Assembly (NCBI RefSeq): GCF_014837105.1
Contig: NZ_JACSPO010000001.1
Coordinates: 873,662 to 937,661 of the forward strand
Direction: 5' to 3'
DNA length: 64,000 nt
DNA from: Oceanitalea stevensii
GTDB taxonomy: Bacteria; Actinomycetota; Actinomycetes; Actinomycetales; Actinomycetaceae
Below are positions 1 through 64,000 of this stretch, in pieces. Position numbers and translations under genes: made by a program. The stretch's first letter is position 1. Each line of letters begins with the position of its first letter. The notes below the pieces were generated by a model. That model did not search any database. It saw nothing but the letters and a program-made list of their open reading frames with translations, and was not told the DNA's origin.

Positions 1-65
1 GTGCGGTCTGGCGACCAGGATACGGAGCGAACCTGGGGAGCACCTGGGAGCGGGACCGCGGGCGC

Positions 66-71
66 TACGAT
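66..71 (+). promoter_or_regulatory. putative -10 element of the O-methyltransferase gene
   Basis: TACGAT fits the actinobacterial TANNNT -10 consensus. It would place the transcription start near base 78, downstream of the GTG at base 1. Translation would then have to begin further in, at the codon after the AGGAGG at 99-104. No convincing -35 box is visible. Confidence 0.4.
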
Positions 72-111
72 CAGGGCGACCCTCGTCCGTGCGCACCCAG
101 GAGGCACCACC

Positions 112-747
112 ATCGCTGCCGAGAAGGCCCTCAGCTGGGCCTACACCGAGGAGTTCGTCCCGGAGGACGACGCCACCGCCGCCGCCCGCCGCCGTGCCGA
201 GGAGCTCGGCGCCACGGCCGTGAGCGCGGGGACCGGTGCGGCGCTGCGACTGCTGGCCGCCGCCGTCGGGGCGCGTGCCGTCGTCGAGATCGGCACGGGC
301 ACGGGCGTGAGCGGCCTGTGGCTGCTCGGCGGGATGAGCCCGGACGGCGTCCTCACGACCATCGACGTCGACACCGACCACCAGCGCGCCGCCCGGGAGG
401 CCTTCACCGCGGCCGGCGTGAAGTCGGCTCGTACCCGCCTCATCTCGGGGCGCGCCATGGACGTGCTGCCCCGGATGGCGGACAACGCCTACGACCTCGT
501 ACTCGTCGACGCCGACCCCTCCGAGGCCGCCGACTACGTCGAGCAGGCCACGCGGATGCTCCGGGTGGGCGGCGTGCTCGCCGTGACGAACACCCTGTGG
601 CACGACCGCGTGGCCGACCCCGCCCGTCGGGACGAGTCGACGGTCGCGATGCGCGAGCTGGGCAAGGCCGTGCGCGCGGACGAGCGTCTCACCGCGGCCC
701 TGCTGCCCTCGGGCACCGGCCTCCTCGCCGCCGTCCGCCGCCGCTGA
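112..747 (+). CDS. SAM-dependent O-methyltransferase (family 3), apparent ATC start
   Basis: Cytoplasmic class I SAM-dependent O-methyltransferase of the actinobacterial caffeoyl-CoA/catechol type. The substrate cannot be told from sequence. The SAM-binding motif VEIGTGTG, the acidic loop TTIDVD and the post-motif LVLVDAD are all present in order, and the protein ends in a beta-strand VRRR tail. The reading frame is open back to a GTG at base 1, but the residues before 112 are low-complexity and unlike the family. Homologues known to me begin a few residues before the conserved EKALSWAYTEEF. The only well-placed ribosome binding site is AGGAGG at 99-104, seven bases before ATC at 112, so initiation at ATC (211 residues) is the best reading. 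A sequencing error or an ATG-to-ATC mutation is the alternative. It converges with deoC across a shared hairpin. Confidence 0.82.
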   Translation: MAAEKALSWAYTEEFVPEDDATAAARRRAEELGATAVSAGTGAALRLLAAAVGARAVVEIGTGTGVSGLWLLGGMSPDGVLTTIDVDTDHQRAAREAFTAAGVKSARTRLISGRAMDVLPRMADNAYDLVLVDADPSEAADYVEQATRMLRVGGVLAVTNTLWHDRVADPARRDESTVAMRELGKAVRADERLTAALLPSGTGLLAAVRRR

Positions 748-766
748 CCCCTCCGACCACCCCCCC

Positions 767-823
767 CATATGCGGGATTCCTGCGGCCGGACGTGCGCTC
801 GGACCGCAGAGATCCCGCATATG
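767..823. terminator. bidirectional hairpin between convergent genes
   Basis: The 12-bp perfect arms CATATGCGGGAT (767-778) and ATCCCGCATATG (812-823) are followed inward by CTGCGG/CCGCAG, with a 2-nt mismatch between the two helices. It lies between the stops of two convergent genes and has no U-tract, as is usual in high-GC actinobacteria. Likely a bidirectional terminator. Confidence 0.6.
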
Positions 824-837
824 CGGGCGGTTGCGGG

Positions 838-1497
838 TCAGGCTTGCTGGAAGCCGTCGAGGACGGAGGCCGAGCCGGACAGGCCCAGGCGGGTCGCGCC
901 GGCCTCGATCATCGCCTGCGCGGCGGCGGCGTCGCGGATGCCGCCGGAGGCCTTGACCCCGAGGCGGCCGTCCACGGTGCGGGCCATGAGCTCGACCGCG
1001 TGGACGCTGGCCCCACCGGTGGGGTGGAAGCCCGTGGACGTCTTGACGAAGTCCGCGCCGGCCGACTCCGAGGCCCGGCAGGCGGCGATGATCTGCTCGT
1101 CGTCCAGGGCGGCGGACTCGATGATGACCTTGAGGACGGCGGGGGCCGGCACGGCCGCGCGGACCGCCGCGATGTCCGCCTCGACGGCGGCCCAGTTCCC
1201 GGCGAGCGCCTCCCCGAGGTTGATGACCATGTCGACCTCGTCGGCGCCGTCGGCGACCGCGCGGGCGGCCTCGGCCGCCTTGACCTCGCTGTGGTGGGCA
1301 CCGGAGGGGAAGCCGCAGACGGTGGCGACGACGAGGCCCTCGGCGTTCTCCAGCGGCAGCTGGGACGGCGAGACGCACACGGCGAGGACGCCGAGCTCCC
1401 GGGCGCCGGCGACGAGCGCCGCCACCTGCTCGCGGGTGGCCTCGGGCTTGAGCAGCGTGTGGTCGATCATCTGGGCGACGGCGTGACGGGTGGTCAT
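838..1497 (-). CDS. deoC: deoxyribose-phosphate aldolase
   Basis: Cleaves 2-deoxyribose-5-phosphate to glyceraldehyde-3-phosphate and acetaldehyde, the last step of deoxynucleoside catabolism in the cytoplasm. The 219-residue length is typical. The class I aldolase features are visible: Schiff-base Lys152 in VKTSTGF, Lys182 in VKASGGIR, and Asp89 in the DEVDMV strand of the TIM barrel. The ATG at 1497 is preceded by GAGGAAG at good spacing. It is the last gene of the nucleoside salvage block, although a TAGGCT hexamer at 1525-1530 may give it its own promoter. It takes the sugar phosphate left after DeoA and a phosphopentomutase; no phosphopentomutase is encoded in this window. Confidence 0.95.
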
Positions 1498-1524
1498 GTG
1501 CTTCCTCCTGGACTCGGTGGACCG

Positions 1525-1530
1525 AGCCTA
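1525..1530 (-). promoter_or_regulatory. putative -10 element for deoC
   Basis: TAGGCT on the minus strand, just downstream of the small acidic gene. It would give deoC a leader of about 25 nt that contains its GAGGAAG ribosome binding site. Supported only by the hexamer. Confidence 0.3.
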
Positions 1531-1534
1531 TCGG

Positions 1535-1741
1535 CTACGCCTCCTCGCCCACGGCGGGGTCGTCGTCGTCGACGGGGACCTCGATGACCTGCTCGAGCTG
1601 GTCGGCCTCGGCGGCCTCGCGGTCGGGGTCGACGACCTCGGGCGGGCCGTAGTCCTCACCGGTCTCGGGGTCCAGGGCGGCCACGGCCTCCTCGGGGTCG
1701 GGCAGGTCCTCGGCAGGGGGCGGGCTCACGGGGTTGCTCAT
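1535..1741 (-). CDS. small acidic protein, unknown function
   Basis: A 68-residue protein dominated by Asp, Glu, Pro and Val, with no hydrophobic core, signal peptide or cysteine. It is probably intrinsically disordered. The ATG is preceded by a GGGAG motif, and codon use matches its neighbours. It lies between the C39-like gene and deoC on the same strand. I do not recognise a family. Its acidic, proline-rich composition resembles the short disordered proteins common in actinobacteria. Confidence 0.55.
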   Translation of the reverse strand: MSNPVSPPPAEDLPDPEEAVAALDPETGEDYGPPEVVDPDREAAEADQLEQVIEVPVDDDDPAVGEEA

Positions 1742-1816
1742 CGTCTCCCTCTCTCGGGTCGCTGACGGGGCCCGTCCAGTGTGACCCGTCGGCGGGCGAC
1801 GTGCAGGGCGGGCGGC

Positions 1817-2614
1817 TCAGGCCGGGACGGGCAGCAGCGCGGCGACGACGTGCGTCCAGCCGCCGAGCGCGGGCAGCGCCTGGGTGCGGCCGAGCAGGTC
1901 CGCGGACCGCACGGTGAAGACCGAGCCGCGCGAGGGCTCGTAGACGCGCAGCGTGCCGGGGACCGCGGCCCCGGGCGGCGGGGGGACGGCGAGGACGACG
2001 TGGCGGGGGACGGCGTGGGCGAGCCCGCCGCGCACGTCCCCGCCCGTGTACAGCGGCACGGGGTGCCCGCGCCGGTTGGCGGCCTCGACGAGCCCGAGCA
2101 CCGTGGCGCCGTCCTCGGTGGTGTCGTCGACCGGACGCACCCGGTAGCGCACCCCCGGGAAGCGGGCCTCGCGCGCCGCGGTCCACGGCGGGGTGCCGAG
2201 GCCGGTGGGCCAGGGCAGGGGGCCGAGGGCGCGCCGGCCCGTCGCGGCCTTCACCCGCTGCTGGGCGGCGGCGAAGCGGTCCTCGGCGCCGCCGGCGACG
2301 TCCTCCTCGGGCACCTCCGGCGGGCGCGGGCCGGCGGGCAGCCGCCCCGTCTCCAGCCACTGCGCGAGGGCGGGGTCACCGGTGGCGGCGAGCATGACGA
2401 GCACGGCCGAGCCGCACGTCGTCGCGTCGACCTGCCGGGCCCGGGCGCCGCCGAGGAGGACGGGCAGCCCGTCCGCGGGCTCGGTGACCCCGGTCCCCGC
2501 GGCGGCCGCCGGTCCCGTCGTCACGTGCGGCAGCCGGGCGGGCGTGCGCACGGGCCGGCTCAGCGCCGCGAGCGGTGCCGTCAGCTGCCACCGGTGCCAC
2601 GACGACGGCGCCAC
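1817..2614 (-). CDS. putative C39-peptidase-like cysteine hydrolase
   Basis: A 265-residue protein of unknown function without signal peptide or membrane segment. Three spaced motifs resemble a papain-fold (C39-like) active site: Cys67 in DATTCGSAV, His205 in PRHVVLAV, and an acidic strand VYEPSRG (Glu226) resembling the DPxxG motif of C39-like peptidases. An alternative is a non-catalytic protein with this fold. The GTG start lies one base after the thymidine phosphorylase TGA, so the two are probably translationally coupled. Its substrate is unknown, and its place in a nucleoside salvage operon is unexplained. The motifs are seen; the peptidase reading is inference. Confidence 0.7.
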   Translation of the reverse strand: MAPSSWHRWQLTAPLAALSRPVRTPARLPHVTTGPAAAAGTGVTEPADGLPVLLGGARARQVDATTCGSAVLVMLAATGDPALAQWLETGRLPAGPRPPEVPEEDVAGGAEDRFAAAQQRVKAATGRRALGPLPWPTGLGTPPWTAAREARFPGVRYRVRPVDDTTEDGATVLGLVEAANRRGHPVPLYTGGDVRGGLAHAVPRHVVLAVPPPPGAAVPGTLRVYEPSRGSVFTVRSADLLGRTQALPALGGWTHVVAALLPVPA

Positions 2615-2615
2615 G

Positions 2616-3905
2616 TCAGCCCGCGATCTTCTCGAGGACGACGTCCCCCGTGGCCGCGCCGTCGCCGGCGCCGATCTCGATCCCGCCGTCGAGGGCCTGG
2701 CGGGCGCGGTCGAAGCGCTCGGGCGTGTCGGTGTGCATGGTGAGCAGGGGCTGGCCCGCGCGGACGGTGTCGCCGGGCTTGACGTGCAGCTCGACGCCGG
2801 CGCCCGCCTGGACGGCGTCGCCCTGGCGGGCGCGGCCCGCGCCCAGGCGCCACGCGCACACGCCGACGGCGTAGGCGTCCAGGCGGCCCACGACGCCGTC
2901 GTTCTGCGCGGTGAGGGTCTCGGTCTCCCGGGCCGTGGGCAGGGCAGCGTCCGGGTCGCCGCCCTGGGCGCTGATCATGCGGCGCCACACGTCCATGGCG
3001 CGGCCGTCGGCCAGCGCGGCGCGGGGGTCGGCGTCGGTGCGGCCGGCGGCGTCGAGCATCTCGCGGGCCAGCGCGACGGTGAGCTCGACGACGTCGGAGG
3101 GGCCGCCGCCGGCGAGCACCTCGACGGACTCGCGGACCTCGAGGGCGTTGCCCGCCGTGAGGCCGAGCGGGGTGGACATGTCGGTGAGGAGCGCCGTCGT
3201 GCGCACGCCGGCGTCGCTGCCCAGGGCCACCATGGTGCGGGCGAGCTCGCGGGCGGCGTCGAGGTCCTTCATGAAGGCGCCGGAGCCGACCTTGACGTCG
3301 AGGACGAGGGAGTCGGTGCCCTCGGCGATCTTCTTGCTCATGATCGAGGAGGCGATGAGCGGGATGGCCTCGACGGTGCCGGTCGTGTCGCGCAGCGCGT
3401 AGAGCTTCTTGTCGGCCGGGGCCAGCCCGGTGCCGGCCGCGCAGATGACCGCGCCGACGTCCTCGAGCTGGCGCAGGATCGCGTCGTTGTCGAGGTCCGC
3501 ACGCCAGCCGGGGATGGCCTCGAGCTTGTCGAGGGTGCCGCCGGTGTGGCCCAGGCCGCGGCCCGAGAGCTGGGGCACGGCGACGTCGAAGACGGCGACG
3601 AGCGGGGCGAGCGGAAGGGTGATCTTGTCGCCCACGCCACCGGTCGAGTGCTTGTCGGAGGTGGGGCGGGACAGGCCGGAGAAGTCCATCCGGCTGCCGG
3701 AGGCGATCATCGCGGCGGTCCAGCGGGAGATCTCGTCGCGACCCATGCCGCGCAGGAAGATCGCCATCGCCAGCGCCGACATCTGCTCGTCGGCGACGAT
3801 GCCGCGGGTGTAGGCGTCGATCACCCAGTCGATCTCGGCGGGGGCCAGGGCCCCGCCGTCGCGCTTGGTCCGGATGAGGTCGACGACATCGAAGGCTTCG
3901 GTCAT
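2616..3905 (-). CDS. deoA: thymidine phosphorylase
   Basis: Reversibly phosphorolyses thymidine or deoxyuridine to the base and 2-deoxyribose-1-phosphate. The 429 residues contain the family signature SGRGLGHTGGTLDKLE (from residue 114), the phosphate-binding DKHSTGGVGDK (84-94), and a C-terminal PYNP domain with a GxGxxLHxKPGDxV-like lipoyl/barrel-sandwich motif. It works with Cdd just upstream and DeoC downstream. No ribosome binding site is visible. A TAGGGT hexamer lies six bases before the ATG, suggesting a leaderless transcript from the cdd-deoA gap in addition to operon read-through. The DeoA versus Pdp (broader pyrimidine specificity) assignment is not certain. Confidence 0.95.
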   Translation of the reverse strand: MTEAFDVVDLIRTKRDGGALAPAEIDWVIDAYTRGIVADEQMSALAMAIFLRGMGRDEISRWTAAMIASGSRMDFSGLSRPTSDKHSTGGVGDKITLPLAPLVAVFDVAVPQLSGRGLGHTGGTLDKLEAIPGWRADLDNDAILRQLEDVGAVICAAGTGLAPADKKLYALRDTTGTVEAIPLIASSIMSKKIAEGTDSLVLDVKVGSGAFMKDLDAARELARTMVALGSDAGVRTTALLTDMSTPLGLTAGNALEVRESVEVLAGGGPSDVVELTVALAREMLDAAGRTDADPRAALADGRAMDVWRRMISAQGGDPDAALPTARETETLTAQNDGVVGRLDAYAVGVCAWRLGAGRARQGDAVQAGAGVELHVKPGDTVRAGQPLLTMHTDTPERFDRARQALDGGIEIGAGDGAATGDVVLEKIAG

Positions 3906-3911
3906 GGTGAC

Positions 3912-3917
3912 ACCCTA
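3912..3917 (-). promoter_or_regulatory. putative -10 element of a leaderless deoA transcript
   Basis: TAGGGT on the minus strand ends exactly six bases before the deoA ATG, so transcription would start at or next to the start codon. The gap also holds one unpaired copy of the palindrome-family half-site CGCCGACAGC at 3936-3945. Confidence 0.45.
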
Positions 3918-3999
3918 GGACGAGGCGCCAGGGAGCGCCGACAGCGGGGCGGGACGCGCCCGCGGGACCGGCGGCGCTCCGCCGTCGTGAGGGACCGCC

Positions 4000-4407
4000 C
4001 TACCGGGCCGACCACTCGTCGAGGTGGCCGGGGCCGAAGGCCTCGGGGAGGAGCTCGGTCATCGGGTGGACGCCCGTGGGCGTCTCGACGAGGAGCTCGG
4101 GCCCGCCGTGCTCCCACAGCAGCTGGCGGCAGCGGCCGCAGGGGACGATGACCCGCCCCTCACCGTCGACGCAGGTGAAGGCGACGAGCCGGCCGCCGCC
4201 GGAGGCGTGGAGCGCCGAGACGAGCCCGCACTCGGCGCACAGCCCGATGCCGTAGGAGGCGTTCTCGACGTTGCAGCCGGTGACGGTGCGACCGTCGTCG
4301 ACGAGCGCGGCCGCGCCCACGGGGTAGGTGGAGTAGGGGACGTAGGCGCGGGCGACCATGCCCCGTGCCAGCTCGCGCAGGCGCTCCCAGGTGGCGTCGT
4401 CGGTCAT
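4000..4407 (-). CDS. cdd: cytidine deaminase
   Basis: Converts cytidine and deoxycytidine to uridine and deoxyuridine, feeding DeoA. This is the short tetrameric type: 135 residues with zinc ligands Cys57, Cys90 and Cys93, and catalytic Glu59 in the CAEC and PCGRC motifs. The substrate-binding NVENASYG is present at 46-53. AGGAGGAAG precedes the ATG. It follows the ABC permease gene by 42 bases on the same strand and is probably co-transcribed with it. Confidence 0.96.
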   Translation of the reverse strand: MTDDATWERLRELARGMVARAYVPYSTYPVGAAALVDDGRTVTGCNVENASYGIGLCAECGLVSALHASGGGRLVAFTCVDGEGRVIVPCGRCRQLLWEHGGPELLVETPTGVHPMTELLPEAFGPGHLDEWSAR

Positions 4408-4449
4408 CTCTGGCTTCCTCCTGGTGGGCGCACTGCGCGAGCGGGCGGG

Positions 4450-5727
4450 CTACTTGACGTAGGGGGTGTTCTCCGCGGCGGGTGCGCGCACCCGGCCGAC
4501 GAAGCCGGCGACGGCGAAGATCGTCACGACGTAGGGCAGCATGAGGAGGAACTCCCCGGGGATGCCGCTGCCGCCCATCGCGCTGAGCATGTTCGCGAGG
4601 TTGCGCGAGAAGCCGAAGAGCAGGGCCGCGGCGAGCGCGCCGAGCGGGTTCCACCGGCCGAGGATCATCGCGGCCAGCGCGATGAAGCCGTTGCCGGCGG
4701 ACATGTCCCGCCCGAACGCGAGACCCGAGCCCACCGTGAAGAAGGCGCCGCCGAGCCCGGCGAGCGCGCCGCCGAGGATCGGGGTGACCCAGCGGGTGCG
4801 GATGACGTCGATGCCGACGGTGTCCGCGGCCTTGGGGTGCTCGCCGACCGCTCGCACCCGCAGGCCCCACCGGCTGCGGAAGAGGAAGAACTGCAGCGCG
4901 ATGACGGCGGCGTACATGAGGTAGACGAGGATGTTCTGGTTGAAGAGCACCGGGCCGATGACGGGGATGTCCGACAGCAGCGGCACCGGCAGGGAGGGCA
5001 GCCGCTGACGCTGGTTGAGGTCGGGGTTCTCGCTGAGCACGGTGGAGAAGAAGAAGCTCGTGACACCGAGGACGAGCACGTTGAGCACGACGCCGACGAT
5101 GATCTGGTCCACCCAGTACTTCACGCTGAAGAACACGAGGAGGACACCGACGAGGGCACCGGCGACGGGCGCGGCGACGACGCCGAGGTAGGGGCTGGTC
5201 GTCATCGAGGCGACGACCGCCGCGAGGAAGGCGCCGCCGAGCAGCTGGCCCTCGATCGCGATGTTGATGACGCCCGAGCGCTCGCACATGACGCCGGACA
5301 GCGCGCCGAAGACGAGCGGCACGGACAGGGCGAGCGCGCCGGTGAGCAGGGAGGTCACCGGGATGGTGCCCCCGCTGCCCTGCCAGGTGAGGAAGGCGAG
5401 GACGAAGGCGGCACCGAAGAGGGCCGGCGGCCACCAGCCCAGCGGCTGGCGGCGCGTGGCGCGGTAGCCCGCGTAGGCGGTGACGGCGGCCATGACGAGG
5501 GTGAGCACCCACAGCGCCGGGACCGTCGGCACCTCGGTGTTGGGGATCTCGGCGAGCTCCCCGCCCGTGGCGGTGCGGAACGTCGTCGTGCCCGGCTCGG
5601 TGAACAGCGTGAAGCCGAGCAGCGAGACGAGGGTGAAGACGGCCATGAAGCCGGGGCCGCGCCACTTGACGGGCGGCAGCACGACGGAGTCGCGGGCGTC
5701 GGGGCGGGTGAGCGTGGACTGGCTCAT
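4450..5727 (-). CDS. nucleoside ABC transporter, permease subunit 2
   Basis: Inner-membrane permease of the BPD_transp_2 (LivHM/RbsC-like) family, 425 residues, with about ten hydrophobic segments. The GALSGVMCERSGVINIAIEGQ-type region is characteristic of simple-sugar/nucleoside permeases such as NupQ or RnsD. The ATG at 5727 overlaps the stop of the first permease by four bases, so the two are coupled and presumably form the heterodimeric pore. The substrate is inferred from the neighbouring cdd, deoA and deoC and the BMP-type binding protein. Confidence 0.9.
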   Translation of the reverse strand: MSQSTLTRPDARDSVVLPPVKWRGPGFMAVFTLVSLLGFTLFTEPGTTTFRTATGGELAEIPNTEVPTVPALWVLTLVMAAVTAYAGYRATRRQPLGWWPPALFGAAFVLAFLTWQGSGGTIPVTSLLTGALALSVPLVFGALSGVMCERSGVINIAIEGQLLGGAFLAAVVASMTTSPYLGVVAAPVAGALVGVLLVFFSVKYWVDQIIVGVVLNVLVLGVTSFFFSTVLSENPDLNQRQRLPSLPVPLLSDIPVIGPVLFNQNILVYLMYAAVIALQFFLFRSRWGLRVRAVGEHPKAADTVGIDVIRTRWVTPILGGALAGLGGAFFTVGSGLAFGRDMSAGNGFIALAAMILGRWNPLGALAAALLFGFSRNLANMLSAMGGSGIPGEFLLMLPYVVTIFAVAGFVGRVRAPAAENTPYVK

Positions 5728-7028
5728 GCCGAGGCCTCCTTGGCGGCGAGCACGGTGGACTTCCCGCGCGATCGGTCCGGTGCCGGCAGACGGAAGATCG
5801 CCCGGACGAGGGGCGGGGCCGCGATGAGGAGCACGATGACCGACTGGACGACGAGGATGATGTCGATCGGAGTCTGGGTGGTGGACTGCATGAGGAAGCC
5901 ACCGGCTTTGAGCGCCCCGAACAGCAGGCCCGCGGCGAAGGTGCCCCACGGGGTGGCCCGCCCGAGCAGTGCCACGGTGATCGCGTCGAAGCCGTAGCTC
6001 GCGGCGACGCCGGCGGTGAGGATCTGCTCGGTGCCGAGCACCTGCGCCGACCCGCCGAGGCCGCTGAGGCCACCGGCGATGACGAGGGCCACGATCGTCA
6101 CCTTCGCGACGGAGACACCCGCGGTGCGGGCGGCCTCCGCGTTGGCGCCGACGGCCCGCAGCTCGAAGCCGAAGGTCGAGCGCTCCACGAGCCACCACAC
6201 GGCGGCGGTGACGAGGATGACGAGGATGAAGCCGAAGTGGAGGCGGAAGCCCTCCCCCAGGAGCAGCGGGTACAGCGCGGTGTCGCGCACGTTGGGCGAG
6301 CGCGGCAGCGCGGAGCCGGACTGCTGGAACGCGGGCTGGGTGAGGACCCAGCCGATGAGGTACACCGCGATGTTGTTGAGCATGATCGTGACGATCACCT
6401 CGTTGGCCCCGGTCCGGGCCTTGAGGGCACCGGCGATGCCCGCCCAGATCGCGCCACCGATCACCGCGCCGAGGACGGCGAGGACGACGTGGAGGACGAC
6501 GGGCAGCTGGAAGGTGAAGCCGATGTAGCCGCCGACGATGGCGCCGACGATGATCTGGCCCTGGCCACCGATGTTGAACATCCCGGCGCGGAAGGCGATG
6601 GCGATGCCCAGACCGGTGAAGATCAGCGGCACGGAGAAGACGAGCGTCTCCGTCAGCGGCCGGATCGCGCGGGTGAAGGTCTCGGCCTGGTAGTCGAAGA
6701 TCGAGCCGCGGAACAGCGCGGCGTAGGCCTGGGAGACGGCGTCCCACACGGCCCCGACGAAGTCCATGGGGCGCGCGAAGAGGTAGCCGGCGGTCTCCTG
6801 GACCTGGGTGTCGGCGGCGGCGATGAGGACCGCGCTGAGCGCGAGCGCGACGACGATCGCCAGGACGGTGACGAGCCAGCCGCCCGAGAGGACGTCCCGG
6901 ACGAACTGCGCGGTGCGGGTGCGGGGCTCCTCGTCGGGCACCTGCTTGGCCGACGCCGGGGACTCCTCCGCCTGCGCGACGACGTCACCGGGGTGCTCGG
7001 CGGGGCGCCGGGTCTCGTCCTCGCTCAC
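5724..7028 (-). CDS. nucleoside ABC transporter, permease subunit 1
   Basis: Second BPD_transp_2 permease, 434 residues. A charged, Pro/Glu-rich cytoplasmic N-terminus of about 45 residues comes first, followed by roughly ten membrane segments. The motif FRAGMFNIGGQGQ is diagnostic of the nucleoside/guanosine permease subfamily (NupP, RnsC). Start and stop overlap the ATPase and second permease genes by four bases each, giving a tightly coupled ATPase-permease-permease cassette. Confidence 0.9.
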   Translation of the reverse strand: MSEDETRRPAEHPGDVVAQAEESPASAKQVPDEEPRTRTAQFVRDVLSGGWLVTVLAIVVALALSAVLIAAADTQVQETAGYLFARPMDFVGAVWDAVSQAYAALFRGSIFDYQAETFTRAIRPLTETLVFSVPLIFTGLGIAIAFRAGMFNIGGQGQIIVGAIVGGYIGFTFQLPVVLHVVLAVLGAVIGGAIWAGIAGALKARTGANEVIVTIMLNNIAVYLIGWVLTQPAFQQSGSALPRSPNVRDTALYPLLLGEGFRLHFGFILVILVTAAVWWLVERSTFGFELRAVGANAEAARTAGVSVAKVTIVALVIAGGLSGLGGSAQVLGTEQILTAGVAASYGFDAITVALLGRATPWGTFAAGLLFGALKAGGFLMQSTTQTPIDIILVVQSVIVLLIAAPPLVRAIFRLPAPDRSRGKSTVLAAKEASA

Positions 7029-8602
7029 GGCGCGGTCTCCTCACTCATGTCGTCCGCCGCGGACATCGCGGTGCGGTGCTGGGCGGCCTGGGACAGCGCC
7101 TCCTCGTAGGGGACGCCGGCCATCATGAGGCCGAGGACGTCGCGGTCGGTGTCACCGGGGACGACGCCGACGACGCGCCCGCGGTACATGACGGCGATGC
7201 GGTCGGCCAGGGCCATGACCTCGTCGAGCTCGGTCGAGACGATGAGCACCGGGGTGCCCTTGTCCCGCTCGGCGACGATCTCCTTGTGGATGAACTCGAT
7301 CGACCCGACGTCCACGCCGCGGGTCGGCTGGGAGGCGACGAGCAGGCGCAGCGGGCGGGACATCTCCCGCGCGATGACGACCTTCTGCTGGTTGCCGCCG
7401 GACAGCGTGGAGATGGGGTCGTGGACCGAGGTGAGGCGCACGTCGAACTGCTCGGCCCGCTTGTGGGCGTTGTCCTCGACGACACCGGGCCGGATGCTGC
7501 CGAACGCGGCGAAGGGCTCGGTGTCGTACAGGTCGAGGATGAAGTTCTCGGCCACGGTGAAGCCGGCGATGACCCCGCCCGTGGAGCGGTCCTCGGGGAC
7601 GAAGCCGATGCCGGCGCGCAGCCGCTGCTTGACGGAGGAGCCGACGAGCTCCTTGCCGTCCAGGACGATCGAGCCGGAGACCGGCTCGACGAGCCCGAGG
7701 ATCGTCTCGGTCAGCTCGGTCTGGCCGTTGCCCTGGACACCGGCGACGACGACGATCTCCCCGTGCCGCACCGTGAGGTCGAGGCGGTCGACGGCGACCT
7801 GCCCCTTCGTGTCGAGCACCGACAGGTCGGTGACGACGAAGGACTCCTCCCCCGGCGCGGCGTGGTCCTTGTCGACGGCCATGCTCACCGAGCGCCCGAC
7901 CATGAGGGAGGCGAGCTCGGTCTCCGAGCTCGCGGGGCTCGCCTCGCCGACGACCGTGCCGCGGCGGATGACCGTGATGGAGTCGGCGATCGCCCGGACC
8001 TCGCGCAGCTTGTGCGTGATGAAGACGATCGAGGTGCCCTCGGCCTTGAGCTGACGCATGATCGCGATGAGCTCGTCGGTCTCCTGGGGCGTGAGCACCG
8101 CCGTCGGCTCGTCGAGGATGAGCACCTTGGCGTCGCGCGACAGGGCCTTGATGATCTCCACGCGCTGCTGCACGCCGACGGGCAGGTCCTCGATGACGGC
8201 GTCGGGGTCGACGTCGAAGCCGAAGCGGTCGGAGATCTCCTTGACCCGCTTGCGCGCCTCGCGGCGGCTGATGACGCCGAGCGGCCCGGTCGGCTCGTAG
8301 CCGAGGGCCACCGACTCGGCGACGGTGAAGACCGGGACGAGCATGAAGTGCTGGTGGACCATGCCGATGCCGGCGGCCACGGCGTCGCCGGGCCCGGAGA
8401 AGGTCACGGGCTCGTCGTCGAGGAGGATCTGCCCCTCCTCCGGGTCGTACAGGCCGTAGAGCACGTTCATCAGCGTGCTCTTGCCGGCCCCGTTCTCACC
8501 GAGCAGCGCGTGGATCTCCCCGGGCTCCACGACGAGGTCGATGTGGTCGTTGGCGACCAGGGGGCCGAAGCGCTTGGTGATGCCGCGAAGCTCGAGCTTC
8601 AC
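7025..8602 (-). CDS. nucleoside ABC transporter, double-domain ATPase
   Basis: A 525-residue ATPase with two fused nucleotide-binding domains, as in RbsA/NupO-type importers. Domain 1 has Walker A GENGAGKST (from residue 35), a Q-loop and LILDEPTAVL. Domain 2 has the degenerate Walker A GVQGNGQTE and a clear LSGGNQQK signature, as is usual for this subfamily. It supplies energy to the two permeases. It is separated from the binding-protein gene by a strong hairpin that could attenuate its transcription. Confidence 0.95.
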   Translation of the reverse strand: MKLELRGITKRFGPLVANDHIDLVVEPGEIHALLGENGAGKSTLMNVLYGLYDPEEGQILLDDEPVTFSGPGDAVAAGIGMVHQHFMLVPVFTVAESVALGYEPTGPLGVISRREARKRVKEISDRFGFDVDPDAVIEDLPVGVQQRVEIIKALSRDAKVLILDEPTAVLTPQETDELIAIMRQLKAEGTSIVFITHKLREVRAIADSITVIRRGTVVGEASPASSETELASLMVGRSVSMAVDKDHAAPGEESFVVTDLSVLDTKGQVAVDRLDLTVRHGEIVVVAGVQGNGQTELTETILGLVEPVSGSIVLDGKELVGSSVKQRLRAGIGFVPEDRSTGGVIAGFTVAENFILDLYDTEPFAAFGSIRPGVVEDNAHKRAEQFDVRLTSVHDPISTLSGGNQQKVVIAREMSRPLRLLVASQPTRGVDVGSIEFIHKEIVAERDKGTPVLIVSTELDEVMALADRIAVMYRGRVVGVVPGDTDRDVLGLMMAGVPYEEALSQAAQHRTAMSAADDMSEETAP

Positions 8603-8677
8603 ATCCGCTCCATCGGTAGCGGGCCGCGGCGACGCGGCCGGAGGGGTGGACGCCGCGGCGTCCGTGGCGGGCAGACG

Positions 8678-8712
8678 GTGACGGCCCGGCCGCGGGTGGG
8701 CCGGGCCGTCAC
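8678..8712 (-). terminator. hairpin between bmp gene and ATPase gene (attenuator)
   Basis: Perfect 14-bp arms GTGACGGCCCGGCC (8678-8691) and GGCCGGGCCGTCAC (8699-8712) with a 7-nt loop. It begins 14 bases past the binding-protein stop. Its position inside the presumed operon suggests partial termination, which would leave the binding protein in excess over the membrane components. Confidence 0.65.
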
Positions 8713-8725
8713 TGTGCGTGGTGGA

Positions 8726-9850
8726 TCAGGGAGCGTTGACGGTCTCGACGGCGAGCTCGCCCGAGATGATCTGCTCCTGGAGGGCCTCGACCTGGTCGAG
8801 GAGCTCCTGCGGGATGTCCGCGCTGCCGGTGGCGAGGCTGACACCGCCGTTGGCGAGGTCACCGATGTAGGGCTCGCCGGTGAAGCTGCCCTCGAGGCCG
8901 GCCTTGATGGTCTCGAAGACGCCCGCCCCGATCTCCTTGACGACGGAGGCGAGGACGATGTCGGCGTAGTCGGTGGAGGCGGTCCAGTCGGAGTCGACAC
9001 CGACGACCCACACGTTGCCGGCGCTCTCGGCGGCGGCGGCCGCACCCAGGCCGACGGGGCCGGCGACCGGCATGATGACGTCGGCGCCCTGGGCGATGAA
9101 CTGCTCGGTCAGCGCCTGGCCCTGGCCCTGGTCCTCGAAGCCGCCGGAGAAGGTGCCGTCCTGCGCCTCCTTGTCCCAGCCGAGGACCTGGACGTCGCCG
9201 TCGTTGTCCTCGTTGAACTTCGCGACGCCGTCGACGAAGCCGTCCATGAAGATGTTGACGGAGGGGATCGGCAGGCCACCGAAGGTCGCGACCGTGCCGG
9301 TCTCGCTCATGCCCGCGGCGACGTAGCCCGCGAGGTAGGCGGCCTCGGCCGTGTTGAAGATGATGGGCGCGGCGTTGGGCAGCTCGACCGGCACCGGGGC
9401 GGCGTCTGCGCCCTCACCCGGGTTGGAGAACGTCGCGTCGACGAGGCCGAAGTTGACGTCCGTGTTGCCCTCGGCGGCCGCCTGGATCGGGTCCTCGAGG
9501 AGGAAGCCGACACCGATGGTCATGTCGCAGCCCTGCTGCACCATGGAGTCGACGTTCGGGCCGAAGTCGGCGTCCGACTGCGACTCGGCGTCGTTGAGCT
9601 GGATCCCAAGCTCCTCCTGGGCGCGCATGCCGCCCTCCATGGCCGACTGGTTGAAGGACTGGTCCTCCCAGCCGCCCTGGTCGGAGATGAGGCAGGCGAG
9701 GTAGTCGACCTCCTCGGCGGACCCGGTGGTCGCCTCGGTGGTGGCCTCGCCGGCGGGCTCGGTGCTGTCGTCCTCCGGCGCGTCACCGCACGCCGCGAGT
9801 GCCAGCGTGGCGACGGCCGCGAGAGCGGTCGCGTAGATCGTCTTCTTCAC
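8726..9850 (-). CDS. BMP family nucleoside-binding lipoprotein
   Basis: Extracellular substrate-binding lipoprotein of the BMP/PnrA (Med) family. A lipobox LAAC places the lipidated Cys at residue 21, followed by a Thr/Glu-rich linker to about residue 48 and then the binding domain. GxxGxxDxSFN-type features of the family appear as QGGWEDQSFNQSAMEG, with GVDSDW near residue 285. Length 374. The GTG start is preceded by AGGAG. It is the first gene of the nucleoside import block. The ligand (purine or pyrimidine nucleoside) is inferred from context. Confidence 0.93.
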   Translation of the reverse strand: MKKTIYATALAAVATLALAACGDAPEDDSTEPAGEATTEATTGSAEEVDYLACLISDQGGWEDQSFNQSAMEGGMRAQEELGIQLNDAESQSDADFGPNVDSMVQQGCDMTIGVGFLLEDPIQAAAEGNTDVNFGLVDATFSNPGEGADAAPVPVELPNAAPIIFNTAEAAYLAGYVAAGMSETGTVATFGGLPIPSVNIFMDGFVDGVAKFNEDNDGDVQVLGWDKEAQDGTFSGGFEDQGQGQALTEQFIAQGADVIMPVAGPVGLGAAAAAESAGNVWVVGVDSDWTASTDYADIVLASVVKEIGAGVFETIKAGLEGSFTGEPYIGDLANGGVSLATGSADIPQELLDQVEALQEQIISGELAVETVNAP

Positions 9851-9976
9851 GCTTGTCTCCTGGGGATGGTTGAGGCCGGTGGTCGGCGGGACGATGGAGG
9901 CGTCCCACCGTGACCTATCGGCTGCGTACGGCCGACTGTAAGCCTCCGCGGCCGCGAGATTGGCCGCATGGTGAGA

Positions 9977-10000
9977 TTTGTCTATGTTCTGTTACACAAA
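9977..10000. promoter_or_regulatory. AT-rich inverted repeat upstream of the nucleoside block
   Basis: TTTGTCTA (9977-9984) and TACACAAA (9993-10000) are 7/8 complementary around 8 nt, in the only AT-rich patch of the region upstream of the binding-protein gene. It looks like an operator for a nucleoside-responsive repressor, but no such regulator gene is in the window. A TACAGT hexamer at 9935-9940 (minus) is a possible -10. Confidence 0.4.
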
Positions 10001-10005
10001 CGTTG

Positions 10006-11292
10006 CTATCGCGCGCGCACGGCCGCCGGCCCGCGGCCGGACAGGACGGGCGCCCCGCCCCGGGAGCCGGGCCGGGGCTGCGCCGCGACGCGCGGCTCGT
10101 AGCCGGCGCGCTGCGCGGTGCGGGCCAGCACCCGTGCCCCGATGCTGATCGCGCGCTCGTCCACGACGAGGTCGCCCTGGTGGAGGTCGTGCGCCGCCCC
10201 GCCGGGCGCGCGGGTGCCCAGCCGCACCATCGCCCCGGGCACGCGCGAGAGGTACCAGGCGAAGTCCTCCCCGCCGAGGGACTGCTCGGTGAGCACGACG
10301 GCGTCGTCGGCGACGACCTCCCGGGTGGCGCCGTCGAGCAGCCGCACGCACTGCTCGTCGTTGACGACGGGAGGCATGCCGCGCTGGTGCTTGAGCTCCA
10401 CCTCGACGCCGAGCGGGGACAGCAGGTCCGCGACGACGTCGTCGACGAGCGTGCCGGCACGCTCCCAGGTCTCGACGTCCAGCGAGCGCAGCGTCCCGGT
10501 GACGCTGCCGACCGAGGGGATGGTGTTCGGGGCCCGGCCCGCGTTGACGGCACCCCACGTGAGGTTGGCCCCCGAGCGGGGGTCCAGGCGCCGGTCGAGC
10601 ACGGCGGGCAGCTGGGTGATGATGTGGCCCAGGGCATAGACGACGTCGCCGGTGAGGTGCGGGCGCGAGGTGTGCCCGCCGGCGGACCGGACGGTGACGG
10701 TGACGTTGTCCGAGGCCGCGGTGATCGGGCCGATGCGGGAGCCGATCTTGCCGCAGGCGATCTTCGGCGCGCAGTGCAGGGCGTAGATCTGCTCGACGCC
10801 GTCGAGGACGCCCTGGTCGAGGAGCTCCCTGGCGCCGCTCGGCTGGACCTCCTCGGCGGGCTGGAGGATGAGCCGCACCCCGACGGGCAGCTGCCCCTCC
10901 TCCTGGAGGCGCGCGAGGATGAGGCCGGCCCCGAGGACGGCACTGGCGTGGACGTCGTGGCCGCAGGCGTGCGAGACGCCCTGGCGCTGGGAGCGGAAGG
11001 GCAGCCCGGTGGTCTCGGGCACGGGCAGCGCGTCGATGTCGCCGCGCAGGGCGATCCGCCGTCGGCCCCGCTCGCGCGGGTCGGGGCCGATGTCGCAGAC
11101 CAGCCCGCTGCCCGTGGTGCGGCGCGGGGACAGGCCCGCGGCGGTGAGCCGGTCGAACAGGAGGGTGGTCGTCTCCTGCTCCATCCAGCCCAGCTCGGGG
11201 TTGGCGTGGATCTGGCGCCGGATCGCGACCAGCTCCTCCTCCAGCTCGGCGGCGAGCTCGGCAATTCGGTCAGCCTGCGGGACGTCCTTCAC
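10006..11292 (-). CDS. M20 family amidohydrolase/peptidase
   Basis: Metal-dependent amidohydrolase of the M20D (hippurate/IAA-amino-acid hydrolase) type, 428 residues. It shows the metal-binding motif CGHDVHAS, the carboxylate motif PAEEVQ, and the dimerisation-domain insert with SAGGHTSRPH. The substrate is an N-acyl amino acid or peptide and cannot be specified. The GTG start has no ribosome binding site but a TAGGGT hexamer seven bases upstream. A long low-complexity C-terminal tail rich in Arg/Ala/Pro follows the catalytic fold. In related actinobacteria such genes sit next to nucleoside salvage genes, as here. Confidence 0.88.
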   Translation of the reverse strand: MKDVPQADRIAELAAELEEELVAIRRQIHANPELGWMEQETTTLLFDRLTAAGLSPRRTTGSGLVCDIGPDPRERGRRRIALRGDIDALPVPETTGLPFRSQRQGVSHACGHDVHASAVLGAGLILARLQEEGQLPVGVRLILQPAEEVQPSGARELLDQGVLDGVEQIYALHCAPKIACGKIGSRIGPITAASDNVTVTVRSAGGHTSRPHLTGDVVYALGHIITQLPAVLDRRLDPRSGANLTWGAVNAGRAPNTIPSVGSVTGTLRSLDVETWERAGTLVDDVVADLLSPLGVEVELKHQRGMPPVVNDEQCVRLLDGATREVVADDAVVLTEQSLGGEDFAWYLSRVPGAMVRLGTRAPGGAAHDLHQGDLVVDERAISIGARVLARTAQRAGYEPRVAAQPRPGSRGGAPVLSGRGPAAVRAR

Positions 11293-11299
11293 CCCAGCG

Positions 11300-11305
11300 A
11301 CCCTA
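11300..11305 (-). promoter_or_regulatory. putative -10 element of a leaderless amidohydrolase transcript
   Basis: TAGGGT on the minus strand, seven bases before the GTG start and inside the short gap to manC. No Shine-Dalgarno sequence is present. Confidence 0.4.
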
Positions 11306-11312
11306 GCGCGCC

Positions 11313-12407
11313 TCAGCGGAGAGCGTCGGGCAGGCGGTCCACGACCTCCTTGAGCCGCTGGGCGTGGTCGGTCGTCGTCACGAGGAGCGCGTCGGGCGTG
11401 TCGACGACGACGGCGCCCGGCAGCCCGAGCACCGCGACCAGCCGGCCGGTGGCCGGGACGAGGACGGCGCCGGCGCTGTCGGCGGCCAGCGCGGGGCCCT
11501 CGCCCAGCGTCCGCACGCCGTCGGCTGCGGCCGGGAGCAGCGTCGCGAGGGAGCGCCAGTCCCCGACGTCGTCCCAGCCGAGCTCCGCGGGGACGACCGC
11601 CACGCCGCCGTCGGCGGCGACGGGCTCGGCGACGGCGTGGTCGATGGCGATCCGGGTGAGGCGCGGCCACTCTCGGGCGAGGACCTCCGCCCGGTCCGGC
11701 CCGTCCCAGGCGCGGGCGATCGCGAGGAGGCCGTCGTGCAGCGGGGGCTGGAGCCGGCGCAGGTGCTCGAGCAGCACCTCGGCGCGGACGACGAACATGC
11801 CCGCGTTCCACCGGTACCGGCCGGTGCCCAGGTACGCGGCGGCCGTCCCGGCGTCGGGCTTCTCGGCGAAGGAGGCGACGTGGAGCGCGGTGGGGGCGCC
11901 CTCGACCCCGAGGGGCGCGCCGGACTCGACGTAGCCGAAGGCGGTCGAGGGGTGGTCGGCCTCCACCCCGATCGTCACGACGTACCCGGCGCGGGCCGCC
12001 GCGACCGCCTCGCGGACGGCGGCGGCGAAGGCCTCGGGCCGGCGCACGACGTGGTCGGCGGCGAAGGAGCCGACGACGACGTCGCCGTGCCGCTCGCGCA
12101 GGAGGGCGGCCGCGAGCCCGATGGCGGCCATCGAGTCCCGGCCCGAGGGCTCGGTGAGGAGCGCGTGCCCGGCGAGCTCCGGGAGCTGCTCGCGCACCGC
12201 GGCCGCGTGCGCCTCGCCCGTGACGACCGTGACGCCGTCGGCCAGGGGCGCGAGCCGGTCCCAGGTGCCCTGGAGGAGCGTGCGCCCGCTGCCGGTGAGG
12301 TCGAGGAGGAACTTGGGGTGCGCGCGGCGTGAGAGCGGCCACAGGCGGGTGCCGGCACCGCCGGCGGGCACGACGGCGTGGAAGCCGGGGATCGGGCGGG
12401 GACTCAT
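11313..12407 (-). CDS. manC: mannose-1-phosphate guanylyltransferase
   Basis: Makes GDP-mannose from mannose-1-phosphate and GTP for mannosylated glycans. The nucleotidyltransferase signature AGGAGTRLWPLSR is near the N-terminus, followed by HPKF, FAEKPD and WNAGMF. The 364-residue single-domain form lacks the isomerase half of bifunctional ManC/AlgA. The ATG at 12407 is chosen over upstream in-frame codons because the conserved fold begins ten residues later and a TACGCT hexamer lies six bases upstream, predicting a leaderless mRNA. Confidence 0.92.
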   Translation of the reverse strand: MSPRPIPGFHAVVPAGGAGTRLWPLSRRAHPKFLLDLTGSGRTLLQGTWDRLAPLADGVTVVTGEAHAAAVREQLPELAGHALLTEPSGRDSMAAIGLAAALLRERHGDVVVGSFAADHVVRRPEAFAAAVREAVAAARAGYVVTIGVEADHPSTAFGYVESGAPLGVEGAPTALHVASFAEKPDAGTAAAYLGTGRYRWNAGMFVVRAEVLLEHLRRLQPPLHDGLLAIARAWDGPDRAEVLAREWPRLTRIAIDHAVAEPVAADGGVAVVPAELGWDDVGDWRSLATLLPAAADGVRTLGEGPALAADSAGAVLVPATGRLVAVLGLPGAVVVDTPDALLVTTTDHAQRLKEVVDRLPDALR

Positions 12408-12413
12408 GCCGTC

Positions 12414-12419
12414 AGCGTA
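12414..12419 (-). promoter_or_regulatory. putative -10 element of a leaderless manC transcript
   Basis: TACGCT on the minus strand, six bases before the manC ATG, with no ribosome binding site between. Confidence 0.45.
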
Positions 12420-12498
12420 GACAGCGGGGACGTCCTCCCTGCCGGACGCCGGTGCCCGGGTCCCGGGCCCATGGTCCCGAGAATGTCCACGACGTGGA

Positions 12499-12504
12499 TA
12501 CCAT
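12499..12504 (+). promoter_or_regulatory. putative -10 element of a leaderless sdhC transcript
   Basis: TACCAT, six bases before the sdhC GTG at 12511, so the mRNA would begin at the start codon. Just upstream is the small palindrome TCCACGACGTGGA (12485-12497), which may be an operator for the sdh operon. Confidence 0.5.
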
Positions 12505-12510
12505 GCTCGT

Positions 12511-13203
12511 GTGTCCACCACTCATACTGCAGCGCGGCAGGTCAAGGGCCGCCGTACGTCGGTCGCTCTCAAGCTCGTCATGGCCGTCACCGGCGTCATC
12601 TTCCTGCTCTTCGTGCTGGCCCACATGTACGGCAACCTCAAGGCCCTGTCCGGCCAGCAGGCCTTCGACGACTACGCCCACCACCTGCGGGTGCTCGGCG
12701 AGCCGATGCTGCCGGAGTCCGGCTTCCTGTGGGTCATGCGTCTGGGCCTCATCGTCAGCCTCGTGCTGCACGTGTGGTCCGCGACCGTGCTCACGCGGCG
12801 CAAGCGCGCGGCCCGCACGCAGAAGTACGTGATGAAGAAGTCGGTGTCCTCGAGCCTGTCCTCGCGGACGATGATGTGGGGCGGGCTGGCCCTGCTCCTG
12901 TTCATCGTCTTCCACATCCTGCAGTTCACGACCCTGACGATCGAGGTCGGCGGCTCCTTCGACAGCCCCTACGACCGTCTCGTCGCCGCCTTCGAGACGT
13001 GGTGGCTCGTGGCCATCTACGTCGTCGCGATGATCGCGCTCGGCATGCACCTGCGCCACGGCATCTTCAGCGCCGTGCAGACCCTCGGCTGGTCGAACCG
13101 CACCCGCCAGCCGAAGATCAAGGCAGCGGCCCTGGCCGTCGCGATCCTCGTCGTCGTCGGCTTCCTCGTCCCGCCGCTCGCCATCGCCTTCGGGCTCGTC
13201 TAG
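12511..13203 (+). CDS. sdhC: succinate dehydrogenase cytochrome b subunit
   Basis: Membrane anchor of a type B succinate dehydrogenase/fumarate reductase. The 230 residues form five hydrophobic helices carrying conserved His residues (for example HMYGN, LHVWSA, FHILQF and MHLRHG) for two haems b and menaquinone. No SdhD gene follows, so this is the fused three-gene sdhCAB arrangement. The GTG has no ribosome binding site and a -10 hexamer six bases upstream. It passes electrons from SdhB to menaquinone. Confidence 0.93.
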   Translation: MSTTHTAARQVKGRRTSVALKLVMAVTGVIFLLFVLAHMYGNLKALSGQQAFDDYAHHLRVLGEPMLPESGFLWVMRLGLIVSLVLHVWSATVLTRRKRAARTQKYVMKKSVSSSLSSRTMMWGGLALLLFIVFHILQFTTLTIEVGGSFDSPYDRLVAAFETWWLVAIYVVAMIALGMHLRHGIFSAVQTLGWSNRTRQPKIKAAALAVAILVVVGFLVPPLAIAFGLV

Positions 13204-13224
13204 ACCCGCGGAGTAGTGCATCCC

Positions 13225-15194
<1,970 letters not shown>

Positions 15195-15198
<4 letters not shown>

Positions 15199-15938
15199 GA
15201 ATCACCCTCAAGGTCTGGCGTCAGGCCAACGCCGCCACCCGCGGTCGGATGGTCGACTACACGCTCGACGACGTCTCCGAGGACATGTCCTTCCTCGAGA
15301 TGCTCGACGTCCTCAACGAGCAGCTCATCGGCCAGGGCGAGGAGCCGGTGGCCTTCGACCACGACTGCCGCGAGGGCATCTGCGGCATGTGCGGCCTCAT
15401 GATCGACGGCGTCGCGCACGGGCCCGAGGTCACCACGGTCTGCCAGCTCCACATGCGCTCCTTCAAGGACGGCGACACGATCACCGTCGAGCCGTGGCGC
15501 GCGGACCCCTTCCCCGTCATCAAGGACCTCGTCGTCGACCGCTCGGCCTTCGACCGGATCATCCAGGCCGGCGGCTTCATCTCCGCCAACACCGGCGCGG
15601 CCCCGGACGCCCACGCGACCCCGGTGCCCAAGGCCGACGCCGACGCCGCCTTCGAGGCGGCCGCCTGCATCAGCTGCGGCGCCTGCGTCGCGGCCTGCCC
15701 CAACGGCTCCTCGATGCTCTTCACCGCCGCCAAGGTCACGCACCTCGGCAAGCTGCCCCAGGGCCAGCCGGAGCGGCTCGGGCGCGTGGTGTCGATGGTC
15801 GCCCAGCAGGACGCCGAGGGCTTCGGCGGCTGCACGAACATCGGCGAGTGCGCGTCCGTGTGCCCCAAGGGCATCCCGCTGGACACGATCAACCAGCTGA
15901 ACTTCGACCTGCGGACCGCCCTGCGCCACGGCGCCTGA
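15195..15938 (+). CDS. sdhB: succinate dehydrogenase iron-sulfur subunit
   Basis: Electron-transfer subunit, 247 residues. Cys motifs for the three clusters are visible: 2Fe-2[11 protein letters not shown], 4Fe-4[14 protein letters not shown], and 3Fe-4[18 protein letters not shown]. The GTG overlaps the sdhA stop as GTGA. It is the last gene of the operon, and a long palindrome lies 20 bases after the stop. Confidence 0.96.
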
Positions 15939-15958
15939 CCCCGGCCCCACCTCTCCCA

Positions 15959-16030
15959 GCCGAGTACGCACGGACGGTCACCAGCGGCGCCTTGCGGCGC
16001 CGGCTGCGTGACCGTTCGTGCGTACTCGGC
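15959..16030. terminator. long bidirectional hairpin between sdhB and yihY-like gene
   Basis: A 72-base near-perfect palindrome between convergent genes. The outer arms start GCCGAGTACGCACG (15959 on) and mirror to the end at 16030 with one mismatch. An inner GGCGCC/GGCGCC helix encloses a TTGC loop. Probable terminator for both genes. Confidence 0.7.
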
Positions 16031-16032
16031 GC

Positions 16033-17325
16033 TCAGGGCTCCCGGTGGCGGGTCTCGCCGCGCGCCTTGCGGCGTCGCGCGGAGCGGTCGGCGTAGGCGT
16101 CCTTCGTCTCGTGGCGCCGCCCCAGGCGCCGGCGGTTCCACTCGCGCACCCGCCCCACGAGGCCGCCCCAGTACGCCTCCCGGGCGCGGGCCTCCACGGC
16201 CATCCGCTCGTTCCACCCGTCCTGCTCGTCCTCCGCGTGGCGCTGCGCGAGCACCTCCTCGCCCTCCTCCCCGAGGTGCTCGAGGTCGGCGACGAGGGCC
16301 TCCTCCCGGAGCTTCTCGGGCGCCTGCACCGTCCCCGTCGTCGCCTCGTAGTCCCAGGTGAGGGTGCGTGGCACCGAGAGGGTGACGTAGTTGGGGTGCT
16401 CGTCGAAGTTCGTCGCGCCCGGCTCGTCCGGCTTGGGCGGGGCCGGCGGGTTGGCGGTCCACGCGGCGATCATCAGGGTGACGCGGGCAAGGAGGTTGAC
16501 CCACAGCAGCAGGGTGATGAGGGCGGCGGCCGTGGCGAGCAGCGGGTTGTCGGGACCGCCGACGAGCGTGGTCCCGAAGAGCCGGAGCACCGTGGAGGCC
16601 ACCGCCCCGAGCAGGGCGCCGACGAGGAGGTCGCGGCGGGGCACGTGCACCCCCGCGAGCACCCGGAAGAGCAGGACGTACACTGCGCCGTCCACGAGGA
16701 GGGCGACGACGTAGCCGAGGACGCGCAGCGCGACGGCGGCGAAGGTGCCCTCGATCCCCACGGTGTCGAGCAGCCACTGCCCGGCCACACCGGCGGCGAT
16801 GCCGAGCGCCGCCGTCGTCACGACCGCCAGGGCGAGGATGAGGAAGCCGCCGAGGTCGCGCACCCGGGTGAGGACGGGGCTCTCCTTGGGCGCGACGATG
16901 CCGAACATCATCCGGATCGAACGCTTGAGGGCGCCCATGACGGAGATCGCCGTCCACAGCAGCACGCCGACGGCGGCGATGCTCGCGGGGTTGAGCGCCG
17001 TCTCGAGCACGAGGGAGTCCGGGTTGATCATCCCGCCGTTGCTGCCCGTGTCGATGATGCCGGGCAGGGCGTCGTCCACGCTCTGGAGGACCGTCTCGCG
17101 CAGCTCGGCGTTGTTGCCGAGCACCGTCATGAAGACCGTGTAGCCGATGGTGAGCGCCGCGAAGATCGAGAAGAGCGCGGAGTAGGTGATGCCACCGGCG
17201 AGCAGGCCGCCGTTCGCCTTGGCGTACCGGGCCAGCCCGCGGCCGGGCCGCGAGTGCTCCCAGCGCGCCATGAGCGCGGTGAGGCGCTCCCCCAACGACG
17301 GCCGGCCCTCGGCAGCGGTGCTCAT
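16033..17325 (-). CDS. YihY/virulence factor BrkB family membrane protein
   Basis: Integral membrane protein with six to seven hydrophobic segments and the family start LAxYAKANGGLLAGGITYSALF. Members of the family have also been annotated, wrongly, as ribonuclease BN. A C-terminal charged cytoplasmic tail of about 110 residues follows residue 320. Function in the family is unclear. The ATG at 17325 is chosen over 17355 because family similarity begins there. A TAGGCT hexamer ends eight bases before it and no ribosome binding site is seen. Confidence 0.88.
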   Translation of the reverse strand: MSTAAEGRPSLGERLTALMARWEHSRPGRGLARYAKANGGLLAGGITYSALFSIFAALTIGYTVFMTVLGNNAELRETVLQSVDDALPGIIDTGSNGGMINPDSLVLETALNPASIAAVGVLLWTAISVMGALKRSIRMMFGIVAPKESPVLTRVRDLGGFLILALAVVTTAALGIAAGVAGQWLLDTVGIEGTFAAVALRVLGYVVALLVDGAVYVLLFRVLAGVHVPRRDLLVGALLGAVASTVLRLFGTTLVGGPDNPLLATAAALITLLLWVNLLARVTLMIAAWTANPPAPPKPDEPGATNFDEHPNYVTLSVPRTLTWDYEATTGTVQAPEKLREEALVADLEHLGEEGEEVLAQRHAEDEQDGWNERMAVEARAREAYWGGLVGRVREWNRRRLGRRHETKDAYADRSARRRKARGETRHREP

Positions 17326-17333
17326 GGCCGGCA

Positions 17334-17339
17334 AGCCTA
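17334..17339 (-). promoter_or_regulatory. putative -10 element of the yihY-like gene
   Basis: TAGGCT on the minus strand, eight bases before the ATG, predicting a leader of only one or two bases. Confidence 0.35.
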
Positions 17340-17407
17340 GGGACGAAGCCCCCACCCGGCATCAGCAGGCCCCCGGAGGGCGCCCTGCGCGGGCGTGACA
17401 CCTCACC

Positions 17408-17470
17408 GTGCGCCCGCTGGGCCACCGTGCTGCCCGCCGACCGGCAGCACGGTGCCCCCACCGGGCGCAC
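17408..17470. repeat. nested palindrome in a divergent intergenic region
   Basis: Outer arms GTGCGCCCG (17408-17416) and CGGGCGCAC (17462-17470) enclose inner arms CACCGTGCTGCC and GGCAGCACGGTG. It lies between two divergently transcribed genes, so it is not an ordinary gene-end terminator. It could insulate the two promoters or act as an early terminator of antisense transcripts. Confidence 0.5.
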
Positions 17471-17507
17471 ACCGAGAACTGGCGCAGGTCGCCGCCCCCT
17501 CAGCTGA

Positions 17508-17545
17508 TCGGTCATGTTCGGTTATGGGGCATTTTCTGGCACACT
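17508..17545 (+). promoter_or_regulatory. candidate operator and promoter of the deoR-galTK operon
   Basis: A tandem repeat TCGGTCATGT / TCGGTTATGG (17508-17527, 8 of 10 identical) overlaps a weak -35, TTCGGT. The -10 CACACT (17540-17545) lies six bases before the regulator ATG. Operator placement on the -35 would allow autorepression by the DeoR-type product. Inference from sequence only. Confidence 0.45.
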
Positions 17546-17551
17546 GGACGC

Positions 17552-18385
17552 ATGGACACCGAGCGTCCCGAGGCGCCACCCCTGCTCGCCCGGCAACGTC
17601 AGCAGCAGATCCTGGCCGCGGTCAACCAGCACGGGGGCGTGCGCGTCGCCGAGATGGTCGACCAGCTCGGCGTCTCGGAGATGACGATCCGCCGCGACAT
17701 CACCAGCCTCGTCCGGCGCGGGCTCGTCGCCCGGGTCCACGGCGGCGCCGTCGCCCCCAGCCGCTCCGCCCAGGAGCCGGCCTTCGCCCTCAAGGTGGGC
17801 CAGCACCAGACCGAGAAGGCCCGCATCGGCGCGCTCGCCGCCTCGCGGGTCGAGGCGGGGGACGCCGTCGCGCTCTCCGCGGGGACGACGACCCTCGCCG
17901 TCGCCCGTGCCCTCACGGCCCTGCCCCACTTCGCCACGCTCACCGTCATCACCAACTCCCTGCCCGCCGCCGACGTCCTCCACCAGGCGGCCATGCAGGC
18001 ACGGGAGGCGGGCCGCCCCGCCCCGACCGTCGTCCTCACCGGCGGCGAGCGCACGCCCTCGGACGCCCTCGTCGGGCCGGCCACCGCCGACTACCTGCGC
18101 GACGTGCGCGTCGACTGGGTGTTCCTCGGTGCGCACGGCTTCGACCCCACCCTCGGCCTCATGACGCCCAACCTCCAGGAGGCGTCGACGAACTCGGCGC
18201 TCCTCGCGACCGGCCGCAGCGCCGTCGCCGTCCTGGACTCGAGCAAGTGGGGCGTGCGCGGACTCCGCACCTTCTGCCGGGCGGAGGACCTCGCCGCCCT
18301 GGTCACCGACGCCCAGCCGGACGAGGAGACCCTCGCCGCGGCCGCCACGCACGACTTCTCCCTGGAGATCGCCTCCCATGACTGA
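17552..18385 (+). CDS. DeoR family transcriptional regulator
   Basis: A 277-residue regulator. The N-terminal winged helix-turn-helix has the family pattern LGVSEMTIRRDITSLVRRGLVARVHGGA (about residues 40-67). A DeoRC sugar-phosphate sensor domain follows, with SAGTTTLAVARAL and VFLGAHGFDPTLGLMT. It overlaps galT by eight bases and so probably controls the Leloir pathway genes, responding to a galactose-derived phosphate. The ATG is predicted leaderless. An upstream in-frame extension is rejected because it is not family-like. Confidence 0.92.
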   Translation: MDTERPEAPPLLARQRQQQILAAVNQHGGVRVAEMVDQLGVSEMTIRRDITSLVRRGLVARVHGGAVAPSRSAQEPAFALKVGQHQTEKARIGALAASRVEAGDAVALSAGTTTLAVARALTALPHFATLTVITNSLPAADVLHQAAMQAREAGRPAPTVVLTGGERTPSDALVGPATADYLRDVRVDWVFLGAHGFDPTLGLMTPNLQEASTNSALLATGRSAVAVLDSSKWGVRGLRTFCRAEDLAALVTDAQPDEETLAAAATHDFSLEIASHD

Positions 18386-19574
18386 CACCGTCCGCAAGAC
18401 CCGCGGCACGCTGGCCGACGGCCGCGAGATCCTCTACTTCGACGACTCCGAGCCCTACGTCTCCGGCGGTGCCACCCGGCGCCTGGACGACCCCCGCCCC
18501 CTGCCGGACCGCTTCGCCCCCGTCCCGGGCCCCGACGGCGAGCCGCAGCCCTTCACCGGCCCGCAGATGCGCTACGACGTCCTCACCGGGGAGTGGGTGC
18601 CGATGGCCACCCACCGGATGAACCGCACGCACCTGCCCCCGGCGGACGCCAACCCGCTGGCCCCGGCCCGTCCCGGCGCGGCGTACACCGACGGCGACAT
18701 CCCCGCGGACGACTACGACGTCGTCGTCTTCGAGAACCGCTTCCCCTCCCTCGTCCAGGTCCCGGGCGAGGAGGACGTCGTCACCCACCTCGACGGCGAG
18801 CCGCTGTGGCCCGTCCGCCCGGCCGCCGGCCGCTGCGAGGTCATCTGCTTCTCCCCCGACCCCGAGGCCTCCCTCGCCACGCTCGACGAGCGCCGCATGC
18901 GCACGGTCGTCGAGGCCTGGGCGGACCGCACCGTCGAGCTCGGCGCGCTCCCCGGCGTCGAGCAGGTCTTCTGCTTCGAGAACCGCGGCCGCGAGATCGG
19001 CGTGACCCTCCACCACCCGCACGGGCAGATCTACGCCTACCCCTACCTCACGCCGCGCACCGCGACGATGCTGCGCCAGGCGCGCGAGCACCGCGCCGCC
19101 ACCGGGCGCAACCTCCTGCGCGACGTCCTCGAGGCCGAGCTGCGCTCCGGCCGCCGCGTCGTCGCCGAGTCCGAGCACTGGGTCGCCTACGTGCCGGCCG
19201 CCGCACGCTGGCCCGTCGAGGTCCACCTCGCCCCGCGCCGCGACGTCCCCGACCTGCCCGCCCTCACGGACGAGGAGCGCACCGACCTCGCCGGCATCTA
19301 CCTGCGCCTCCTGCGCGCCGGGGACCAGTTCTTCGTGGCCGAGGGCGACGACGGCGAGCCGCGCGCCATCCCGCTGCCCTACATCGCCGCGTGGCACCAG
19401 GCCCCGGTCCACGAGGGCCGCGAGGACCTGCGCCTGCACCTGCAGCTCTTCTCCGTCCTCCGCGCCCCCGGCAAGCTCAAGTACCTCGCCGGCTCCGAGT
19501 CCGGCATGGGCGCGTGGGTCTCCGACACCACCCCCGAGCGCGTCGCCGACCGGCTGCGGGAGGTCATGGAGTGA
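18378..19574 (+). CDS. galT: galactose-1-phosphate uridylyltransferase
   Basis: Swaps UMP between UDP-glucose and galactose-1-phosphate in the Leloir pathway. The 398 residues include the active-site HPHGQ, whose second His is the uridylylated nucleophile, and ENRFPSL and HxxPxH-like segments. Two N-terminal cysteines typical of zinc-binding GalT are absent. The ATG overlaps the regulator stop and the TGA overlaps the galK GTG, so the three are coupled. Confidence 0.96.
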   Translation: MTDTVRKTRGTLADGREILYFDDSEPYVSGGATRRLDDPRPLPDRFAPVPGPDGEPQPFTGPQMRYDVLTGEWVPMATHRMNRTHLPPADANPLAPARPGAAYTDGDIPADDYDVVVFENRFPSLVQVPGEEDVVTHLDGEPLWPVRPAAGRCEVICFSPDPEASLATLDERRMRTVVEAWADRTVELGALPGVEQVFCFENRGREIGVTLHHPHGQIYAYPYLTPRTATMLRQAREHRAATGRNLLRDVLEAELRSGRRVVAESEHWVAYVPAAARWPVEVHLAPRRDVPDLPALTDEERTDLAGIYLRLLRAGDQFFVAEGDDGEPRAIPLPYIAAWHQAPVHEGREDLRLHLQLFSVLRAPGKLKYLAGSESGMGAWVSDTTPERVADRLREVME

Positions 19575-20803
19575 GCGTCCTCGCCCCCGCCTGGACCGCC
19601 GACGACGGCGCCCGCCGGGCCCGCGACCTCCTCGCCTCCACCCTCGGGCCCGAGCCCGCCGACGGCGTCTGGGCGGCCCCCGGCCGCGTCAACCTCATCG
19701 GGGAGCACACCGACTACAACGGCGGCCTCTGCCTGCCGGTGGCCCTGCCCCACCGCACCTACGTCGCGGTCCGCCGTCGGGACGACCGGACCGTGCGCCT
19801 CAGTTCGGCGCAGGAGGAGGGCGTGCGCACCGTCGACCTCGACGGCGTCGGCCCGGCGGGCTCGCCGGGTGCGGTCGAGGGCTGGCCGGCGTACGTCGTC
19901 GGCGTCGCCTGGGCGCTCGTCGCCGAGGGGCTCGTCCCCGCCGAACGGGTGACCGGCTTCGACGTCGCCGTGGACAGCTGTGTGCCCTACGGCGCCGGCC
20001 TGTCCTCCTCGGCGGCGCTCGAGTGCGCGGTCGCGATCGCGCTCGACGAGCTGTGGGGGCTGGGCCTGGCGGCGGACGACGCCGGACGGGCCCGCCTCGC
20101 GGCCGCGTGCGTGCGCGCGGAGAACGAGGTCGCCGGGGCACCGACGGGCGGGATGGACCAGTCCGCCTCGCTCCGTGCTCAGGAGGCCCGGGCCCTGCTC
20201 CTCGACTGCCGCGACGGCTCCACCCGGCAGGTCCCCTTCGCGCTCGAGGCGGCGGGGCTGGAGCTGCTCGTCATCGACACCCGCGCCCCGCACGCGCTCG
20301 TCGACGGCCAGTACGCCGAGCGCCGCGACAGCTGCGAGCGCGCCGCCCGGCAGCTCGGCGTGACGACGCTGCGCGAGGTCGAGGACCTCGACGCCGCCCT
20401 GGCCGCGCTGGACGACCCGGTCGTCCAGCGGCGGGTGCGCCACGTCGTCACCGAGATCGGGCGCGTCGCCCGCTTCGCCGAGGAGCTGGACGCCGGGCCG
20501 CTCGACACCGGCCGGGCGGCGGCGCTCGGCGCGCTCATGGCCGGCTCGCACGCCTCCATGCGCGACGACTACGAGATCTCCTGCGCCGAGCTCGACCTCG
20601 CCGTGGAGACCGCGACGGCTGCCGGCGCCCACGGCGCCCGGATGACCGGCGGCGGCTTCGGCGGCTCGGCGATCGCGCTGCTGCCGGCCGGGCAGGCCGA
20701 GCGCGTGGCCGGGGCGGTCAGCGCGGCCTTCGCCGCCGCCGGCTTCGCCGCACCGGCCTTCCTCCTCGCCCCCGCGAGCGCCCCCGCCGCCCGCACCGCC
20801 TGA
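19571..20803 (+). CDS. galK: galactokinase
   Basis: GHMP-family kinase phosphorylating galactose with ATP, 410 residues. Galactokinase signature GRVNLIGEHTDYNGG is near residue 36, the ATP-binding GAGLSSSAAL near 140, and the C-terminal GHMP motif MTGGGFGGSAIAL near 358. It starts with GTG overlapping the galT stop. No galE or galactose transporter is in the window. Confidence 0.96.
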   Translation: MSVLAPAWTADDGARRARDLLASTLGPEPADGVWAAPGRVNLIGEHTDYNGGLCLPVALPHRTYVAVRRRDDRTVRLSSAQEEGVRTVDLDGVGPAGSPGAVEGWPAYVVGVAWALVAEGLVPAERVTGFDVAVDSCVPYGAGLSSSAALECAVAIALDELWGLGLAADDAGRARLAAACVRAENEVAGAPTGGMDQSASLRAQEARALLLDCRDGSTRQVPFALEAAGLELLVIDTRAPHALVDGQYAERRDSCERAARQLGVTTLREVEDLDAALAALDDPVVQRRVRHVVTEIGRVARFAEELDAGPLDTGRAAALGALMAGSHASMRDDYEISCAELDLAVETATAAGAHGARMTGGGFGGSAIALLPAGQAERVAGAVSAAFAAAGFAAPAFLLAPASAPAARTA

Positions 20804-20815
20804 CGACCGCCCCCT

Positions 20816-20946
20816 CTTCGCGCCGACAGCCGGATCCCGCCCGGGTCTCCTCGTCCTTCGCGCCGACAGCGCTCCTCGCCCTTCGCAGCAACAGCTGGAT
20901 CCCGCCCGGGGCGTGCGGGGCGAGATCCAGCTGTCGGCGAGAAGGG
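20816..20946. repeat. imperfect palindrome-family copies between galK and xthA
   Basis: Three direct partial copies of a CTTCGC(G/A)(C/G)C(G/A)ACAGC half-unit start near 20816, 20856 and 20881. The first and third run on into a shared GGATCCCGCCCGGG segment. The last pairs with ATCCAGCTGT at about 20925-20934 to form a stem, and the region ends with TGTCGGCGAGAAG. It probably terminates both convergent genes, with decayed extra half-copies. Confidence 0.6.
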
Positions 20947-20951
20947 GGGCC

Positions 20952-21767
20952 TCAGTCGACGTCGACGACGAGGGGGGCGTGGTCGGAGAAGCGCTGGTCG
21001 TAGGCGGCGGCGCGGTCGACCGTGGCCGTGCGGGCCCGCTCGGCGAAGCCGGGCGAGGACAGCAGGTAGTCGATCCGCCAGCCGGCATCGTTGTCGAAGG
21101 CCTTCCCGCGCATCGACCACCACGTGAAGGGACCGGGGCCCTCTCCGCCGAGGCGGCGGCCGAGGTCGACGTAGGCGAGGTCGTCGAACCAGCGGTCGAG
21201 GTAGGCGATCTCCTGGTCGAGCACGCCGGAGGTGCGGTTGTGGTTGCTCTTCCAGTTCCTGATGTCGACGGGCCGGTGGACGATGTTGACGTCCCCGCCC
21301 ACGACGATGTCCCGCTCCCCCGCGGCCGCCTGCTCCGAGAGCGTCGTGAGCCGCGCGGTCACCTTGTCCAGGTGCGCGTACTTCGCGGCCATCCGCTCCG
21401 GCTCGCTCGCCGTCCCGGAGTGGACGTAAACGGACACCAGGGTGAGCGGCCGGTCGCTGCCCGGCAGCTCGACGTCCATCTCCACCCAGCGGCCGGTGTC
21501 GACGGGCGGCTCGTCACCGCCCAGGCCCACCCGCACCGCCGTGGCGGGCAGCCGGGACGCGACGGCCACGCCGGCCCGGCCCTTGATGTCCGAGGCCTGG
21601 TGGGCCACGTGCCAGCCCTCCCCGAGGACGTCGTGGACGACGTCGTCGGGGGCGCGGACCTCCTGGAGGAGGAGCAGGTCCGGGGAGCGGTCGGCGAGCC
21701 ACGTGTCCATGCCCTTGCGGACGGCGGCGCGGATCCCGTTGACGTTGACGGTGGCAATTCTCAGCAT
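20952..21767 (-). CDS. xthA: exodeoxyribonuclease III
   Basis: AP endonuclease/3'-exonuclease of base-excision repair, 271 residues. Endonuclease/exonuclease/phosphatase motifs are present: N-terminal TVNVNGIRAA, LLQEVRAPDD (metal-binding Glu), VVGGDVNIVHRPVDI, and C-terminal WRIDYLLSS and FSDHAPLVVD (catalytic Asp-His). A GAGAAT hexamer six bases before the ATG suggests a leaderless transcript, though a GGTGAG could serve as a weak ribosome binding site. Confidence 0.94.
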   Translation of the reverse strand: MLRIATVNVNGIRAAVRKGMDTWLADRSPDLLLLQEVRAPDDVVHDVLGEGWHVAHQASDIKGRAGVAVASRLPATAVRVGLGGDEPPVDTGRWVEMDVELPGSDRPLTLVSVYVHSGTASEPERMAAKYAHLDKVTARLTTLSEQAAAGERDIVVGGDVNIVHRPVDIRNWKSNHNRTSGVLDQEIAYLDRWFDDLAYVDLGRRLGGEGPGPFTWWSMRGKAFDNDAGWRIDYLLSSPGFAERARTATVDRAAAYDQRFSDHAPLVVDVD

Positions 21768-21773
21768 CCGGCC

Positions 21774-21779
21774 ATTCTC
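21774..21779 (-). promoter_or_regulatory. putative -10 element of a leaderless xthA transcript
   Basis: GAGAAT on the minus strand, six bases before the xthA ATG. Confidence 0.35.
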
Positions 21780-21804
21780 ACCTCGGGCGGTGACATGGCC
21801 GAAA

Positions 21805-21836
21805 CCGGCGGGACCCGCAGTCGCGGGTCCCGCCGG
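21805..21836 (-). terminator. terminator hairpin after the gamma-glutamyltransferase gene
   Basis: Perfect 14-bp arms CCGGCGGGACCCGC and GCGGGTCCCGCCGG with a four-base loop, a few bases past the stop codon. Confidence 0.7.
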
Positions 21837-21842
21837 CCCGTC

Positions 21843-24326
21843 CTACGGGCGGCGCACGCCCAGGGTGTCGGTCCCGTTGCCGTCCCAGTCACCCACGTAC
21901 ACCTCGTCGCCCTCGCGGCCGAAGGTGAGGACCCGGTCGGCGTCCCCGCCGCGGAGGGAGTTGTTGACGTGGAAGACGCGCCCGCGCTGGATGGTCAGCG
22001 TGTCGGTGCCGTTGCCGTCCCAGTCGCCCGCGAGGGTGGTGTCACCGGCGCGGCCGTAGGTGAGGACCGTGTCGGCGTCCCCGCCGCGCAGGGAGTTCCT
22101 CACGTGGTAGGTCGCGGCCCGGCGCACCGTGAAGGTGTCCGTCCCGTCCCCGTTCCAGTCACCGACGAGGACCGTGTCGTCCTCCCGGCCGTAACGGACG
22201 ACGCGGTCGGCGTCGCCGCCGGTCAGCCGGTTCTTCACGTGGTAGTCCGCGCCGCGGCGCACGGCGAGCGTGTCTCGGCCGTCGCCGTCCCAGTCGCCGA
22301 CGAGCAGCGTGTCACCCGGACGTCCGTAGGTGAAGGTTTGCGCGGCGTCACCACCGCGGTGTCCGCCGGACACGTGGATCACGTTCCCGCGGCGCACCGC
22401 GATCGTGTCGACGCCGTCGCCGTCCCAGTCGCCGATGAGCACCTCGTCCCCGGTGCGGCCGTAGCGGAAGACCTCGTCCGTGGTGCCGCGCCAGTCGTTG
22501 CTCAGGTGGAACTGCGGGGACGCCGTGGGCGGGGGGACGTCTCCGGGCCGCACCACCATGGCGCTGCCCCCACCCGAGCGCTCCGGCTCGGCGGCCGCCT
22601 GCAGCCGGCCGTCGGGGAGGAAGGCGATACCCGTGACGTTGCCGAGCGTGCCCACCTCGGTGACCGTGTGGCCCCGGGCGCGGAGAGCCTCACCGAGCGC
22701 GGTGCCGGCGATCGCCGCCTCCGCCTCGCTGGCCGCACCGTTGCGGCTGGACAGCCGGGGAGCGGCGATGGCCTCGGGCAGCGACATGCCCAGGTCGAGG
22801 TGGTTGATCGCCACCTGGAGCACCGTCGTGATGATGGTGGAGCCACCGGGTGAGCCGAAGGCGGCGACCGGGGCGCCGTCGTCGAGCACGATCGTCGGGG
22901 CCATGCTGCTGCGCGGTCGCTTGCCGCCCTCCGGCGCGTTGGCGGGGTGCTCGGGGTCGGGCTCGAAGTCGGTGAGCTGGTTGTTGAGGAGGAAGCCGTA
23001 CCCGGGCACGGCGATCCCGCTGCCGCCGATCTGCTCGATGGTGAAGGTGTAGCTCACGACGTTGCCCCACCGGTCGGCGACCGTGAGGTGCGTCGTCGAG
23101 CCGTGCCCCTCCGCGGACCCGGCGGACGCGGCCGCGCCCTCGCCGTCGTCGTAGGGCCACGGGTCCCCGGCCGGGACGGGCCGCGCCTGCGCCTCGGGGC
23201 CGACGAGCTCGCGCCGCTCGTCGGCGAAGCCCTGCGACAGCAGCCCGGTGAGCGGGACGTCGAGGAAGGCCTCGTCACCGACGTAGGCGTTGCGGTCGGC
23301 GAAGGCGAGGGCCGAGCTCTCGGCCATGTGGTGGAGGACCTCCTCCTCGGCCATGCCGGCGAGGTCGAAGCCCTCGAGGATGTTGAGGGCCTCCCCCACC
23401 GTCGAGCCGCCGCTCGAGGGCGGCGCCATCCCGTAGACCTCCAGGCCGCGGTAGTCCACGACCGTGGGCTCCTGCTCGAGCGCCTCGTAGCCGGCGAGGT
23501 CCGCCAGGGTCATCTCCCCGGGCCGGACCGGGCGCTCGGCGCCGTCGGCCAGTGGCGGGTTGGTGTTGGTCGCGACGATCGCCTCGGCGATCTCGCCCTC
23601 GTAGAAGACGTCGGCGCCCTCCTCGCCGAGGAGGCGGTAGGTGTCGGCGAGCTCCTCGTTGGTGATGACGGTGCCCTCCGCGGGCGCCTCGCCGTCGACG
23701 AGGAACGTCTCGGTGCTCGAGGTGAAGTCCTGGAAGATCTCGAGGTTGTCCGCGGTCCGCGACTCGTACTGGGCGTCGACGACGAACCCGTCCTCGGCGA
23801 CCCGCACGGCCGGCTCCAGCACCTCGGCGAGCGACTTCGTCCCGTACTCCGACAGCGCGAGCTCCCACCCGCGGACGAGTCCCGGCACGCCCTGGGAGAG
23901 TCCCGAGACGCGCCGCTCGCCGAAGGGGATGGGCTCGCCGTCCTCGAGGAAGACGTCCGGCTCCATCGCCGCCCACGCCTCCTCGCGGGAGTCGATCGTC
24001 GTCACCTCGCCGGTGTCGGCGGAGTAGAGGACGAAGAAGCCGCCGCCGCCGATGCTCCCGTCGTAGGGGCGGGTGACGCCGAGCGCGGCGGAGGCGGCGA
24101 CGGCGGCGTCGACGGCGTTCCCGCCCTCGCGCAGCACCTCCAGGCCGGCGAGCGAGGCGTAGGGGTCGAGGGAGGCGACGGCGCCGTCGTAGCCGGTGGC
24201 GGTCGCCTCCTTGTCGTACTCCTGCGGCAGGCCGTGGGCCGCCGGGACGGTGCCGACGACGAGCGCCGCCGTCAGCGGAAGGATGAGGGTGGCCGGCCGG
24301 AGCGGCCGTCTCGCGTGGTGCGACAT
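21843..24326 (-). CDS. ggt: secreted gamma-glutamyltransferase with five C-terminal FG-GAP/VCBS-like repeats
   Basis: An 827-residue exported enzyme. A signal peptide (charged N-terminus, hydrophobic stretch 12-30) is followed by a complete gamma-glutamyltranspeptidase of about 590 residues. The self-processing nucleophile is Thr411 in GSTTHLTVAD, with the substrate-binding APPSSGGST near 301. After a Pro-rich linker come five repeats of exactly 45 residues, each with a calcium-loop motif D-W-D/N-G-D/N-G (Asp at 633, 678, 723, 768 and 813) and an RYGR strand. These resemble FG-GAP/VCBS propeller blades and may bind wall glycans or calcium. The fusion is unusual for GGT, which hydrolyses glutathione or gamma-glutamyl peptides. 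GGAGGACAA precedes the ATG. Confidence 0.93.
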   Translation of the reverse strand: MSHHARRPLRPATLILPLTAALVVGTVPAAHGLPQEYDKEATATGYDGAVASLDPYASLAGLEVLREGGNAVDAAVAASAALGVTRPYDGSIGGGGFFVLYSADTGEVTTIDSREEAWAAMEPDVFLEDGEPIPFGERRVSGLSQGVPGLVRGWELALSEYGTKSLAEVLEPAVRVAEDGFVVDAQYESRTADNLEIFQDFTSSTETFLVDGEAPAEGTVITNEELADTYRLLGEEGADVFYEGEIAEAIVATNTNPPLADGAERPVRPGEMTLADLAGYEALEQEPTVVDYRGLEVYGMAPPSSGGSTVGEALNILEGFDLAGMAEEEVLHHMAESSALAFADRNAYVGDEAFLDVPLTGLLSQGFADERRELVGPEAQARPVPAGDPWPYDDGEGAAASAGSAEGHGSTTHLTVADRWGNVVSYTFTIEQIGGSGIAVPGYGFLLNNQLTDFEPDPEHPANAPEGGKRPRSSMAPTIVLDDGAPVAAFGSPGGSTIITTVLQVAINHLDLGMSLPEAIAAPRLSSRNGAASEAEAAIAGTALGEALRARGHTVTEVGTLGNVTGIAFLPDGRLQAAAEPERSGGGSAMVVRPGDVPPPTASPQFHLSNDWRGTTDEVFRYGRTGDEVLIGDWDGDGVDTIAVRRGNVIHVSGGHRGGDAAQTFTYGRPGDTLLVGDWDGDGRDTLAVRRGADYHVKNRLTGGDADRVVRYGREDDTVLVGDWNGDGTDTFTVRRAATYHVRNSLRGGDADTVLTYGRAGDTTLAGDWDGNGTDTLTIQRGRVFHVNNSLRGGDADRVLTFGREGDEVYVGDWDGNGTDTLGVRRP

Positions 24327-24427
24327 CGTTGTCCTCCGTGCTGTAGGGACCGTCCGTGGATGCTACGGGGGCCCCCGCGCCGGGGACATCGTCGAGAAGG
24401 ATGAGTGACGGGTGGTTCGGCCGGCCC

Positions 24428-25624
24428 TCAGCGGCTGAGGATCAGCCCTGGCCGGGCCGCCCCGAGCACGACGACGAGCTGCGCCACCCCGAAGCCGGCG
24501 ACGACGACGAGCACGAGGCTCCAGGAGAAGGTGCCCCCCACCCAGCCGGCGAGCAGCGGCCCGCACGCGGCGATCGCGTACCCGATGGTCTGCGCCATCG
24601 AGGAGAGCTGGGCGGTGTGCCTGGAGTGGGCCGTGCGCAGTCCGAGGAGGCTCAGCGCGAGCACGAGGGAGCTGCCCGTGCCCACGGCCGCCAGTCCGAC
24701 CCAGGCGACGGCGGCCTGCGGCGCCAGCAGCAGCCCGCCCATCGCCACGACGATGCACAGACTGATGACGACGCCGAGCGCCCGCAGGTCGGTGCGGCCA
24801 CGCATGAGCGTGGCGACGAGCAGCCCGGCGAGCATCCCGACGAGCTGGAGGACGAACAGGTGCCACCCGGCGGCGCGCGGGTCCACGCCGAGGGAGGTCT
24901 CCACCGTGGGCAGCCAGGTGGACAGGGTGAAGAACGACGCGGACTGCAGCCCCATGAACGCGCTGACCACCCAGGCGCTCGGGCTGCGCCACATCGTCAC
25001 CGAGCGTGGCCCGGCGGCGGGCAGCCCGGCCGGTGGGTGCTCCTGCGCCGGCCGCGGCGTGCGCACCGCCCGGACGACCCAGAGGAGCGCGACGGGCAGG
25101 ACGGCGACGGCGAGCGCTCCCAGCGGCAGCCGCCACCCGCCGCCCCACGCGTCCGAGACGGGCACGGCGAGGCCGGACGCCGTCGCCGCCGTCGTCGTCA
25201 TGACCGCGGTGAAGCAGGCCGTGACGAACGCGATCCGCCCGGGGTGGTCGCGCTTGATCACCGCCGGGGCGAGCACGTTCCCGGCGGCCGAGGCGATGCC
25301 GATGACGGCGGTGCCCACCCACAGCGCGCCCACGACGGGCACGGAGCGCAGCACGACGGCACCCGCCAGGGCCACGAGCGCGAACGCGAGGACCCGCTCG
25401 AGGCCGAAGCGCATCGCCGGCCGGTGGACGAGCGCCGAGCCGACGCCGAAGCCGATGACCGGCAGCGACCCGAGGAGCCCGAGCGCCGTGGCACCGAGCC
25501 CGGTGTCCTCGCCGACCCGCTCGAGGAGCGGGCCGACCGAGGTCACCGGTGCGCGCAGGCACGCCGCCAGCAGCATGACGGCGACGAACGCCCAGGCAAG
25601 ACGCCCTGGGCGCCGGGGCGCCAA
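24428..25624 (-). CDS. CynX/NimT-like MFS transporter
   Basis: A 398-residue, twelve-helix major facilitator of the cyanate/nitroimidazole (CynX/NimT) subfamily. It has the family opening LLAACLRAPVTSVGPLL, the central cytoplasmic loop of about 35 residues, and the second-half motif FFTLSTWLPT. The substrate is unknown. The TTG start lies one base after the folD TGA, suggesting translational coupling. No ATG is available before the first helix. Confidence 0.85.
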   Translation of the reverse strand: MAPRRPGRLAWAFVAVMLLAACLRAPVTSVGPLLERVGEDTGLGATALGLLGSLPVIGFGVGSALVHRPAMRFGLERVLAFALVALAGAVVLRSVPVVGALWVGTAVIGIASAAGNVLAPAVIKRDHPGRIAFVTACFTAVMTTTAATASGLAVPVSDAWGGGWRLPLGALAVAVLPVALLWVVRAVRTPRPAQEHPPAGLPAAGPRSVTMWRSPSAWVVSAFMGLQSASFFTLSTWLPTVETSLGVDPRAAGWHLFVLQLVGMLAGLLVATLMRGRTDLRALGVVISLCIVVAMGGLLLAPQAAVAWVGLAAVGTGSSLVLALSLLGLRTAHSRHTAQLSSMAQTIGYAIAACGPLLAGWVGGTFSWSLVLVVVAGFGVAQLVVVLGAARPGLILSR

Positions 25625-25625
25625 C

Positions 25626-26501
25626 TCAGCCCTGCTCTGCCGCGTCCACGACGTTGGCGAGGAGCATCGCGCGGGTCATCGGGCCGACCCCGCCCGGGTT
25701 GGGCGAGAGCCACCCGGCGACGTCGGCGACGCCGTCGGCGACGTCCCCGCGCAGGCGCGCCTTCCCGGTCTCCGGGTCCACGACGCGGCTCACGCCGACG
25801 TCGAGCACCGCCGCGCCCGGACGGACCATGTCCGCCGTGACGATCCCCGGCACCCCGGCGGCCGCGACGACGACGTCGGCCTGGCGCACGTGCGCGGCGA
25901 GGTCACGGGTGCCGGTGTGGGTGAGCGTGACGGTCGCGTTGACGTCGCGGCGGGTGAGGAGGAGGCCGATGCTGCGCCCCACCGTGGTGCCGCGGCCGAC
26001 GACGACGACGTGCGCGCCCTCGAGGTCGACGTCGTAGCGGTCGAGCAGCTCGATGACGCCGCGCGGGGTGCACGGCAGCGGGCTGGTGACCGGCTCCTTG
26101 ACCCGCAGGACGAGCCGGCCGAGGTTCGTCGGGTGGAGGCCGTCGGCGTCCTTGTCCGGGTCGATGCGCTCGAGGACGGCGTTGGTGTCCACGCCCGCGG
26201 GCAGCGGGAGCTGGACGATGTACCCGGTGCAGGCGGGGTCGGCGTTGAGCCGGTCCACCGCCGCGAGGATCTCGTCCTGGGTCGCGGTGGCGGGCAGGTC
26301 GACGCGGATCGACTCGATGCCGATCTCCGCGCAGTCGCGGTGCTTGCCGGCGACGTAGCTGCGCGAGCCGGGGTCGTCGCCCACGAGCACCGTGCCCAGC
26401 CCGGGGACGATCCCGCGCTCGCGCAGCGCGGCGACGCGGGTGGCGAGCTCGGACTTGATCTGCGCCGCGGTGGCCTTGCCGTCGAGGACGCGCGCGCTCA
26501 C
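25626..26501 (-). CDS. folD: methylenetetrahydrofolate dehydrogenase/cyclohydrolase
   Basis: Bifunctional one-carbon enzyme converting 5,10-methylene-THF to 10-formyl-THF with NADP, 291 residues. It has the FolD signatures [18 protein letters not shown] and [13 protein letters not shown], catalytic Lys in [10 protein letters not shown], and the NADP loop GRGTTVGRS. The GTG overlaps the glyA stop (GTGA). It shares the ZTP-riboswitch transcript with glyA and supplies formyl-THF to PurN and PurH. Confidence 0.96.
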
Positions 26502-27796
26502 TGCTGCAGGCCCTCGTAGAGCGGGAACGCGTCGGTCAGCTTCGCGACGCGGGCGTGCAGGGCGGTGACGTCCGCCGCCGTGCCCTCGGTGAGGGTGGTG
26601 GCGATGATGTCGGCGACCTCGGTGAACTCCGCGGCCCCGAAGCCGCGGGTGGCCAGGGCGGGCGTGCCGATGCGCAGGCCGGAGGTGACGCGCGGCGGGC
26701 GCGGGTCGAAGGGCACCGCGTTGCGGTTGACCGTGATGCCGGCGGCGTGGAGGAGGTCCTCGGCCTGCTGGCCGTCGAGGCTGGAGTTGCGCAGGTCGAC
26801 GAGGACGAGGTGGACGTCGGTGCCGCCGGTGACGACGGAGACGCCGGCCTCGCGGACGGCGGGCTCCATGAGCCGCTCGGCGATGATCCGGGCGCCCTCG
26901 AGGGTGCGGCGCTGCCGGTCGGCGAACTCCTCGCCGGCGGCGACCTTGAGCGCGACGGCCTTGGCGGCGATGACGTGCATGAGCGGGCCACCCTGCTGGC
27001 CGGGGAAGACCGCGGAGTTGAGCTTCTTGCCCAGGTCCTCGGCGTCGCGGGACAGGATCATGCCCGAGCGGGGGCCGCCGAGGGTCTTGTGGATGGTCGT
27101 GGAGACGACGTCGGAGTGCGGCACCGGGTTGGGGTGCAGGCCGGCGGCGACGAGCCCGGCGAAGTGGGCCATGTCGGTCCACAGGTAGGCGCCGACCTCG
27201 TCGGCGATCGCGCGGAAGGCGGCGAAGTCGAGGTGGCGGGGGTAGGCCGACCAGCCGGCGATGATGACCTTGGGCCGCTCGGCGAGCGCCTGCGCGCGCA
27301 CCTGGTCCATGTCGATGCGGTGGGTCTGCTCGTCGACGCCGTAGGCGGCGATGTCGTAGAGGCGGCCGGAGAAGTTGATCTTCATGCCGTGGGTGAGGTG
27401 GCCACCGTGCGGCAGGGACAGGCCCAGGACCTTGTCACCGGGACGCGCGATGGCGTGGAGGACCGCGGCGTTGGCGGTGGCACCGGAGTGGGGCTGGACG
27501 TTGGCGTACGCGGCGCCGAACAGCGACTTGGCGCGCTCGATCGCGAGGTTCTCGGCGATGTCGACCTGCTCGCAGCCGCCGTAGTACCGCTTGCCGGGGT
27601 AGCCCTCGGCGTACTTGTTCGTCAGCACCGAGCCCTGCGCCTGCAGGACGGCGCGCGGGACGAAGTTCTCGCTGGCAATCATCTCCAGCGTCTCGCGCTG
27701 GCGGGTGAGCTCGCCGTCGAGGACGGCGGCGATCTCGGGGTCGAGCTCGGCGAGGGCCTGGTCGGCGACCGGGCGCGTGTCGGTGGGCTGGCTCAT
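26498..27796 (-). CDS. glyA: serine hydroxymethyltransferase
   Basis: PLP enzyme that makes glycine and 5,10-methylene-THF from serine, 432 residues. The PLP lysine lies in [14 protein letters not shown], with [10 protein letters not shown] and [15 protein letters not shown] at the N-terminus. The ATG at 27796 is preceded by GGAGG and lies about 50 bases past a ZTP aptamer. Expression should rise when ZTP signals a shortage of 10-formyl-THF. Co-transcribed with folD. Confidence 0.97.
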
Positions 27797-27848
27797 CGTT
27801 CCTCCGCATGTCTCACTGGGTGCGCGCCGGAGCGCGCGTTGCCGGTGA

Positions 27849-27930
27849 CCCTCGGCCCAGGCGGGCGACCTGAGGTCTGCGTGGTTCGTCGCTCCCCGGT
27901 GGTGATCCACCTCTGGCGCCAGTCGCGACA
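27849..27930 (-). promoter_or_regulatory. ZTP (pfl) riboswitch upstream of glyA-folD
   Basis: The leader begins with the hallmark GTCGCGACTGGCG and AGGTGGATCACCACCGGGGAGC of the ZTP/pfl aptamer, and its distal half carries the conserved CGCCTGGGC. A GCGCGC-TCCG-GCGCGC hairpin between aptamer and ribosome binding site, without a U-tract, suggests control of translation or a GC-type terminator. ZTP accumulates when 10-formyl-THF is low, matching glyA and folD function. Boundaries are approximate. Confidence 0.85.
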
Positions 27931-27936
27931 GGGCAG

Positions 27937-27942
27937 ACTCTA
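27937..27942 (-). promoter_or_regulatory. putative -10 element of the glyA-folD transcript
   Basis: TAGAGT on the minus strand. With about six bases to the start site, transcription would begin exactly at the 5' edge of the ZTP aptamer. The purH copy has the same geometry. Confidence 0.55.
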
Positions 27943-27953
27943 CCTGCTCCGGC

Positions 27954-28451
27954 TCAGCCCTGGGGCTCGGCCGGCTCCTCCTCGCCGAGGATCCGCCGCA
28001 GGTAGGCGTAGGTGAGGTCTCCGGTGTGCTGGTCGTACTGGTGCTCGTACCCGTGCTTGGCGTACATCGACAGGTTCTGCTTGGAGTCCTGGCCCGTGAA
28101 GACCCAGACCTCCTTGGTCTGCTCCGGCAGGTACTCGAGGACCGACATGAGCAGCTGCGTGCCCAGGCCCTGGCCCTGGAGGTCGGGGACGACGGCGAGG
28201 CGGCCGAGGTTGGCCCGCTCGCCCTCGAGCTCGACGCGGATCGAGCCGACGAGCCGGGTGCCGATCCACGCCCCGAGCGTGACGACCTCCGGGCGCTGCA
28301 GGTCCGCCCGCAGCTCCTCGAGCGTCTGGGTGAGGGCGGGGATGCTGGGGTCGCCGTAGAGCTGGGCCTCGGTGACGAAGGCCGCGCGCCGAACCGTCAG
28401 CAGCTCGCCGGCGGCGTCGTCGTCGACCACATCGATGCGAACGTCGTCCAT
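27954..28451 (-). CDS. GNAT family N-acetyltransferase
   Basis: A 165-residue acetyltransferase. The acetyl-CoA loop appears as [14 protein letters not shown] (R/QxxGxG/A motif) after the strand ANLGRLAV, and the C-terminal [16 protein letters not shown] is the usual beta-6 region. The acceptor substrate is unknown. The ATG at 28451 has either an AAGGA ribosome binding site or an AAGGAT -10 hexamer six bases upstream. It ends just before the glyA promoter. Confidence 0.85.
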
Positions 28452-28457
28452 GCCGCC

Positions 28458-28463
28458 ATCCTT
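28458..28463 (-). promoter_or_regulatory. AAGGAT: -10 hexamer or Shine-Dalgarno of the GNAT gene
   Basis: AAGGAT ends six bases before the ATG. It fits NANNNT spacing for a leaderless start, and AAGGA equally fits a ribosome binding site. Sequence alone cannot decide. Confidence 0.25.
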
Positions 28464-28524
28464 GCACCGTCCCCCGGCGGGCGCGTACACGTCCACCCCG
28501 CGATCCCCCTACCAGCCCCCCTCC

Positions 28525-28588
28525 CGCCGACAGCCGGATTGCGCCCAGCGGTCGGGGACAGGCGCCGGGCGCAATCCAGCTGTCGGCG
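28525..28588 (-). terminator. palindrome-family terminator after purU
   Basis: 22-bp arms starting CGCCGACAGCCGGATTGC (28525 on) and ending at 28588, with one C/T difference that still allows a G-U pair, around a 20-nt loop. It begins 26 bases past the purU stop. It carries the outer half-site shared with the copies near 20.9, 42.0, 54.3 and 62.6 kb. Confidence 0.7.
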
Positions 28589-28614
28589 GTGAAGGGGCGC
28601 GTAGGCGGTGGGGA

Positions 28615-29472
28615 CTACCGGAAGATGACGGTGCGGGCGCCGTCGCGCAGGACGCGGTGCTCGGCGTGCCAGCGGACCGCACGCGCGAGGACCCGGCGCT
28701 CGACGTCCTCGCCCAGGGCGACCATCTCGCGCTCGTCGTCGCCGTGGTCCACCCGCTCGACGTCCTGCTCGATGATCGGGCCCTCGTCGAGGTCCGCGGT
28801 GACGTAGTGGGCGGTGGCGCCGATGAGCTTGACGCCGCGGGCGTGGGCCTGGGCGTAGGGGCGGGCGCCCTTGAAGCTCGGCAGGAAGGAGTGGTGGATG
28901 TTGATGACGCGCCCCTCGAGGCGGCGGCACAGGTCGTCGGAGAGCACCTGCATGTAGCGGGCGAGGACGACGAGCTCGACGTCCTGCTCCTCGACGAGCT
29001 CGAGCAGCCGCGCCTCGGCCTGCGCCTTGGTGTCCGCGGTGACCGGCACGTGGTGGAAGTCGTAGTCGTAGAACCGGGCGAGGTCCTCGAGGACGGTGTG
29101 GTTGGACACGACCCCGACGACGTCGATGGGCAGCCGGTCGTTGCGCTGGCGGTAGCCGAGGTCGGCGAGGCAGTGCGCCGCCTTGGACACGAGGACGAGC
29201 GTGCGCAGCGGACGGCCGACGACGTCCAGGTGCCACGTCATCTCGAAGCGCCCGGCGAGCTCGGCGAGCGCCGCCTCGAGCTCCTCACGGGGCGCGCCGG
29301 TCTGGACCTGGACGCGCATGAAGAAGAGCCCGGTCGAGGGGTCGCCGAACTGCTGGGACTCGGTGATGTTCCCGCCGTGCTCGGCCAGCAGCCCGGCCAC
29401 GGCGCTGACGATGCCGGGCCGGTCCGGGCACGAGAGGGACAGGACGAGGTGGAGGTCGCCGTCGGTGTTCAC
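28615..29472 (-). CDS. purU: formyltetrahydrofolate deformylase
   Basis: Hydrolyses 10-formyl-THF to formate and THF, balancing one-carbon pools. Length 285: an N-terminal ACT domain (about 8-85, starting CPDRPGIVSAVAGLL) is followed by a PurN-like formyltransferase fold with catalytic Asn191 and His193 in NIHHSFLPSF and Asp229 in ADLDEGPI. The ACT domain separates it from PurN. The GTG has no ribosome binding site; TAGCCT lies seven bases upstream. Confidence 0.95.
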   Translation of the reverse strand: MNTDGDLHLVLSLSCPDRPGIVSAVAGLLAEHGGNITESQQFGDPSTGLFFMRVQVQTGAPREELEAALAELAGRFEMTWHLDVVGRPLRTLVLVSKAAHCLADLGYRQRNDRLPIDVVGVVSNHTVLEDLARFYDYDFHHVPVTADTKAQAEARLLELVEEQDVELVVLARYMQVLSDDLCRRLEGRVINIHHSFLPSFKGARPYAQAHARGVKLIGATAHYVTADLDEGPIIEQDVERVDHGDDEREMVALGEDVERRVLARAVRWHAEHRVLRDGARTVIFR

Positions 29473-29479
29473 CCGCCAG

Positions 29480-29485
29480 AGGCTA
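29480..29485 (-). promoter_or_regulatory. putative -10 element of a leaderless purU transcript
   Basis: TAGCCT on the minus strand, seven bases before the purU GTG, with no Shine-Dalgarno sequence. Confidence 0.45.
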
Positions 29486-29542
29486 GCCGACCACGCCGGC
29501 CGGCCCGCTCAGCGGTCCGTTCCCCGGCCCCTGGGCACGACT

Positions 29543-29585
29543 CCGTGTGGGTTCCGGGCCCGCAGAGGACCCGGAACCCACACGG
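29543..29585 (-). terminator. terminator hairpin after the amylopullulanase gene
   Basis: Perfect 16-bp arms CCGTGTGGGTTCCGGG and CCCGGAACCCACACGG with an 11-nt loop, 17 bases past the stop. Confidence 0.75.
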
Positions 29586-29602
29586 TGTGCGCGGCGGTGT
29601 GC

Positions 29603-35617
<6,015 letters not shown>

Positions 35618-35640
35618 GGGACTCCCTCGTCTCCGGATGA

Positions 35641-35686
35641 TGTCCGCAGCGTAGACCCGCCTGAAAGCCCCTGCAAGGCTTGCAAA
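35641..35686 (-). promoter_or_regulatory. promoter and candidate MalR-type operator of the amylopullulanase gene
   Basis: Minus-strand -35 TTGCAG (35671-35676) and -10 TACGCT (35648-35653) are separated by exactly 17 bp. The 13-bp palindrome TGCAAGGCTTGCA (35672-35684) covers the -35. Its CTTGCA repeats resemble operators of LacI-family maltose regulators (MalR/Reg1) in Streptomyces, which suggests repression relieved by maltodextrins. Confidence 0.6.
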
Positions 35687-35719
35687 TTGTTTCACGGCGC
35701 GCTCTGGGCGCCGCCCGGC

Positions 35720-36451
35720 TCAGCCGCCGAACAGGCCCCCGAGCCCGCCGCCGCTGCTCTTCGTGCGGTTCTCCTGGTGCCCGCCGCTGACGACCGTCTC
35801 GCTCGGCTGGACGATGACGTAGCCCTGCCCGCCGAAGGCCATCTGGAAGGTCTCCCCCGTCCCGCCCCGGACGAGGGAGGACAGCCCTCCGGTGTCGACC
35901 CGGATGTCGGCGCTGACGCCGCCGGTCCACAGGACCACGGCCTGGGCGTCGGCGAAGGTGGGGGCGCTGGCGACGTCGAGGGCCACCGGCTCACCCTGGG
36001 TGGTGACGGCGACGTACCCGGTCCCCCGCAGGGAGACGTTGTACAGCCCGCCGGTCATCGCGGCCCCGCGGGCCTGGAGACGGTGGATGTCCCACTCGAT
36101 GGAGGAGGAGAAGGCGAGCACGCTGCCCCCGTTGACCGACACCATGTCGTTCTCGAGGTAGAAGACCTGGACGTCGGCCGCGCCGTCGGCGACGAAGAGC
36201 TCCCCCTGGCCGGTGCACTCCATCATGCTCACGCCCTCGCCGGTCATCGCCGACTTCACGATCCGGCCGAGGCCGCCGGAGCCCTTGTTCTGGAAGTGGA
36301 CGTCGCCCTGGTAGGCGACCATCGAGCCGGACTTGGCCCAGACCGGGCCGTAGCCCATCTGGATCTTGAGGAGCTTCTTGTTCTGCAGGATGAACGGCTC
36401 CCGCGCGGCCGTCTCCTGGAAGTCGCTGAACAGGGTCCCGTGGATCGGCAT
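35720..36451 (-). CDS. AIM24 family protein
   Basis: A 243-residue soluble protein with the TIM/AIM24 beta-rich fold: repeated Gly-rich strands such as GEGVSMMECTGQGELFVAD, the strand RGTGYVAVTT, and a C-terminal FQMAFGGQGYVIVQPSE followed by a Gly-rich tail GGGLGGLFGG. Bacterial members have no settled function; a carbohydrate- or metal-related role is only speculative. The ATG at 36451 has a GGAGGAG ribosome binding site. Probably its own transcription unit. Confidence 0.85.
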   Translation of the reverse strand: MPIHGTLFSDFQETAAREPFILQNKKLLKIQMGYGPVWAKSGSMVAYQGDVHFQNKGSGGLGRIVKSAMTGEGVSMMECTGQGELFVADGAADVQVFYLENDMVSVNGGSVLAFSSSIEWDIHRLQARGAAMTGGLYNVSLRGTGYVAVTTQGEPVALDVASAPTFADAQAVVLWTGGVSADIRVDTGGLSSLVRGGTGETFQMAFGGQGYVIVQPSETVVSGGHQENRTKSSGGGLGGLFGG

Positions 36452-36548
36452 GGCTCTCCTCCGCGCGTGTGGCTGGCAGCCGCAGCCTAGTGGTCCCGGG
36501 CACGGCCGCGGGATGCTTTTCGGCGCGGGGACCGCGGTCGGCGAGACA

Positions 36549-36584
36549 CCGAGGGCCGGGAGGGTGTCCCCTCCCGGCCCTCGG
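36549..36584 (-). terminator. terminator hairpin after mdh
   Basis: Perfect 16-bp arms CCGAGGGCCGGGAGGG and CCCTCCCGGCCCTCGG around TGTC, ten bases past the mdh stop. Confidence 0.8.
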
Positions 36585-36593
36585 TCGGTCTGC

Positions 36594-38814
<2,221 letters not shown>

Positions 38815-38895
38815 GTTCCTGCGCTCTCCTGACCACCACGAGGGTGTGTGCTCGGCGTCCTCGGCGCCGGGGCGCCGGCACCGCCACCAAGATTA

Positions 38896-38908
38896 CTCGA
38901 CATCGAGA
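38896..38908. promoter_or_regulatory. CTCGACATCGAGA element upstream of icd
   Basis: A 13-bp element with inverted symmetry (CTCGA-CA-TCGAG), about 80 bases before the icd start in an AT-rich patch. The identical 13 bases occur upstream of sucC. Likely a transcription-factor site for TCA-cycle genes; the factor is not identified. Confidence 0.55.
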
Positions 38909-38926
38909 TAAATGGGCCACACCTCC

Positions 38927-40261
38927 TCAGGGGTGCTGGCCGGCCACCCCCGGGTCCGCCCCGGCGACGGCGGTGGCGCCGTCGCCGTCGGCCTCCGCGG
39001 TGGCCCGGACGTGGAGGCGGTCCACGCGCCGCCCGTCGAGGGCCGCGACCGTGAGCGTGAGACCGTCCCACTCGACGGCGTCGCCCACCTCCGGCATGCG
39101 GCCCAGGCGGGTGACGACGAAACCCGCGAGGGTGTCGAAGGGGCCCTCGGGCAGCTCCCTGTCCAGGACCTTGGCGACGTCCGCCCGCCCGAGCAGCCCG
39201 GCGACGTCACCGACCTCGCCGCGGGCCCGCACGCCGGGCTCGGGGCGGTCGTACTCGTCGTTGATCTCCCCGACGAACTCCTCGACGACGTCCTCCAGGG
39301 TGACGATCCCGTCGGTCCCGCCGTACTCGTCGACGACGACGGCGAGGTGCGCGTTCTGCGTGCGCATGTCGGTGAGCGCGGAGAGCACGCGCTTGCCCGT
39401 GGGGAAGAAGGGGACCTGGCGCACGAGGTCACCGACGACTCGGGCGCCGGGGCTGATGCTGATGAGGTCGCGCACGTGGATGAAGCCGAGGACGTCGTCG
39501 TCGTTGCGGCCGCGCACGGGGTAGCGCGAGTGCTCGAGGGTGGAGACCAGCGCCTGCGCCTCGCCCACCGGCAGGTCCGCGTCGAGGAACTCGACCTCGG
39601 TCCGCGGCGTCATGATCTCCTCCACGCCACGGTCCCCGACCGCGAGGATGTCGACGACCATGTCGCGCTCCACGGCCCCGATCGACTCGTGCTGGGCCAC
39701 CATCGAGCGCAGCTCCTCCGCACCGATCTCCTCGCGCTGCTCGTGGGGGTCCCGCCCGAGCAGGCGCATGACGAGGTTGGTCGAGGCGCCGAGCAGCCAG
39801 ATGACGGGCCGCATCGCGGTCGCGATCCAGTCCAGCGGGGTCGCGACGACGACGGCGAAGCGCTCGGCGCTCTGCATCGCCAGCCGCTTGGGCACGAGCT
39901 CACCGAAGACGAGGGAGAGGTAGGAGATGAGGACGGTCGTGCCGACGAAGGCGACGGTGCTCGCGACCCCGCTGCCCAGCCCGAGGCTCTCCAGGGCGGG
40001 CGAGACCTGCGGCGCGATCTGCGCGGCGCCGAAGGACGCGGAGAAGAAGCCGGCGAGGGTGACGCCGATCTGCACCGAGGACAGGAAGCGGTTGGAGTCC
40101 TCGGTGAGGCGGGCCACCCGGGCGCCGGGTCCGCCCTTCTCGGCCAGCGCGCGGACCTGGCTGTCGCGCAGCGACACGAGGGCGATCTCGGACGCGGCGA
40201 AGACGCCGCCGAGGAGGACGAAGGCGAAGACGAGGGAGATGTCGACGACGAGGTCGGTCAT
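38927..40261 (-). CDS. CNNM/CorC-HlyC family transporter-like protein
   Basis: A 444-residue membrane protein: DUF21/CNNM transmembrane domain (about 1-190), starting with FVLLGGVFAASEIALVSL; a CBS pair (about 205-330), with EIMTPRTEV and VVVDEYGGTDGIVTLED; and a CorC_HlyC FAD-like domain (about 350-430). Family members are tied to magnesium/cobalt efflux; older databases call them hemolysins. A GACAAT hexamer six bases before the ATG suggests a leaderless mRNA. Confidence 0.92.
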   Translation of the reverse strand: MTDLVVDISLVFAFVLLGGVFAASEIALVSLRDSQVRALAEKGGPGARVARLTEDSNRFLSSVQIGVTLAGFFSASFGAAQIAPQVSPALESLGLGSGVASTVAFVGTTVLISYLSLVFGELVPKRLAMQSAERFAVVVATPLDWIATAMRPVIWLLGASTNLVMRLLGRDPHEQREEIGAEELRSMVAQHESIGAVERDMVVDILAVGDRGVEEIMTPRTEVEFLDADLPVGEAQALVSTLEHSRYPVRGRNDDDVLGFIHVRDLISISPGARVVGDLVRQVPFFPTGKRVLSALTDMRTQNAHLAVVVDEYGGTDGIVTLEDVVEEFVGEINDEYDRPEPGVRARGEVGDVAGLLGRADVAKVLDRELPEGPFDTLAGFVVTRLGRMPEVGDAVEWDGLTLTVAALDGRRVDRLHVRATAEADGDGATAVAGADPGVAGQHP

Positions 40262-40267
40262 CGGGCC

Positions 40268-40273
40268 ATTGTC
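40268..40273 (-). promoter_or_regulatory. putative -10 element of a leaderless CNNM gene transcript
   Basis: GACAAT on the minus strand, six bases before the ATG. Confidence 0.4.
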
Positions 40274-40312
40274 CCAGGAGGGTCGCCGTCCGCACGGGAC
40301 GGCCCGCGGCGG

Positions 40313-40579
40313 TCAGGTGAGGTTGCCGGCCGGGGAGAGGACGGCGAGCGCGGCGGCGGCGACGAGGAGCAGCGTGACGTCGAAGGCGGTGGATCGGGCC
40401 CGGAAGGCGGGCGGCACGCCGCGGTCGGTGCCGCGGACGACGGCGAGCACCACGCACAGCGACGCGAGGACGAGGGCGGCCGAGGGCACGTCGACGAGCA
40501 CCGCCGTCACGCCCGCGGCGAGCGTGCCGAGCACGACGAGCCACAGCACCGCCGTGCCCGCGCTGCGCGTGGAGTCCAT
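40313..40579 (-). CDS. DUF3017-like small membrane protein
   Basis: An 88-residue protein with three hydrophobic segments (about 8-28, 30-48 and 68-84) and a conserved-looking RARSTAFDV motif between the second and third. This resembles DUF3017 proteins found near one-carbon genes in actinobacteria. Function unknown. The ATG is seven bases from a TAGCCT hexamer that overlaps the -10 of the divergent reductase gene. Confidence 0.65.
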   Translation of the reverse strand: MDSTRSAGTAVLWLVVLGTLAAGVTAVLVDVPSAALVLASLCVVLAVVRGTDRGVPPAFRARSTAFDVTLLLVAAAALAVLSPAGNLT

Positions 40580-40602
40580 GGCGACGAGGCTACCGTGGGC
40601 CC
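40580..40602. promoter_or_regulatory. compact bidirectional promoter with overlapping -10 hexamers
   Basis: The whole intergenic region is 23 bp. AGGCTACCGT contains TACCGT on the plus strand (40591-40596) and TAGCCT on the minus strand (40592-40587), sharing the central TA. Each is 6 or 7 bases from its start codon (GTG at 40603, ATG at 40579), so both mRNAs would be leaderless and their initiation mutually exclusive. Confidence 0.55.
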
Positions 40603-41856
40603 GTGACCCTCCCTCCCCTCCCCACCCGGGTGGCCGTCGTCGGGACCGGGCTGGCCGGCCTGCGGACGGCCGCCGAGCTGCGCGGCCAGGGCTTCAGCGG
40701 GCACCTCACCGTCGTCGGGGAGGAGCAGGTGGCTCCCTACGACCGCCCGCCGCTGAGCAAGGAGCTCCTCACCCGCACCGCGCCGGTCGACCTCGCCGGT
40801 GAGGGCTACGGGGACCTCACCGCGCTCGCCGACGAGCTCCTCACCGGCCACCGCGCCGTCGCCCTCGACGCGGACGACGACGGCGCGCGGCTCACCGTCG
40901 CGGGACCCGAGGGGACGCGGGAGGTGGCGTCCGACGTCGTCGTCGTCGCGACCGGGGCCGGTCCCGTCGTCGTGCCGGGGTGGAGCGACGTCCTCACCCT
41001 TCACGACCTCGACGACGCCGCGCGGCTGCGTGGGCTGCTGCGGCCGGGGGCTCGGCTCGCCGTCATCGGCGCGGGCTGGGTCGGTGCCGAGCTCGCGACG
41101 GTTGCCGCGGCGGCCGGCGTGGACGTCACGGTCCTCGAGGGCGGCCCGGTGCCGCTCGGGCACGTGCTCGGCCCGCGGGTCGGGGAGCTGCTCGTGCCCT
41201 GGTACGCCGAGCGCGGGATCACGCTGCGCTGCGGCGCGACGGTCGCCACCGCGGACGCGAGTGGCGTGGGGCTGGCCGACGGCTCCAGGGTGACGGCCGA
41301 CGTCGTCGTCGCCGCGGTCGGGGTGCGGCCGAGCACGGCGTGGCTGTCCGGCTCGGTGCCGCTCACCGCGCGCGGCGCGGTGCCCGTCGACCTCACCGGG
41401 CGGGTGCGCGGCGGGCCGGCGTCCGTCCGCGCGGTCGGGGACTGCGCGGACCGCCACTCCCCGCGCGACGGCGTCGTGCCCGGCGCGCACTGGGACGGGG
41501 CGCTGTCCCACCCCGCCGCGCTCGTCGCCGAGCTGCTCGGCGCGGCCGACGGCCCGGCGCCGGACCCGGCCCCCTACGTGTTCTCCACCCAGCTCGGCCA
41601 CGAGCTGACGGTCGTCGGCCACGTGCCGGCGGGCGCGGAGGTCGTGCTGCGCGGCGAGCCCGGTGCCGGGCCGTGGACCGCGCTCTACGTGGTCCCGGAC
41701 GCGGCGGGTGCGCCGCGGCTGCACGCGGGTCTCACCGTGGACCGCCCCCGCGACGTCGGCCCGCTCCGCAAGGCGCTGTCGGCCCCGGAGCACCCGGCCG
41801 TCGACGTCGCCGCCGCCGCGGACCCGGCCACCCACCTCCGCAAGACCTTCACCTGA
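40603..41856 (+). CDS. ferredoxin/rhodocoxin reductase-like FAD oxidoreductase
   Basis: A 417-residue pyridine nucleotide-disulfide oxidoreductase of the ferredoxin-NAD(P)+ reductase (CamA/rhodocoxin reductase) type. FAD fold VVGTGLAGLRTAAELRGQG, then YDRPPLSKELL, NAD fold VIGAGWVGAELATVAAAAG, and VRAVGDCAD (FAD ribityl). It would reduce a ferredoxin for a P450 or dioxygenase, but no such partner is near. The GTG is predicted leaderless. Confidence 0.9.
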   Translation: MTLPPLPTRVAVVGTGLAGLRTAAELRGQGFSGHLTVVGEEQVAPYDRPPLSKELLTRTAPVDLAGEGYGDLTALADELLTGHRAVALDADDDGARLTVAGPEGTREVASDVVVVATGAGPVVVPGWSDVLTLHDLDDAARLRGLLRPGARLAVIGAGWVGAELATVAAAAGVDVTVLEGGPVPLGHVLGPRVGELLVPWYAERGITLRCGATVATADASGVGLADGSRVTADVVVAAVGVRPSTAWLSGSVPLTARGAVPVDLTGRVRGGPASVRAVGDCADRHSPRDGVVPGAHWDGALSHPAALVAELLGAADGPAPDPAPYVFSTQLGHELTVVGHVPAGAEVVLRGEPGAGPWTALYVVPDAAGAPRLHAGLTVDRPRDVGPLRKALSAPEHPAVDVAAAADPATHLRKTFT

Positions 41857-41903
41857 CGGACGGGGCTCGTCCGCAGTCCACCTCCCGCGAAGCCCCCCCC
41901 CGC

Positions 41904-42092
41904 GCCGAGAGCTGACTTATTACCGACAACCCCCCTCGCCGAGAGCTGAGTTATTACCGACAGCCCACCCATCGCAGAGCACTGACCGATAGCCCACCTA
42001 TCGCGAGAGCTGAGTTGTGACGGACGAGGGCCTGGCGGAACAAGTCAGCTGTCGGCGGGGGGGGGAGGGCCCGGCGGAACAAGTCAGCTGTC
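41904..42092. repeat. array of palindrome half-copies between convergent genes
   Basis: Four left half-copies (GCCGAGAGCTGACTTATTACC and variants) start near 41904, 41938, 41969 and 42000. Two right half-copies (GGCGGAACAAGTCAGCTGTC) start near 42033 and 42073. Left and right halves are complementary, so many alternative hairpins can form. It belongs to the same family as the hairpins near 20.9, 28.5, 54.3 and 62.6 kb. It lies between the reductase and purH stops and probably terminates both. Confidence 0.65.
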
Positions 42093-42109
42093 GGCGGGGA
42101 CGGGGCTTC

Positions 42110-43678
42110 TCAGTGGGCGAAGTGGCGGGTGCCGGTGAGGTACATCGTCACGCCGGCCGCCTGGGCCGCCGCGACGACCTCGTCGTCGCGGATCGAGCCG
42201 CCGGGCTGGACGACGGCGCGCACACCGGCGTCGAGGAGCACCTGGAGGCCGTCGGCGAAGGGGAAGAAGGCGTCGGAGGCGGCGACGGCGCCGCGGGCGC
42301 GCTCACGCCCCTCCCCCAGGGCGTTGGCCCGCTCCACCGCGAGGCGGCAGGAGTCGACCCGGTTGACCTGCCCCATGCCCACGCCCACGCTCGCGCCACC
42401 GGCGGCGAGGAGGATCGCGTTGGACCGCACGGCCCGCACCGAGCGCCACGCGAAGGCGAGGTCGGAGAGCGTGGCCGGGTCGGCGGGCTCGCCGGCGGCC
42501 AGGGTCCAGCCGCTCGGGTCGTCGCCGGGCGCGTCGACGAGGTCGCTGGCCTGGACGAGCAGCCCGCCGCTGACGGCGCGCATCTCCAGCCCGGAGCCGG
42601 AGCCCTCCGGAACGACGAGCAGGCGGATGTTCTTCTTCGCGGCGAGGATCTCCACCGCCTCCGGCTCGAAGGCCGGCGCGACGACGACCTCGGTGAAGAC
42701 CGGGGCGATCTGCGCGGCCGCCTCGGCCGTGACCGGCCGGTTGGCGGCGATGACGCCACCGAAGGCGGAGACCGGGTCGCAGGCGTGCGCGGCGGCGTGG
42801 GCGGCGGCGATCGTCGCGCCCACGGCGATGCCGCAGGGGTTGGCGTGCTTGATGATCGCGACGGCGGGGTCGGCGTGGTCGTGCGCGGCCCGCCACGCGG
42901 CGTCGGCGTCGACGTAGTTGTTGTAGCTCATCGCCTTGCCGTGCAGCTGCTCGGCCTGGGCGATCCCCGGCTCGCCGGAGCGGTACAGCGCGGCGGCCTG
43001 GTGCGGGTTCTCGCCGTAGCGCAGGACGTCGGCCCGCTGCCACGTGGCGCCGGTCCACGCCGGGAAGCGGCTCTCGTCGTCGGGCGCGACGACGTTGCCC
43101 ATCCACGACGCGACGGCGACGTCGTAGTCGGCCGTGTGCCGGAAGGCGGCGGCCGCGAGGCGGCGGCGCTGCTCGAGGGTGAAGCCGCCGGCGGCGACGG
43201 CCGCGGCGACGTCGTCGTACCCGGAGGGGTCGACGACGACGGCGACGCTCGCGTGGTTCTTCGCGGCGGCGCGCACCATGGTCGGCCCGCCGATGTCGAT
43301 CTGCTCGACGCACTCCTCGGGCGCGGCGCCGGAGGCCACCGTGTCGGTGAAGGGGTAGAGGTTGACGACGACGAGCTCGAAGGGCGCGACGCCCAGCTCC
43401 TCGAGCTCGCGGACGTGCGCGTCCTTGCGGAGGTCGGCGAGGATCCCCGCGTGGACGCGCGGGTGGAGGGTCTTGACCCGGCCGTCGAGGCACTCGGGGA
43501 AGCCGGTGACCTCCTCCACGGGGGTCACCGGGACGCCGGCCTCGGCGATGGTGCGGGCGGTGGAGCCGGTGGAGACGATCTCCACGCCGGCGGCGTGCAG
43601 CGCCTGGGCGAGCGGCGCGAGGCCGGTCTTGTCGTAGACGGAGACGAGGGCGCGGCGGACGGGACGCGAGTCGGTCAC
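42110..43678 (-). CDS. purH: bifunctional AICAR formyltransferase/IMP cyclohydrolase
   Basis: Last two steps of IMP synthesis. The 522 residues comprise an N-terminal MGS-like cyclohydrolase (about 1-145, starting [17 protein letters not shown]) and a C-terminal formyltransferase with the catalytic Lys-His in [10 protein letters not shown] and ending GTRHFAH. The GTG at 43678 has AGGAG eight bases upstream. A ZTP riboswitch precedes it, so expression responds to its own substrate (phosphorylated) when formyl-THF is limiting. Confidence 0.96.
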
Positions 43679-43711
43679 GGGGTCACTCCTGGGTTCGCTG
43701 GTATCGGACCC

Positions 43712-43793
43712 GGGCACCCAGGCGGGCGGCACCCTGCAGGGGACTTCCGGCCGCTTCCCGGTGGTGACTCCACCTCTGCGCCAGTCACGGCCA
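43712..43793 (-). promoter_or_regulatory. ZTP (pfl) riboswitch upstream of purH
   Basis: The leader carries CGTGACTGGCGCAGAGG, then GGAGTCACCACCGGGAAGC, and the distal CGCCCGCCTGGGTGCC, matching the conserved parts of the ZTP aptamer in order. The ribosome binding site follows 20 or so bases later and may be masked by pairing of GGGTCC with GAACCC. Boundaries approximate. Confidence 0.85.
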
Positions 43794-43799
43794 GGGCCG

Positions 43800-43805
43800 A
43801 GTCTA
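43800..43805 (-). promoter_or_regulatory. putative -10 element of purH overlapping a stop codon
   Basis: TAGACT on the minus strand. Its TAG is also the stop codon of the upstream SAP/DUF6434 gene. Six bases further begins the ZTP aptamer, the same layout as at glyA. Confidence 0.5.
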
Positions 43806-44369
43806 GCGCGTCGGCCCCCAGCCCTCGGGGCGGCGCTGCTCAAGGGGCAGGGACCGATGGGCCCACCACGCCTCCTGGCACTCCTCGCGCGTGCCGCCGG
43901 GGTGCGCGGCGAACCATGCGCGGGTGAAGCGGTTGTACTCGAACTGCTCACCGATGTGCCCGGGCGGCAGCCCGCGCGTGCGGTGCCAGTGCTCCACGGC
44001 CTCGGCGAGCGTGCGGCCCTCGCCGTGCGCGACGAAGTCCCGCATGTGCTCGTCGAAGCGGAAGCCCGGGCCGACCTGCTCCGTGAAGAAGTGGCGCAGC
44101 ACCTGGCTGCACCGCTGACCGGCCGGGATCACGGTCTGTGGAGAGACCGGGGTGGTGAGCTGACGTGCCGCCGCCCGCCGCGGGGCGGGGGCGGGCGCCG
44201 GCTCGCCGTCGAGCGCGGCGGCCACCCGGGAGAGGAGCTCCTCCTTGCCGCCGCTGCGGGACACCCCCAGTGCCGCGGCGAGGTCCTGGAGCTCGGTGCG
44301 CAGCCAGTACCAGCGGCGCAGCTCTGCGCCGCTGCGCACGGACGTGAGCGCCGGTCGGGACCCGTCCAC
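43803..44369 (-). CDS. SAP-like/DUF6434 domain protein
   Basis: A 188-residue soluble protein. An N-terminal SAP-like helical motif (about 10-52: [19 protein letters not shown], then [10 protein letters not shown]) suggests nucleic-acid binding. After a Pro/Ala linker comes a DUF6434-like region with [35 protein letters not shown] and [10 protein letters not shown]. Function unknown. The GTG lies four bases after the purN stop, so the two are probably coupled. Unexpected between purN and purH. Confidence 0.75.
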
Positions 44370-44373
44370 CGGC

Positions 44374-44982
44374 TCAGCCGTCGACGACGACGCGCCGGCC
44401 CTCGACCCGCCACGGCAGGCGGGCGAGGCGGCCCACCTGCTCGACGAGCTGGGCGCGCTCGGCCACCTTGATCCGCTCGGTGAGGGTGTCGACCGTGTCG
44501 TCGTCGTGGACGGGCACGGCGACCTGGGCGACGATCGCGCCGGTGTCCACGCCCTCGTCGACGACGAAGAGCGTGGCCCCGGCGATCTTCACCCCGTACT
44601 CGAGGGCGTCGCGCGGGCCGTTGATGCCGGCGAAGGCGGGCAGCAGGGAGTTGTGCGTGTTGAGGTAGCGCCCGCCGAAGCGCTCGAGGAAGTGGGGCCC
44701 GCACAGCTTGAGGAAGCCGGCGGAGACGACGAGGTCGGGCTCCGCGGCCGCGACGGCTGCGGTGAGGGCACGGTCCCAGGACTCACGGTCCGGGTGGTCG
44801 CCCACGCGCTCGACGAAGGTGGGGATGCCGGCCTGCTCGGCGAGCGCGAGCCCGCCGGCGGAGGGCCGGTCGGCCCCCACGGCCACGACCTCGACGCCGT
44901 AGCGCGGGTCCCGGGCCGCGTCGAGGAGGGCGGCGAGGTTGGATCCCCCGCCGGAGATGAGGACGACGACTCGTGTGGGCAC
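44374..44982 (-). CDS. purN: phosphoribosylglycinamide formyltransferase
   Basis: Transfers a formyl group from 10-formyl-THF to GAR, step three of purine synthesis. The 202 residues contain the GAR-binding LISGGGSNL, catalytic Asn/His in LNTHNSLLPAF, and catalytic Asp in GVDTGAIV. The GTG at 44982 is chosen because the fold starts at once and a TACCCT hexamer is seven bases upstream. No ribosome binding site. Divergent from a small membrane-protein gene 39 bp away. Confidence 0.95.
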   Translation of the reverse strand: MPTRVVVLISGGGSNLAALLDAARDPRYGVEVVAVGADRPSAGGLALAEQAGIPTFVERVGDHPDRESWDRALTAAVAAAEPDLVVSAGFLKLCGPHFLERFGGRYLNTHNSLLPAFAGINGPRDALEYGVKIAGATLFVVDEGVDTGAIVAQVAVPVHDDDTVDTLTERIKVAERAQLVEQVGRLARLPWRVEGRRVVVDG

Positions 44983-45021
44983 GGTGCCGAGGGTAGTCGG
45001 CCGGAATGGAACACTGGGCGC
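44983..45021. promoter_or_regulatory. 39-bp divergent intergenic region with back-to-back leaderless promoters
   Basis: Minus-strand TACCCT (44995-44990) lies seven bases before the purN GTG. Plus-strand AACACT (45010-45015) lies six bases before the ATG at 45022. The hexamers are 14 bp apart, so each -35 region would fall on or beyond the other's -10. The two polymerases should compete. Confidence 0.45.
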
Positions 45022-45435
45022 ATGTCCCGCGACCAGCCCGCTGCGCCCCCGAGCGACGAGGCGGTGCGTGCCGCGACGCGTCCGGTGCTGTGGTTCTCCG
45101 TCGTCCTGCTCGTCGGCCTGTGGCTGTCGGTGACCCGCCCGCCGTGGCCGCTGCCGCTGGTCCCGGGGCTGCTCGGGCTCCTCGCCGTCGTGCTCGGTGT
45201 CGTCGGCCTCGTGCGGATGCGGCGCGCCCGGGTGGGCGGGGCGATGGTCGTGCTCGTCGTCGTCGGGCTCGGCATCGCGGCCGCGATGGTGCTCCTCACC
45301 GGTCTGCAGGCCCTGCTGTGGCCGGTGTACGCGGACTTCTACGCCTGCCTGGACCGCGCCCTCACCCACCAGGCGGAGGCCGCCTGCCTCACCGGTCTCG
45401 AGGACCGCGCCCAGCGGATGCTCCTGCGGCCCTGA
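45022..45435 (+). CDS. small membrane protein
   Basis: 137 residues, with three hydrophobic segments (about 22-42, 47-66 and 73-100) and a C-terminal soluble tail with two Cys (YACLDRALTHQAEAACLTGLE region). No family recognised. The ATG has no ribosome binding site and a -10 hexamer six bases upstream. Convention in related genomes places similar uncharacterised membrane proteins beside purN. Confidence 0.7.
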   Translation: MSRDQPAAPPSDEAVRAATRPVLWFSVVLLVGLWLSVTRPPWPLPLVPGLLGLLAVVLGVVGLVRMRRARVGGAMVVLVVVGLGIAAAMVLLTGLQALLWPVYADFYACLDRALTHQAEAACLTGLEDRAQRMLLRP

Positions 45436-45509
45436 GACCGCTCGGGAAGCGGGATGGCCCGAACGCTCCTAGCGTGGACGGCGAACCCCAGACCCAAGGA
45501 GGCACACCC

Positions 45510-46058
45510 ATGGCCCAGCTGACGAACAAGACCGTCGCGTTCCTCTCGACCAACGGCTTCGAGGACTCCGAGCTCACCGTGCCCTGGGAGGCCGTGACGT
45601 CCCAGGGTGCCGAGGCCGTCCTCATCTCCCCGGAGTCGGGCACGATCACCGGCAAGAACGGCCACGAGCAGCAGGTCGACCTCACGACCGCCGACGCCAC
45701 CCCCGACCGGTACCACGCCCTCGTCCTGCCGGGCGGCGTCGTCAACGGGGACAAGCTCCGCATGGACGACGCGGCCGTCGCGTTCGTCCGGGAGATCTTC
45801 AACCAGCACAAGCCCGTGGGCGTCATCTGCCACGGCGGCTGGATCCTCACCGACGCCGAGGTCCTCGAGGGCCGCACGCTGACCTCCTACCCGAGTCTCC
45901 GGACGGACCTCAAGAACGCGGGGGCCACGTGGGTGGACGAGGAGGTCGTCGTCGACGCCGGGCTGGTCTCGAGCCGCACGCCGGACGACCTCCCGGCCTT
46001 CTGCGACAAGCTCGTCGAGGAGATCGCCGAGGGCGAGCACGAGGGCCAGACGGCCTGA
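45510..46058 (+). CDS. DJ-1/PfpI family protein
   Basis: 182-residue class I glutamine amidotransferase-like protein of the PfpI/YhbO type. Elbow cysteine Cys107 followed by His108 in GVICHGGW, and conserved Glu18 in GFEDSEL, form the family active site. Homologues act as stress chaperones, glyoxalase/deglycase-like enzymes or peptidases; which one applies is unclear. A strong AAGGAGG is eight bases from the ATG. It converges with the DUF6350 gene with a single base between stops. Confidence 0.92.
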   Translation: MAQLTNKTVAFLSTNGFEDSELTVPWEAVTSQGAEAVLISPESGTITGKNGHEQQVDLTTADATPDRYHALVLPGGVVNGDKLRMDDAAVAFVREIFNQHKPVGVICHGGWILTDAEVLEGRTLTSYPSLRTDLKNAGATWVDEEVVVDAGLVSSRTPDDLPAFCDKLVEEIAEGEHEGQTA

Positions 46059-46059
46059 C

Positions 46060-47343
46060 CTACTCGGGCGAGGCGGACGGCGGCGTGGGCGCGGAGCCTG
46101 CGCCGCCGTCGTCGTCCGTGCGGCGCACCCGGGCACGGACGGCACGGCTGCCGCGCCGGACGGCGTCGTGGACCTGCGGGTGCAGGGCGAGGAGGACGAC
46201 GACGGCGCCCGCGGCGGTCTGCCAGGCCAGCGCACCGGCGAGCGCGGGCGCGGAGACGCCGACGGTCGCGAGCCGGCCGGGCCCGATGCTGCCGGACGCG
46301 GCCACGGCGAGGAGCGCACCGAGGACGGCGAGGGTCGCGGCCGCGACGACGCCGCTGAGGGCCGCCTGCCACCAGCGCTCCTGGAAGCGGCTGCGGTGCA
46401 GCCAGGCGCCGACGGCGGCTCCGACGAGGACGGGGACGAGGACGACGAGCCCGAGCCCGGGCGCGCCCGGCTCGGGCAGGACACCGAGCACGGGGAAGGC
46501 CGGCAGCGGGGCGGTGACGACCTCGCTCGGGGAGAAGAGCGTCCCCTGCCCGACGGCGAAGCCGGGTCCGCACAGCCAGGCGAGGGCCCACACGACCATG
46601 GTCGGCAGGTAGGCGAGCTGGCCCAGGAGCAGGACGACGGTCCCGAGGCGGCCCGGGGCGAGCGCCTCGTGGAGCTCGAGGACGGTGACGATGCCGCTGA
46701 CGAGCCCGACGGCGAGGACGAGGACGGCGAGGGCGAGGAGGCCGGCGAGGGCCAGCCACGCGCCCCGGACGCCGGCGCGCACCCAGTCCGGTGCGGCCTC
46801 GCGCAGGCGCAGCCACCACGCGGGGCGCGGCGTGCGCGCGCGCCACAGCGCGAGGAGGAGCGCGGTCCCGCCGATGACGACGGCGACGAGCGCGACGGCC
46901 GGTCGTGCCGCGGGTCCGGGAACGACGGCGGACAGGCCGAGCACGCTGAGGACGAACCCGCCGAGGGCGAAGGCCGCGGTGGCCGGCCGGCGCAGGCGCG
47001 CCCGCCGGGCGCCGCCGTAGACGAGGGCGGCGCTGACGAGGCTCGTGCCGAGCGGGGCGAGGGAGACGACGCCCGCCTCGCCGACGTCGACCGCGGCGCC
47101 GTGGCCGAGCAGCCACACGCCGGTGCCGATGGCGGCCGCGTCGGTCCAGCTGGCCTCACCGAGCAGGGGCGCGGCGGCGGTGGCGACGTAGGTCGCGACG
47201 GTCGGCACGACGACGAGCAGCCAGCTGATGATCGCGGCCTCGATCCCCGCCAGGGTGGCACGCAGCCAGGCCTCGGGGAGCCGGGGCGCGCGGCGGGCGG
47301 GGCCGCTCACCTGGGGGTGGACCGTCGTCGTCATCTGCCCCAT
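46060..47343 (-). CDS. DUF6350 family membrane protein
   Basis: 427 residues with about nine to ten hydrophobic segments and a charged Arg/Asp-rich C-terminal tail. In actinobacteria DUF6350 proteins sit between sucD and purN/purH, which matches this context. Function unknown. The start is uncertain: the ATG at 47343 has no ribosome binding site, and a second ATG nine bases on (47334) follows GGGG. Confidence 0.85.
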   Translation of the reverse strand: MGQMTTTVHPQVSGPARRAPRLPEAWLRATLAGIEAAIISWLLVVVPTVATYVATAAAPLLGEASWTDAAAIGTGVWLLGHGAAVDVGEAGVVSLAPLGTSLVSAALVYGGARRARLRRPATAAFALGGFVLSVLGLSAVVPGPAARPAVALVAVVIGGTALLLALWRARTPRPAWWLRLREAAPDWVRAGVRGAWLALAGLLALAVLVLAVGLVSGIVTVLELHEALAPGRLGTVVLLLGQLAYLPTMVVWALAWLCGPGFAVGQGTLFSPSEVVTAPLPAFPVLGVLPEPGAPGLGLVVLVPVLVGAAVGAWLHRSRFQERWWQAALSGVVAAATLAVLGALLAVAASGSIGPGRLATVGVSAPALAGALAWQTAAGAVVVLLALHPQVHDAVRRGSRAVRARVRRTDDDGGAGSAPTPPSASPE

Positions 47344-47441
47344 CGTCGGTGACCGGGCGGCGCGGGCGCGCGAAGGCGGCGGCGTGTCGTGGCGATGTGT
47401 CCGATCCGTTGCTCACGCCGTCGTCCCGGTGCCGGGATGCA

Positions 47442-47477
47442 CGACGGCCCGCCGCGCTGGTGCGCGACGGGCCGTCG
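47442..47477 (-). terminator. terminator hairpin after sucD
   Basis: 10-bp arms CGACGGCCCG and CGGGCCGTCG around a 16-nt loop, 12 bases past the sucD stop. Confidence 0.6.
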
Positions 47478-47489
47478 GTGCGGTGGGGC

Positions 47490-48410
47490 TCAGCCCTGGA
47501 GCAGCTCCCGCGCGAGGCGCGCGGTCTCGCTCGGGGTCTTGCCGACCTTGACGCCGGCGGCCTCGAGGGCCTCCTTCTTCGCCTCGGCCGTGCCGGAGGA
47601 GCCGGAGACGATGGCGCCGGCGTGGCCCATCGTCTTGCCCTCGGGCGCGGTGAAGCCCGCGACGTAGCCGACGACGGGCTTGGTGACGTTCTCCTTGATG
47701 AACGCCGCGGCCCGCTCCTCGGCGTCGCCGCCGATCTCGCCGATCATGACGATGAGCTCGGTGTCGGGGTCCGCCTCGAAGGCCGCGAGGGCGTCGATGT
47801 GCGTGGTCCCGATGACCGGGTCCCCGCCGATGCCGATGGCGGTGGTGAAGCCGATGTCCCGCAGCTCGAACATCATCTGGTAGGTCAGCGTGCCGGACTT
47901 CGACACGAGGCCGATGCGGCCCGGGCCGGTGATGTCGGCCGGCGTGATGCCGACGTTGGACTTCCCGGGGCTGATGATGCCGGGGCAGTTGGGGCCGATG
48001 AGCCGCACGCCCTTGCTCTCGGCGTAGGTGAAGAACTCGGCGGTGTCTGCCACCGGGACGCCCTCGGTGATGATGACGACGAGCGGCATGCCGGCGTCGA
48101 CGGCCTCGATGACGGCGGCCTTGGTGAAGGCCGGCGGGACGAAGACGACCGACACGTTCGCGCCGGTGGCCTCCATCGCCTCGGTGACGGTGCCGTAGAC
48201 CGGCACGGAGACCGTGCCGGCGGTCCGCTCCTCGGCGCCGGGGCCGATGGGGGTGACGTCGAAGTCGACGCTCGTGCCGGCCTTGCGCGGGTTGACGCCG
48301 CCGACGATCTGGGTGCCGGCGCCGAGCATCCGGCGGGTGTGCTTCTGGCCCTCGGCACCGGTCATGCCCTGGACGATGACGCGCGAGTTCGCGTCGAGGA
48401 AGATCGACAT
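47490..48410 (-). CDS. sucD: succinyl-CoA synthetase alpha subunit
   Basis: 306-residue subunit carrying the CoA-binding fold ([17 protein letters not shown]) and the phosphohistidine in GHAGAIVSG. Completes the substrate-level phosphorylation step from succinyl-CoA to succinate with SucC. ATG start, 15 bases after the sucC stop. Confidence 0.97.
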
Positions 48411-48425
48411 GCTGTTGTCCCGTCC

Positions 48426-49586
48426 TTACTTCGCGAGCTCGGCGGCCTTGGCCGCGGCGTCGTCCATCGTGTCCACCATGGTGACCAGCGGGTGGTTGGC
48501 CTCGTCGAGGATGCGGCGTCCCTCGACCACGTTGTTGCCGTCCAGGCGGACGACGAGCGGCTTGGTGGCGGAATCGCCGAGGATCCCCAGCGCCTGGACG
48601 ATGCCGCTGGCGACCTCGTCGCACGCGGTGATGCCGCCGAAGACGTTGACGAAGACGCTCTTGACCTGCTCGTCACCGAGGATGACGTCCAGCCCGTTGG
48701 CCATGACCTCGGCGTTCGCGCCGCCACCGATGTCGAGGAAGTTCGCCGGGCCGACGCCGTACTGCTCGCCCGCGTAGGCGACGACGTCGAGGGTGCTCAT
48801 GACGAGGCCCGCGCCGTTGCCGATGATGCCGACCTCGCCGTCGAGCTTGACGTAGTTGAGGCCCAGCTCCTTGGCCTTGGCCTCGAGCGGGTCGGCGGCG
48901 TCCTTGTCCTCGAGCTCGGCGTGCTCGGCGTGGCGGAAGGCGGCGTTCTCGTCGATCGTCACCTTGCCGTCCAGCGCGATGATCGCGCCGTCCTCCGTGC
49001 GCACGAGCGGGTTGACCTCGACCAGGGTCGCGTCCTCGTTCGCGTAGACGGTCCAGAGCTTCTGGATGACGTCGGCGACGGCGTCGGCCACGTCCGCGGC
49101 GAAGCCTGCGGTCTGGACGATCTCCTTGGCCTTGGCCTCGTCGATGCCGACGACCGGGTCGACGGCCACGCGGGCCAGCGCCTCGGGGCGCTCGACGGCC
49201 AGCTGCTCGATCTCCATGCCGCCCTCGACGCTGGCCATGGCCAGGTAGCGGCGCTCGGCGCGGTCCAGGAGCACCGAGAAGTAGAACTCCTCGGCGATCT
49301 TCGCGCCCTCGGCGATCATCACGCGGTGGACCGTGTGGCCCTTGATGTCCATGCCGAGGATCTCGGCTGCGCGCGCCTCGGCCTCCTCGGGGCTGTGGGC
49401 GAGCTTGACGCCGCCCGCCTTGCCTCGGCCGCCGGTCTTGACCTGTGCCTTGACGACGACGGTCCCCCCACCCAGCTGCTCGGCCGCGGCACGTGCCTCT
49501 GCCGGCGTTGTCGCCACGATCCCGCCCAGGACGGGTACCCCGTGCTTCTCGAACACGTCCCGTGCCTGGTACTCGAAAAGGTCCAC
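48426..49586 (-). CDS. sucC: succinyl-CoA synthetase beta subunit
   Basis: 386-residue ATP-grasp subunit beginning [18 protein letters not shown]. Nucleotide-binding [12 protein letters not shown] and C-terminal [15 protein letters not shown] are present. Start assigned to GTG at 49586, eight bases after GAGGA. Operon with sucD. A CTCGACATCGAGA element 35 bases upstream of the start is shared with icd. Confidence 0.96.
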
Positions 49587-49620
49587 CAGGTCAGTCCTCT
49601 CATCGACGTTCTCGGAATGC

Positions 49621-49633
49621 CTCGACATCGAGA
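49621..49633. promoter_or_regulatory. CTCGACATCGAGA element upstream of sucC
   Basis: Identical 13-bp copy of the element upstream of icd, with the same inverted symmetry, 35 bases before the sucC start. A TACAGT hexamer (minus strand) lies just beyond it. Confidence 0.55.
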
Positions 49634-49674
49634 CATCTCCGTCCACTGTACCCGGCGTCGCGGCGGGAGGCCCA

Positions 49675-49704
49675 CCGGGCCGGTCCTGTGCCGGACCGGC
49701 CCGG
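49675..49704 (-). terminator. terminator hairpin after the aldo/keto reductase gene
   Basis: Perfect 12-bp arms CCGGGCCGGTCC and GGACCGGCCCGG with loop TGTGCC, six bases past the stop. Confidence 0.7.
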
Positions 49705-49710
49705 CGCGTC

Positions 49711-50670
<960 letters not shown>

Positions 50671-50702
50671 GGAGTCCTCTCGGGTGGTGGGTGCGGGGCG
50701 GG

Positions 50703-51308
50703 TCAGGCGCGGCGGACCACGGCGACGAGGAAGTCGGAGTCCTCGGTGGCCGGGCGCAGGTCCCAGGTGGACAGCAGGTGGTCGGCCACCAGGCCGGCGG
50801 CGACGGCGTCGCCGAGGAAGTCGTCGAACTCGTAGCCGCGGTCGGCGCCGAAGCCGATGACGGCCCGGCCGTCGTGGGTGAGGTGGCGGGCCATCCGGCG
50901 CAGCACCTCGCGCCGGGTGCTCGTCGCGAGGAAGGTCATGACGTTGCCGGCACACAGGATCGCGTCGAAGGGCTCGGCGATGCCCCGCGCGGGCAGGTCG
51001 AGCTCGGCGAGGTCCTCGACCACCCAGGTGGCGCCGGGGAAGTCCTCCTGGGCCGCGGCGACGAGGACCGGGTCGACGTCGACGCCGACGACGGTGTGCC
51101 CCCGCTCGGCGAGGTAGCCCCCGTGGCGGCCGGGGCCGCAGCCGGCGTCGAGGATCCGCGCCCCGCGGGGCACCATCGCGTCGACGAGCCGCGCCTCACC
51201 GACGAGGTCGGCGCCGGACTCCGCCATCTTCCGGAAGCGCTCGACGTACCAGTGCGAGTGCTGCGGGTTGGCCTGCGTCATCTGGACCCACTTGCTCTGC
51301 TCGCTCAT
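50703..51308 (-). CDS. class I SAM-dependent methyltransferase
   Basis: 201-residue methyltransferase with SAM motif ILDAGCGPGRHGGYLAERGH, acidic loop VVGVDVDP, and FDAILCAGNVMTF (post-motif). Related to small-molecule methyltransferases of the UbiE/Tam kind. Substrate unknown. Confidence 0.9.
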   Translation of the reverse strand: MSEQSKWVQMTQANPQHSHWYVERFRKMAESGADLVGEARLVDAMVPRGARILDAGCGPGRHGGYLAERGHTVVGVDVDPVLVAAAQEDFPGATWVVEDLAELDLPARGIAEPFDAILCAGNVMTFLATSTRREVLRRMARHLTHDGRAVIGFGADRGYEFDDFLGDAVAAGLVADHLLSTWDLRPATEDSDFLVAVVRRA

Positions 51309-51370
51309 GCCCCCATCCTCCCCCGGGCCGCGACCTCCCCGCGCAGTCGGCCGTCCCCGCCGTCGCCGTC

Positions 51371-51449
51371 CTGCGCACAGGTTCGCGACCCGCGGCCGAC
51401 ACGCCGGGACAGCCGACGATCACGGCCCCTCCCCGGGACCTGTGCGCAG
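51371..51449 (-). terminator. inverted repeat with long loop after the 43-residue gene
   Basis: 12-bp arms CTGCGCACAGGT (51371-51382) and ACCTGTGCGCAG (51438-51449) around 55 nt. It lies downstream of the small acidic gene on the minus strand and upstream of the methyltransferase start. The long loop makes terminator function less sure. Confidence 0.4.
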
Positions 51450-51477
51450 AGCTGCGACGCCCGCCCGGGCCAGCCGG

Positions 51478-51609
51478 TCAGTCCAGGCGGTGCTCGACGA
51501 GCTCCTCGACGTCCTCCCCGGCCCGCTCGAGGCTCGAGGTCTCGTCCTCGCGCTCGGCGGCGTCCGGCTCCGGCACGTCGCCCGTCGTCTCCGGCTTCTC
51601 TCGTCCCAC
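51478..51609 (-). CDS. 43-residue acidic protein, hypothetical
   Basis: Short reading frame starting at GTG with AGGAG six bases upstream. The product is rich in Glu, Asp and Arg without hydrophobic segments (core VPEPDAAEREDETSSLER). Ends in VEELVEHRLD, possibly a short helix. No family recognised. The ribosome binding site and neighbour-like codon use support it, but the length makes it uncertain. Confidence 0.45.
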   Translation of the reverse strand: MGREKPETTGDVPEPDAAEREDETSSLERAGEDVEELVEHRLD

Positions 51610-51691
51610 GGTGCTCTCCTCGGTCCGGCTGCCCGACCCGACGCTAGGACCGCGGCCCCGGCCCTGCATCCGGGAGGCCGCACCGGACCCC

Positions 51692-52285
51692 TCAGGCGGG
51701 CCAGACCCCGGAGGAGCCGCGCCGGTGGCTGCCCACGAGGTGGGTGTCGACGATGCCCACGGCCTCCATGAGCGCGAACATCGTCGTCGGGCCCACGTGG
51801 CGGAAGCCGCGCGCCTTGAGCGCCTTGGCCAGCGCGACGGACTCGGGCGAGGTCGTCGGGACCTCGGCGTAGGTCCGTGGGCGGGGCGTGTCGGCCGGCT
51901 GGTAGGACCAGACGAACGCGGGCAGGCCGCCGTCGGCGCGCAGCGCGACGGTCGCCCGGGCGTTGGCGATCGTCGCGTCGACCTTGCGCTGGTTGCGGAC
52001 GATCCCGGCGTCGGCCATGAGCCGGGTGACGTCGTCGTCGTCGAAGGCGGCGACGGCGTCGGGGTCGAAGCCCGCGAAGGCGGCACGGAAGGCGGGTCGC
52101 TTGCGCAGGATCGTCGCCCACGAGAGCCCGGACTGGAAGGCCTCGAGGCTGAGGCGCTCGAAGAGCCCGCGCTCGTCGCGCACCGGCATGCCCCACTCGG
52201 TGTCGTAGTACTCGCGCAGGCGGGGGTCGTGGGACGCCCAGACCGGTCGGGCGAGGCCGTCCTCGCCGACGACGAGGTCACTCAC
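51692..52285 (-). CDS. tag: DNA-3-methyladenine glycosylase I-like
   Basis: Base-excision repair glycosylase removing 3-methyladenine, 197 residues. The family run YYDTEWGMPVRDERGLFERL followed by EAFQSGLSWATILRKRPAFR and FVWSY is clear. Unlike E. coli Tag it has no cysteine at all, so the zinc snap (two Cys, two His) cannot form; the C-terminal region reads VDTHLVGSHRRG where the zinc Cys would be. The GTG overlaps the end of the acyltransferase gene. Confidence 0.9.
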   Translation of the reverse strand: MSDLVVGEDGLARPVWASHDPRLREYYDTEWGMPVRDERGLFERLSLEAFQSGLSWATILRKRPAFRAAFAGFDPDAVAAFDDDDVTRLMADAGIVRNQRKVDATIANARATVALRADGGLPAFVWSYQPADTPRPRTYAEVPTTSPESVALAKALKARGFRHVGPTTMFALMEAVGIVDTHLVGSHRRGSSGVWPA

Positions 52286-54164
52286 CGGCGGTCTCCGCCA
52301 GCAGGCGCTCGGAGAGCTCGGCGAAGGCCTCGGCGACGACGTCGGTGTACAGGTGCCCGCCCTCGATGTCGGGGTGGATGCCGTCGGACTGGAGCTTCTC
52401 CGGCTCGGCGTCGATGGCCGCGTACCAGTCCGCGATGATCGCGTTGGGGTAGTCGGCGACGACGTCCGCGAGCGCCGCGTTGGCCTCGGGGATCCAGTAC
52501 GAGCCGCCGTAGAGGTTGACGACGACGACCATCCGGCCCGGGCCGAGCGCGTCCAGCGCCGCCCGCACGACGTCGGGCTCCCCGACACCCGCGTTCGTCC
52601 CGAAGTCGAGGACGACGGCGCGGCGCACCGTGCCCTGGTCGACCGCCTGCTCGACCGCGGCCAGCCCGTCGGGCCACTGCCGGTTGGACTTCGCGTCGAG
52701 CGCGATCTCGGGCCAACGGGCGGTGAGCCCGTGAGCGCTCGTCACCATGATCGAGTCACCGAAGCCGCTGATCTCCTCGCCGGCGGGCACGGTCCAGTCG
52801 GCGTCGGCAGGAAGCGGCTCGGGCGCCTCGCTCTCGGCGGCGGAGGCGGCGACGAGCTCCTCGTTGGCCTCGATCTGCTGCTGGGTGAGGGACGTCGTCG
52901 GCGCCGTGGCCACCGCGACGGCGGTCGTGACGAGGAGGACGACGGCGGCCCCACCGACCACCTGCGCGGCGCGCCGGCCACCGCGCAGGGCGCTGCTCCA
53001 GCGGCGCCACACCCCGAGGAAGCCCTCCTGGCGCACCGGCATCTCCAGCCAGCGGTAGGAGGCTCCGGCGACCACCAGCGTGAGGACGAGCGCCAGCGCC
53101 CGGGTGGTCCAGCTGAGCGCGGAGTCGTAGGTGGTGGCCGGCATCAGCTCGGTGAGGACGAGGATGAGCGGCCAGTGCCACAGGTAGATGCCGTAGGAGC
53201 GCTCCCCCAGCCACGCGACCGGCGGCATCCGCAGCAGCCGCTGGTAGATGCCCACCGGCCCGAGGAGCGCCGCGACGAGGACGGCGGTGAGGAGGGAGGC
53301 GGCGAGGATGCCGCCGCGGAAGGTGAGGGCGGTGTCCTCGTGGAGGACCGTCATGAGGACGAGCAGGCCGGCGAGGGCGACGAGCGCCGCGGGCTGGCGC
53401 CAGCGTTGCCACGCCGCGGAGTGCAGCCAGCTGTGCGGGGAGGCCCAGGCGAAGGCGAGCGCCACCCCGATCATCAGCCCGAACAGGTGGGTGTCGGTGC
53501 CGTAGTAGACGCGGGTCGCGTCCTGCCCCGGGGTGTGGAGGAGAGCCATGAGGAGCGCGGAGACGGCGGCGACGGCGAGCGCGACGCGCACCCGCTGCCG
53601 GCCGGTGCTCGTCAGCGCGAGGAGCAGCCCGAGCAGCGGCGGCCACAGGAGGTAGAACTGCTCCTCCACCGCGAGGGACCAGAAGTTGACGAAGAGGAGT
53701 GGGGAGGTCTGGGCGAAGTAGCTCGAGCCCGCGCCGATCTCCAGCCAGTTGTTGGAGAAGGTGAGCGCCCCGAGCACCTGCCGGCCGATGTTGACGAGCA
53801 GGTCACCGCCCGCGACGGCTGCCAGGCTCACGCTCACGACGACGACGCTGACGAGTGCCGGCAGCAGTCGCCGGGCGCGCCGCAGCCAGAAGCGCGGGAG
53901 GTCCACCCGGCCCTTCTTGCCGAGCTCGCGCAGGAGCAGCGTGGTGATGAGGAAGCCGGAGATGACGAAGAAGACGTCGACGCCGAGGAAGCCCCCGGGC
54001 AGCGAGGTGGGTCGCAGGTGGTAGACGAGCACGGCGCCGACGGCCAGCGCCCGCAGGCCGTCCAGGCCGTGGATGTGCCCGGCCCGCGCGGTCGTGGCCG
54101 CGGGAGCACGACGGGAGGTCGTGCCGGTGCGCGCGGGACGAGCCGGCGCGGCGGTCTGAGCCAT
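52278..54164 (-). CDS. OafA/OatA-type acyltransferase with C-terminal SGNH domain
   Basis: 628-residue membrane enzyme. The acyltransferase-3 domain (about 30-400) starts with the catalytic-His region IHGLDGLRALAVGAVLVYH, includes GGFLGVDVFFVISGFLI, and has ten or so helices. A Ser/Glu/Ala-rich linker (about 425-465) leads to an extracytoplasmic SGNH hydrolase domain with Ser471 in GDSIM and Asp594-His597 in DGIHP. This architecture O-acetylates peptidoglycan or wall polysaccharide; the acceptor is unknown. GAGGAGGG precedes the ATG. Confidence 0.93.
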   Translation of the reverse strand: MAQTAAPARPARTGTTSRRAPAATTARAGHIHGLDGLRALAVGAVLVYHLRPTSLPGGFLGVDVFFVISGFLITTLLLRELGKKGRVDLPRFWLRRARRLLPALVSVVVVSVSLAAVAGGDLLVNIGRQVLGALTFSNNWLEIGAGSSYFAQTSPLLFVNFWSLAVEEQFYLLWPPLLGLLLALTSTGRQRVRVALAVAAVSALLMALLHTPGQDATRVYYGTDTHLFGLMIGVALAFAWASPHSWLHSAAWQRWRQPAALVALAGLLVLMTVLHEDTALTFRGGILAASLLTAVLVAALLGPVGIYQRLLRMPPVAWLGERSYGIYLWHWPLILVLTELMPATTYDSALSWTTRALALVLTLVVAGASYRWLEMPVRQEGFLGVWRRWSSALRGGRRAAQVVGGAAVVLLVTTAVAVATAPTTSLTQQQIEANEELVAASAAESEAPEPLPADADWTVPAGEEISGFGDSIMVTSAHGLTARWPEIALDAKSNRQWPDGLAAVEQAVDQGTVRRAVVLDFGTNAGVGEPDVVRAALDALGPGRMVVVVNLYGGSYWIPEANAALADVVADYPNAIIADWYAAIDAEPEKLQSDGIHPDIEGGHLYTDVVAEAFAELSERLLAETAGE

Positions 54165-54252
54165 CCGCCCTCCTCGACAGTTGTGTCACTGGCAGGCTAG
54201 GGCGCCGCAGACGCGGGCCGCGGGAGACGCGCCGCACCACCCCTCCCTTGTC

Positions 54253-54288
54253 GACAGCTGAGTTGTTCCGAGGAACAACTCAGCTGTC
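54253..54288 (-). terminator. palindrome-family terminator after pcrA
   Basis: Perfect 17-bp arms GACAGCTGAGTTGTTCC and GGAACAACTCAGCTGTC with a two-base centre, followed by GGCGGGAAGG. It lies 22 bases past the pcrA stop. Outer part shared with the other family copies. Confidence 0.7.
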
Positions 54289-54310
54289 GGCGGGAAGGGG
54301 GTGGTGGCGG

Positions 54311-56758
54311 CTAGAGCTTGGTCACCGGGGCGTACCGCAGGAGCAAGCGCTTGACCTGGCCGCCGCCGAAGTCGATCTGGGCGACGGCGCTGGAGCCGGA
54401 GCCCTCGAGGCCGACGACGGTGCCCAGGCCGTAGGAGTCGTGGGTGACCTTGTCACCGATGTCGAAGCCGGGGATGTCGCCCGCCGGTCGCGGGGCCGCC
54501 GAGCCGAAGCTCGGGGTCTCCGGCTCGCTGCGGCGGGTGCGCACCGGGCCGCTGCGTGCGCCGCTGCCCCCGGCGGGACGCCCGCCGCCGTAGCCGAAGC
54601 CGCCGGAGCCCCAGCCACCGCCGCGCAGGGCGTCGGTGGAGGACTCGGCACGACGCCAGTCGAGGAGCTCCTCGGGGATGTCGGAGATGAAACGGCTCGG
54701 CGGCAGCTGCTGCGGCATGCCCCAGGCCGTGCGCACCGCGGCGCGCGACAGGTAGAGGCGCTTGCGGGCGCGGGTAAGGGCGACGTAGGCCAGGCGCCGC
54801 TCCTCGGCGAGCTCGTCCTCGTCGGTGAGCGAGCGCTGGTGGGGGAAGGTGCCGTCCTCCAGGCCGGTGACGAAGACGACCGGGAACTCCAGGCCCTTGG
54901 CGGTGTGGACGGTCATGAGGGTGACCTGCCCCTGGTTGGCGGCGTCGTCGTCGGGGATCTGGTCGGAGTCGGCGACGAGCGCGACCCGCTCGAGGAAGTC
55001 CCCGAGGTCGCCCTCGGGGTCGCTCTGGGAGAACTCGGCGGCCACCGCGTGGAGCTCGGCGAGGTTCTCCACCCGGGTGGCGTCCTGCGGGTCCTCGCTC
55101 GCGCGGAGCTCGGCGAGGTAGCCCGAGCGGTCCAGGGCGGCGTCGAGGATCTCGGCGGGGCCGGCACCGGCGGCGAGCATGTCGCGCAGCCCGGTCATGA
55201 GCTCGTGGAAGCCGCGCACCTGGGTGCGCCCGCGGGTGGCGAGGCCCAGGACCTCGGGGGCGGCGCCGTCGGGAGCCGCGGCGTGCTCGATCGCGGCGCC
55301 GAAGGAGATGCGCTCGCGCTCGGCGTGCGCGGCGAGCATCGCCTCGGCCCGCTCGCCGAGCCCGCGCTTGGGGACGTTGAGGATGCGACGGAGGTTGACG
55401 GCGTCGTCGGGGTTGGCGACGGCCCGCAGGTAGGCGAGGGCGTCCTTGATCTCCTTGCGCTCGTAGAAGCGCGTGCCGCCGACCACCTTGTAGGGGATGC
55501 CGACGCGGACGAGCACCTCCTCCAGCGCCCGCGACTGGGCGTTGGTGCGGTAGAAGACGGCGACGTCACCGGGGCGCACGCCCTCGGAGTCGCCGAGCCG
55601 GTCGATCTCCTCGGCGATGAACCGGGCCTCCTGGTGCTCGGAGTCCGCGACGTAGCCGACCACCTCCGGGCCGGCGCCGCTGTCGGTCCACAGGTTCTTC
55701 GCGCGGCGGTTCGGGTTGCGCGAGATGACCGCGTTGGCGGCGCTGAGGATGTTCTGGGTGGAGCGGTAGTTCTGCTCGAGGAGGATCGTCGTGGCGTCGG
55801 GGTAGTCGGCCTCGAACTCGAGGATGTTGCGGATCGTCGCGCCGCGGAAGGCGTAGATCGACTGGTCGGCGTCACCGACGACGGTGAGCTCGGCCGGCGG
55901 GAGCCCGGCGTCGTCGCCCTCGACGCCCGCGAGCTGCCGGATGAGGACGTACTGCGCGTGGTTGGTGTCCTGGTACTCGTCGACGAGCACGTGGCGGAAC
56001 CGGCGGCGGTAGTGCTCGGCCACGTGCGGGAAGGCCTGGAGCAGGTTGACGGTCTGCATGATGAGGTCGTCGAAGTCGAGGGCGTGCGCCTGGCGCAGCC
56101 GCGCGTCGTACTGCCGGTAGGCCTGGGCGAGCGCGGTGTCGAAGGCGTTGCCCTCGCTCACCTCGGCGGCGAAGGAGTCCGGGTCGACGAGCTCGTTCTT
56201 GAGGTCGGAGACCTTGCGGGAGAAGGTCTTCGGCGGGAACTTCTTGGGGTCGAGGTCGAGCTGGCGCATGACCAGGGCCATGAGGCGCTGGGAGTCGGCG
56301 GCGTCGTAGATGGAGAAGCTCGAGCGCAGGCCGAGGGTGGCGTGCTCCCGGCGCAGGATGCGCACGCACGCGGAGTGGAAGGTGGAGACCCACATGTGCC
56401 GCGCGACCGGGCCGACGAGCTCGGTGACGCGCTCGCGCATCTCCGCGGCGGCCTTGTTGGTGAAGGTGATGGCCAGCACCTCCCCCGCCCGGGCGCGCCC
56501 GGTGGCGAGCAGTCCGGCGATGCGGTGGGTGAGGACGCGGGTCTTGCCCGAGCCGGCGCCCGCGACGATGAGCAGCGGCCCGCCCTGGTGCACGACGGCG
56601 GCGCGCTGCTGCGGGTTGAGACCCTCGAGCAGGTCCGCCTGGCGGGGCGTGACGGGGGCGGCGGAGGGCGCGTCGTCCTCGCGCGGGGGGACGGCGGCGG
56701 CGAGGGGCGGCAGGTTCCCGCCCATGAGCCCGGGCAGGTTGTCGAAGAGGGAGGTCAT
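54311..56758 (-). CDS. pcrA: ATP-dependent DNA helicase UvrD/PcrA
   Basis: 815-residue superfamily 1A 3'-5' helicase in repair and replication restart. Walker A VAGAGSGKTRVLTHR (motif I), VLVDEYQDTN (motif II), VGDADQSIYAFRGA (motif III), VTLMTVHTAKGLEFPVVFV (motif V) and RLAYVALTRARKRLYLS (motif VI) are in order. The C-terminal 60 residues form the PcrA-type Tudor-like tail (GDKVTHDSYGLGTVVGLEG) that contacts RNA polymerase in homologues. GGAAGGG precedes the ATG. Confidence 0.96.
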   Translation of the reverse strand: MTSLFDNLPGLMGGNLPPLAAAVPPREDDAPSAAPVTPRQADLLEGLNPQQRAAVVHQGGPLLIVAGAGSGKTRVLTHRIAGLLATGRARAGEVLAITFTNKAAAEMRERVTELVGPVARHMWVSTFHSACVRILRREHATLGLRSSFSIYDAADSQRLMALVMRQLDLDPKKFPPKTFSRKVSDLKNELVDPDSFAAEVSEGNAFDTALAQAYRQYDARLRQAHALDFDDLIMQTVNLLQAFPHVAEHYRRRFRHVLVDEYQDTNHAQYVLIRQLAGVEGDDAGLPPAELTVVGDADQSIYAFRGATIRNILEFEADYPDATTILLEQNYRSTQNILSAANAVISRNPNRRAKNLWTDSGAGPEVVGYVADSEHQEARFIAEEIDRLGDSEGVRPGDVAVFYRTNAQSRALEEVLVRVGIPYKVVGGTRFYERKEIKDALAYLRAVANPDDAVNLRRILNVPKRGLGERAEAMLAAHAERERISFGAAIEHAAAPDGAAPEVLGLATRGRTQVRGFHELMTGLRDMLAAGAGPAEILDAALDRSGYLAELRASEDPQDATRVENLAELHAVAAEFSQSDPEGDLGDFLERVALVADSDQIPDDDAANQGQVTLMTVHTAKGLEFPVVFVTGLEDGTFPHQRSLTDEDELAEERRLAYVALTRARKRLYLSRAAVRTAWGMPQQLPPSRFISDIPEELLDWRRAESSTDALRGGGWGSGGFGYGGGRPAGGSGARSGPVRTRRSEPETPSFGSAAPRPAGDIPGFDIGDKVTHDSYGLGTVVGLEGSGSSAVAQIDFGGGQVKRLLLRYAPVTKL

Positions 56759-56798
56759 GGCCCTTCCAGGGTAGGTCCTGCCACCGACACCGCCGCCG

Positions 56799-57284
56799 TC
56801 AGGTCTGCCACATGCCGATGAGGAGGGCGCCGGTCGCGATGAGCGCCCCGCTCAGCTCGACGAGGATCGCCAGGCCGACGGCGCGCATCGCCCGGACGGT
56901 GGAGCGCCAGGCCTCGCCCTGGTCGCGCAGGCGGGTGCTCTCGGCGGCGTAGACGCCGGCGACGAAGCCGATCGGCAGCCCGATGACCGGGATGACGAAG
57001 AAGCCGACGACGCCGAGCACTGCCCCGATGACGAGGGTGCGGGCCGGCACGCCGCCCTTGCCGAGGTAGCGCCCGGCGAGGACGTACTTGCCGATCTCCG
57101 CACCGACGACGGCGACGACCGCGATCGTCCCCACCGTCCACCCGACCGTGCCGCCCGTGACGACGGCCCACACGACGGCGGCCGCCCCGACGAGGAAGCC
57201 ACCGCCCGGCACCACCTGCACGACGGCCCCGACGAGCCCGATGATGACGACGATGAGGACGATCGCCTCGCCGAGGACGCCCAT
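56799..57284 (-). CDS. DUF456 membrane protein
   Basis: 161 residues with about five hydrophobic segments. Typical DUF456 features: N-terminal VVPGGGFLVGAAAVVWA, central GRYLGKGGVPARTL, and GLPIGFVAGVYAAE. Function unknown. Its ATG is seven bases after the stop of the upstream membrane-protein gene, so they are likely coupled. Confidence 0.88.
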   Translation of the reverse strand: MGVLGEAIVLIVVIIGLVGAVVQVVPGGGFLVGAAAVVWAVVTGGTVGWTVGTIAVVAVVGAEIGKYVLAGRYLGKGGVPARTLVIGAVLGVVGFFVIPVIGLPIGFVAGVYAAESTRLRDQGEAWRSTVRAMRAVGLAILVELSGALIATGALLIGMWQT

Positions 57285-57291
57285 CAGCGGG

Positions 57292-57636
57292 TCAGCGCCA
57301 CAGCGCCGCGATGGCGATGTTGAGGGTGGTGAGCGCGGCGATGGCGCCGATGAGCGCGCGGCTCGGCTCCTTCTTGCGGCTCGCGACGACGACGAGGGCG
57401 GTGACGACGACGGCGACGACGAGCTTGATGCCGATCTTCATGTAGTTGAGGTCCGGCAGCCCGTCGCCCATCTCGGCGACGCCGGTCATGAGGACGCCGG
57501 TGACGAGCGCGGTGAGCGCGCCGTGGAGGACGCCCGGCGCGAGGCGCGGCGTCCGCAGGTTGGTCACCGTCCCGCCGAGCACGATGGCCCAGCCGACGAG
57601 GTGGAGGAAGAAGAGGAGGTAGTACACGACTGTCAT
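57292..57636 (-). CDS. four-helix membrane protein, unknown function
   Basis: 114 residues. Hydrophobic segments at about 4-24, 37-54, 68-85 and 93-112. HLVGWAIVLGGTVTN and NYMKIGIKL are the most family-like stretches; such proteins are often mislabelled Fe-S protein in actinobacterial genomes although no cysteine is present. ATG start. Located between a methyltransferase and DUF456, same strand. Confidence 0.75.
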   Translation of the reverse strand: MTVVYYLLFFLHLVGWAIVLGGTVTNLRTPRLAPGVLHGALTALVTGVLMTGVAEMGDGLPDLNYMKIGIKLVVAVVVTALVVVASRKKEPSRALIGAIAALTTLNIAIAALWR

Positions 57637-57645
57637 GCCGCCAGC

Positions 57646-58434
57646 CTAGGCGAGCGCCGTCGTCCCCCTGACGAGCCGGGCGCTCGTGTACCGGTTCTCA
57701 CCGGACCTGAACCGGGCGTGGGTGCTGCTCCCCTTGACCGCGGCGAAGCGTTCGAAGGGCCGGTGGACGGCGCGCGGGATCCACGCCTCGAGGAGGGCAC
57801 GACGCCGGTCGTCGTCGAGCTCGAGCGCGGCGCAGACGTTCGCGGTGATGTCGTGCAGCTCCACCACCTCGAGGGGGCCGTGGCGCAGGGTGGCCAGCAG
57901 CTCGACCATGTCGTCCCGCCCGCGGAGGTCGGCGAGCAGGAGACTCCCGCCGGGGCGGAGCACCCGGTGGACCTCCGCGAGGAAGGCCTCGACCGAGGGG
58001 TAGCAGTGCGAGGACTCGACGTTGACGACCACGTCGAAGGACTCGTCGGGGAACGGCAGGTCCAGCGCGTCGCCCTGGACGAAGGTGAGGCCCGGGGCGT
58101 GGCGGTGGCGCCGGCACAGCGCGACGGCGGCGCGGGAGAGGTCGACGCCGGTCGTCGTCCGTGGCGCGCGGTAGCGAGCGAGGAACGAGGAGCCGCCGCC
58201 CCGCCCGCAGCCGACCTCGAGCACGTCCGCGCCGCGCAGGTCCACGTCCCGGGTGACGTGGTCGTAGAGCTGGATGCACATGCGGTCCGGCTCGTCGGCC
58301 GGCTCGAGGGCCAGGGGCTGCTCGTCGGCGTCGAGAGGGGCGTAGCCGTAGTTCATGAAGGCCCACTCCGGGCGGCGCACGCGCGCCCCGAGCACCTCGT
58401 ACAGGGCCCGCCACCCGAGCTGCCGCATCGACAT
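57646..58434 (-). CDS. SAM-dependent methyltransferase, phthiotriol-type
   Basis: 262-residue class I methyltransferase. VLEVGCGRGGGSSFLARY (motif I), TGVDLSRAAV and GDALDLPFPDESFDVV are textbook. The N-terminal WAFMNYGYAPLD resembles mycobacterial lipid O-methyltransferases such as Rv2952, so a lipid or polyketide acceptor is possible, not shown. TAGCCT lies six bases before the ATG; no ribosome binding site. Confidence 0.88.
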   Translation of the reverse strand: MSMRQLGWRALYEVLGARVRRPEWAFMNYGYAPLDADEQPLALEPADEPDRMCIQLYDHVTRDVDLRGADVLEVGCGRGGGSSFLARYRAPRTTTGVDLSRAAVALCRRHRHAPGLTFVQGDALDLPFPDESFDVVVNVESSHCYPSVEAFLAEVHRVLRPGGSLLLADLRGRDDMVELLATLRHGPLEVVELHDITANVCAALELDDDRRRALLEAWIPRAVHRPFERFAAVKGSSTHARFRSGENRYTSARLVRGTTALA

Positions 58435-58440
58435 GCCTGC

Positions 58441-58446
58441 AGGCTA
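58441..58446 (-). promoter_or_regulatory. putative -10 element of a leaderless methyltransferase transcript
   Basis: TAGCCT on the minus strand, six bases before the ATG at 58434. Confidence 0.45.
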
Positions 58447-58481
58447 GGGCCACGCACGCAGCGCTGCGCGCCCCCGCGCCC

Positions 58482-58585
58482 GCCCTGCCGCTCCCGGTCC
58501 CCCCTCCGCCCTGCCGCTCCCGGTCCCCCCTCCGCCCTGCCGCTCCCGGTCCCCCCTGCGCCCTGCCTCTCCCGATCCCCCGCTG
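58482..58585. repeat. 26-bp tandem repeat, four units
   Basis: A 26-bp C-rich unit beginning GCCCTGCCGCTCCCGG repeats at 58482, 58508, 58534 and 58560. The first three are nearly identical; the fourth has drifted. Lies upstream of the methyltransferase start region. No coding potential assigned. Confidence 0.75.
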
Positions 58586-58620
58586 CGGATACGGCTTTCG
58601 GCTGCTGATATATCCGCAGC
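58582..58620. repeat. hairpin inside the repeat block
   Basis: Arms GCTGCGGATA (58582-58591) and TATCCGCAGC (58611-58620), perfect over 10 bp, around 19 nt. The loop includes an AT-rich patch unusual in this GC context. Confidence 0.6.
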
Positions 58621-58658
58621 GAGGAGCAGTGTCCGCAGCGAGGAGCAGTGTCCGCAGC
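58621..58658. repeat. 19-bp tandem repeat, two units
   Basis: GAGGAGCAGTGTCCGCAGC occurs twice in direct tandem (58621-58639 and 58640-58658). The TCCGCAGC end also matches the right arm of the preceding hairpin, as if the repeat grew from it. Confidence 0.7.
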
Positions 58659-58711
58659 GCGGTGCGGCGAGCCGCCGAGCGCCGCAGCGCGGTGCGGCGA
58701 GCCGCCGAGCG
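58652..58711. repeat. 30-bp tandem repeat, two units, near the response regulator stop
   Basis: Two units of 30 bp beginning CCGCAGCGCGGTGCGGCGAG, each containing the small hairpin GCGGC-GA-GCCGC. May terminate the response-regulator transcript, whose stop is about 20 bases away. Confidence 0.65.
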
Positions 58712-58732
58712 GCGCACCGCCGGGCCGCCCGC

Positions 58733-59407
58733 TCAGATGAGCCGGCGCACCGCCGCCCACCGGGTGAGCTCGTGGCGCGAGGAGAGCTGGAGCTTGCGCA
58801 GCACCGCGGACACGTGGGTCTCCACGGTCTTCACCGAGATGAACAGCTCGCTCGCCACCTCCTTGTAGGAGTACCCACGGGCGATGAGCCGCATGACCTC
58901 CTGCTCGCGAGCGGAGAGCCGGTCGAGCTCGTCGTCGGTCGTGGCGATGTCCTTCGCGGCGGTGCCGAAGGCGTCCAGGACGAAGCCCGCGAGCCGCGGG
59001 GAGAAGACGGCGTCCCCGCCGGCCACCCGGCGCACGGCGTCGGCGAGCTCGGTCGGGGTGATCGCCTTGGTCACGTAGCCGCGAGCGCCGGCGCGGATGA
59101 CCCCGACGACGTCCTCGCTGGCGTCCGACACGGACAGCGCGAGGAAGCGGGTCGGGACGTCGCGGCAGCCGGTGATGACGTCGATGCCGCCCCCGCCGCG
59201 GCCGCCGGGCAGGTGGACGTCGAGGAGGACGACGTCGGGCCGCGTCTCGCGGACGACGGCGACGGCAGACTCGACGTCCGCGGCCTCCCCGACGATCCGC
59301 AGGTCCGGGGCGTGCGCCTCGAGCTCGCTGCGCACCCCGCTGCGCACGAGGGCGTGGTCGTCGACGACGACGACCCGCAGCCGACCGTCCTCTGGTGTCG
59401 TGCTCAT
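58733..59407 (-). CDS. LuxR/NarL family response regulator
   Basis: 224 residues: receiver domain (about 8-135) with phosphoacceptor Asp63 in VVLLDVHLPGG, acidic pair Asp16-Asp17, and Lys in YVTKAITP. C-terminal LuxR helix-turn-helix (about 160-220) with LSAREQEVMRLIARGYSYKEVA and VKTVETHVSAVL. The ATG lies one base after the kinase stop, so it is the kinase partner. Probably controls the divergent PspC/LiaF-like operon. Confidence 0.95.
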   Translation of the reverse strand: MSTTPEDGRLRVVVVDDHALVRSGVRSELEAHAPDLRIVGEAADVESAVAVVRETRPDVVLLDVHLPGGRGGGGIDVITGCRDVPTRFLALSVSDASEDVVGVIRAGARGYVTKAITPTELADAVRRVAGGDAVFSPRLAGFVLDAFGTAAKDIATTDDELDRLSAREQEVMRLIARGYSYKEVASELFISVKTVETHVSAVLRKLQLSSRHELTRWAAVRRLI

Positions 59408-59408
59408 G

Positions 59409-60653
59409 TCACTCCCCTGTCGCCGGCTCGGGCATCCGCAGCACGACCTCCGTGCCCACCAGGCCGCTGCCCGGTCCCGTACGGATCGTCGCACTGCCGC
59501 CGTGCCGTTCCAAGCGGCCGACGATCGAGTCGCGCACCCCGTGCCGGTCGTCCGGCACGGCGGCGGGGTCGAAGCCCGGCCCGCGGTCGCGGACGAAGAC
59601 CTCCGTCGCGCTCTCGCCGACCTCGACGTAGAGGGACACGGGCGGTGCGCCGTGGACGACGGCGTTGCGCAGCGCCTCCCGGGTGGCGGCGAGCAGCGGC
59701 TCGGTCGTGGCGTGCGGGGCCCGGTCACCGGCGGTGACGACGTCGACGGCCACCCCGTGCTGGTCCTCGACGTCCGCGGCGACCTCCCGCAGCGCGGCCG
59801 CCACCGAGGTGCCCGCGGCGGGGCGGTCGGCGTAGAGCCACTGCCGCAGCTCGCGCTCCTGCGCGCGGGCGAGCCGGGCCACCTGGTCGGGGTCGTCGGC
59901 GCGGGCGCGGATGAGGGAGAGCGTCTGGAGGACGGAGTCGTGCAGGTGGGCGGCGATGTCGGCCCGCTCGGACTCCCGTGCACGGGCGGTGCGCTCAGCG
60001 CTGAGGTCGCGCACGAGCCGCAGCCACACCGGCGCGAGGACGACGGCCACGCCCACGAGGATGGCGGTGCTCGCGAGGATGCCGGAGAGGAGCTCGTCGG
60101 CACCCAGCCCGCGACCGAGCAGGAGCACGATGCCGACGACGGCGAGGAGCAGCCCGCCGCCCACGCGCGCCACCCGGTGCCACCGGGGCGCAGGCGCGGC
60201 GTCCTGCCCGGACAGCGACGCGTCGAGCTGCGTCCACACCAGGGCGGCGCCGCCGACGACGACGAGGAGCGGCACCAGCCACTCGTTGGGCAGCGGCACG
60301 TCCGCGCGCCACAGGAGCACCGCACCGGCGGCGAGGAGCAGGAGCAGGCCGACGACGACGTCGGTCGCCGGGACGACGCGCCCCATCCTCCGCAGCCTCG
60401 GCGCCAGCCGGGCGGACGCCGCCGGGCGCGCGGCCTCGGCCGCGTCCTCGGGGTCGCCGCTGGGCACGAGCACCCACAGCCAGCCGTAGAGGACGATCCC
60501 GGCCCCGAAGGCGAGCACCGACAGCAGCATGGCCAGGCGCACCCGCGCCACGGGCAGGCCGAGGTGGGCCGCCAGGCCGGCGCACACGCCGCCGATCCGC
60601 TGACCGGCCGTCGGCCGGCGCAGGGGCAGCCGCTCGGGGAGGAAGGTCGTCAC
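59409..60653 (-). CDS. PspC-domain sensor histidine kinase
   Basis: 414-residue membrane kinase. N-terminal PspC domain (about 10-65, RIGGVCAGLAAHLGL), further membrane helices to about 210, HisKA_3 dimerisation with phospho-His238 in AHLHDSVLQTL, and a HATPase_c domain with EALRNAVVHG and RDRGPGFDP. NarL/LiaS-type kinase sensing the envelope. The GTG is predicted leaderless with GACGAT six bases upstream. Confidence 0.94.
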   Translation of the reverse strand: MTTFLPERLPLRRPTAGQRIGGVCAGLAAHLGLPVARVRLAMLLSVLAFGAGIVLYGWLWVLVPSGDPEDAAEAARPAASARLAPRLRRMGRVVPATDVVVGLLLLLAAGAVLLWRADVPLPNEWLVPLLVVVGGAALVWTQLDASLSGQDAAPAPRWHRVARVGGGLLLAVVGIVLLLGRGLGADELLSGILASTAILVGVAVVLAPVWLRLVRDLSAERTARARESERADIAAHLHDSVLQTLSLIRARADDPDQVARLARAQERELRQWLYADRPAAGTSVAAALREVAADVEDQHGVAVDVVTAGDRAPHATTEPLLAATREALRNAVVHGAPPVSLYVEVGESATEVFVRDRGPGFDPAAVPDDRHGVRDSIVGRLERHGGSATIRTGPGSGLVGTEVVLRMPEPATGE

Positions 60654-60659
60654 GGCTCG

Positions 60660-60665
60660 ATCGTC
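60660..60665 (-). promoter_or_regulatory. putative -10 element of a leaderless kinase transcript
   Basis: GACGAT on the minus strand, six bases before the kinase GTG. Confidence 0.35.
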
Positions 60666-60800
60666 ACACGCCGCGGGCCCCCACCGGGAGTCCCCCGACC
60701 CAGGACCAGGGGCGGCCCCGGGGTCCGAGGGGCGCCGGCCGGGGGCGGGTCAGGGGTCTCCCCGATACCCGGCGCGGGCCGCGCACGCTTTGCTGGTCCT

Positions 60801-62375
60801 ATGAACGGCCACAGTGCACCGCACACCCCACCCGCACCACCCTCTCCGCCGTCGGTCGGCTTCTTCGACTCCGTCCGCCGCCTCGGCATCTGGCGCTCGA
60901 CCGACCGCTGGGCCGGGGGCGTGGCCGCCGGCATCGGCCGGCGCTACGGCCTGGACCCGCTGCTCGTGCGCGGGCTCTTCGTCGTCGTCACGCTCTTCGG
61001 CGGCCTCGGGCTCGTCCTCTACGGCCTCGCCTGGGCGCTGCTCCCCGAGGAGACCGACGGCCGCATCCACCTCGAGGAGGCGGTGCGAGGACGGTTCGAC
61101 ATCGCCCTCGCCGGCGCCGCCGCCGTCCTCGTCATCGGCCTCAGCCGACCGGTCTTCTGGTGGGGTGCGGCCTGGTGGTCCGCCCCCTGGGTCCTCGCCG
61201 TCGTGGCGGTCGTCGTCCTCGTCATCGCGACCAAGGACCGCGACACGACGACGGCGCCGCCCGCCCCGGGCACCCCGCCCCCCTTCGCGGCCGGCCCGAC
61301 CACCGCCCCGCCCCCGCCCGCCCCGCCGCGGCCCGCCTACGACGTCCCGGAGGACGCCATGCCCCAGACCACCGCCCCGGCCACGGGAGAGACCTCGTCG
61401 ACGGAGGTGACCGTGTCCCCCACGCTGCCGATGATCGAGTCCGCCACGCGCCCGCTGTCCGCGGACACGACGACCGAGGACGTGCCCGGTCCCACCGAGC
61501 CCACGGAGCCGGCAGCGCCCGGCACCACCGCCCCGGGTGAGGGCAGCTGGCACGGCGGCGGCGCGGGCTGGCACAGCGGTGCCGCCTGGCACGGCGGCTC
61601 GGCCGCTGGCGGCGACGGCGGTGCCGGGTGGAGCGGCGGGCAGGCACCCCCGCCGCAGCCCCCCCAGCCCCCGCGTCCGCCCGTCCCCGGGCCCGGGTCC
61701 CGCACCACCAGCCTCGTCCTGGCGATCTCGCTCCTCGGCGCCGCCGGCGTCGCCCTCGCCCACCAGCAGGGCGTGCTCGACGCCAACCCGTGGCTCATCG
61801 GCGGCGGCGGTGTCCTCGCCGTCCTCGGCGCCGGCGTCCTCGTCAGCGGCATCCGCGGGCGCAGCCAGGGCGGGATCGGCGTCGTCGCCCTGCTCGTCGC
61901 CCTCGTCATGGTCCCGGCCGCGGCCGCGGCGGCCACGCTGCCCGGCTTCGCCCGCTTCGGCGCCGACGCGACCACCTGGGCCGGGGACCCCACGTGGGTC
62001 CCGCGCACGGCGGAGGAGGCGGAGGGCGGCTACTCGCTCGTCGCCGGCCAGCTCGTCGTCGACCTCACCGAGCTCGACGAGGACGCGACCCTCCCCGTCA
62101 GCGTGACCTTCGGCAACCTCACCCTCGTCGTCCCCGAGGACGCCGACGTCACGGTCAACGCCGAGGTCACGGCCGGGGAGATCGTCGGCCCGCTCGACGA
62201 CGACTGGTCCGGCCCCGGAGCGCCGTGGTGGGGCTCGACCCGCAGCGACGACTCCATCACCAACGGCGCGGGCATCAGCACGACCCTCGTCCAGGAGGGC
62301 GACGGCCGCGGCCCGGAGATCGTCGTCGACGCGGCGGTCACCTTCGGCCAGCTCTACATCGAGGAGACGTCATGA
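60801..62375 (+). CDS. PspC-domain membrane protein with LiaF-like C-terminus
   Basis: 524 residues. PspC domain (about 28-90: RWAGGVAAGIGRRYGLDPLLVRGLF), three to four helices, a long Pro/Thr/Gly-rich linker (about 145-295) with repeated GWHSG-type motifs, more helices (about 300-375), and a C-terminal beta-strand domain (TFGNLTLVVPEDADV) like the LiaF/toast-rack fold. Envelope-stress protein, divergent from its PspC kinase and LuxR regulator. Confidence 0.88.
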   Translation: MNGHSAPHTPPAPPSPPSVGFFDSVRRLGIWRSTDRWAGGVAAGIGRRYGLDPLLVRGLFVVVTLFGGLGLVLYGLAWALLPEETDGRIHLEEAVRGRFDIALAGAAAVLVIGLSRPVFWWGAAWWSAPWVLAVVAVVVLVIATKDRDTTTAPPAPGTPPPFAAGPTTAPPPPAPPRPAYDVPEDAMPQTTAPATGETSSTEVTVSPTLPMIESATRPLSADTTTEDVPGPTEPTEPAAPGTTAPGEGSWHGGGAGWHSGAAWHGGSAAGGDGGAGWSGGQAPPPQPPQPPRPPVPGPGSRTTSLVLAISLLGAAGVALAHQQGVLDANPWLIGGGGVLAVLGAGVLVSGIRGRSQGGIGVVALLVALVMVPAAAAAATLPGFARFGADATTWAGDPTWVPRTAEEAEGGYSLVAGQLVVDLTELDEDATLPVSVTFGNLTLVVPEDADVTVNAEVTAGEIVGPLDDDWSGPGAPWWGSTRSDDSITNGAGISTTLVQEGDGRGPEIVVDAAVTFGQLYIEETS

Positions 62376-62587
62376 CCGACACCGACAGCTACACCGACCC
62401 CTCACCCGTGCGCCGCGGGCCCCGCGTGGGGACCGTCGTCTGGGGGATCATCCTGCTCCTGCTCGGGCTGGGGGTGCTGGGCGTCGGCGCCGGCCTCACC
62501 GTGGACCTGCAGGCCGCGCTCATCGCGCTCCTCGCCCTCGCCGGGGTGGGCCTGCTCGTGAAGGCCCTCCTCACCCGCTCCGACTGA
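62372..62587 (+). CDS. small two-helix membrane protein
   Basis: 71 residues with two hydrophobic segments (about 20-41 and 46-66). The ATG overlaps the PspC gene stop (ATGA), so it is translated with it and likely part of the same envelope-stress module. No family recognised. Confidence 0.75.
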   Translation: MTDTDSYTDPSPVRRGPRVGTVVWGIILLLLGLGVLGVGAGLTVDLQAALIALLALAGVGLLVKALLTRSD

Positions 62588-62601
62588 CCTGCCAAAACAC
62601 A

Positions 62602-62644
62602 CGCCGAGAGCCGGATTCCTCGTCGAGGAATCCGGCTCTCGGCG
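62602..62644. terminator. palindrome-family bidirectional terminator
   Basis: A 43-base palindrome: perfect 21-bp arms beginning CGCCGAGAGCCGGATTCC and a single T at the centre (62623). Lies between convergent stops. Outer half-site shared with the family near 20.9, 28.5, 42.0 and 54.3 kb. Confidence 0.75.
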
Positions 62645-62656
62645 CGTGCGGGAGTG

Positions 62657-63175
62657 CTAGGCGACGGGCTCGCGGACCGGCTCACGGGCCGGCTCGATGG
62701 CCGCGGGGACCTTGGCGAGCTGGTTCATGCCCAGGCCGATGACGACGAGGAGGGCACCGAGGCCGATGACGAGGGCGGCGACGCCGTAGGAGACGACCGA
62801 GGTGAAGAGCGAGGCGCGGAGGAAGGAGGCGTTCATGATCGTCTCGCGCTGCGCCTGGAACTCGGCGGCGGCCTCGGTGTCACCGGCGGCCTCGGCCTCA
62901 CCGGCGAGGGCGCCGAGCTCGGCGTAGGTGGCGCCGTTCGTGGCGTGCAGCGCGTGGGTGTTGATGATGTCGGCCTGGGCGTAGGCGCTGAACGGGCCCT
63001 GGACCTCGGCGCCGGCGAGGAATGCGGCGTCCTCGGGGACGGTGATGTTCTCCGCCTTGAGCTGGCTGGTAACCATGCCCCAGGTGACGCCGCCGGCGAT
63101 GACGAAGATGGCTCCGGCAACGATGGCGAGGAGGCCTGCGATGCGGGCGATACCGGTGCGGCGGGTCGTGCTCAT
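62657..63175 (-). CDS. two-helix membrane protein (often mislabelled LigA)
   Basis: 172 residues with a membrane segment at each end (about 13-35 and 127-149). The extracellular middle, with ENITVPEDAAFLAG and GPFSAYAQADIINTHAL, matches an actinobacterial family commonly but wrongly named aromatic ring-opening dioxygenase LigA. Function unknown. AAAGGA precedes the ATG. Confidence 0.8.
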   Translation of the reverse strand: MSTTRRTGIARIAGLLAIVAGAIFVIAGGVTWGMVTSQLKAENITVPEDAAFLAGAEVQGPFSAYAQADIINTHALHATNGATYAELGALAGEAEAAGDTEAAAEFQAQRETIMNASFLRASLFTSVVSYGVAALVIGLGALLVVIGLGMNQLAKVPAAIEPAREPVREPVA

Positions 63176-63230
63176 GGTGTGGTCCTTTCACAGTGGCTCA
63201 GTTGCCGTGAGGCCCGTGCTGGGCTTCTGA

Positions 63231-63257
63231 GGACAATTCTGGCGTTCCGGATTGTCC
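63231..63257. promoter_or_regulatory. inverted repeat upstream of the LigA-like gene
   Basis: GGACAAT (63231-63237) and ATTGTCC (63251-63257) around 13 nt, in the 140-base gap before the gene. Could be an operator; no promoter elements fit convincingly. Confidence 0.3.
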
Positions 63258-63317
63258 GATTCCGGGCCCATGGTCCCAGGCCGGCCCCGCGGAGCCGGGA
63301 GCGCGCCGTGACCCGCG

Positions 63318-63740
63318 TCACTCTTCCGCGTCGGGCCGGACCGGCACGTCGCTGCGCCCCGGCCCCGCGGTGAGGGTCAGCGTCACCGTCACCGCGAACG
63401 CCAGCCACGTCGTCACGCTCCCCAGCCCGACGCTGAACGTCGCCGGGACGGAGAACATCAGCCCGGCCCCACCGGCAGGGAGCTGACCCTCGACCAGGCC
63501 GAGGAGGAGGCAGACGCCGAGCGCCGCACCGACACCCAGGCCCCACCGACGCCCCCATGCCCGGAACCCGAGGACGCACAGCGAGGTGACGACCACCGCG
63601 GCGACCGTCGCGAGCCACGACGACCGCCCGTGCACCACCGCTTCGTGTTGCTGGTGGACGACTGCCGCGGAGAGCGTGAGGAACCACACCAGCCCTGCGG
63701 CGACCCCGACGGCGGTGACGAGTGCCGGCCTGGTCCTCAT
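63318..63740 (-). CDS. four-helix membrane protein, unknown function
   Basis: 140 residues with hydrophobic segments at about 7-27, 44-62, 67-88 and 100-122, and a short acidic tail. Codon use matches neighbours. ATG at 63740 chosen over an upstream in-frame codon because the hydrophobic protein begins there. No family recognised; no clear ribosome binding site. Confidence 0.65.
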   Translation of the reverse strand: MRTRPALVTAVGVAAGLVWFLTLSAAVVHQQHEAVVHGRSSWLATVAAVVVTSLCVLGFRAWGRRWGLGVGAALGVCLLLGLVEGQLPAGGAGLMFSVPATFSVGLGSVTTWLAFAVTVTLTLTAGPGRSDVPVRPDAEE

Positions 63741-63865
63741 GAGCACACCTACATCTTCGGAGGTTCTCCCGGACGGGCCCAGGATGGCAACGATCGGCAC
63801 CGCGATCAAGACGTCCCGGGAGCTCCTGCCTCGTGGCGCCGCCCCGTCCCGTGAGCCGTGGGCGG

Positions 63866-64000
63866 TCAGGCCCGCGCGGCCAGGGCGCGTGCGTAGAGCG
63901 CGTCGCAGGCCCCGCGGACCTCGGACCAGTCGAAGGGCGGCGGCGTGGCGTGCGCGTGCTCGCGCAGGCGCCGCAGCAGCGCCGGGTCCTCGGCGAGCCG
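63866..64000 (-). CDS. glycosyltransferase, C-terminal fragment (runs off the window)
   Basis: 44 codons plus a TGA, open to the window edge. The encoded end LAEDPALLRRLREHA, then PFDWSEVRGACDALYARAL, is the usual C-terminal helix region of GT4-type glycosyltransferases. The start and catalytic domain lie outside, so donor and acceptor are unknown. Confidence 0.6.
   Translation of the reverse strand, partial: RLAEDPALLRRLREHAHATPPPFDWSEVRGACDALYARALAARA

Follow-up and report, generated by a model that had tools for sequence, protein, structure and literature searches.

Why should the gap between two converging genes be filled with the arms of a palindrome, four of them pointing one way and two the other, and what could such an array do at this place? 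The array lies in the window (the whole 64,000-nucleotide stretch of DNA that was analysed) between an oxidoreductase gene and purH, as follows:

40603-41856, + strand: left converging gene, pyridine-nucleotide-disulphide oxidoreductase with Reductase_C (PF07992, PF14759)
41903-41936, + strand: left copy 1, unit 41903-41923 plus spacer
41937-41972, + strand: left copy 2, unit 41937-41957 plus spacer, 88-91% identical to copy 1
41973-42001, + strand: left copy 3, the most decayed, with a spacer common to copy 2
42002-42025, + strand: left copy 4, with a tail, GTGACGGACGRGGGCC, also found in the orthologous gap of genome G001
42026-42064, - strand: right copy 1, 21-nt core 42037-42057, 39-nt repeat
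42065-42103, - strand: right copy 2, 21-nt core 42076-42096, 92% identical to right copy 1
42110-43678, - strand: right converging gene, purH (AICARFT/IMPCHase; PF01808, PF02142)

The answer that we consider probable is that the array belongs to a genus-specific set of REP/BIME-like palindromic repeats at gene 3′ ends, which would act as hairpin transcription stops or 3′-end barriers and, between converging genes, would do so in both directions.

The array and the family to which it belongs

The 253-nt gap (41857-42109) is filled by four direct copies on the left and two inverse copies on the right of a unit of approximately 21 nt (consensus CGCCGASAGCTGASTTGTTMC). This count agrees with that of the first-pass annotation, and neither the left-arm nor the right-arm pattern had a single match in dinucleotide-preserving shuffles of the window. 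The left copies start at positions 41903, 41937, 41973 and 42002, which gives periods of 34, 36 and ~29 nt, and the period on the right is 39 nt. The third left copy had been singled out as the most decayed, and it is: about 6 nt are absent within the unit and its identity to copies 1 and 2 is 72-78%. The fourth copy is 70-77% identical to the first two. The arms on both sides are of the main flavour described below, the left ones reading GAGAGC...TTATTACC and the right ones GACAGC...TTGTTCC, and the pairing between them is imperfect. As single-stranded DNA the array region folds with z = -6.7 relative to shuffles, and as RNA the predicted fold is about -107 kcal/mol for either strand. Searching the target against Rfam returned nothing above the gathering score, the best hit being a chance match (21.6 vs 86 bits).

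What had been called halves are present in both orientations, as described, and turn out to be one unit that is repeated throughout the genome. In the genome of the window (3.53 Mb, 31 contigs) there are about 250 copies of the main unit (≤3 mismatches; one match for the reversed-pattern control) and about 250 copies of a sister unit, CGCCGACAGCYGGATYCCKC (12 matches for the control). Four other loci of the family are in the window:

20821-20939: sister flavour, convergent gap
28525-28588: sister flavour, one arm pair
54249-54292: main flavour, one near-perfect hairpin
62602-62644: sister flavour, one perfect hairpin, convergent gap

Among named genomes the exact main word was found in Georgenia satyanarayanai only. 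Looser patterns occurred in quantity only within the genus of the window, and elsewhere in the same family and order their counts were at chance level; as far as tested, the repeats are therefore restricted to Georgenia. The flavour drifts between species: genome G003 has 422 matches to CGASAGCYGASTTS and 0 to the flavour of the window (two mismatches). The exact unit was not found in viral contigs, and in the open literature that was searched, Georgenia repeats of this kind are nowhere described.

The position of the units relative to genes was determined in 938 kb of contig C11 of the window's genome, with genes predicted by a simple codon-usage gene finder. Convergent gaps contained 3.9 units per kb, tandem gaps 1.35 and divergent gaps 0.42. 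In 880 kb of G003 the ranking was the same (4.5, 1.7 and 0.3 per kb, respectively). The median start of a unit on C11 was 18 nt after the stop codon in convergent gaps and 26.5 nt in tandem gaps, close behind the stop codon as in intrinsic terminators. True genic copies were nearly absent from C11: most apparent genic matches were either weak and on a par with the control or copies at contig ends or gene edges, and the clearest exception was a pair at C11:233288-233344. Stems of at least 12 bp were present in 62% of the convergent gaps that lacked the unit, as opposed to 3.5% of the divergent gaps, and for this reason the family can be said to fill a terminator niche. Hairpins are common at gene 3′ ends here, and the family is that part of the set which shares a sequence.

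Could the repeats instead be a selfish miniature element, a hairpin copied by a transposase acting in trans, with gene ends merely tolerating its insertion? Hundreds of dispersed, genus-restricted copies with lineage-specific flavours would fit such an element, and so would the numerous compact arm pairs, whose loops measure 0-4 nt; an intergenic location is also expected from tolerance. Tolerance alone, however, fails to explain the location, because divergent gaps, which contain more intergenic bases in total than convergent ones, have a unit density about nine times lower. Moreover, no Y1/RAYT transposase gene (PF01797) was found in any of six Georgenia genomes, while all five control genomes were positive, and a clean empty site accompanied by a target duplication was not encountered. 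We regard the selfish element as unlikely.

Arm pairs and one-sided arrays

The arrays have a fixed polarity. In 24 of the 25 C11 gaps that contain both orientations, the first arm is + and the last arm is -. The innermost + - pairs were of one flavour on both arms in every case (43/43), a result that shuffling gave in 55% on average and in 77% at most, and facing arms were 90% identical, compared with 77% after shuffling. This agreement, of which the target with its imperfect pairing is a weaker case, could result from arm-to-arm copying or from selection for pairing.

The numbers of arms on the two sides are often unequal (5:2, 3:9, 4:6, 1:7, 3:2). Neighbours of the same orientation are 89% alike and mostly follow each other with periods of 28-55 nt, of which 32, 34 and 36 are the commonest. 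Because arm numbers are unequal, periods and spacers are specific to one side and tandem neighbours are similar, there is good support for tandem duplications of an arm plus its spacer that affect a single side each time. The earlier suggestion that the hairpin had been expanded arm by arm thus holds, whereas the accompanying proposal of strand switching is possible but unproven. Slippage or unequal exchange would be the mechanism by which the arms multiply.

In 20 of 86 loci several units were present in a single orientation only, and no local pairing is possible there. One-sided arrays are most conspicuous in G003, where the periods are 18 nt, the longest array has 26 units and a single orientation is found in 22 of 27. 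Such arrays tend to be placed opposite one another, with 0-7 genes (0.2-8 kb) between them. In a small sample, a contiguous 880 kb of G003 only, for which the list of intervals was compiled by hand, intervals from + to - arrays were shorter than those from - to + (Mann-Whitney p = 0.008), and all four neighbouring arrays within 4 kb were + followed by -. The first examples of facing arrays had been chosen for their paired look; a few of the arrays in the 880 kb had already been in earlier match lists. The outer flanks of the G003 arrays are C-rich (63% C). In the window's genome facing arrays surround an M23-peptidase-like gene (C11:75561-76017, arrays within C11:75436-76250), an arrangement conserved in G001, and a DinB-like gene (C11:543293-543893, arrays within C11:543175-544260).

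By eye, the enclosed genes resemble nth, serC, purK/purE, rsmI, fructokinase, M23 peptidase and DinB genes. The idea that they are a recurring mobile cargo was rejected, since their sequences give the impression of normal resident genes and two of them keep their place from one species to another. In G003 the matches listed had hinted at a replication-strand bias; this was dropped, as the list seems to be cut short by strand. The genes flanking one of the one-sided arrays (G003 C1:2119056) have one extra gene between them in the window's genome (C11:384024-384822).

One might suppose that the arm is an orientation-dependent element and that inverted arrays bracket one or several genes, shielding them from outside transcription, the target being the form that encloses no gene. 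This is improbable in our judgement; if the facing half-arrays of G003 did act as insulators, they would partition a bacterial chromosome in an unusual manner. A still less likely reading takes the unit for an orientation-dependent site that binds protein or RNA, for Rho loading or insulation for example, in which the array does the work and the hairpin is secondary. Single-orientation arrays in both genomes (the window's and G003), facing arrays around whole genes, the C-rich outer flanks in G003 and the C/G ratio of 2.4 in the RNA that enters the target from either side all point in this direction. Facing arms, however, match in flavour far beyond chance, which is better explained by pairing; the G003 arrays are not clearly oriented by the direction of the neighbouring genes, and the C-rich signal does not reach significance when all gaps with the family in the window's genome are taken together.

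A short word in high copy number that forms inverted pairs 3′ of genes would also be accounted for by DNA uptake sequences of the kind known from Neisseria and Pasteurellaceae. Such sequences are also common within genes. The true genic copies are nearly absent here, the arrays are tandem and they are very unevenly distributed along the chromosome, and we consider this explanation very improbable.

Orthologous gaps in other species

The gap that contains the target differs among species. In G001 the left part is kept with its 34-nt period and with the tail of left copy 4, and the right side consists of other units in a repeat of 53 nt. A separate, longer array occupies the gap in G002, and strong hairpins of different sequence are present in G004; in G005 and G003 the gap is short and without an array. 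Since the orthologous gaps differ in this way and the left part recurs in G001, the target array is neither static nor limited to one assembly. The observation named in the first-pass annotation as one that would refute its reading, an identical array in distant species, was not made: G003, G005 and G004 lack the array and that of G002 is a different one.

Two other gaps of the window exchanged flavours with the strong hairpin kept: at 20803-20951 the window has the sister flavour and G001 the main one, and at 54164-54310 the window has the main flavour and G004 the sister one. The hairpin was not kept at every ortholog, since at these two places the gap in G002 is short or lacks a unit. The family would spread, or would be homogenised, within a genome.

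That the array is an artefact of assembly with a wrong copy number is hardly credible: arrays do break assemblies, since at least two contigs start in or next to unit arrays (C11:3-247; C27:322-534), but the target is only ~200 nt long and has unique genes on both flanks, G001, an independent assembly, has its left part again with the same 34-nt spacing, and far longer arrays are found in the single-contig genome G003. In short-read assemblies the copy numbers of long arrays may be collapsed.

Other repeats were noticed in the window. A near-perfect long hairpin of other sequence (GCCGAGTACGCAC...) lies between converging genes at 15938-16032; it is also present in G001, and unrelated sequence takes its place in G002 and G004. 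The 298-nt gap 58434-58732 contains three tandem repeats (26 nt × 3.9, 19 nt × 2.5 and 30 nt × 2.3), and its ortholog in G001 is 35 nt long. Positions 21849-22464, probably within the gene at 21843-24326, are taken up by ~4.6 tandem copies of a 135-nt repeat, for which 270 nt is an alternative reading.

Putative function and resemblance to known systems

If the repeats serve as hairpin transcription stops or 3′-end barriers, RNA polymerase would stop at a strong hairpin without a U-tract; in the target region, where a U-tract terminator was looked for, none was found. Such stopping is our inference; the location of the hairpins, their strength, the matching of their arms and the exchange of one hairpin for another in the same gap are read from the sequences. 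Rho perhaps helps at the target, a proposal made because the RNA entering it from either gene is C-rich. The Rho-like signal is raised in G003 and not significantly so over the family gaps of the window's genome as a whole, and for this reason it is taken as a possible helper only.

As a natural experiment, the family could show how terminator hairpins are replaced and homogenised, and whether arms are duplicated one at a time. It also presents palindromic repeats without a detected RAYT in an actinobacterial genus, located at terminator sites, whose arm numbers and flavours vary between close species.

The known systems share some of these features. REP, BIME and REPIN sequences are likewise short dispersed extragenic repeats with hundreds of copies and lineage-specific flavours, and they too form clusters and hairpin-forming inverted pairs (PMC3116915, PMC3733652). 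They are GTAG-tagged and RAYT-associated, in contrast to the Georgenia family; furthermore, the Georgenia unit is the arm of a hairpin and not the palindrome itself, and its arms are multiplied separately on each side. Column counts revealed neither a GTAG nor a CGTC tag at the ends of the unit, the 5′ end of which is CGCCGA. Because the genus has no detected RAYT and the tags are missing, we do not file the family as REP/REPIN. The CGTC-tagged palindromic repeats are said to have no dedicated transposase either (PMC3733652), but the Georgenia unit lacks the defining CGTC at its start or end; the survey lists them for five phyla, Actinobacteria not among them (PMC3733652).

DNA uptake sequences of Neisseria and Pasteurellaceae, arranged as terminators, are likewise a short word in hundreds of copies, often in inverted pairs after genes (PMC2346458); the scarcity of Georgenia units in genes and their tandem arm arrays set the two apart. 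The TAACTGA direct repeats of Beggiatoaceae also form many intergenic tandem sets in one lineage (PMC4679880). They are a different word and almost all direct, whereas the direct arrays of Georgenia face each other as the arms of a palindrome.

Hairpin-cluster intrinsic terminators are mostly situated within 80 nt of the stop codon and are often clustered (PMC8355165), as the Georgenia arrays are, and in that proposal a U-tract is not required (PMC8355165). They are short hairpins unrelated in sequence, whereas in Georgenia one long stem sequence occurs at hundreds of loci. In its behaviour the family resembles REP/BIME or a hairpin-cluster terminator (PMC3116915, PMC3733652, PMC8355165).
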